A stretch of DNA of 33,511 nucleotides from contig JANXWR010000591.1 of the NCBI GenBank assembly GCA_025351025.1, positions 1-33,511 on the forward strand. The letters are read 5' to 3'. This stretch comes from Burkholderiales bacterium (GTDB lineage: Bacteria > Pseudomonadota > Gammaproteobacteria > Burkholderiales > Burkholderiaceae_C). A program made the translations under genes and the position numbers. The notes beneath the pieces were generated by a model. It was given only the letters and a program-made list of their open reading frames with translations. It ran no database searches and was not told the DNA's origin. Below, piece by piece: positions 1 to 33,511 of this stretch (position 1 is its first letter; every line of letters starts with the position of its first letter).

Positions 1-1
1 C

Positions 2-79
2 ACGACCTACGGCTTCGACAGCGTCACCATGATGCAAGAGAGCAAGACAACGGTCTGCCAGGTCGAGCGCGCGGCCTGA
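2..79 (+). CDS. Formate dehydrogenase major (alpha) subunit, C-terminal fragment (TTYGFDSVTMMQESKTTVCQVERAA*), truncated by window start
   Basis: Open frame from window edge to TGA at 77-79; position directly upstream of the FdhB-like 4Fe-4S subunit. Identity inferred from context. Confidence 0.65.
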   Translation, partial: TTYGFDSVTMMQESKTTVCQVERAA

Positions 80-107
80 CCGACATAGAAGGACACGGGA
101 GCTCACG

Positions 108-740
108 ATGGCAAGAATGAAGTTCATCTGCGACGCCGAGCGTTGCATCGAATGCAACGGCTGCGTCACCGCCTGCAAGGCCGAGCACGACGTTCCCTGG
201 GGCGTGAACCGGCGCCGCGTCGTGACGCTGAACGACGGCGTCGCCGGCGAGCGCAGCATCTCGGTCGCCTGCATGCACTGCTCCGACGCGCCGTGCATGG
301 CGGTCTGCCCGGTCGACTGCTTCTACCGCACCGACGAAGGCGTGGTGCTGCACGACAAGGACACCTGCATCGGCTGCGGATATTGCTCGTATGCGTGTCC
401 GTTCGGCGCGCCGCAGTTTCCTTCCAACGGCGCGTTCGGCCTGCGCGGCAAGATGGACAAGTGCACCTTCTGCGCCGGCGGTCCCGAGGTCAACGGCAGC
501 GAGGCCGAGAACGCGAAGTACGGGCGCAACCGCCTCTCCGAAGGCAAGCTGCCGGCCTGCGCCGAAATGTGCTCGACCAAGGCGCTGCTCGGCGGCGACG
601 GCGATGTCATCGCCGACATCCTGCGCACTCGCGTGCTCAACCGCGGCAAGGGCAGCGAGGTCTGGGGTTGGGGGACGGCCTACGGCAAGCCCGCGCCGGG
701 CAAGGGCCAGGCGCAGCCGGTCGAGGCCAAGAAGTCATGA
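108..740 (+). CDS. Formate dehydrogenase iron-sulfur (beta) subunit, four 4Fe-4S Cys clusters
   Basis: 210 aa; CDAERCIECNGCVTAC, CMHCSDAPCMAVCP, CIGCGYCSYACP and CTFC...CAEMC motifs; followed by cytochrome b subunit and fdhD. Confidence 0.93.
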   Translation: MARMKFICDAERCIECNGCVTACKAEHDVPWGVNRRRVVTLNDGVAGERSISVACMHCSDAPCMAVCPVDCFYRTDEGVVLHDKDTCIGCGYCSYACPFGAPQFPSNGAFGLRGKMDKCTFCAGGPEVNGSEAENAKYGRNRLSEGKLPACAEMCSTKALLGGDGDVIADILRTRVLNRGKGSEVWGWGTAYGKPAPGKGQAQPVEAKKS

Positions 741-964
741 AGGCCCTGGCGGCGGTGAGTTGCGTCGCCCTCGCGCTCGGACTGGCGGGCTGCGAGAAAG
801 CCCAGACCACGGCGTCCGGTTCGGAGAAGAAGGCCGACGCGCCGAGCTGGCAGGTGGCGAGCAGCCCCTATGCCGCGCCCGGCTGGACGCCCGGCGACAA
901 GGCGAGCTGGGAAGCGCAGCTGCGCACGCGTGCCCAAGGCCAGAACGACTACGCAGCGAAGTAA
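737..964 (+). CDS. Small putative lipoprotein of the formate dehydrogenase cluster
   Basis: 75 aa; ATG overlaps the fdhB stop (ATGA); signal peptide with lipobox ALGLAGC. Confidence 0.7.
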   Translation: MKALAAVSCVALALGLAGCEKAQTTASGSEKKADAPSWQVASSPYAAPGWTPGDKASWEAQLRTRAQGQNDYAAK

Positions 965-973
965 GAGACCGCC

Positions 974-2125
974 ATGCGAAGCCTGATCCGAAGCACCGCG
1001 CTGGCCGTCGCCGCACTGGCGCTGGCGGGTGCCGCGCTGGCGCAAGGCGAGCCGGCACGCAAGGTCGACCCGTCGCCGGCCGCGGCGGTGGCGGCGAGCG
1101 GCGCCACTGTCGCTCCCATGGCCGAGCCGCGAGCCGACGAGACCAACGCGCAGCGCGCCAAGTCCCAGCCGGGCAACAACGCGCCCTTCTGGCGCGCCGT
1201 GCGCAACTCGGGCAATGCGCCCGGCACCGTGAACAACATGGCGGCGCCTGGCGAGCGTGGCGTCCTGGTCCAGGCGTTCGCCGAGTACCCCGGCTCGAAG
1301 ATGACGAGCGCCGGCGAGGCCTGGCGCCAGGTACGCAACCACTGGATCATTCCGTACGGCGGCGCGCTGCTCGTGATCGTGCTGCTCGCAATCGCGCTGT
1401 ATTACTTTGCCAAGGGACCGCTCGGCGGCCACGAGCCCGACACCGGTCGCAAGATCGAGCGCTTCACCTACTTCGAACGTGCCGCGCACTGGAGCAACGC
1501 GATCGCGTTCTGCGTTCTCGCGATCTCGGGCCTGGTGATGGCGTTCGGCAAGTTCGTGCTGCTGCCGCTCACCGGCTCGACCCTTCTCGGCTGGCTCGGC
1601 TGGCCGCTCAAGACGGCGCACAACTTCTTTGGCCCGCTGTTCGCGGTGTCGCTGGTGATCGTGTTCTTCACCTTCCTGCGCAGCAACTGGCCGAGCCGCG
1701 ATGACTGGGTCTGGCTGCGCCGCGGCGGCGGACTCTTCGGTGGCGAGGAGCCGCCTTCGCACCGCTTCAATGCCGGCGAAAAGCTCGTCTTCTGGGGCGG
1801 GGTGTTCTTCCTCGGCCTGTTCATCGTCAGCTCCGGCTTCGTGCTCGACAAGATCCTGCCCGGGCTCGACTATCAGCGCGGCGACATGCAGATCGCGCAC
1901 ATCGTCCATTCGATCGCGGCGATGTTCATGATGGCCGTCTTCATCGGCCACATCTACATCGGCACGATCGGCATGAAGGGTTCGTATCACGCGATGAAGA
2001 CCGGCTATGTCGACGAAGGCTGGGCTCGCGAGCACCACCTGCTCTGGTACGAGGACATTCGCGACGGCAAGATCCCGGTCCAGCGCAGCACCCCTCCCGG
2101 GCGCCTTGAGCAGCCCGCCGCCTGA
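974..2125 (+). CDS. Formate dehydrogenase gamma subunit, cytochrome b556 type
   Basis: 383 aa; N-terminal signal and long extension, then multi-TM domain with ERFTYFERAAHWSNAIAF and AHIVHSIAAMFMMAVFIGHIYIGTIGMKGSYHAMKTGYVDEGWAREHH, typical of FdoI/FdnI-like proteins. Confidence 0.92.
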   Translation: MRSLIRSTALAVAALALAGAALAQGEPARKVDPSPAAAVAASGATVAPMAEPRADETNAQRAKSQPGNNAPFWRAVRNSGNAPGTVNNMAAPGERGVLVQAFAEYPGSKMTSAGEAWRQVRNHWIIPYGGALLVIVLLAIALYYFAKGPLGGHEPDTGRKIERFTYFERAAHWSNAIAFCVLAISGLVMAFGKFVLLPLTGSTLLGWLGWPLKTAHNFFGPLFAVSLVIVFFTFLRSNWPSRDDWVWLRRGGGLFGGEEPPSHRFNAGEKLVFWGGVFFLGLFIVSSGFVLDKILPGLDYQRGDMQIAHIVHSIAAMFMMAVFIGHIYIGTIGMKGSYHAMKTGYVDEGWAREHHLLWYEDIRDGKIPVQRSTPPGRLEQPAA

Positions 2126-2146
2126 GTTCTCACCTGCGAGGAAGCC

Positions 2147-2530
2147 ATGCGTCATGTCCCCCTTGCCGTCCTGATCGCACTGTCCCTGTCCGGCTCGGTG
2201 CTCGCCAAGCTTCCGGCGCTCTCCGACGAGGCGAAGGCCAAGGCGGCCGAGGTGGCCGCGAAGTCCGCATGGTCCGACAAGGTCGGCGCCTACAAGCTCT
2301 GCCAGGCGATGGATCGGGTCGCCGACGGCTATCGCAAGGAGGCGAAGGCCACGGGCAAGGAGCCGTCCGCGCCGGTGGCCACTCCAGGCTGCGCCGACCC
2401 GGGCCCGTTCGCGATCACGCCGGCGGCGGCCAAGCCCATCGAGGCCTCGGGCGCGCACTCGCCTTCCGGCATGGCGGTGGGCCCGCCGAGCACCAACGCG
2501 ACATCGACGCAGATCTCGCCGAAGAAATAG
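2147..2530 (+). CDS. Hypothetical secreted protein of formate dehydrogenase cluster
   Basis: 127 aa; N-terminal signal peptide (MRHVPLAVLIALSLSGSVLA); same strand, short gap after cytochrome b gene; Pro/Ala/Ser-rich C-terminus. Confidence 0.65.
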   Translation: MRHVPLAVLIALSLSGSVLAKLPALSDEAKAKAAEVAAKSAWSDKVGAYKLCQAMDRVADGYRKEAKATGKEPSAPVATPGCADPGPFAITPAAAKPIEASGAHSPSGMAVGPPSTNATSTQISPKK

Positions 2531-2539
2531 CGGCGCATT

Positions 2540-2560
2540 CGCGGCCCGCACGGGGCCGCG
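2540..2560 (+). terminator. GC-rich hairpin between the secreted protein gene and fdhD (possible terminator/attenuator)
   Basis: Perfect inverted repeat CGCGGCCC-gcacg-GGGCCGCG, followed after a gap by CTTCGTTTG. Confidence 0.4.
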
Positions 2561-2591
2561 GGTCGAGCCTTCGTTTGCGTACAGTCGAGCG

Positions 2592-3434
2592 ATGAAGCCT
2601 ACGCTGCGTCTCACTTCGGCCAGCGCGCCACTCACCCACGAGATCAGCGCCCGCGACGAGTTCGGCGCGACGCGCCGGATCTCGATCCCCGCCGAGCGCG
2701 CGCTGACCGTGTTCGTCGACAAGCGCGAGCTCGTGACGCTGATGACGCTGGGCGCCGCGCCCGAGCTGCTCGTGCTCGGCTACCTGCGCAACCAGCGGCT
2801 GGTCGACTCGGTCGACGATGTCGATTCGATCACCGTCGCCTGGGACGTCGCGGCCGCTGCCGTCAAGACGCGAGCCGGCATCGAGCGCTTCGACGAGAAG
2901 ACGGCCAAGCGCGTCGTCACGACCGGCTGCGGCCAGGGCACGGTCTTCGGCGACATGATGAGCGACCTCGGCTCGATCCGCCTGCCCGACCCGGGCGACC
3001 CCGCCGCGCGCATCAGCCAGCGTACGCTGTACGGGCTGCTCAATGCGATGCGGCTCCAGGAGAGCACCTACAAGTCGGCGGGCTCGGTGCACGGCTGCGC
3101 CTTGTTCCGCCAGGACGAGCTGCTCACCTTCGTCGAGGATGTAGGCCGGCACAACGCGATCGACACCATCGCCGGCTGGATGTGGCTGAACGACGTCGCA
3201 GGCAGCGACAAGATCTTCTACACGACAGGCCGGCTGACGAGCGAGATGGTGATCAAGGCGGCGCAGATGGGCGTGCCGGTGATCGTGTCGCGCAGCGGCG
3301 CCACGCAGATGGGCCACGAGTTGGCCGAGCGCCTCGGCCTCACGTTGTTCGGCCGGGCGATGAATCGCCACTTCATCTGCTATTGCGGCTTCGACCGCTT
3401 CGACGCCGAGCCGGAGCGGCCGCGCCCCGCCTGA
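2592..3434 (+). CDS. fdhD: Formate dehydrogenase accessory protein FdhD (copy 1, stand-alone)
   Basis: 280 aa; SVHGCALF, EDVGRHNAIDTIAGW, YTTGRLTSEMVIKAAQMGVPVIVSRSGATQMGHELAERLGLTLFGRA. CxxC site reads TTGCGQGT, with one Cys only. Confidence 0.93.
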   Translation: MKPTLRLTSASAPLTHEISARDEFGATRRISIPAERALTVFVDKRELVTLMTLGAAPELLVLGYLRNQRLVDSVDDVDSITVAWDVAAAAVKTRAGIERFDEKTAKRVVTTGCGQGTVFGDMMSDLGSIRLPDPGDPAARISQRTLYGLLNAMRLQESTYKSAGSVHGCALFRQDELLTFVEDVGRHNAIDTIAGWMWLNDVAGSDKIFYTTGRLTSEMVIKAAQMGVPVIVSRSGATQMGHELAERLGLTLFGRAMNRHFICYCGFDRFDAEPERPRPA

Positions 3435-3456
3435 GGCGGGATCGCGAGCATCGCGC

Positions 3457-4749
3457 TCAGCCCAGGCCGTCGAACATCAGCACGTCGACGAGATCGCCGG
3501 CGGCGACGTTGCCCTGCTCGTGGCCGAGCACGACCAGGCCGTTCGCTTTGCTCATGCTGCTCAGGATGCCCGAGCCCTGGGCGCCGCTGAGCCGGACCTG
3601 CAGGCCGCCTTCGGCGGTGCGCTCGACGAAGCCGCGCTGGTACTCGGTGCGCCCCGGCTTCTTGCGCACGGCGTCGACGCTGGCGGCGCGAAGCGCGAGC
3701 GTCGGCGTCGCCGTGGCGCCGCTCATCGCGAGCAGGGCGTCGCGTACCAGCGCATAGAAGGTGACCATCACCGCGACCGGATTGCCCGGCAAGCCGAAGG
3801 CGATGACGCTGCGCCCGGCGCTTTCGATCCGGCCGATCGCCATCGGTCGGCCCGGACGCATGGCGATCCGCCAGAACACCGCGTCGCCCAGGCTGGCCAG
3901 GATCATGCGCGTGTGGTCGGCCTCGCCGACGCTGGCGCCGCCGGTGGTGATGATGGCGTCGGCGGCGCCAGCGGCGCAGCGAAACGCCGCCTCGAGCGCC
4001 TCGGGAACGTCGCGCACCACGCCGAAGTCGAGCACATCGACGCCGAGCCGTTGCAGCATCGCCCAGAGCGTGTAGCGGTTGCTGTCGTAGACCGAGCCCG
4101 GCGTGAGCGCCTCGCCGACCGAACGCAACTCGTCGCCGGTCGAGAAGAAGGCGACGCGCAGGCGCCGGAAGACCGGCACCTCGGCCCGGCCCAGCGAGGC
4201 CAGCACGCCGATGTCGGCCGGGCGAAGCACGCGGCCCGCGCAGAGCGCGGTCGCGCCGCGCGCCAGATCCTCGCCGGCGAGCCGCCGGTTTTCGCCCTGG
4301 CGCACCACGCCCGTCGCAACCGCGATGCGCGTGCCGTCGACGCGAACGAACTCCTGCGGCACGACCGTGTCGAGCCCCGCGGGCATGGTCGCGCCGGTCA
4401 TGATGCGCACGCATTGACCGGGACCCACCGCGCCGGCGATGCCGCCGCCCGCGAAGCCGCTGCCAGCCACCTGGAGCACGGTGTCGCCGCTGGCCGCGAG
4501 GTCGGTGGCGCGCAGGGCGTAGCCGTCCATGGCCGAGTTGTCCTGCCCGGGAACGTCGATCGGCGAGACGATGTCCTCGGCGAGCACGCGGCCGAGCGCC
4601 GAGCGCAGCGCGAGCTTCTCGACCGCCTGCAGGCGCGGCACCAGTCTGTCGAGGAACTCGCGCGCGGTCGCCACCGGCAGCGCCTTCGGGTCGTAGCCGC
4701 CGACGCACGAGCCGATCTCCTGCAGCGAGGCCGCCTTCGGTTCGCTCAC
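3457..4749 (-). CDS. moeA: Molybdopterin molybdenumtransferase MoeA (GTG start)
   Basis: 430 aa; VDVPGQDNSAMDGYALR-type motif, IMTGATMPAGLDTVVPQE, STGDEL, TTGGASVGEADHTR, FGLPGNPVAVMVTF. GTG start at 4749. Confidence 0.95.
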   Translation of the reverse strand: MSEPKAASLQEIGSCVGGYDPKALPVATAREFLDRLVPRLQAVEKLALRSALGRVLAEDIVSPIDVPGQDNSAMDGYALRATDLAASGDTVLQVAGSGFAGGGIAGAVGPGQCVRIMTGATMPAGLDTVVPQEFVRVDGTRIAVATGVVRQGENRRLAGEDLARGATALCAGRVLRPADIGVLASLGRAEVPVFRRLRVAFFSTGDELRSVGEALTPGSVYDSNRYTLWAMLQRLGVDVLDFGVVRDVPEALEAAFRCAAGAADAIITTGGASVGEADHTRMILASLGDAVFWRIAMRPGRPMAIGRIESAGRSVIAFGLPGNPVAVMVTFYALVRDALLAMSGATATPTLALRAASVDAVRKKPGRTEYQRGFVERTAEGGLQVRLSGAQGSGILSSMSKANGLVVLGHEQGNVAAGDLVDVLMFDGLG

Positions 4750-4861
4750 TGGGCTGCCCTCCGCGCTACGCGCTCCGGGACGAGCGCTTTGGAGCGGCCA
4801 AGCTCGCTCACTGGACTACCCTTCGCGCTGCGCGCTCCGGGATGAGCGCTTTGGAGCGGCC
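4744..4861 (-). repeat. Two tandem copies (about 56 bp each, period 62 bp) of a dispersed repeat ending at the moeA start codon
   Basis: Copies 4744-4799 and 4806-4861, minus-strand form GGCCGCTCCAAAGCGCTC(A/G)TCCCGGAGCGCG(C/T)AGCGCG(A/G)AGGG(T/C)AG(T/C)CCAGTGAGC. Confidence 0.9.
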
Positions 4862-4869
4862 ATGCGCGC

Positions 4870-5472
4870 TCATGGTCGCTGGAGCTGCTGCAGCTCGTCC
4901 ATGGTGTTGGCATTGGCGAACGCCTCGGCGTTCTCGAAGGCGACCAGACGGGTCGCGTGCAGGGCGGTCCAGCGATCGATCTTGCGCTGCCCGCCGTGAA
5001 TGAAGCGGACCAGGCTTTCCATCAGGGCGGCGCGCATCATGCAGAACACCGGCTGCGCTTGCAGCGTGTCGCCGTCGCGGGTGGCGGCGACGGCGATCTC
5101 GGTGCTCTCGTCGGCGAACGATTCGGCGAGCCGCACGACCAGGTCTTCCGGAAACAGCGGCGAATCGCAGGGCACGACGATCAGGTACGGTGTCTCGCAG
5201 CGCTCGAGACCGGCCAGGAAGCCGGCCAGCGGACCCGGATAGTCGGGCACCGCGTCGGGCCAGACCGGCACGCCCATCGACTCGTAAGCCGCGATGTTGC
5301 GGTTGGCATTGAGGAGGGTCTCGCCGACCTGTGCTTGCAGCCGCAGCAGCGCGTGCATCGCCAGCGGCATGCCGCGGAAGTTCTGCAGGCCTTTGTCGAC
5401 GCCGCCCATGCGGCTGCCCCGCCCGCCGGCGAGGACGAGGCCGGTGATCTGGTCCTTACCGATCCTGGGCAT
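4870..5472 (-). CDS. mobA: Molybdenum cofactor guanylyltransferase MobA
   Basis: [29 protein letters not shown] nucleotidyltransferase signature; [25 protein letters not shown] at 5472; alternative GTG at 5481 overlaps the tupA stop. Confidence 0.95.
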
Positions 5473-5477
5473 CGGGC

Positions 5478-6326
5478 TCACCGGTCCGCGTTCGGGAAGA
5501 ACAACTGCTTGCCGTCGATCCGATACGCGGCGATGCTCGACTGACCCTCGGGGCCGGTCACCCAATCGGAGAAGGCTTGCGCCTCGGCCAGCTTGACATG
5601 CGGATGGCGTGCCGGGTTGACGACGATCACGCCGTACTGGTTGAAGAGGCGCGAGTCGCCTTCGACCAGGATCGCGAGCTTGCCCGGGTTCTTGAACGCC
5701 AGCCAGGTGCCCCGGTCGGTCAGGACATAGGCGTCGCTGCTCGAGGCGATGTTGAGCGCGGGGCCCATGCCGCAGCCGCAGGCTCGATACAGGAAGGTCT
5801 TGCCCGGCGCGTTTGCGGCCGGGTCGTCGATGCCGGCCTCTTTCCAGTAGCGCAGTTCGGCCGCGTGGGTGCCGCTGCGGTCGCCGCGTGAGATGAAGGG
5901 CAGGTTCGAGGCGGCGAGCTTGCGCAGCGCCGCGACGATGTCCCTGCCCCTGGTTGCGGCCGGGTCGGCCGCGGGGCCGACGAGGACGAAGTCGTTGTAC
6001 ATGACCGGACGGCGCGCCAGCCCGAAGCCCTCGGCCACGAATTTCTCCTCGGCAGCCTGGTCGTGTACGAACAGGACGTCGGCATCGCCTCGCCGGCCCA
6101 TGTCAAGCGCCTGGCCGGTGCCCTGCGCGACCACCCGGACGTCGATGCCGCGCGCCTTCTTGAATGCGGGTAGCAGGTGCGCGAACAGGCCCGACTGTTC
6201 GGTGCTGGTCGTCGACGACATGACGATATAGGGACCGGTGGCGGCCGCCGCCGCGCCGAGGGCCGCTGTTGCGGCAGCGAACCCGATCAGGACGCCGCGC
6301 GTGAGCGTACGGACGATGGATCTCAT
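5478..6326 (-). CDS. tupA: Tungstate ABC transporter substrate-binding protein (TupA family)
   Basis: Signal peptide; [87 protein letters not shown]. Confidence 0.92.
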
Positions 6327-7036
6327 GAAGACTCCTCTGAAGGCAGGATCGCGGCCGGATCGCGGCGCAGCGGCAGATCGGCGTGCTCGCCGAAGTAACG
6401 TTCGGTCGGCAGGTCGGCGAGGATTGCGCCGCCGTCGAGGTGGATCACCCGGGTCGCCAGGCGCTTGACTTGGCCGAGGTTGTGCGTGCTCATGACGAGC
6501 GTCATCCCGTCGGCGGCGAAAGCGGCGAGCATAGCCTCGATCTCTTTCTTCGCTGCCGGGTCGAGGTTCGAGGTCGGCTCGTCGAGGAACAGCACGTCGG
6601 GTCGCGCCGCCCAGGCACGAGCCAGCGCCAGCCGCTGCTGCTGCCCGCCGGAGAGGGTGCGCGCCGGCCGCTCGGCCCGGTCGGCGAGGGCGGCGCGATG
6701 CAGCGCCTCGCATGCCCGGCCGGCGCGCTCGGCCTTTGGCACGCCGGCCAGCCAGAGCGCGACGCGCAGGTTGTTCAGGACTGACAGACGCAGCATGAAC
6801 GGGCGCTGGAACACCATCGCCTGGGCCGCGCCGGCTTCGGCGACGCGACGCGAGCCGGTGTGCGGCAGCAGGCCGTGCAGCGCATGGAGCAAAGTCGTTT
6901 TGCCGGCGCCGTTGTTGCCGACCAGCGCGACGAACTCGCCGCGCCCGATCTGCACGTCGACGTCGTTCAGCGCGGCGAGCGCGCCGTAGCACACCGTCAC
7001 GCCGGAGAGGCCGAGGAGCGGCGCCGGCTCACTCAT
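6323..7036 (-). CDS. tupC: Tungstate ABC transporter ATP-binding protein
   Basis: 237 aa; Walker A GNNGAGKTTL, LSGGQQQRLALARA, Walker B VLFLDEPTSNLD; 4-bp overlap with tupA. Confidence 0.92.
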   Translation of the reverse strand: MSEPAPLLGLSGVTVCYGALAALNDVDVQIGRGEFVALVGNNGAGKTTLLHALHGLLPHTGSRRVAEAGAAQAMVFQRPFMLRLSVLNNLRVALWLAGVPKAERAGRACEALHRAALADRAERPARTLSGGQQQRLALARAWAARPDVLFLDEPTSNLDPAAKKEIEAMLAAFAADGMTLVMSTHNLGQVKRLATRVIHLDGGAILADLPTERYFGEHADLPLRRDPAAILPSEESS

Positions 7037-7119
7037 CGCGCCCCCACGCTTGCGGCTGGCGCCGCTGCGCTGCCCCCCGAGGGGGCGTTCGCCCCTTGGG
7101 GCGGCCCGGCGGCGCTCAT
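7037..7119 (-). repeat. Dispersed GC-rich palindromic intergenic repeat between tupB and tupC
   Basis: Minus strand: GCCGGGCCGCCCCAAGGGGCGAACGCCCCCTCGGGGGGCAGCGCAGCGGCGCC...GCAAGCGTGGGGGCGCGATGAGTGAGC. Shares GCCGGGCCGCCCCAAGGG-CGAA with the 14769 copy. Confidence 0.75.
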
Positions 7120-7829
7120 CTGGCGCCGCTCAGCGTCTGCCGCTTCACGCCGGGACTGAGTGCGACGGCGGCGTTGACGATGCCGACCACGACGAGCAGG
7201 ATCAAGCCGAGGGCGAGCGCGAGCGGCAGGTCGCCCTTGCTTGTCTCGAGCGCGATCGTGGTGGTGATGACGCGGGTCAGCCCGTCGATGTTGCCGCCGA
7301 CGATCATCACCGCGCCGACCTCCGAGACGGCGCGGCCGAAGGCGGTGAGCAGCACCGTGACGACCGACCAGCGCTCGTGCACGAGCATGAGGAGGGCGCG
7401 CGTGAGCGGCCCCGCACCCATCGAGCCAAGCTGGTCGCCGCCCTCGCGCAGGCTGTCGGCGACGAGCTGGCGCGACAGCGCGGCGATCACCGGCAGCACC
7501 AGAATGCTCTGGGCGATGACCATCGCCTTCGGCGTGAAAAGGATGCCCCACGAGCCGAGCGGTCCGCTGCGCGAGAGCAGCAGATAGACGACCAGGCCGA
7601 CCACGACCGAAGGCAGGCCGAGCAGCGTGTTCAGCGCCGCCACCAGCACGCGCCGCCCCGGGATGCGCGTGACGGCGAGCCATGCACCACCGGCCAGGCC
7701 GAAGATCGCGCCGATCAGGCATGCCATGCCGCTCACCGAGAGCGACAGGGCGACGATTCGTGCCAGCTGCGGATCGGTGTCGCGCACCAGGGCGATGGCG
7801 GTCGAGAAGCTTTCCGCGAATGCGCTCAT
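7116..7829 (-). CDS. tupB: Tungstate ABC transporter permease
   Basis: 237 aa; multi-TM; LPSVVVGLVVYLLLSRSGPLGSWGILFTPKAMVIAQSILVLPV and AFGRAVSEVGAVMIVGGNI as in Tup/ModB-like permeases. Confidence 0.92.
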   Translation of the reverse strand: MSAFAESFSTAIALVRDTDPQLARIVALSLSVSGMACLIGAIFGLAGGAWLAVTRIPGRRVLVAALNTLLGLPSVVVGLVVYLLLSRSGPLGSWGILFTPKAMVIAQSILVLPVIAALSRQLVADSLREGGDQLGSMGAGPLTRALLMLVHERWSVVTVLLTAFGRAVSEVGAVMIVGGNIDGLTRVITTTIALETSKGDLPLALALGLILLVVVGIVNAAVALSPGVKRQTLSGAR

Positions 7830-7874
7830 CGTCTCGTGCTCACGGCGCCGATTCTGCCGCGCTCTTTCGCGGCG

Positions 7875-8936
7875 TCACATCGACTCGGCCAGCGGCAGAT
7901 TGAGGAGCAGGTTCTGCGGCTTGAGCTTGAGCGTCTGCGCCTCGGTCATGGCCAGGCCGAGGTAGACCGGCTTGCCGGCGAGGTCGGCGCGCATCGCCTG
8001 CGGATCGTCGAAGTCGAGGCGGAACAGGCCGATCAGGCGAGCCGGATCGGCGGTCTCGGTGCTGCCCTTCAGGTAGAGCTCGTTGAGCAGCGCGGTCGAG
8101 TCGACGTCGAGGCCGATGTGCCAGCGCCACGCCGGGTCGTCGACCCGCGCCTGCGGCTCGATGCGCACGGCGACGCCGAGGAAGTGCCGCACCCACAGCT
8201 CAAGAACGCGGCCGAGCGCTTTTAGGCCCGAGTCGACACGGGCCAGCGTGATCACCAGGCCGTGGCCGAGGTCGCTGCCGAAGGTGTGCGAAAGGTCGAG
8301 CACGAACGCATGGCGTTCGCTCGCCTCGAAAAAGCGCCCAGCCGTGTCGGCATTCAGCACCTCGAGGCCGGGTGCAGCGTCTGCGGCTGGTTGCTGACGC
8401 AGCAGCCGGCCGAGCGGATCGGGCGGGCCGGGGTTGCTCAGGCGGTCGGCGGTGTCGCGGTCGGCGGCGAGCACCCTGCCGTCCTGCAGGGCGATTCGCT
8501 GCGGCCGGAACAGGAGCTCGGCGGCGCGCAGGACGATCGCGTCGTCGCAGCCGTCGACGACGTTGCGCACGATCGCCTCGGCGACGCGGTCGAAGAAGAG
8601 CGGCGGCAGGTCGATCGCGCCGGCGCGAAAGACCGAGAGGTACCAGGCCTCGAGCGTGCCGGCGGCGAGCAGGCCGTCGCGAAAGCGCAGGTAGTGGGCG
8701 TAGTTGTCGCGTGCATCGGGATCGGCGAGGGTCAGCAGATCGAGTGGCGTGACGGGTCGCGAAGGCGCTTCGAGCAGCGTCCGGTGCAGGTGCTGCTCGG
8801 CGTCGCACGATTCCGCGACCAGGGCCAGTTGCGGCAGCCCGAGGAACAGCCGCAGGTAGGCATCGGTCGCTACGAGCCGGCCGTGATCGTCGCGTCGCAG
8901 CTCGCGAAAGCCGCTGCCCGGCCAGATGTCGCGCAT
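7875..8936 (-). CDS. Uncharacterised 353-aa protein upstream of tupB (possibly DUF6352-type; assignment from memory)
   Basis: ATG 8936; MRDIWPGSGFRELRRDDHGRLVATDAYLRLFLGLPQLALV; no enzyme motif recognised; co-directional with tupBCA-mobA-moeA. Confidence 0.8.
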   Translation of the reverse strand: MRDIWPGSGFRELRRDDHGRLVATDAYLRLFLGLPQLALVAESCDAEQHLHRTLLEAPSRPVTPLDLLTLADPDARDNYAHYLRFRDGLLAAGTLEAWYLSVFRAGAIDLPPLFFDRVAEAIVRNVVDGCDDAIVLRAAELLFRPQRIALQDGRVLAADRDTADRLSNPGPPDPLGRLLRQQPAADAAPGLEVLNADTAGRFFEASERHAFVLDLSHTFGSDLGHGLVITLARVDSGLKALGRVLELWVRHFLGVAVRIEPQARVDDPAWRWHIGLDVDSTALLNELYLKGSTETADPARLIGLFRLDFDDPQAMRADLAGKPVYLGLAMTEAQTLKLKPQNLLLNLPLAESM

Positions 8937-9068
8937 CGCCGGAATTATCGTCGGGCGCTCGCGCGGCTCCGGCGCCGCCGCACCCCTACACTTCGGGCCC
9001 ACGTCGCAGGCCTCGGCCGGCGTTGAAGCAGCCTCCGGCGGCGCGCGTGACGGTTCACTTTCCTGGCG

Positions 9069-10421
9069 ATGAACGTCATCGGCCTTTGCGGCTTTTCCGG
9101 TTCCGGCAAGACCACCCTGGCGGAGCAGCTGATCGCGCAGCTTCGCGCGGCCGGGCAGCGCGTCTCGGTCGTCAAGCACGCGCACCACAGCTTCGACATC
9201 GACCACGAAGGCAAGGACTCGTGGCGGCATCGCCGTGCTGGCGCGTCCGAGGTCGTCATCGCTTCCGACCGGCGCCTGGCCAAGATTCGCGAGTTCGACA
9301 CGCTCAGCGACCCCGGTGTGCCCGAGCTGATCGCCGAGCTGGCGCCATGCGACTGGGTGCTGGTCGAGGGCTTCAAGCAGGCCGCCTTGCCCAAGCTCGA
9401 GGTCTGGCGTGCGGCGACCGGCAAGCCGGCACAGTATCCGGCCGACCCACACGTGGTCGCCATCGCCACCGACGACGCCGAGCGCCTGCCGGTGCCGACG
9501 TCCTTGCCGATTCTCGATCTCAACGACGCAGCCGGCATCGTCGCCTTCCTGCTCGCCGACCCGGGTCGCTACTTCTATCGGCCGCCGGGCCAGGTGCCGC
9601 CGTCGGGCCGACCGTCTGCGGGTGTGACGAGCGTCGCCGCGCGCGCCCTGCGCGGCAGCGGCGACGCCGGCGTCGAGGAGCGCGTCGCCGACGAGGTGGC
9701 GATGGCCATCGAGATCGATGGCGCCGGCCGCATCCTGCTGTTCGCGACGCCGACCGACCTCGAGGACATGGTCCTCGGCTACCTGCTCGGCGACGGAATT
9801 GTCGAGAGCGCGAGCGACCTGCTCGGCTTCGAGGCCGTGCCGCACGACGCCGGCTTCGTGCTGCGCGCGCAGCTTCGCCCGGCCTGTGCCGAACGGTTGA
9901 AGCTTCGGCCTCCACGCGTCGATGCGTCTGCGGGCTTCGGTGCAGCCGCGGCGCTGGCGAACGGCGTCAGCCGTGCGGCCTTGCGAGTCACGCCGGTCGA
10001 GATCGATCAAGCGGCACTGGTCGCCGGGATGCGCGCGCTCGCGGCGGGCGGCGGGCTCTGGAAGGCGACCGGCGCGAGCCACGCCGCCGCCTGGATCTCG
10101 CTGGATGGCGAGCTGAAGATAGTGCGCGAGGACGTCGGTCGGCGCAATGCGCTCGACAAGCTGGTCGGCGCGATGGCCCGGGCGGGGATCGATCCGTCGC
10201 GCGGTTTCGCAGCGGTGACGAGCCGCGTCAGTCACGGGATGGTGCGGCAGGCCGCCGCCGCCGGCATCGGCGTGCTCGCCGCGATCTCCGCGCCGACCGG
10301 GCTCGCGATCGGCCTTGCCGAGTCCGCCGGGATCACGCTGGTCGGCTTCGCGCGCGGCGACAGTGCGACGGTTTATGCCGGCGCCGATCGGGTCAGGAAG
10401 GATCCCGGCTTGGCGCGCTGA
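9069..10421 (+). CDS. MobB-FdhD fusion protein (MobB about aa 1-165, FdhD-like about aa 185-450)
   Basis: Single 450-aa ORF. MobB: MNVIGLCGFSGSGKTTLAEQL P-loop, VVKHAHHSFDIDHEGKDSWRHRRAGA, DWVLVEGFKQA. FdhD: TPTDLEDMVLGYLLGDGIVES, TGASHAAAWI, EDVGRRNALDKLVGA, TSRVSHGMVRQAAAAGIGVLAAISAPTGLAIGLAESAGITLVGFARG. Confidence 0.93.
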   Translation: MNVIGLCGFSGSGKTTLAEQLIAQLRAAGQRVSVVKHAHHSFDIDHEGKDSWRHRRAGASEVVIASDRRLAKIREFDTLSDPGVPELIAELAPCDWVLVEGFKQAALPKLEVWRAATGKPAQYPADPHVVAIATDDAERLPVPTSLPILDLNDAAGIVAFLLADPGRYFYRPPGQVPPSGRPSAGVTSVAARALRGSGDAGVEERVADEVAMAIEIDGAGRILLFATPTDLEDMVLGYLLGDGIVESASDLLGFEAVPHDAGFVLRAQLRPACAERLKLRPPRVDASAGFGAAAALANGVSRAALRVTPVEIDQAALVAGMRALAAGGGLWKATGASHAAAWISLDGELKIVREDVGRRNALDKLVGAMARAGIDPSRGFAAVTSRVSHGMVRQAAAAGIGVLAAISAPTGLAIGLAESAGITLVGFARGDSATVYAGADRVRKDPGLAR

Positions 10422-10449
10422 GCCCGGAGCCGGGCGGCGTCCTCGGCAG

Positions 10450-10977
10450 TCAGGCGATGCGGGCGATGTCGCGCAGGTGCGTCGGCCCGGCGCGGCGCTC
10501 GATCTCGGCGAGCAGCGGCTTGTTCCAGCCGAGCATGAACATCGCCTCGGCGGTGACGAACATCGGCGCCACGACCAGGCCGACGACGTCGTCGACGAAC
10601 GCCGGCTTTCGGCCCTCATACCAGTGGCCGATGAACTGGATCATCCAGCCGACGAAGAAGAAGCCGCCACCCCAGATCAGCCAGGACTGGACGCTGCCGC
10701 CGGAGACCTGCTCGCCGAGCCTGAGCAGCACGGCGACGACGATGCTGGTGGCCAGGCCGAGCACGACGTCGCCGCGCGTCAGATACCAGGCGGCAGCGAA
10801 CGCGAAGGCGATCCAGGCCGGTGTCAGCGAGACGCCGAAGACCGGCAGCACCGGCCGGGCCAGCAGGACGAGGACGCCGAACACGATCATCGGTACGCCG
10901 ATGAAGTGGCTGACGATGTTGCGCCGGTCGCGGTGGTATTCCGCGTACTGGGCGAGGAGCTCGGTGGCGTTGCGCAT
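10450..10977 (-). CDS. Mpo1-like/DUF962 membrane protein
   Basis: MRNATELLAQYAEYHRDRRNIVSHFIGVPMIVFG ... GWMIQFIGHWYEGRKPAF, characteristic DUF962 motifs. Start set at ATG 10977 rather than ORF start 11115. Confidence 0.9.
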   Translation of the reverse strand: MRNATELLAQYAEYHRDRRNIVSHFIGVPMIVFGVLVLLARPVLPVFGVSLTPAWIAFAFAAAWYLTRGDVVLGLATSIVVAVLLRLGEQVSGGSVQSWLIWGGGFFFVGWMIQFIGHWYEGRKPAFVDDVVGLVVAPMFVTAEAMFMLGWNKPLLAEIERRAGPTHLRDIARIA

Positions 10978-11189
10978 GCGTGGGCCTCGAATCGGCAATG
11001 CCGTCATATTAGGCCAACCGGCAAGGACTGTGCGCTGCGACGGCAGCGCCGGCGTGAGCGACCACACGGCCGGCGCCGACCGGCGGCGGATACTGCCGCA
11101 GGCCGACGACGGCATAGCGCTTTCGCCGACACCGGCGGGGCGCGGCCGGGGGCTACCATCTCTCGCATTGCCACGCGGGGAGAACTGCG

Positions 11190-12077
11190 ATGCGAATGGA
11201 CGGCCAGGACGAGAGCAGCAACGTCGAAGACGTGCGCGGCATGAGCGGTGGCGGCGGTGGAGGCTTCGGCATCGGCGGGCGCGGCATCGGCCTCGGCAGC
11301 GTCGCCGTCGCCCTGGTCGCCGGCTGGATCTTCGGCATCAACCCGCTCACCATCCTCGGCCTGATGGGCGGCGGCGGTGGCGGCGGCCAGGTCGTGCAGC
11401 AGCAGGGCCCGGCTCCGGCACCGCCGAAAAACGACGCCGGCGCGCGCTTCGTCTCGCAGGTGCTGCGCAGCACCGAGGTGGTCTGGACCGACGTCTTCCG
11501 CGAGTCGGGCAAGACCTACCAGCCGCCCAAGCTCGTGCTTTTCAACCAGCAGTGGCCGACGGCCTGCGGCCAGGGCGAGTCCGCGATGGGCCCGTTCTAC
11601 TGTCCGAACGACCAGAAGGTCTACATCGACCTCAGCTTCTACGACACGCTGGCGCGCAAGCTCGGCGCGCCTGGCCAGTTCGCCCAGGCCTACGTCGTCG
11701 CCCACGAAGTCGGCCACCATGTGCAGAACCAGCTCGGCATCATGCAGAAGGTCGACGCGATGCGCGGTCGCGGCGGCGAGGCGCAGGCCAACGCGCTGAG
11801 CGTGCGCGTCGAACTGCAGGCCGACTGCTTCGCCGGCGTCTGGGCCAAGCGCTCGCAGCAGGAAAACGGCTGGCGCCTCGATGCCGGCGACATCGAGACC
11901 GCGCTCAACGCCGCGGCGCAGATCGGCGACGACACCCTTCAGCGCAAGTCGCGCGGCACGATCGTGCCGGAGACCTTCACGCACGGCACGAGTGCGCAGC
12001 GGGTCAGTTGGTTCAAGCGCGGCGTCGAAAGCGGTAGCGTCGATCGCTGCAACACCTTTGAAGGACGCGATCTCTAA
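11190..12077 (+). CDS. Neutral zinc metallopeptidase, YpfJ family
   Basis: 295 aa; MRMDGQDESSNVEDVRG N-terminus, TM segment, AYVVAHEVGHHVQNQLG zinc site, ELQADCFAGVWA. Confidence 0.95.
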   Translation: MRMDGQDESSNVEDVRGMSGGGGGGFGIGGRGIGLGSVAVALVAGWIFGINPLTILGLMGGGGGGGQVVQQQGPAPAPPKNDAGARFVSQVLRSTEVVWTDVFRESGKTYQPPKLVLFNQQWPTACGQGESAMGPFYCPNDQKVYIDLSFYDTLARKLGAPGQFAQAYVVAHEVGHHVQNQLGIMQKVDAMRGRGGEAQANALSVRVELQADCFAGVWAKRSQQENGWRLDAGDIETALNAAAQIGDDTLQRKSRGTIVPETFTHGTSAQRVSWFKRGVESGSVDRCNTFEGRDL

Positions 12078-12120
12078 TTTCCGGGCACCGCTCCGGTGGC
12101 ACTACGTCACGTCGGGGACC

Positions 12121-12147
12121 TCAAGCCGGGCGGACTTGCGCCGATAC
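12121..12147 (+). promoter_or_regulatory. Possible sigma28 (FliA)-type promoter upstream of diguanylate cyclase
   Basis: TCAAGCCG-N11-GCCGATAC vs consensus TAAAGTTT-N11-GCCGATAA; -10 matches 7/8, -35 only 4/8. Confidence 0.4.
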
Positions 12148-12157
12148 TCGCCATGAC

Positions 12158-13315
12158 ATGGCGCAGATGAAAGCAGCGGTGGATTCGGGCGTGGCTGTCC
12201 AGCCCGCGCCGCTGCATCAGGCAGTGGAGGCGTCGAGCGAGGCCTTGCAGGCGCGGCGGCGCGAGCGACTGCGCATGCTGCCGATGGTGGCGGCGAGCTA
12301 CGGCGTCGACACGGCGCTGCTCTGCGCCTACTTCGCCGTCGGCGTCGTCCCCTGGCAGATGCCGCCGACCTTCCTCGCCTGCGGCCTGCTGCTCTGCGGC
12401 GCCTTCCATCTCGTGCTCGACAGCGATCTGCCGGAGCGGATGCGCGATCACCACCTGGTGATGGAGCAGATGGTCGCCAATTGCGCGCTGCAGATGGCGT
12501 TCCTGCTCTGGGTGCCGCAGGTCGGCGCGCCCTTGATGATGCTTTGCTTCGTCATCTTCGCCTTCGGTGCGCTGCGCATGAAGTTCCGAACCGTTGTCTT
12601 CGGCTCGACGGCGTTGGCGGTGGCGATGGGCCTGGTCGTCGCCTTCTTCGGCGAAGGCATCGACCTGCCCGCCGAAACTCCCGCGCAACGCGCGGTGAGC
12701 GGCCTTTGGTTCGCGGTCGTGCTGTCGCGCCTGGCCTTCCTCGGCCAGCACGGCGCGCACCTGCGCGCTCTGCTCAACGAGCATCGCGCCAAGCTCACCG
12801 TCGCCCTCGCCGAGGTCGAGCGTCTGGTCGGCCGTGACGACCTCACCGGCGCCATGAACCGGCGCGCCATCGTCGCCCTGGTCGGCGAGGAACGCGATCG
12901 CATGCGCCGCACCGGAGCGCCCTTCGCCGTCGCCTTGTTCGACATCGACTTCTTCAAGAGCGTCAACGACGACCACGGCCACCTCGTCGGCGACGAGGTG
13001 CTGCGCCGCTTCTGCGGCGCCGCGTCGGAGGCGATCCGCACCACCGACCGGCTCGGCCGCATCGGCGGCGAAGAGTTTCTGGTGCTCATGCCGGCGACGG
13101 AGAAGCCCGAGGCCGCGCTGGCCGCCGCCGAGCGGGTACGCGACGCGGTCGCACGCGTCGACTGGAACAGCGTCGACGCCGGCCTGCATGTGACGGTCTC
13201 CGCCGGCGTCGGCATCGCCGGCGCCGACGACACGCTCGAGACCCTGCTCGGCCGCACCGACACCGCGCTCTACGCCGCCAAGCACGCCGGACGCAACTGC
13301 GTTCGCGCCGCCTAG
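12158..13315 (+). CDS. Membrane-associated GGDEF diguanylate cyclase
   Basis: 385 aa; N-terminal hydrophobic segments; DDLTGAMNRRA, ALFDIDFFKSVNDDHGHLVGDEVL, RIGGEEFLVLMP (GGEEF active site). Confidence 0.95.
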   Translation: MAQMKAAVDSGVAVQPAPLHQAVEASSEALQARRRERLRMLPMVAASYGVDTALLCAYFAVGVVPWQMPPTFLACGLLLCGAFHLVLDSDLPERMRDHHLVMEQMVANCALQMAFLLWVPQVGAPLMMLCFVIFAFGALRMKFRTVVFGSTALAVAMGLVVAFFGEGIDLPAETPAQRAVSGLWFAVVLSRLAFLGQHGAHLRALLNEHRAKLTVALAEVERLVGRDDLTGAMNRRAIVALVGEERDRMRRTGAPFAVALFDIDFFKSVNDDHGHLVGDEVLRRFCGAASEAIRTTDRLGRIGGEEFLVLMPATEKPEAALAAAERVRDAVARVDWNSVDAGLHVTVSAGVGIAGADDTLETLLGRTDTALYAAKHAGRNCVRAA

Positions 13316-13322
13316 GCTCGCT

Positions 13323-13589
13323 TCAGCGCAGGGCGCGAATCCAGTCGCAACGCAGCACGCCCGCGGCGTGCAGCCGCCGCCGCAAGGCGACGTAGAGGCT
13401 GGGCAGAAATAGCATGGCGCCGCAGAGCGCCAGGGCCCAGCCGGCATGGATCAGAAAGGCCGCCGGGGCGCCGACCCAGCCGGCCAGCCATAAGGTCAGC
13501 ACCATGTCCCACACATGCTTCTCGAAAGGCTGCTCGCGCAGGTGGCGCTGATGCCAGAGCTTGAGCTCGTGGAACTGCTCGAGGTTCAT
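13323..13589 (-). CDS. Small membrane protein, 2TM-domain-like
   Basis: 88 aa; MNLEQFHELKLWHQRHLREQPFEKHVWDMVLTLWLAGWVGAP; two hydrophobic stretches. Confidence 0.65.
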   Translation of the reverse strand: MNLEQFHELKLWHQRHLREQPFEKHVWDMVLTLWLAGWVGAPAAFLIHAGWALALCGAMLFLPSLYVALRRRLHAAGVLRCDWIRALR

Positions 13590-13613
13590 GGCGGGCGACG
13601 CCTCCTTGGCCGC

Positions 13614-14774
13614 TCAGTACGTACCGGGCAGGAGGATCCGGTCGTCGACCTTCTTCAGGTCGGTGTGGCCGCAGAACGCCATCGTCAGCGCCATCTCGTT
13701 GGCGATGACTTCGAGCGCCCGCGTCACGCCGGCCTGGCCCATTGCACCGAGCCCATAGACGAAGGCGCGGCCGATCAGCGTGCCGCGCGCGCCGAGCGCC
13801 CAGGCCTTGAGAACGTCCTGGCCGGAGCGGATGCCGCCGTCCATCCAGACCTCGATTTTCGAGCCGACCGCCTGCGCGATCGCCGGCAGCGCCGAGATGC
13901 CCGAGGGCGCGCCGTCGAGCTGACGCCCGCCGTGATTGGAAACGACGATCGCATCGGCGCCGCTGTCGACGGCGAGCTGCGCGTCTTCAGCGTCGAGGAT
14001 GCCCTTCAGGATGAGCTTGCCGCCCCAGCGCTTCTTGATCCACTCGATGTCGGCCCAGGTCAGCGTCGGGTCGAACTGCTGCGCCGTCCAGGCGCCGAGC
14101 GACGCCATGTTCTCGACGCCCTTGACGTGGCCGACGATGTTGCCGAACTGGCGCCGCTTCGTGCCCAGCATGGCCAGGCCCCAGGTCGGCTTGGTCATCA
14201 GGTTGAGGAGGTTCGCCAGCGTCGGCTTAGGCGGCGCCGAGAGGCCGTTCTTGATGTCCTTGTGGCGTTGCCCCAGCACCTGCAGATCGAGCGTGAGTAC
14301 GAGCGCGCTGCAGCGAGCCGCCTTGGCGCGATCGATGAGCCGGCCGATGAAGTCGCGATCGCGCATGACGTAGAGCTGGAACCAGAATGGCGCTTTGCTG
14401 TTCGCGGCGACGTCCTCGATCGAGCAGATGCTCATGGTCGATAGCGAGAAAGGCACGCCGAAGGCTTCGGCGGCGCGCGCGGCCAGGATCTCGCCGTCGG
14501 CATGCTGCATGCCGAGCATGCCGATCGGCGCCAGCGCCACCGGCATCGCCACGTCGATGCCGATCATCTTCGTGCGCAGCGAGCGCTTCTCGATGTCGAC
14601 GGCGACGCGCTGGCGCAGCTTGATCTTCTGGAAGTCGCTTTCGTTCGCACGGTAGGTGGATTCGGTCCATGAACCGGAATCGGCATAGTCGTAGAACATG
14701 CGCGGCACCTTGCGCCTGGCCTCCTCGCGCAGGTCTTCGATGTTGGTGATGACGGGGCCGGACGATGCGCTCAC
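13614..14774 (-). CDS. FMN-dependent alpha-hydroxy-acid dehydrogenase (L-lactate dehydrogenase/glycolate oxidase family)
   Basis: ITNIEDLREEARRKVPRMFYDYADSGSW; LILKGILDAEDAQLAVDSGADAIVVSNHGGRQLDGAPS; VWMDGGIRSGQDVLKA. GTG at 14774 preferred because upstream residues lie in a repeat. Confidence 0.93.
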   Translation of the reverse strand: MSASSGPVITNIEDLREEARRKVPRMFYDYADSGSWTESTYRANESDFQKIKLRQRVAVDIEKRSLRTKMIGIDVAMPVALAPIGMLGMQHADGEILAARAAEAFGVPFSLSTMSICSIEDVAANSKAPFWFQLYVMRDRDFIGRLIDRAKAARCSALVLTLDLQVLGQRHKDIKNGLSAPPKPTLANLLNLMTKPTWGLAMLGTKRRQFGNIVGHVKGVENMASLGAWTAQQFDPTLTWADIEWIKKRWGGKLILKGILDAEDAQLAVDSGADAIVVSNHGGRQLDGAPSGISALPAIAQAVGSKIEVWMDGGIRSGQDVLKAWALGARGTLIGRAFVYGLGAMGQAGVTRALEVIANEMALTMAFCGHTDLKKVDDRILLPGTY

Positions 14775-14829
14775 TGGGGTACCTTCGTGCTTCGCACTCC
14801 GGTATTCGCCCTTGGGGCGGCCCGGCGGG
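14769..14829 (-). repeat. Third copy of the start-codon-abutting dispersed repeat
   Basis: Minus strand GCCGGGCCGCCCCAAGGGCGAATACCGGAGTGCGAAGCACGAAGGTACCCCAGTGAGC, colinear with the copies before moeA. Confidence 0.8.
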
Positions 14830-14843
14830 CTCATGCGACGATG

Positions 14844-16037
14844 CTACGACAGCGGCAACTCAGGTTGCGAGGCAGACTCCGAACGACGCGGCGGCGCCGG
14901 CGACGCGGCCGGCGTGCCCGCCACCAGGTCGCTCAGCTTTTCCAGCGCCGAGGCGCGCACGCCGAGCAGGCGCAGGCGACGCGTCAGGTCGACGCGCTTC
15001 AGGCACTGGCCGGCGGCGCGCCGGATCTCGCGGCCGTCGAGCGTGTGCGCGGGCAGGGTGATGGCGCGCGTCGCGATCCGGAAGTCGTCGAAGCGCAGCT
15101 TGATGCCGATCGTCTTGGCCGCGTAGCCCTTTCTCGACAGGTCGCCGGCGAGCTTGCTGCACAGGTCGGTGAAGATCGCGCCGAGCTCGGCACGGTCGCG
15201 CACCGCATGCAGGTCACGGTCGAAGGTAGTCTCGCGGCTGATCGATTCCGGCTCGCTGTAGGTGACCACCGGGCGCTCGTCCTGACCGTGCGAGGCGGCG
15301 TGCAGCCAGGCGCCGAAGCTCTTGCCGAAATGCTCGACGAGAAAGGCCGGCTCGGCGGCGGCGACGTCGCCGATCGTCTCGATGCCGAGCGCGGCGAGCC
15401 TGGCCGCCGCCTTCGGTCCGATGCCGTTGACCTTGCGCGCCGCCAGCGGCCAGACGCGCGCCGCGATGTCAGCCTCGCCGAGGAGAGTCAGGCCGTCGGG
15501 CTTGTCGAGCTCGGAGGCGATCTTCGAGAGCAGCTTGTTCGGCGTGATGCCGATCGAGCAGCTCAGGCCGGTCGCCTCGCGCACCGCCGCCTTGAGCGCC
15601 TGGCCTGTGGCGCGGCCGCCGTCCTCATGCACGCCGGCGATCTCGCTCAGGTCGACATAGATCTCGTCGATGCCTCGGTCTTCGACGATCGGCGCGAGGC
15701 TGCGCACTGCCGCCTTGAACTGCCGCGAATACTTGCGGTACTCGTCGAAGTCGACCGGCAGCAGCACCGCGTCGGGCGCGAGCACGGCCGACTTCATCAT
15801 CCCCATCGCCGAGAACACGCCGAGCTTTCGTGCCTCGTAGGTGCTCGTCGTGACGACGCCGCGGCCGACGTAGTGGCGCAGGATCGAAAAGCTGCGCGTG
15901 CCGTTGGCCTGCAGGCGCGGCTGGCTGTCGCGGCCGCCGCCGATGACGACCGCCCGGCCGCGCAGCTCCGGATAGCGCAGCAGCTCGACCGACGCGTAGA
16001 ACGCGTCCATGTCGAGATGGGCGATGAGCCGGGCCAT
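14844..16037 (-). CDS. dinB: DNA polymerase IV (Y-family)
   Basis: 397 aa from ATG 16037; MARLIAHLDMDAFYASVELLRYPELRG, DRGIDEIYVDLSEI, SCSIGITPNKLLSKIASELDKPDG; C-terminal QPELPLS resembles a beta-clamp-binding peptide. Confidence 0.95.
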   Translation of the reverse strand: MARLIAHLDMDAFYASVELLRYPELRGRAVVIGGGRDSQPRLQANGTRSFSILRHYVGRGVVTTSTYEARKLGVFSAMGMMKSAVLAPDAVLLPVDFDEYRKYSRQFKAAVRSLAPIVEDRGIDEIYVDLSEIAGVHEDGGRATGQALKAAVREATGLSCSIGITPNKLLSKIASELDKPDGLTLLGEADIAARVWPLAARKVNGIGPKAAARLAALGIETIGDVAAAEPAFLVEHFGKSFGAWLHAASHGQDERPVVTYSEPESISRETTFDRDLHAVRDRAELGAIFTDLCSKLAGDLSRKGYAAKTIGIKLRFDDFRIATRAITLPAHTLDGREIRRAAGQCLKRVDLTRRLRLLGVRASALEKLSDLVAGTPAASPAPPRRSESASQPELPLS

Positions 16038-16089
16038 GACGGGAATGGTAGGCTCCAAACTGGTTGCATCCACAGTCCGACCGGCCGCC

Positions 16090-16578
16090 ATGACACCCGA
16101 CTCGACGACGACCTCGATCCGCTTCGCGACGCGCGCCGACGCTGGCGTGATCGCCGAGATGTCGCGCGACCTGATCGAGCGCGGCCTCGGCTGGAGCTGG
16201 ACCCGCGAGCGCGTGCTGCGCAGCCTGCGCCATCCCGACACCAACGCCGTCGTCGCCGTGCGCGAGGCCGAGCGCGCCGGCTTCGGCATCATGAAATACG
16301 GCGAGGACGAGGCCCACCTGCTGCTGCTCGCGGTGCGACCGTCGATCGCCCGACGCGGCGTCGGCAGCGCGCTGGTCGACTGGCTCGAGCGCTCGGCCCG
16401 TGTCGCCGGCGTCAGCCGCATCTCGCTCGAAGCGCGCTTCGGCAACGTCGCGGCGCGCAACTTCTACGCACGGCTCGGCTATGTCCAGTCGCAGCTGCTG
16501 CCGGGCTACTACGGCGGCCGCGAGGCGAGCGTACGCATGGCGAAGAACCTGAGCGACGAACGAAAGGGATCAGGATGA
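16090..16578 (+). CDS. GNAT family N-acetyltransferase
   Basis: LLLLAVRPSIARRGVGSALVDWLERSARVAGVSRISLEARFGNVAARNFYARLGY; RimI-like motif A/B. Confidence 0.9.
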   Translation: MTPDSTTTSIRFATRADAGVIAEMSRDLIERGLGWSWTRERVLRSLRHPDTNAVVAVREAERAGFGIMKYGEDEAHLLLLAVRPSIARRGVGSALVDWLERSARVAGVSRISLEARFGNVAARNFYARLGYVQSQLLPGYYGGREASVRMAKNLSDERKGSG

Positions 16579-17150
16579 ACAAAGGCGTCTTCGGACTGAC
16601 TGCGCTGGCGCTCGCTGCCGGTCTGGTGCAAGCGCAAACCGCAGCGGTGTCGGCCGACACGACCGCTCTGCCGCTGGCCGCCAAGCGCATCGCGGCGAGC
16701 GCCGACGAGTGCATCGTGTGGCGGCGCGAGCGCAGCTTTTCGCGGAGCGTCGAGATGCACGATCTGCCGGCCTTCGAATCGCACCTGCACGCGGGCGCGA
16801 TCTTCGACGCCGGGTCTCCGGAGGTCGCCCGCGGCAAGGCCGAGGTGGTCGAGAGCTGGGCCGGCCTCGTCGAGGGCAAGCGCACCGTGCTGCGCTGGCG
16901 GCCGGGCATCGTCAACATCGGCGGCGACCCGGCGATCGCGGTATCGCGCGGGCCGTGGATCCTGCAGTCGATGCGCGACGGCGCGAGCTCGACCAGCGTC
17001 GGCTTTTACCAGACGGTGTGGCTGCGCGATGCGAAGGACGGCAGCTGGCGCGTTCTCTTCGACGCCGGCGCCTCGACGCCGCTGAAGGTGGCCGACCGGG
17101 CGGCGGCCGACGCCTGGGTAGCCGAGCAGCCGATGAACGATTGCGCCTGA
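16575..17150 (+). CDS. Secreted NTF2/SnoaL-like (DUF4440-type) protein
   Basis: ATG at 16575 overlaps GNAT stop; signal peptide MNKGVFGLTALALAAGLVQAQ; DLPAFESHLHAGAIFDAG...GFYQTVWLRDAKDGSWRVLFDAG. Confidence 0.75.
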   Translation: MNKGVFGLTALALAAGLVQAQTAAVSADTTALPLAAKRIAASADECIVWRRERSFSRSVEMHDLPAFESHLHAGAIFDAGSPEVARGKAEVVESWAGLVEGKRTVLRWRPGIVNIGGDPAIAVSRGPWILQSMRDGASSTSVGFYQTVWLRDAKDGSWRVLFDAGASTPLKVADRAAADAWVAEQPMNDCA

Positions 17151-17152
17151 CT

Positions 17153-17224
17153 TGTCATCCTCGGCGTAGCGAAGGATCTCAGGTCTTCGCGAACGCGAGA
17201 CCCTTCGCTTCGCTCAGGGTGACA
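17153..17224. repeat. Inverted dispersed repeat (TGTCATCCT..GCGAAGGATCT family) between convergent genes; candidate bidirectional terminator
   Basis: Left arm TGTCATCCTCGGCGTAGCGAAGGATCTC; right arm AGACCCTTCGCTTCGCTCAGGGTGACA, reverse complement TGTCACCCTGAGCGAAGCGAAGGGTCT. Confidence 0.8.
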
Positions 17225-17244
17225 GGCGCCGGGGCGACGGCAAC

Positions 17245-17637
17245 TCAGGCCCGGAACACACCGCTCTTGTACATGCCGCGGTCGGCGGCACCGTAGATCG
17301 AGTAGAGCGCGGCGCCTTCGCGCGGCAGCAGCACATCCATGGCGCGGTCGAGCGCGGCGGTGGCGCGGGCCAGCGATTCGCGCTGCGCCGCCACCTGGCC
17401 GCTGGCTTGCACGAGCCGGTCGCGCAGGGCGGGCGAGACGGGGCCGTGACGGGCCGCGTCGGCAAAATGGTTGACGGCGCCGGCGAGTGCCTTGTGCAGC
17501 TCGGACGCATGCAGGTCGATGCCGGCGGCGTCGCGCGCCAGCAAGGCATTGCCGAGCTCGGCGAGTCGCAATTCGACCGCGCAAAGACGCTCTTCGAGGT
17601 CGGGCGAAAGCGGCGCCGGACCGGTGTTCCCGGCCAT
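17245..17637 (-). CDS. flgN: Flagellar export chaperone FlgN-like
   Basis: 130 aa helical protein, ATGA overlap with flgM stop; C-terminal LYSIYGAADRGMYKSG. Position-based. Confidence 0.7.
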   Translation of the reverse strand: MAGNTGPAPLSPDLEERLCAVELRLAELGNALLARDAAGIDLHASELHKALAGAVNHFADAARHGPVSPALRDRLVQASGQVAAQRESLARATAALDRAMDVLLPREGAALYSIYGAADRGMYKSGVFRA

Positions 17638-17978
17638 CAGCTCTGCACCTTGCTCAGCAGCTCCTGCGCGTTGGCGATCAGCTTGTCGGCGATCGCCCCC
17701 GGGTTGACCTTGAACGTGCCGTTGGCGATGGCCTGGCTCATGCGCCCCACCTTGTCGGCGTCGAATTCGTTCGAGGTCCCGCCCGAAAGCAGGGTCGCGG
17801 CGGTGCTCGAGAGCGCGACGGTGGCGCTCGGATCGGTTCCCTGGGGGGCTGCCGGAGCAGCACCATGGGTGCCGTGGGCGCCCTGGGCGTGGCCGGCCTT
17901 GCCCACCTCAGCGGCCGCGGCTTGCGAGCCCGGCGCCGGAACGGCGACTGGCTTGTCCGCGGGATTACCGATCTTCAT
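17637..17978 (-). CDS. flgM: Anti-sigma28 factor FlgM
   Basis: MKIGNPADKPV...TVALSSTAATLLSGGTSNEFDADKVGRMSQAIANGTFKVNPGAIADKLIANAQELL. Alternative start 17990. Confidence 0.9.
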   Translation of the reverse strand: MKIGNPADKPVAVPAPGSQAAAAEVGKAGHAQGAHGTHGAAPAAPQGTDPSATVALSSTAATLLSGGTSNEFDADKVGRMSQAIANGTFKVNPGAIADKLIANAQELLSKVQS

Positions 17979-18028
17979 GGTGCTCTCCATCGGCGCCAGC
18001 AGGGGGCGCGCCCATCAACATGGACGGA

Positions 18029-18055
18029 GTATCGGCGTCGCATGGCGCGACTTTA
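18029..18055 (-). promoter_or_regulatory. Sigma28 (FliA)-type promoter for flgM
   Basis: Minus strand TAAAGTCG-CGCCATGCGAC-GCCGATAC; matches TAAAGTTT-N11-GCCGATAA with exact spacing, about 40-50 nt upstream of flgM. Confidence 0.8.
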
Positions 18056-18095
18056 GGGATTTCTGGCGGCGTCGGCCGGACGGCGAGAGCCGCCT

Positions 18096-18881
18096 TCACA
18101 GCGAGACCTCGATGCGCCGGTCGCCGGACGGCATGCCGGTGAGGACGTGGCCGCTCTCGGTGCGCACGCGGGCGGTCTGGCCCTCGACGCCGTTGCTCAG
18201 TGCCTGGGCTTCGCTTTCGAGCGAGAAACCCTCGCCCACGGCGAGGACCTTGACGGTGTCGCCGGCGACGAACCACTGACGGATCTTGAGCTGGCCGGCG
18301 CGCAGCGTCTGGCCGGGCTTCAGGTTTTGCGCCAGAACGCGGCCGACGGCGAGCTTGGGGTCGACCAGGGCAGGCGTGAACTCTTCGGCCAGGTCGACCT
18401 CGGCCTCGGCCAGGTCGGCACCGCTCAAGGTCGCGCCGGCGGCGGCGCCGGCCGGCACGACCAGGGCGCGGCCCCAGACCTTGACGATGACCGGCAGATA
18501 GACGTTCCAGGGCGTCGGCCCTACCTTGCAGCGTAGGCCGATGCGCGCCTTGCCCCAGAGGCGCATGCCGGCCGGAACGTAGGGCTCGATGCTCTGGCAG
18601 GGCGCCAGGTGCAGGCGCGGGTCGAGCTGGCCGACCGTCACCTCCACCCGCGGCGCACCGGCTTCGCCGGCCTTGCCGATGGCCAGGGCGCGCACGCTTT
18701 CGAGCACGGCCGGGTCGAGCGCGGCGCTGGTCTCCTGGGCGTTGGCCGGGGTTGCCGTACCGAACAGGGCGAACCCGACGACGACCGCCCAGGACAGCAG
18801 ACGGGCCAGCCACCAGGCAAATACACGTGAGGCGGCGCGCGCGAAGTGGGCGAAAAGGACGACGGCCAACATGGACCTCAC
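18096..18881 (-). CDS. flgA: Flagellar basal-body P-ring formation chaperone FlgA (GTG 18881 or ATG 18872)
   Basis: 261 aa; signal region; VEVTVGQLDPRLHLAPCQSIEPYVPAGMRLWGKARIGLRC; SLESEAQALSNGVEGQTARVRTESGHVLTGMPSGDRRIEV. Confidence 0.92.
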   Translation of the reverse strand: MRSMLAVVLFAHFARAASRVFAWWLARLLSWAVVVGFALFGTATPANAQETSAALDPAVLESVRALAIGKAGEAGAPRVEVTVGQLDPRLHLAPCQSIEPYVPAGMRLWGKARIGLRCKVGPTPWNVYLPVIVKVWGRALVVPAGAAAGATLSGADLAEAEVDLAEEFTPALVDPKLAVGRVLAQNLKPGQTLRAGQLKIRQWFVAGDTVKVLAVGEGFSLESEAQALSNGVEGQTARVRTESGHVLTGMPSGDRRIEVSL

Positions 18882-19034
18882 TCTAAGGATGCAGTGCAGG
18901 GCACGAGGCCCGGATATGGCCGCGAAACCAGGGCCTGTTCGCGCCTATGTCGGCCCGGGCCCTCAAGACAATGGCCGCACGTCGTCGCCTGTCCGGGCCC
19001 TTGCCCGAGCTGCGGCGGCGAAAGCGAGGCCACG

Positions 19035-19451
19035 ATGCTCAACCGAACCACAGACGCGCTCGACTTCCAGGCCCAGGCACTGACGCTGCGCTCGGAGCGG
19101 CAGCGCCTGATCGCGAGCAACATCGCCAACGCCGACACGCCGGGCTACCAGGCCCGTGACATGGATTTCGCCAAGACCCTGCTCGCCGCGACGGCTGGCC
19201 TGGCAGGAGCGCAGAGCGTCGCGACCAGCCACCCCGGACATATCGGCAGCGCCAGCCCGGGCTTGAGCGGCGGCAGCGTCGGCGCCGACCTGCTCTACGC
19301 GACACCGAGCCAGACCAACCTCGACCGCAACACCGTCGACATGGACCGCGAGCGGGCCAGCTTCGCCGACAACGCGATCAAGTACGAAGCCACGCTTCGC
19401 TTCATCAATCAGTCGGTGCGGACGCAGTTGTCCGCGATCACCGGCCAATAA
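19035..19451 (+). CDS. flgB: Flagellar basal-body rod protein FlgB
   Basis: MLNRTTDALDFQAQALTLRSERQRLIASNIANADTPGYQARDMDF. Confidence 0.95.
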   Translation: MLNRTTDALDFQAQALTLRSERQRLIASNIANADTPGYQARDMDFAKTLLAATAGLAGAQSVATSHPGHIGSASPGLSGGSVGADLLYATPSQTNLDRNTVDMDRERASFADNAIKYEATLRFINQSVRTQLSAITGQ

Positions 19452-19465
19452 GAAGGAGTGTCGCG

Positions 19466-19885
19466 ATGAGCATGCTTAGTATCTTCAACGTCGCGGGCAG
19501 CGCCGCGAGCGCGCAAAGCCAGCGGCTCAACGTCGTCGCCTCCAACCTGGCCAACGCCGACACCGTGGCCGGCCCCGACGGCACGGCCTACAAGGCGCGC
19601 CAGGTCACCTTCCAGACGCAGCTGATGGGGGACGGCGGCAACGACCCGACGGCGGCGGGCGTGCGCGTCAGCACCGTCAGCGAGGACCAGACGGCGGGCC
19701 GGCGCGTGCACGATCCCAAGCATCCGAGCGCCGACGCCGACGGCTACGTGACCTACAGCAACGTCAACGCGATCGAGGAGATGGTCAACATGATCTCGGC
19801 CTCGCGTTCGTACCAGAACAACCTCGAGGTAATGAACACGGCGAAGACGCTGCTGCTCAAGACCATCCAGCTCGGCCAGAGCTGA
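19466..19885 (+). CDS. flgC: Flagellar basal-body rod protein FlgC
   Basis: MSMLSIFNVAGSAASAQSQRLNVVASNLANADTVAGPDGTAYKARQVTF. Confidence 0.96.
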   Translation: MSMLSIFNVAGSAASAQSQRLNVVASNLANADTVAGPDGTAYKARQVTFQTQLMGDGGNDPTAAGVRVSTVSEDQTAGRRVHDPKHPSADADGYVTYSNVNAIEEMVNMISASRSYQNNLEVMNTAKTLLLKTIQLGQS

Positions 19886-19909
19886 ACCTGACCGAAGCGA
19901 GACGACACC

Positions 19910-20569
19910 ATGGCCATCGCTGCAACCAGTTCCACCAGCGACGTCAACGTCGCCTCCTCGCCGGCGACATCGACCGCCGCCGACACGACCATCACCGCCG
20001 ACCGCTTCCTGAAGCTGCTCGTCGCGCAGATGCAGAACCAGGATCCGCTCAACCCGATGGACAACGCCCAGGTGACGAGCCAGATGGCGCAGATCAACAC
20101 CGTCACCGGCATCGATAAGCTCAACACCACGGTCGCCGGCCTGTCGTCGCAGTTCATGCAGCTGCAGGCGGTGCAGGGCGCCTCGCTGGTCGGCCACGAC
20201 GTGATCGTGCCCGGCAACAAGCTCGACATCGACACCGCGACGGCGATCGGCCAGGGCGGCTTTCAGATCGCGACGCCGGCCGACGCGGTCAAGGTCGAGA
20301 TCCTCTCGCCCAGCGGCGCCGTCGTGCAGACGCTCAACCTCGGCGCCCAGGGCGCCGGCATGCACAGCTTCGACTGGCCGGCCGGCACCGCCACCGACAG
20401 CAGCGCGCTCACCTTCCGCGTCACCGCCACCAGCGGCGGTGTGGCGATGGCATCGACCGCGCTGATGCGCGACCGCGTCGACGCGGTCAGCACCGACGGC
20501 GGCACCTTCAACCTCGAGCTCGAGAAGTCGGGCCTCGTTCCCTACAGCTCGGTCAAGGCATTGAACTGA
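19910..20569 (+). CDS. flgD: Flagellar hook capping/assembly protein FlgD
   Basis: DRFLKLLVAQMQNQDPLNPMDNAQVTSQMAQINTVTGIDKLN. Confidence 0.96.
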   Translation: MAIAATSSTSDVNVASSPATSTAADTTITADRFLKLLVAQMQNQDPLNPMDNAQVTSQMAQINTVTGIDKLNTTVAGLSSQFMQLQAVQGASLVGHDVIVPGNKLDIDTATAIGQGGFQIATPADAVKVEILSPSGAVVQTLNLGAQGAGMHSFDWPAGTATDSSALTFRVTATSGGVAMASTALMRDRVDAVSTDGGTFNLELEKSGLVPYSSVKALN

Positions 20570-20638
20570 CCGGTTTCCGATTGCCGTAGCCACTTCGTCG
20601 CGGCCCAGCGCTGCGACTCTTTCGAAAGCGACATCGCC

Positions 20639-21898
20639 ATGAGCTTCCAGCAAGGTCTTTCCGGTCTCAACGCCTCGAGCAAGAGCCTCGAGGTCATCGG
20701 CAACAACATCGCCAACGCCAACACCTACGGCGCCAAGGTCTCGCGCGCGGAGTTCGCCGACGTCTATGCGAACGCCATCGGTGGCACCGCCAACGCGATC
20801 GGCATCGGCACGACGATCGGTGCGGTGGCGCAGCAGTTCACGCAGGGCAACATCACGAGCACCGACAACCCGCTCGACGTCGCCATCAACGGCGGCGGCT
20901 TCTTCGAGCTGAAGGGCGCCTCAGGCGCGATCTCGTATTCGCGCAACGGCCAGTTCAAGGTCGACAACAGCGGCTTCATCGTCAACAACCAGGGCGGCAA
21001 GCTGATGGGCTACCCGGCCGACGCCACCGGCGTGATCATCCCCGGCACCGCCGGCCCGCTGCTCATGCCGACCGCCGGCATCAAGCCCGCGGTCACCGCC
21101 AACATCTCGATGGAGATGAACCTCGACTCGCGGTCCGCCGTCACCTTGCCGGCGGCCGGCGCGCCGATCAATTTCGCCGATCCCTCGACCTACAACAACG
21201 CGACCTCGCAGACGGTGTACGACGCCAAGGGAGAGGACGTGGCGCTGACCTACTACTTCCAGAAGGCCGGCACCGACACCTGGAACGTCTATGTCGCCGC
21301 CAACGGCGTGCCGCTGGCGACGGCGGGCGGCAACCCGGCGCCGTCGACGACGATCACCTTTCCCACCAATGGCGGCACGCCGACGGCGCCGGTCGGTGCC
21401 GTCACGCTGAACATTCCCGCCGTGCCCATGGCGAACGGCGGGACCACCGTGGCGATCCCCGGCGTGGCCCTCAGCCTGAGCGGCGCAACCCAGTACGGCT
21501 CGCAGTTCGGCGTCACCGCGCTGACCCAGGACGGTTACGCGCCTGGCCAGTTCATCGGCGCGCAGATCGATGGCAACGGCGTCATCAGCGCCCGCTACTC
21601 GAACGGCCAGACCAAGCCGGCCGGCCAGCTCGAGCTCGCCACCTTTCGCGATCCGCAGGGCCTGCAGCCGATGGGCGGCAACGCCTGGGTGCAAAGCGCT
21701 GCGTCGGGTGGCCCGGTGGTCGGCGTGCCGGGCTCCGGCAACCTCGGCGTGCTGCAAGCCGGCGCGCTCGAGGAGTCGAACGTCGACCTGACGTCCGAGC
21801 TGGTCAACATGATCACCGCGCAGCGCAGCTACCAGGCCAACGCACAGACGATCAAGACGCAGGACCAGATCCTGCAAACGATCGTCAACCTCCGTTGA
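20639..21898 (+). CDS. flgE: Flagellar hook protein FlgE
   Basis: MSFQQGLSGLNASSKSLEVIGNNIANANTYGAKVSRAEFADVYA...LEESNVDLTSELVNMITAQRSYQANAQTIKTQDQILQTIVNLR. Confidence 0.96.
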   Translation: MSFQQGLSGLNASSKSLEVIGNNIANANTYGAKVSRAEFADVYANAIGGTANAIGIGTTIGAVAQQFTQGNITSTDNPLDVAINGGGFFELKGASGAISYSRNGQFKVDNSGFIVNNQGGKLMGYPADATGVIIPGTAGPLLMPTAGIKPAVTANISMEMNLDSRSAVTLPAAGAPINFADPSTYNNATSQTVYDAKGEDVALTYYFQKAGTDTWNVYVAANGVPLATAGGNPAPSTTITFPTNGGTPTAPVGAVTLNIPAVPMANGGTTVAIPGVALSLSGATQYGSQFGVTALTQDGYAPGQFIGAQIDGNGVISARYSNGQTKPAGQLELATFRDPQGLQPMGGNAWVQSAASGGPVVGVPGSGNLGVLQAGALEESNVDLTSELVNMITAQRSYQANAQTIKTQDQILQTIVNLR

Positions 21899-21911
21899 TC
21901 GAACTCGAGCC

Positions 21912-21940
21912 CTGTCATCCTGAGCAGAGCGAAGGATCTC
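21912..21940 (+). repeat. Half-copy of the TGTCATCCTGAGC..GCGAAGGATCTC repeat immediately upstream of flgF
   Basis: CTGTCATCCTGAGCAGAGCGAAGGATCTC, next base C then ATG at 21942; matches the left arm at 17153-17180. Confidence 0.8.
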
Positions 21941-21941
21941 C

Positions 21942-22667
21942 ATGGACCGGATGATCTATCTGTCGATGTCGGGCGCGAAGGCGACCATGCAGCGGCAGGA
22001 GACGCTGGCCAACAACCTCGCCAACGTCTCGACGGTCGGCTTTCGCGCCGAGCTCGCAGCGTTTCGCGCCGTGCCGGTACAGGGCAGCGGCGCCAGCACG
22101 CGTGTCTACGCGCTCGAGTCGACCCCCGGCTACGACGCGACGCCGGGGCAGGTCTCGGCCACCGGCCGAAACCTCGACGTGGCGATGAAAGGCGGCGCCT
22201 GGCTCGCGGTGCAAGGCCTCGACGGCACCGAGGCCTACACGCGCGGCGGCTCGCTCGACGTCAACGCCGAGGGCAACCTCGTCACCACCTCGGGGCTGAC
22301 GGTGCTCGGCGACGGCGGCCCGATCGCCGTGCCGCCCGACAACGCCATCAGCATCGCGCCGGACGGCACGGTGAGCGCCACCGCCGCCAACGGCCGCAGC
22401 ACCTCGATCGGCAGGCTGAAGCTGGTCACGCCCGAAGGCCCGCTGACGCGCGGCACCGACGGCCTGTTTCGCGGCACCGACGGCGACCTCTCCGCCGATG
22501 CCACCGCACGAGTGCAGGACGGCGCGCTCGAAGGCTCCAACGTCAGCGCGGTCGAGACCATGGTCGCGATGATTTCCGCGGCGCGCCAGTTCGAGGCGCA
22601 GATGAAGTCGCTCTCGACCGCCGAGGGCAACGACAAGACGGCTCAACAACTGCTCGCCGTGAGCTGA
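21942..22667 (+). CDS. flgF: Flagellar basal-body rod protein FlgF
   Basis: MDRMIYLSMSGAKATMQRQETLANNLANVSTVGFRAELAAFRAVPV ... LEGSNVSAVETMVAMISAARQFEAQMK. Confidence 0.95.
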   Translation: MDRMIYLSMSGAKATMQRQETLANNLANVSTVGFRAELAAFRAVPVQGSGASTRVYALESTPGYDATPGQVSATGRNLDVAMKGGAWLAVQGLDGTEAYTRGGSLDVNAEGNLVTTSGLTVLGDGGPIAVPPDNAISIAPDGTVSATAANGRSTSIGRLKLVTPEGPLTRGTDGLFRGTDGDLSADATARVQDGALEGSNVSAVETMVAMISAARQFEAQMKSLSTAEGNDKTAQQLLAVS

Positions 22668-22677
22668 CCGGCCTCGG

Positions 22678-23137
22678 CTATGAAGGCCGCCGGGCACGCT
22701 GCCTGGCCGACACCGGCTTGATGAGGGTCACGCGTCGGCGCGACAAGAAATGCCGACTTGTGCGGAGCCACCGCCTGCGCAATGAGCGCCTCGACTTCAG
22801 CCGTGTCGATGTCCGACGCGCTCTCGAGCCGGATGCTTCGGACCTGCGTGCCCTGACCTTCGAGCAGACCGCCCGGGTCGTGCAAGTCCACGCCACGCAG
22901 AAAGAAGAGCGTGACCCATTTCGGGTATCCAGCCACCGAAATGAATGGGTCAAATGCGCGCTCGGTCGGGCTGATGCCGAACAACAGTGCGTTGTAGTTA
23001 TCGAAGACCAGCTCGAAGCCCCGGGGGAACATCGAACGGAGCCGGGTCCGCGCCGCGCGCAACTGCGCCTCGACCGCAGGCGTGTACTTGCCGAGGCAGG
23101 CGTCGATTTGCGACTCGACAAGAGGGTCAGGCGCCAT
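22678..23137 (-). pseudogene. DUF1801-family protein gene with apparent C-terminal frameshift
   Basis: Frame from ATG 23137 reads MAPDPLVESQIDACLGKYTPAVEAQLRAARTRLRSMFPRGFELVFDNYNALLFGISPTERAF..., but the family-like C-terminus VTLIKPVSARQRARRPS* is in the adjacent frame ending at 22678; the original frame runs on to 22643 into flgF. Confidence 0.65.
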
Positions 23138-23199
23138 GACTGAACAATACGTGACGTGGCTTCGGAGCGGGCTTGCCCGGCCCAAGGTTCGACATGAAC

Positions 23200-24417
23200 T
23201 CAGCGCGCTCGCGCCGGCAGCCTCGACAGGGTCGCTACGATGCCGGCCGCGATCACGTTGGCAGCGATGCTGGCGAGTATCGGCACGGTGTAGCTGTGGT
23301 GGAGGTCGAAGGCAAATCCGGCGGTGCTGGGGCCGACCAGCGTGCCGAACGCGACGCTCGTATAGAGGGCGCCGATGATGCCGCTGACGTTGCGGCCGCC
23401 GAAGTAGTCCATGACGAGGGCCGGCAGCACGGCGACGAATCCGCCGTAGAAGACGCCGTAGGCCAACGCGAAGGCAGCGAGCCCCCAGAGGCCGGTCGAC
23501 ATCGCCCAGACGATCAATGACAGCGCCATGCCGGAGAACATTACGCCGAGCGTGAGCTGGCGGCCCATCCGGTCGGCCAGGCCACCGAGCAAGAAGCGCC
23601 CGGCCGTACTGCCGATGCCGATCGCGCCCAGCAGCAGCACCGCAGAGGACTGCGCAATGCCATGGTCGAGCGCGTAGGGCACCAGGTGGACGAACGGAAC
23701 GAACAAGCCGAACGAACAGATCAGGCAGGCGGCGTACAGACCGACGAAGCGACGCGAACGGATCGCGTCGCCGACCGAGAAGCCTTGCGGCGATATCGAG
23801 CGGGCGTCCGCGAGCAGCGGCTCGCCGTCGGCGGCGAGGCCGTGATCGCGCGGATCGCTGTCGAGAAGAAGCGCCATGCCGACGCCGACGACGACGGTGA
23901 TGCAGCCGAGGGCGAGGTAGGCGCCGCGCCACCCGAGATGCTCGATGAAGAGCGATGCCAGGGCTGGCATCGCCAGCGTGCCGACGCCGATTCCGCTGAC
24001 CGCGAGCCCCGACGCGAAGCCGCGCCGCTTGACGAACCATCGCTGCACGGCGCCGATGGCGGGAACGTAGGAACAGCCGATCCCCAGGCCGACGCCGAGA
24101 CCGTAAGCCAGGTAGACCTCGGTCAGGCTGCGCGCCACGCTCGCGGCGGCCAGCCCCGCGCCGACCAGGAGCATGCCGGCGACCGCCAGGGGTCGCGAGC
24201 CCCACCGGTCGGCCAACGGGCCGCTCACGACACCGAGGCCGAAATAGAGAAAGCCGGCGAGCGAGAAAACGAGCGACACCTCGCCGCGCGACGCGGCGAA
24301 GTCACTCTGCAGCGATCCGAGGAAGGCACTGAAGGAGTAGGCGATGCCGAAGCCGACGAAGGTGACGGCGAATGCGGCGGCAACCACCCACCAGCCGCGA
24401 AACACTCGAATACTCAT
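23200..24417 (-). CDS. MFS transporter
   Basis: 405 aa; 12-TM-like; MSIRVFRGWWVVAAAFAVTFVGFGIAYSFSAFLGSLQSDF; PLADRWGSRPL. Confidence 0.92.
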   Translation of the reverse strand: MSIRVFRGWWVVAAAFAVTFVGFGIAYSFSAFLGSLQSDFAASRGEVSLVFSLAGFLYFGLGVVSGPLADRWGSRPLAVAGMLLVGAGLAAASVARSLTEVYLAYGLGVGLGIGCSYVPAIGAVQRWFVKRRGFASGLAVSGIGVGTLAMPALASLFIEHLGWRGAYLALGCITVVVGVGMALLLDSDPRDHGLAADGEPLLADARSISPQGFSVGDAIRSRRFVGLYAACLICSFGLFVPFVHLVPYALDHGIAQSSAVLLLGAIGIGSTAGRFLLGGLADRMGRQLTLGVMFSGMALSLIVWAMSTGLWGLAAFALAYGVFYGGFVAVLPALVMDYFGGRNVSGIIGALYTSVAFGTLVGPSTAGFAFDLHHSYTVPILASIAANVIAAGIVATLSRLPARAR

Positions 24418-24472
24418 CTGCGGATCCTGGCGTGCGGCATGAAGTGGATTCTGAGGCCCGGCGTGCGACGAC

Positions 24473-24492
24473 GATTCATCCTAGAATGAATC
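24473..24492. promoter_or_regulatory. Palindromic operator candidate overlapping -10-like elements between MFS and ArsR genes
   Basis: Perfect inverted repeat GATTCAT-cctaga-ATGAATC ending directly before ATG 24493; contains TAGAAT (+ strand) and TAGGAT (- strand). Confidence 0.55.
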
Positions 24493-25191
24493 ATGAACGA
24501 CGCACTGCGGATCCCGCTCGTCGCCAGTCTGCTCGCCGAACCGGCTCGCGCGACCATCCTGTGGACGCTGATCGACGGTACCTCCCGGCCGGCGGGAGAG
24601 CTCGCCTTCGCGGCCAACGTATCGGCATCGTCGGCCAGTGCCCATCTCGCCAAGCTGGTCGAGGGCGGGCTGCTCGAGTCGGAGGCGCAAGGACGGCATC
24701 GCTACTTCCGGATCGCGAGCGCCGAGGCCGCGCACCTGATCGAGAGCCTGGCGTCGTTCGGCGCCACGATCCGGCCGAGAGGGCCGCCTCATCCGGCCAT
24801 CGTGCGAGCCATGCCGACACAATTTCTGCACGCGAGAACCTGCTACGACCACTTCGCCGGAGAAACGGCGGTCCGGGTCTTGCAGGTGATGCTCGATGAA
24901 CGATGGCTCGTGCGTGCAGGCCCGGAGTTCAAGGCCACGCGACTGGGACGAGAAAAGCTGGCCGCGCTCGGCGTCCATCCGAGCCCCGAGCAAAAAGGGC
25001 GGCGCGCCTTCGCGCGCGGCTGCGTAGACCTGACGCAGCGCCGTCCGCATCTGGCCGGCACCTTGGGCGCGGCCCTGCTGGACCTCTACGTTCGCGAGGG
25101 CTGGGTCCTGCGCTCGCCGCACTCGCGCGTGGTCAACATCACGCCACGCGGGCGAGAGGCCTTCAGGCGAAAGCTGGGCGTCTCGGTGTAG
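24493..25191 (+). CDS. ArsR-family winged-helix transcriptional regulator
   Basis: 232 aa; RATILWTLIDGTSRPAGELAFAANVSASSASAHLAKLVEGGLLESEAQGRHRYFRIAS. Confidence 0.9.
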   Translation: MNDALRIPLVASLLAEPARATILWTLIDGTSRPAGELAFAANVSASSASAHLAKLVEGGLLESEAQGRHRYFRIASAEAAHLIESLASFGATIRPRGPPHPAIVRAMPTQFLHARTCYDHFAGETAVRVLQVMLDERWLVRAGPEFKATRLGREKLAALGVHPSPEQKGRRAFARGCVDLTQRRPHLAGTLGAALLDLYVREGWVLRSPHSRVVNITPRGREAFRRKLGVSV

Positions 25192-25203
25192 CCGGGCACC
25201 GAG

Positions 25204-25920
25204 TCACATCCGAACATCGGACAACAGGCGTCCCCATTCCTTCTTGACGACGCCGTAGCACTCGCAGGCATGGGTCTCCAGCCCGGACCGTTCCAGTATT
25301 GAAATGTGGCCCCGGCGGTAGCGGATGTATCCGGCGCGCTGCAATTTACCGGCGGCTTCGGTGATGCCTTCGCGGCGTACGCCGAGCGTGCTGGCGATCA
25401 ACTCCTGCGTCATCATCAACTCGCGCGAAGGGATACGGTCGAGGGTCAAGAGCAGCCAACGGCAAAGCTGCTGCTCCAGCGAGTGGTGGCGATTGCAGAC
25501 GGCGGTCTGCGCAACCTGGGTGATCAGCGCCTGGGTGTAGCGCAGGAGCAAGCGTTGCACCAGGCCGGCCCGCTCGAACTCCTGCTTCACCAGGCGGCGC
25601 TCCAACCGGTACGCGTGGCCGGTCGTCTGCACGACGGCCGAGCTCGGCGTGGTGTCTCCACCCATGAACAACGAAATTCCGATGACACCTTCGTTGCCGA
25701 CGCTTGAGCTTTCGGACGACGCACCAGAGGTCATCACGTAGTGCAGGGAGACGATGGCGGTGGTGGGGAAAAAAACATGCTGCAACTGCCCGCCGGGTTC
25801 GTAGACCATCTCGCCGAGCAGCATGGGGACCAGTTCCAGATGCGCGGCCCAAGCCTCCATGTCGGCACGAGGAAGTGCGGCGAGGAGATGATTTTGAGTC
25901 GGACTGTGAGGCGATGACAT
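25204..25920 (-). CDS. Crp/Fnr-family transcriptional regulator (no N-terminal Fnr Cys cluster seen)
   Basis: 238 aa; cNMP-fold region LGEMVYEPGGQLQHVFFPTTAIVSL; HTH MMTQELIASTLGVRREGITEAAGKLQRAGYIRYRRGHISIL. Confidence 0.9.
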   Translation of the reverse strand: MSSPHSPTQNHLLAALPRADMEAWAAHLELVPMLLGEMVYEPGGQLQHVFFPTTAIVSLHYVMTSGASSESSSVGNEGVIGISLFMGGDTTPSSAVVQTTGHAYRLERRLVKQEFERAGLVQRLLLRYTQALITQVAQTAVCNRHHSLEQQLCRWLLLTLDRIPSRELMMTQELIASTLGVRREGITEAAGKLQRAGYIRYRRGHISILERSGLETHACECYGVVKKEWGRLLSDVRM

Positions 25921-25922
25921 CG

Positions 25923-26768
25923 CTATTCGCCAGGCTCTTTCGATGGGCTTCTTGCTGTGACCTCCACGCCGATTCCGCGATAGCCGGTGAAGCGGCAGGA
26001 CTCGTTGAACATCGGCTCTCCGCTCACCCGAAACTGTCGACGCGAGCCGTCGGCGTTGATGCGGCTGAAGCCGAAGTCGAGAAAGGGCTGGCGGGCCGCG
26101 ATCTTCGCCTGAAGCGCCTCGCGCTCCTCCTCGTTCCAGTCCGTCGCCGGGTCGCCGGTTCGTTCACTCAGGAAGCCGGTCATCCTGAGGCCGATCATTT
26201 CGGTGACCGGGCCTGAAACCTGAGTGAACTCGCCGGTTTCGTTCTGCTCCCAGTACCAGTCCGAAGCCAACTCCGTCAGGCGCCGAAAGCGATGTTCGCT
26301 TTCTCGCAATTCGGCGGTACGCTCACGTACCGTCTGCTCCAGCACGTCGTTGTAGCTCTCTAGTTTCTTGTAAAGAAGCCGAACTTCTAGCATGTTGTGG
26401 ATGCGGGTCTTGACCTCGAGCAGATCGAACGGTTTGCTGATGAAGTCCTTGGCGCCGGCTTGCAGCGCCCGCAGCTTGTGGGCGGGCTGAGCGGTCAGCA
26501 CGATGACCGGCAGGTAACTGTCGACGTCGTCCGCCTTGAGGCCTTCCATCACCTCGAATCCGTCCATTCCGGGCATCTGCAGGTCGAGCAGGATCAGGTC
26601 ATGATGGTTCTTTCGATGCAGCGCGCAAACGTCGCGTGGGCTCATCGTCGAGCTCACGTTGGCGTAGCCGGCCTCGCCCAGCAAACGCTCGAGCAGCTTC
26701 ACATTGGCCTCTTGATCGTCGACGATCAGAATGCTCGCGCCGAGAATATCGGTCGTACTGACCATCAT
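25923..26768 (-). CDS. Response regulator with REC and PAS domains, no recognisable output domain
   Basis: 281 aa; ILIVDDQEANVKLLERLL, DLILLDLQMPGMDGFEVM, VIVLTA, KPFD; coiled coil LEQTVRERTAELRESEHRFRRLTELASDWYWEQNETGEF. Confidence 0.9.
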   Translation of the reverse strand: MMVSTTDILGASILIVDDQEANVKLLERLLGEAGYANVSSTMSPRDVCALHRKNHHDLILLDLQMPGMDGFEVMEGLKADDVDSYLPVIVLTAQPAHKLRALQAGAKDFISKPFDLLEVKTRIHNMLEVRLLYKKLESYNDVLEQTVRERTAELRESEHRFRRLTELASDWYWEQNETGEFTQVSGPVTEMIGLRMTGFLSERTGDPATDWNEEEREALQAKIAARQPFLDFGFSRINADGSRRQFRVSGEPMFNESCRFTGYRGIGVEVTARSPSKEPGE

Positions 26769-28906
26769 TCCGTCTCCCCCTGGCGCACGCCGGTTGATCT
26801 GGCTTTCGAAAGCTTCAGCGCTACGTCCAGAGTCTCCATGAACTCGTCGACCCGAATGGGTTTGGTGAGGTACCGAAAGAAGCCTGCCTCCAGACCCTTC
26901 TCGACGTCGTGTGGCATTGCATTGGCGCTGAGCGCGATCACTGGAATCGTCGCGGTGGCGGGGTCTTGGGCCAGGATCCTCAGCGCGACGATGCCGCTGA
27001 TGCCGGGCAGATTGATGTCCATCAGGATCACGTCCGGCTTCGAGGCCCGCGCGATCTCGATGCCACGGTTGCCATCCCTCGCGCTCAGCAAACGGATGTC
27101 GGGCCGGCGCGCGATGAGCTTTTCGATCAACAACAAGTTGGCTGGGTTGTCCTCGACACAGAGCAGGGTGTGCAACTGGGTGCTGGGTTGGGTCTGGGTC
27201 GGTGTGCCAATGGCCGACTTGTCCGCATCGCGGACCAGTTCCGAGGCGTTCGCGGTGTTCAGTTCGATCCAGAACTCGCTGCCGACGCCAACGGTGCTTT
27301 CGACGCCGATTTCACCTCCCATCAGCTCGACCAGGCGCTTGCTCACCACCAGGCCGATACCGGTGCCCTCCTCGGTGCCGGACTCTTGCCCGAGCCGGTT
27401 GAACGGCTGGAACAGTTGCGCGAGCTTTTCCGGAGGCAAGCCTTCGCCAGTATCGTGAAAGCTGACGCGGGTGCGCTCGGGCGTGGTGGCACGGCAAGTG
27501 ATCTCGACGATCCCGCCCACGCGGTTGTATTTGATCGCGTTGGAAAGGAGGTTGACGAGAACCTGCTTGACCCGGGTCCGGTCGGCCTTCACGAAGCAGG
27601 GGCTGTCGAACTGCGGAAACTGCATCCGGATGCCGCTCTTTTGCGCCTGCGGTTCGATCATGGCGTGGCAATCGGCAAGCACTTCGGTCAGGGACATCGG
27701 CTCCAGCGAAAGCGGGAGCTTCCCGGATTCGATCAACGAGAGGTCGAGGATTTCGTTGATCAGCTCCAGCAAATACCAGCCCGACTGGAGAATCTGGTCG
27801 ATGCTTTCCTTCTGGGCGGGCGTGGGCGGTGGCGCTCCGGTGTCCATCAGTTGGGCGAAGCCGAGGATCGCGTTGAGTGGCGAGCGCAACTCGTGGCTCA
27901 TGCTGGAGAGAAAATCCGATTTCGCGAGATTGGCTTTTTCCGCCGCGATCTTCGCGCTCTCCAGTTCGATGGTTGTTTCCCGCAGCGCGTCTTTGGCCTG
28001 CTTGCGCGCCGTGTTGTCGGTGCCGATCAGCAGGTAGCCGATGATGGCGTTGCGGGCGTCACGCAAGGCCGTGGTCGACACCACCGCCGGGAATCGACTG
28101 CCGTCCTTGCGGATGTAGGTCAGCTCGTAGATGTCCTCAATGCCGCGCGCGGCCTTGAACGCCAGGGCCTCGAAGCCCGGCGCGATCGGCGTCGCGAGCT
28201 CGGTGCTCAAGGCCATGGCGCGTGCGATCAATTCCTTCGGGTCGGAAATGTCGGCCGGCGTGATCTTGTTCATCACGTCGCCGGCGGCAAAGCCGAGCAT
28301 CCGCTCGGCGCCGACGTTGAAGATCTGGATCACACCCTTGGCGTCGGTGGCGATACTCGAGAAATTGGCGCTGTTGAAGATCGCGTTCTGCAAGGCCCCG
28401 GCCTTGAGCAGTGCCTCTTCAGCCTGCTTGCGCGCCGTGTTGTCGGTGCCGATCAACAGGTAGCCGATGATGGCGTTTTGAGCATTGCGCAGTGCCGTGA
28501 CCGACACCACCGCCGGAAAGCGGCTGCCGTCCTTCCTGATGTAGGTCAGCTCGTAGATGTCTTCGATGCCGCGGGAGGCTTTGAACACCAGGGCCTCGAA
28601 GCCGGGCGTGATCGGCGTGGCGAGTTCGATACTCAATGCCTTGGCACGCGCGATCACTTCCTGCGGATCGGAAATGTCGGCCGGGGTGATCTTGTTCACC
28701 ACGTCGATGGCGGCAAAGCCCAGCATGCGCTCGGCGCCGACGTTGAAGATCTGGATCACGCCCCTGGCGTCGGTGGCAATGCTCGAAAAATTGGCGCTGT
28801 TGAAGATCGCGTTCTGCAGGGCCCCTGTCTTGAGCAGCGATTCTTGCCGCCGCACTTCGGCAAGTGCGAGGCCACTTTCTGTGGAGGGCATGAAGCATTC
28901 CGTCAA
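26765..28906 (-). CDS. Hybrid sensor histidine kinase PAS-PAS-HisKA-HATPase-REC
   Basis: 713 aa; SDFLSSMSHELRSPLNAILGFAQLMDTG; LVNLLSNAIKYNRVGG; LLCVEDNPANLLLIEKL...DVILMDINLPGISG...KPIRVDEFM. 4-bp overlap with downstream REC-PAS gene. Confidence 0.95.
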   Translation of the reverse strand: MTECFMPSTESGLALAEVRRQESLLKTGALQNAIFNSANFSSIATDARGVIQIFNVGAERMLGFAAIDVVNKITPADISDPQEVIARAKALSIELATPITPGFEALVFKASRGIEDIYELTYIRKDGSRFPAVVSVTALRNAQNAIIGYLLIGTDNTARKQAEEALLKAGALQNAIFNSANFSSIATDAKGVIQIFNVGAERMLGFAAGDVMNKITPADISDPKELIARAMALSTELATPIAPGFEALAFKAARGIEDIYELTYIRKDGSRFPAVVSTTALRDARNAIIGYLLIGTDNTARKQAKDALRETTIELESAKIAAEKANLAKSDFLSSMSHELRSPLNAILGFAQLMDTGAPPPTPAQKESIDQILQSGWYLLELINEILDLSLIESGKLPLSLEPMSLTEVLADCHAMIEPQAQKSGIRMQFPQFDSPCFVKADRTRVKQVLVNLLSNAIKYNRVGGIVEITCRATTPERTRVSFHDTGEGLPPEKLAQLFQPFNRLGQESGTEEGTGIGLVVSKRLVELMGGEIGVESTVGVGSEFWIELNTANASELVRDADKSAIGTPTQTQPSTQLHTLLCVEDNPANLLLIEKLIARRPDIRLLSARDGNRGIEIARASKPDVILMDINLPGISGIVALRILAQDPATATIPVIALSANAMPHDVEKGLEAGFFRYLTKPIRVDEFMETLDVALKLSKARSTGVRQGETE
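27986..28837 (-). repeat. Tandem intragenic duplication of a PAS unit (2 x 426 bp)
   Basis: Units 28412-28837 and 27986-28411; both begin LLK(T/A)GALQNAIFNSANFSSIATDA and end GTDNTARKQA; 126/142 aa identical by eye. Confidence 0.9.
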
Positions 28907-29067
28907 AGGCGTACACGATCGGAGTCGAGCTGCGCTTTGTCGGGGGCCAAGGGCCTCGCCGCGGCGGAGATACTGGATACTCCCTCACTATTCAATGTTT
29001 CTCTGTGCGCTGGCGCACATAGGCCGAGAGTTCGCGGCTGCGGCGGGCAGCCCGCCCCGGGACACGC

Positions 29068-30474
29068 TCATTGCCTGGCTTGAGCGTTCTCGATCAGCGC
29101 CACGAGGTGGGTGCGATCGAGGCGAAGGGCATCGCGCATGCGGGCGAGGACTTGCCCGAACAATTCCTCCACTTTCAGCTGCAAGGCCTCGTCGCCGTCG
29201 AATCGGGCCAGACGGTCGAGAAAGCCGTGGCGCCGGTAAGCCACGCGGTGAATCTGCGGATCGAGCCCGGCGCAACTCAGCGTCGCCATCAGCGAGTACA
29301 GGGGATAGGAGCCGGTTCGCGAGATCTCGATGAGAGCGCCCCGCATGCGTTCGGCACGCGCGGCCGACACGTCGCGGGCAAATTCGAAGCGCTCGCGCAA
29401 TTCTTCGCCGACCTGCGCGTAGTACGCCGCCGCGACTTCGGCGTCGGGATGGGCGGCGATGGCTTCGCACAGCGCGGTTCCCTGAATGAAGGCGTTGGAG
29501 ATGCCGAGGGCGAAGGTCGGATCGGTGTGGCAATAGCTGTCGCCGAGCGCGACCAGTCGATGCAACGGCAGGCGGTCGAAGCCGTTCCAGACCGTCTGAA
29601 GCGCACCCATCGGCAGCACGTCGGTGATCGGCTCGGCCCGCTCGGCGTCGACCAGCGGCGCCAGGGCGGGCGCCGCGGCGCAAAACGCCTCGAATGCGGC
29701 GCCGCGACGCATGAGCTTCAACTCGCTGTCCCAGGTCGGCACCATGACGACGATGCAATAGGTTCGCGAGTCGCCGATGAAGGTGGCTGCGCTGGCATAG
29801 CCGTGATCGACGCGTGGGCCGAACGGGCTCGGCGAAGCCGGCAAGGACACGCCGTCTCGCAAGCGGTAGTGACGGCTGTAGTAGACGACTCCGACATCGC
29901 TCGTTTCGGTCGGCAGATCGATCCCGTGGGCCGCCAGCCAGCGCGGCGTCAAGGTGGTTCGGCCCATCGCATCGATGACCAGTGTGCCTTCGACGGCGCC
30001 GCGGTCGGTCGACAGTCCGCGCACTCTTGCAGGCGAACCATCGTCGAACCGCAGACCGGTGACACGCGCCGGGAACAGGTCGATGTTCGGCTCATCGTGC
30101 ACGGCACGTCGCAGCGCCCATTCGATCAGCGCACGCCTTGCGCCGAGAAAGATCAGATCCTCGTCTCCGGCCGCGCGTTCGCCGGTCGACGGGGCGAGGT
30201 CGATCTCTTTCGCACCGTGCTGCAAGAGATTGTCGAGCACGTCGGGCAGGTGGTCGCGCAAGAGCGTGAACGCTCGCGGCATGAAAGCGTGAGGCTGGTG
30301 GTATTGCGCCACCCCGGGGCGGCGGCCGAGCAGTGCTTCGACTTCAGATTCGCCGGAAGCGACTGTGTCGCGTTCGACCAGGCGGACACGGCGCCCGCTA
30401 CGCGCGAGCATCAGGGAGGCCACCATGCCGGCCATTCCGCCACCGGCCACGACGACGACCTCGTTGTGCGACAT
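29068..30474 (-). CDS. FAD-dependent oxidoreductase/monooxygenase
   Basis: 468 aa; VVVAGGGMAGMVASLMLARSGRRVRLVERD Rossmann motif; LHRLVALGDSYCHTDPTFALGISNAFIQG (GD-type FAD motif). Confidence 0.88.
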   Translation of the reverse strand: MSHNEVVVVAGGGMAGMVASLMLARSGRRVRLVERDTVASGESEVEALLGRRPGVAQYHQPHAFMPRAFTLLRDHLPDVLDNLLQHGAKEIDLAPSTGERAAGDEDLIFLGARRALIEWALRRAVHDEPNIDLFPARVTGLRFDDGSPARVRGLSTDRGAVEGTLVIDAMGRTTLTPRWLAAHGIDLPTETSDVGVVYYSRHYRLRDGVSLPASPSPFGPRVDHGYASAATFIGDSRTYCIVVMVPTWDSELKLMRRGAAFEAFCAAAPALAPLVDAERAEPITDVLPMGALQTVWNGFDRLPLHRLVALGDSYCHTDPTFALGISNAFIQGTALCEAIAAHPDAEVAAAYYAQVGEELRERFEFARDVSAARAERMRGALIEISRTGSYPLYSLMATLSCAGLDPQIHRVAYRRHGFLDRLARFDGDEALQLKVEELFGQVLARMRDALRLDRTHLVALIENAQARQ

Positions 30475-30501
30475 CCGGCTTTTGCCTCTCTGCGTGCCGC
30501 G

Positions 30502-31431
30502 TCAGCGGGCCCAGCGCAGCGCGAGCACGTCGAGGCGCCGGGCCGCTTCGATCAGCATCGCGCGGCTGGCAGGGTGCATGGCGGGCCAGGGATGGCGCGG
30601 CGCGTCGCACGCAATGATGCCGCCCTCTTTCATCAGCGCCTTGGCGGCCAGGAAGCCGCACTGGCGGTTCTCGATGTTGATGAGCGGCAGCCAGCGCGTG
30701 TAGCCGGTGATCGCTGCTTCGCGCCGGCCGGCACGGTAGTCGTCGAGGATGGGGCGCAGGCCGTCGGGATAGCCGCCGCCGGTCATGGCGCCGGTGGCGC
30801 CGGCATCGAGGTCGGCGAGCAGGGTGATCGCTTCCTCGCCGTCCCACGGTCCCTCGATGGCGTCGCCGCCGAGGCGGATCAGCTCGCGCAGCTTCGACGC
30901 TGCGCCGGCCGTCTCGATCTTGAAGTACGAGACCTGCGCGATCTCGCGCGCCATCCGGGCGAGAAACGGGGCCGAGAGCACGGTGCCGCTGGCCGGAGCG
31001 TCCTGGACCATGATCGGGATGCCGATCCCGTCGGAGACCCTGGCGTAGAACTCGAAGCTCTTGTCCTCGGGCACGCGAAAGGTCGCGCCGTGGTACGGCG
31101 GCATGATCATCACCATCGCCGCGCCCATCGCCTCGGCGCGACGGCTGCGTTCGGCGCAGACCCTGGAGCTGAAATGCGTCGTCGTCACGATCACCGGCAC
31201 GCGTCCGGCGACGTGCTCGAGCGCGCTGCGCGTCAGCACCTCGCGCTCGTCGTCGGCGAGCAGGAACTGCTCGGAGAAGTTGGCGAGGATGCACAGGCCC
31301 TCGGAGCCGGCCTCGATCATGAAGTCGAGGCAGCGCTTCTGGCTGGCAAGGTCGAGCTCGCCGGCTTCGCTGAAGGTCGTCGGAACGACCGGGAAAAGGC
31401 CGCGATGGCGAGGGGTGCGTACTTCGCTCAT
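30502..31431 (-). CDS. Dihydrodipicolinate synthase (DapA)-family protein, divergent
   Basis: 309 aa; RGLFPVVPTTFSEAGELDLASQKRCLDFMIEAGSEGLCIL; VSYFKIET Schiff-base Lys; GATGAMTGG. Confidence 0.85.
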   Translation of the reverse strand: MSEVRTPRHRGLFPVVPTTFSEAGELDLASQKRCLDFMIEAGSEGLCILANFSEQFLLADDEREVLTRSALEHVAGRVPVIVTTTHFSSRVCAERSRRAEAMGAAMVMIMPPYHGATFRVPEDKSFEFYARVSDGIGIPIMVQDAPASGTVLSAPFLARMAREIAQVSYFKIETAGAASKLRELIRLGGDAIEGPWDGEEAITLLADLDAGATGAMTGGGYPDGLRPILDDYRAGRREAAITGYTRWLPLINIENRQCGFLAAKALMKEGGIIACDAPRHPWPAMHPASRAMLIEAARRLDVLALRWAR

Positions 31432-31447
31432 GACCGGCTCCTCTTCG

Positions 31448-32059
31448 TCACCTTGTCATCGGCAGCGCCGCGCCCACGGCGACGAACATGCCGCCGCAGA
31501 GGCGGTTGAACTTCTTGCCGGCGCGCTGCAAGGCCGGCCGGATGCGATGGGCCAGCCGAGCCAGCAGATATTCGACGATCGACTCGACCACTGCGAAGGT
31601 CAGCGCCATGACGACGAACTGGCTGGCCAGGTCGCGGCCTTGCTCGATGAATTGCGGCAGGAAGGCGCCGTAAAAGAGCAGCGCCTTCGGGTTGGTGATC
31701 GCCGCGAGCAAGCCCTGGCGAAAAAGGACCGCGCCGCGCGTGTCGCGCGCCGTGGCATCGACCCGAAGGTCGATCGGCGGAGCGCGCCAGAGCTGCACGC
31801 CGAGCCAGACCAGGTAGGCGCCGCCGGCCAGCTTCAGCACCGTCAGCGCGCTCGCCGAGGTCTCGTGCACCGCGCCGATGCCGAGCATCGACAGGCCGAT
31901 CAGCGTCGTGAAGCCGACGACGCCGCCCGTCACCGTAAAGAGGGCGCGGCGATGTCCATGCAGCGCGCCGTGCGTCAGCACGAGCATGCTGTTCGGCCCC
32001 GGCGTCAGCGACAGGCCGATCGCGGCGACGAGATAGAGCAGCCATGCGTGCAGCGCCAT
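31448..32059 (-). CDS. LysE/RhtB-family amino acid exporter
   Basis: 203 aa; MALHAWLLYLVAAIGLSLTPGPNSMLVLTHGALHGHRRALFTVTGGVVGF; NPKALLFYGAFLPQFI. Confidence 0.93.
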   Translation of the reverse strand: MALHAWLLYLVAAIGLSLTPGPNSMLVLTHGALHGHRRALFTVTGGVVGFTTLIGLSMLGIGAVHETSASALTVLKLAGGAYLVWLGVQLWRAPPIDLRVDATARDTRGAVLFRQGLLAAITNPKALLFYGAFLPQFIEQGRDLASQFVVMALTFAVVESIVEYLLARLAHRIRPALQRAGKKFNRLCGGMFVAVGAALPMTR

Positions 32060-32063
32060 CGTC

Positions 32064-32804
32064 TCAGGCCGCGCGTTGCAAGCTGCGCCCGAACAGGGCG
32101 AACAGGCGCTCCCAGTGCCGCTCGGCGGCAGCCCGGTTGTAGATGCCGGTGCGCAAGGGAAAGACGAAGCCGTGCTCGACGCCCGGATACCACTCGACGC
32201 GGTGCGACGAGCCGGCCTCCTGCAACGCGCGCTGGAGCTTGTCGATGTCGGCGGGCGGCGCCCACTTGTCCGTCTCGGCGCAGGCGAAGTAGCTTTCGCA
32301 GCGGATCTTCGGCGGCATGCGGTGCGGCGAGTCGGGCTTGTCGGTCGCCATGTTGGCGCCGTGGATCGATGCGATGCAGGCGAGACGCTCGGGAAAGGCC
32401 GCCGCCGCCCACATCACGAAGGGTCCGCTCATGCAATAGCCGACCGCGCCGACGCGGCTGCCGTCGGCGGCGGGCTCGGCGTCGACGAAGCGCAGCAACG
32501 CCCGCGTGTCGCATTCGGTGGTGGCGGCGTCGAGCGTCGCCATGAAGGAAAACATCTCGGCCATCGCCGGCTCGGTGCGCTCTTTCAGCCAGAAGTCGCG
32601 CGAGCGGCGGTAGTAGAGGTTGGGCAGCACCACGAAGTAGCCGACCGCGGCGATGCGCCGCGCCATGTCGTGCAGCTCCTCGCGCTTGCCCGGTGCATCC
32701 ATGTAAAACAGGACGACCGGGAACGGGCCGCCTTCTTCCGGATGCACGATGAATGAGTTCATCGCGCCGTCGGCGGTGGGGATGTCGATCTCGTGCTCGA
32801 TCAT
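32064..32804 (-). CDS. Dienelactone hydrolase family protein
   Basis: 246 aa; PFPVVLFYMDAPGKREELHDMARRIAAVGYFVVLPNLYYR; GAVGYCMSGPFVMWAAAAFPERLACIASIHG (Cys nucleophile GYCMSG); VEWYPGVEHGFVFP. Confidence 0.92.
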   Translation of the reverse strand: MIEHEIDIPTADGAMNSFIVHPEEGGPFPVVLFYMDAPGKREELHDMARRIAAVGYFVVLPNLYYRRSRDFWLKERTEPAMAEMFSFMATLDAATTECDTRALLRFVDAEPAADGSRVGAVGYCMSGPFVMWAAAAFPERLACIASIHGANMATDKPDSPHRMPPKIRCESYFACAETDKWAPPADIDKLQRALQEAGSSHRVEWYPGVEHGFVFPLRTGIYNRAAAERHWERLFALFGRSLQRAA

Positions 32805-32832
32805 GAGAACTCCTGAAGGTGCGACGAGACGC

Positions 32833-33511
32833 CTACTCGACCTTGGCGCCCGACGAGATGACGACCTTCTCCCACTTCGCCGTTTCCGAGGCGATGATCT
32901 TGCCGAAGTCCTCCGCCGTACCGGCGATCGGCTTGCCGCCGAGCTCGGCCATGCGGTCGCGGAACTTCGGGTCGGCCAGCGCCCGGTTCACCTCGGCGTT
33001 GACCTTGTCGATGATGTCCTTGGGCGTGTTCTTCGGCATGCCGATGCCGAACCAGGCGGTGGCCTCGTAGCCGGGCACGGTCTCGGCGATGGTCGGCAGG
33101 GCGGGCATCGAGGGCTCGCGCTCCTGCGAGGTGACGCCGAGAGCGCGCACCTTGCCGCCCTTGATGTGCCCCACCGACGACGGCAGGTTGTCGAAGATGA
33201 CGTCGACCTGGCCGCCCATCAGGTCGGTGAGCGCCGGCCCGGCGCCCTTGTACGGCACATGCAGCATGTCGCAGCCTGTCATCGACTTGAACAGCTCGCC
33301 CGAGAGGAGCACCGAGGTGCCGCTGCCCGACGAGGCCATGTTGATCTTGCCCGGATTGGCCTTGCAGTAGGCGATGAACTCGGCCACCGTCTTCACCGGC
33401 AGCTTCGGCGTCACCTCCATCACGTTCGGCGTGCGCACCAGGCCGGCCACCGGCGCGATGTCGCGGATGAAGTTGAAGGTCAGGTTCTTGTAGAGCGTGG
33501 CGTTGATGCCG
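32833..33511 (-). CDS. Bug-family (TctC) periplasmic substrate-binding protein, N-terminus beyond window
   Basis: Frame open to window end, GINATLYKNLTFNFIRDIAPVAGLVRTPNVMEVTPKLPVKTVAEFIAYCKANPGKINMASSGSGTSVLLSGELFKSMTGCDMLHVPYKGAGPALTDLMGGQVDVIFDNLPSSVGHIKGGKVRALGV. Confidence 0.94.
   Translation of the reverse strand, partial: GINATLYKNLTFNFIRDIAPVAGLVRTPNVMEVTPKLPVKTVAEFIAYCKANPGKINMASSGSGTSVLLSGELFKSMTGCDMLHVPYKGAGPALTDLMGGQVDVIFDNLPSSVGHIKGGKVRALGVTSQEREPSMPALPTIAETVPGYEATAWFGIGMPKNTPKDIIDKVNAEVNRALADPKFRDRMAELGGKPIAGTAEDFGKIIASETAKWEKVVISSGAKVE

Follow-up and report, generated by a model that had tools for sequence, protein, structure and literature searches.

A Burkholderiales lineage of three species has joined MobB and FdhD in one protein, dropped the sulfur-transfer loop of the FdhD half and kept the rest, in a gene cluster that also encodes a separate FdhD with a single loop cysteine. 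The finding is real, holds at the level of a clade and is evolutionarily informative. Two matters are contested in the maturation of molybdenum and tungsten cofactors, namely the need for the cysteines of FdhD and the job of MobB, and this lineage bears on both.

A MobB-FdhD fusion without the CxxC cysteines

The window (the whole stretch of DNA that was analysed, 33,511 nucleotides) contains the fusion gene mobB::fdhD at positions 9069-10421 of the forward strand, an uninterrupted single ORF of 450 residues. Both Pfam domains are essentially full length. MobB (PF03205) matches aa 3-135 at 160 bits (cut-off 26.6; profile positions 1-133 of 133), and FdhD-NarQ (PF02634) matches aa 208-442 at 195 bits (cut-off 27.2; positions 2-236 of 237); TIGR00129 also matches the fusion, with 151 bits for a cut-off of 140.9. 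The MobB GTPase domain (aa 1-172, 9069-9584, forward strand) carries the P-loop GFSGSGKT at aa 8-15 and matches PDB entries 1p9n and 1np6. Twenty-two of its columns, G13, K14 and T15 included, are invariant in an alignment of 27 sequences that comprises the fusions. A poorly conserved linker follows (about aa 171-205, 9579-9683, forward strand), which is predicted to be disordered, the AlphaFold2 pLDDT being about 26-49 across aa 171-210. The FdhD domain, hereafter the tail, spans about aa 206-445 (9684-10403, forward strand) and matches E. coli FdhD (PDB 4pde) with an E-value of 6e-36.

The structure of the FdhD domain was modelled with AlphaFold2 from 18 aligned sequences, giving a mean pLDDT of 86.7 and a pTM of 0.83. 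The best solved match of this model in Foldseek is 4pde (E-value 9e-23, probability 1.0), and as modelled the tail keeps the FdhD fold. Whole-chain comparison with 4pde gives TM scores of only 0.51-0.55 and an rmsd of 15 Å; the subdomains are thus arranged differently in model and crystal, an arrangement that should not be over-read. In a model of the full-length protein, MobB is predicted with confidence and the linker as disordered. The FdhD half comes out poorly because the alignment is thin there; no contacts between the domains can therefore be read from it.

We collected and aligned 72 FdhDs, 69 of them unfused and representing both FdhD types, and three fused. The motif TGCGVCG of E. 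coli FdhD (4pde) aligns on aa 287-292 of the fusion, which read SAGFGA (nt 9927-9944), and both cysteines are absent. The degenerate catalytic loop around it covers aa 281-292 (9909-9944, forward strand), where relatives read RR..RTGCGLCG. All 47 unfused relatives of the tail's FdhD type have CxxC, mostly as RTGCGLCG, and none of the three fusions does, their loops reading SAGFGAA, SSSFDAV and AAGPDAA. Loss in the fusions against retention in the unfused relatives (47/47 versus 0/3) exceeds what chance would give. A substitute cysteine elsewhere in the loop was looked for in the alignment and there is none. Cys273, the sole cysteine of the FdhD half, lies before the loop and is not conserved: it is missing from the orthologue in genome G193, whose tail has no cysteine throughout the FdhD half. 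The pLDDT of the model falls below 50 at FdhD domain residues 102-107, which correspond to the loop; the equivalent loop is disordered in the crystal of E. coli FdhD (PMC10609526). The original prediction, a 450-residue MobB-FdhD ORF with both CxxC cysteines replaced and the other FdhD motifs kept, is thus borne out, and the other loop cysteine that it had considered does not exist.

The fusion and the loss are shared by three species

The homologue search suggested with the original prediction shows the fusion in three of six genomes compared from the genus: its own, G496 (L003, 89% identity) and G193 (L004, 73%). They represent three different species; the fusion clade is known from these three genomes, of which the two named ones are MAGs. 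MobB is unfused in G091 and G495 and was undetected in G494. Outside the genus, no match spanning both domains was present among the matches listed for 251 genomes of the same family and 398 of the phylum.

The genomes with the fusion share one gene order: fdhBC, a small ORF, fdhD1, moeA, mobA, a tup-type transporter, a DUF6352 gene, mobB::fdhD and an Mpo1-like gene. In G091, as well as in the more distant loci L010, L005 and L009, mobB belongs to a very similar cluster and lacks the tail, and the unfused mobB of sister species occupies the syntenic position of the fusion. The genome of the window is in 606 contigs and about 81% complete, which might favour an assembly or annotation artefact, but the junction and the cluster order are identical in G496 and G193, and the chance of an artefact is negligible. 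As both other species lack the loop cysteines, the observation reflects neither an assembly error nor a change in a single strain.

In a maximum-likelihood tree computed with the loop columns excluded, the three tails form one clade (support 100/100), nested among FdhDs with CxxC from the same bacterial family (99/97; 97/92 at the next level). This nesting makes the stem of the fusion clade, a long branch with 0.51 changes per column, the most likely place for the loss of CxxC.

The tail is under purifying selection outside the loop

All three tails retain 47 of the 58 family-conserved columns outside the loop (0 of 8 within it), and the motifs EDVGR, TGASHAAAW and TSR are intact in each. Two changes outside the loop stand out. 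Codon 359 (10143-10145, forward strand) encodes Arg, turning EDVGRH into EDVGRR, and codon 394 (10248-10250, forward strand) encodes Gln. These positions are His and Lys, respectively, in 69/69 unfused FdhDs, and R359 and Q394 are found in 3/3 fused tails. Judged from the alignment, the loss of His359 and Lys394 argues for changed chemistry more strongly than the loss of the cysteines alone; if both residues belong to the cofactor pocket, the binding of the cofactor may have changed too.

Selection was estimated by a pairwise counting method on the three sequences, so that the omega values below concern their divergence from one another and exclude the stem branch. For the FdhD half minus the loop, omega is 0.19-0.37 (95% bootstrap upper bounds 0.32-0.53), and for the 130-residue C-terminal part of the tail 0.17-0.28. 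The loop region gives 0.43-0.66 with intervals that include 1. Values for the MobB part (0.10-0.27) and for FdhD1 (0.09-0.19), which evolves more slowly than the tail, show that both are under stronger selection than the tail. The tail is thus under purifying selection, while the rate of drift in the loop is not distinguishable from neutral.

A decaying fragment of a gene, captured by readthrough from mobB, could account for a tail that evolves faster than MobB and has lost its loop motif. Three lineages separated by a dS of about 0.35-0.6 have nevertheless kept its frame open for about 250 codons, and the low omega outside the loop, with upper bounds below 0.55, is at odds with the elevated dN/dS that the original prediction had associated with decay. 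This explanation is largely refuted and very improbable: purifying selection preserves the fold and the other FdhD motifs, and simple decay does not describe the domain.

Selection weaker than that on FdhD1 and the alteration of two family-invariant residues outside the loop could also fit a structural or regulatory addition, serving dimerisation, stabilisation of MobB or docking and handling no cofactor. FdhD is a dimer (PMC10609526), and the tail could in this way provide oligomer contacts to MobB. The retention of EDVGR, TGASHAAAW, TSR and most conserved columns seemingly goes beyond the needs of a mere scaffold, however, and we regard this explanation as unlikely. The kept motifs suggest that the tail may bind bis-MGD or GDP.

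A second FdhD in the cluster and the need for the cysteines

The window encodes a second, unfused FdhD, FdhD1 (2592-3434, forward strand; PF02634, 254 bits), with one loop cysteine (TTGCGQG). It represents an FdhD type distant from that of the tail and is present in 6/6 genomes of the genus. Apart from the tail, no further FdhD was detected in the assembly of the window (about 81% complete, 606 contigs), where a third copy may have been missed. The original prediction had overlooked this gene and also the replacement of His359 and Lys394. FdhD1 apparently suffices in sister species with the same two formate dehydrogenase (FDH) types, and the tail is thus dispensable within the genus.

Formate dehydrogenases remain active, with a sulfurated cofactor, in the presence of the variants C121A/C124A of E. 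coli FdhD and C104A/C107A of R. capsulatus FdsC (PMC6239281, PMC10609526), and FdhD cysteine variants retain binding and transfer of bis-MGD (PMC6239281). For FdhD and FdsC alike, the cysteines are reported to be dispensable both for bis-MGD binding and for FDH activity (PMC6239281, PMC10609526). FdhDs naturally devoid of loop cysteines are known in group III and in Methanococcus maripaludis (PMC6239281, PMC10609526). The missing CxxC is therefore mostly unsurprising, and the argument from absent cysteines to absent sulfur is weakened. By analogy with these Cys-less FdhDs, which can support active FDHs, loss of the sulfur step in the tail is not proven. They also lend some credit to a tail that is a full FdhD, which binds bis-MGD and helps to sulfurate it without cysteines of its own, the sulfur coming directly from a desulfurase or from another carrier. 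Such a function is harder to reconcile with the loss of His359 and Lys394, both of which are present even in the one-Cys FdhD type, with the near-neutral drift of the loop and with the Cys-bearing FdhD encoded in the same cluster; we consider it improbable.

The tail resembles the group I FdhD and FdsC proteins in its full-length fold and motifs, and it is most closely related to CxxC FdhDs from its own bacterial family. It differs from them in lacking CxxC, in the replacement of the His and Lys invariants and in its position behind MobB. Like the FdhDs of group III and M. maripaludis, it has no loop cysteine and keeps the remaining fold; unlike them, it is fused to MobB, a fusion not reported for those proteins, its loss appears to have arisen within a CxxC lineage on the fusion stem, and its cluster also holds a Cys-bearing FdhD. 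MobB is coupled to other late cofactor-assembly proteins in the fusions catalogued in NCBIfam (MobB-MoeA PRK14491, MobA-MobB PRK14489, MobB-FeS and others), but the partner here is FdhD, and no NCBIfam model for MobB-FdhD was among the matches of the fusion. A paper on both proteins that was examined in detail describes no MobB-FdhD fusion.

An independent fusion in Haematobacter retains CxxC

Plasmid pOT1-3 of Haematobacter massiliensis encodes another MobB-FdhD fusion, WP_131389795.1 (L214 4001-5341), which is annotated only as FdhD. Its existence rejects the idea that the architecture is unique to the Burkholderiales lineage. The domain order, MobB then FdhD, is the same, and the gene is flanked by mobA and moeA within an operon of FDH genes. 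In contrast to the tail, its FdhD half retains CxxC (MGCGLCG) and EDVGRH and groups with alphaproteobacterial FdhDs. A common origin of the two fusions was rejected by the AU test (p = 9e-5, obtained after dropping the Alloyangia row, which is of the other FdhD type; with this very long branch included, the value was 0.067). Phylogeny thus indicates that the MobB-FdhD architecture arose at least twice, and an independent second origin supports a functional partnership of MobB and FdhD. The sulfur loop was lost only in the lineage with another FdhD beside the fusion, in a single comparison that covers, on the Haematobacter side, the plasmid alone. With the CxxC-keeping Haematobacter fusion as a matched control, the lineage offers a natural separation-of-function system for cofactor binding and sulfuration.

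The fusion lies in a formate dehydrogenase and cofactor cluster

Upstream of fdhD1, the forward strand encodes the FDH FeS subunit FdhB (108-740; Pfam Fer4 families) and the cytochrome b gamma subunit FdhC (974-2125; TIGR01583, 158 bits, above the cut-off). The genes that follow fdhD1 are on the reverse strand: the metal insertase gene moeA (3457-4749; PRK10680 MoeA, 534 bits, above the cut-off), the guanylyltransferase gene mobA (4870-5565; TIGR02665, 213 bits, above the cut-off) and three genes of a tungstate-type ABC transporter. The tupA-like periplasmic binding protein (5478-6320, start approximate) was named by sequence reading, from an ORF located between mobA and the ABC genes and from synteny. 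The tupC-like ATPase (6323-7036) has generic ABC ATPase matches and is assigned by synteny. For the tupB-like permease (7116-7829), TupB is the best metal-specific model, although its 149 bits fail the equivalog cut-off of 320 bits; ModB gives 66 bits.

The clustering of moeA, mobB and a tup-type transporter with FDH genes, established from gene order and synteny, is also found in the W-specific clusters of M. extorquens. There, the tungsten FDH depends on MobB, MoeA1 and FdhD, and two-hybrid assays give a signal for FdhD with MobB, MobA and MoeA1 (PMC13197769). In this moeA1-mobB-tupBCA pathway (PMC13197769) FdhD is a separate protein. A tungsten role for the window's cluster is plausible, its tungsten dependence being inferred. 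The host group has an FDH alpha subunit resembling that of the tungsten CO2-reducing enzyme MeFDH1: the alpha subunit of the genus, read in G494, is by a wide margin closest to MeFDH1 (7vw6, 950 bits, versus 487 for 6tg9, the next FDH). The periplasmic FdhA, as read in G193, is similar to 9vap. No correlation was found between the fusion and a particular FDH, periplasmic FdhA and MeFDH1-like types both occurring in genomes with and without it.

Proposed role of the tail

From the fusion, the shared loss, its CxxC ancestry, the selection pattern and the co-located FdhD1, we infer cofactor binding, hand-over and a division of labour as follows. In the common ancestor of the three species, a group I type FdhD would have become attached to the C-terminal end of MobB, within a conserved cluster for FDH and W/Mo cofactor maturation. 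Around or after the fusion, the sulfur-transfer loop would have been freed from selection, losing both cysteines and the RTG..G frame, and His359 and Lys394 would have been lost as well, with constraint persisting on the fold and on most positions conserved in the family. The tail would most likely bind the guanine-dinucleotide cofactor or dock on its client. In this way MobB, MoeA and MobA would be brought to apo-formate dehydrogenase, or to FdhD1, so that the cofactor could be passed on without diffusing. Terminal sulfuration would be left to the Cys-bearing FdhD1. We give an even chance to this reading, in which the tail of MobB holds the cofactor or serves for docking and FdhD1 does the sulfuration. 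A more specific form, in which holding bis-MGD and sulfurating it, two jobs that a single FdhD normally performs, are split, the MobB tail receiving the (tungsten) cofactor directly from MoeA, MobA and MobB and presenting it and FdhD1 supplying the sulfur, so that the fusion physically bridges cofactor assembly and enzyme loading, is tentative but deserves serious consideration. The scaffold or hand-over role that the original prediction had proposed fits the neighbourhood and the MobB-FdhD interaction reported in M. extorquens (PMC13197769); its premise that a domain without cysteines performs no sulfur step is not established, given the activity obtained with Cys-to-Ala variants.

Other features of the cluster and related loci

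The DUF6352 gene (7875-8936, reverse strand; PF19879, 172 bits) is conserved beside mobB, to which it is divergent. This divergent arrangement recurs in nine related loci. Within the genus, DUF6352 is present in all five genomes with MobB and absent from G494, which lacks MobB; its product is a candidate factor of cofactor maturation. A small uncharacterised ORF (2147-2530, forward strand) between fdhC and fdhD1 occurs in all genomes of the genus with 54-84% identity, and is possibly a maturation or subunit gene.

In the genome of the window, the N-terminal part of the periplasmic FdhA is found at the end of contig C308 (L189, L196), which probably adjoins the left end of the window. Parts of MeFDH1-like alpha subunits that overlap in sequence lie on C308 and C252 (L206) and may represent two copies or contamination.

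The cluster varies among relatives. In G193, tupC and mobA are 21 bases apart (L150 13770-13791), with no tupA-like gene at that spot. The cluster of G494 (L153) has no match to moeA, mobB, DUF6352 or tupA-like genes and retains tupB, tupC, mobA, fdhD1 and fdhBC. In Methylibium sp. NZG (L007 8001-9831), a second moeA-like gene, 40% identical to the moeA of the window, directly follows mobB.
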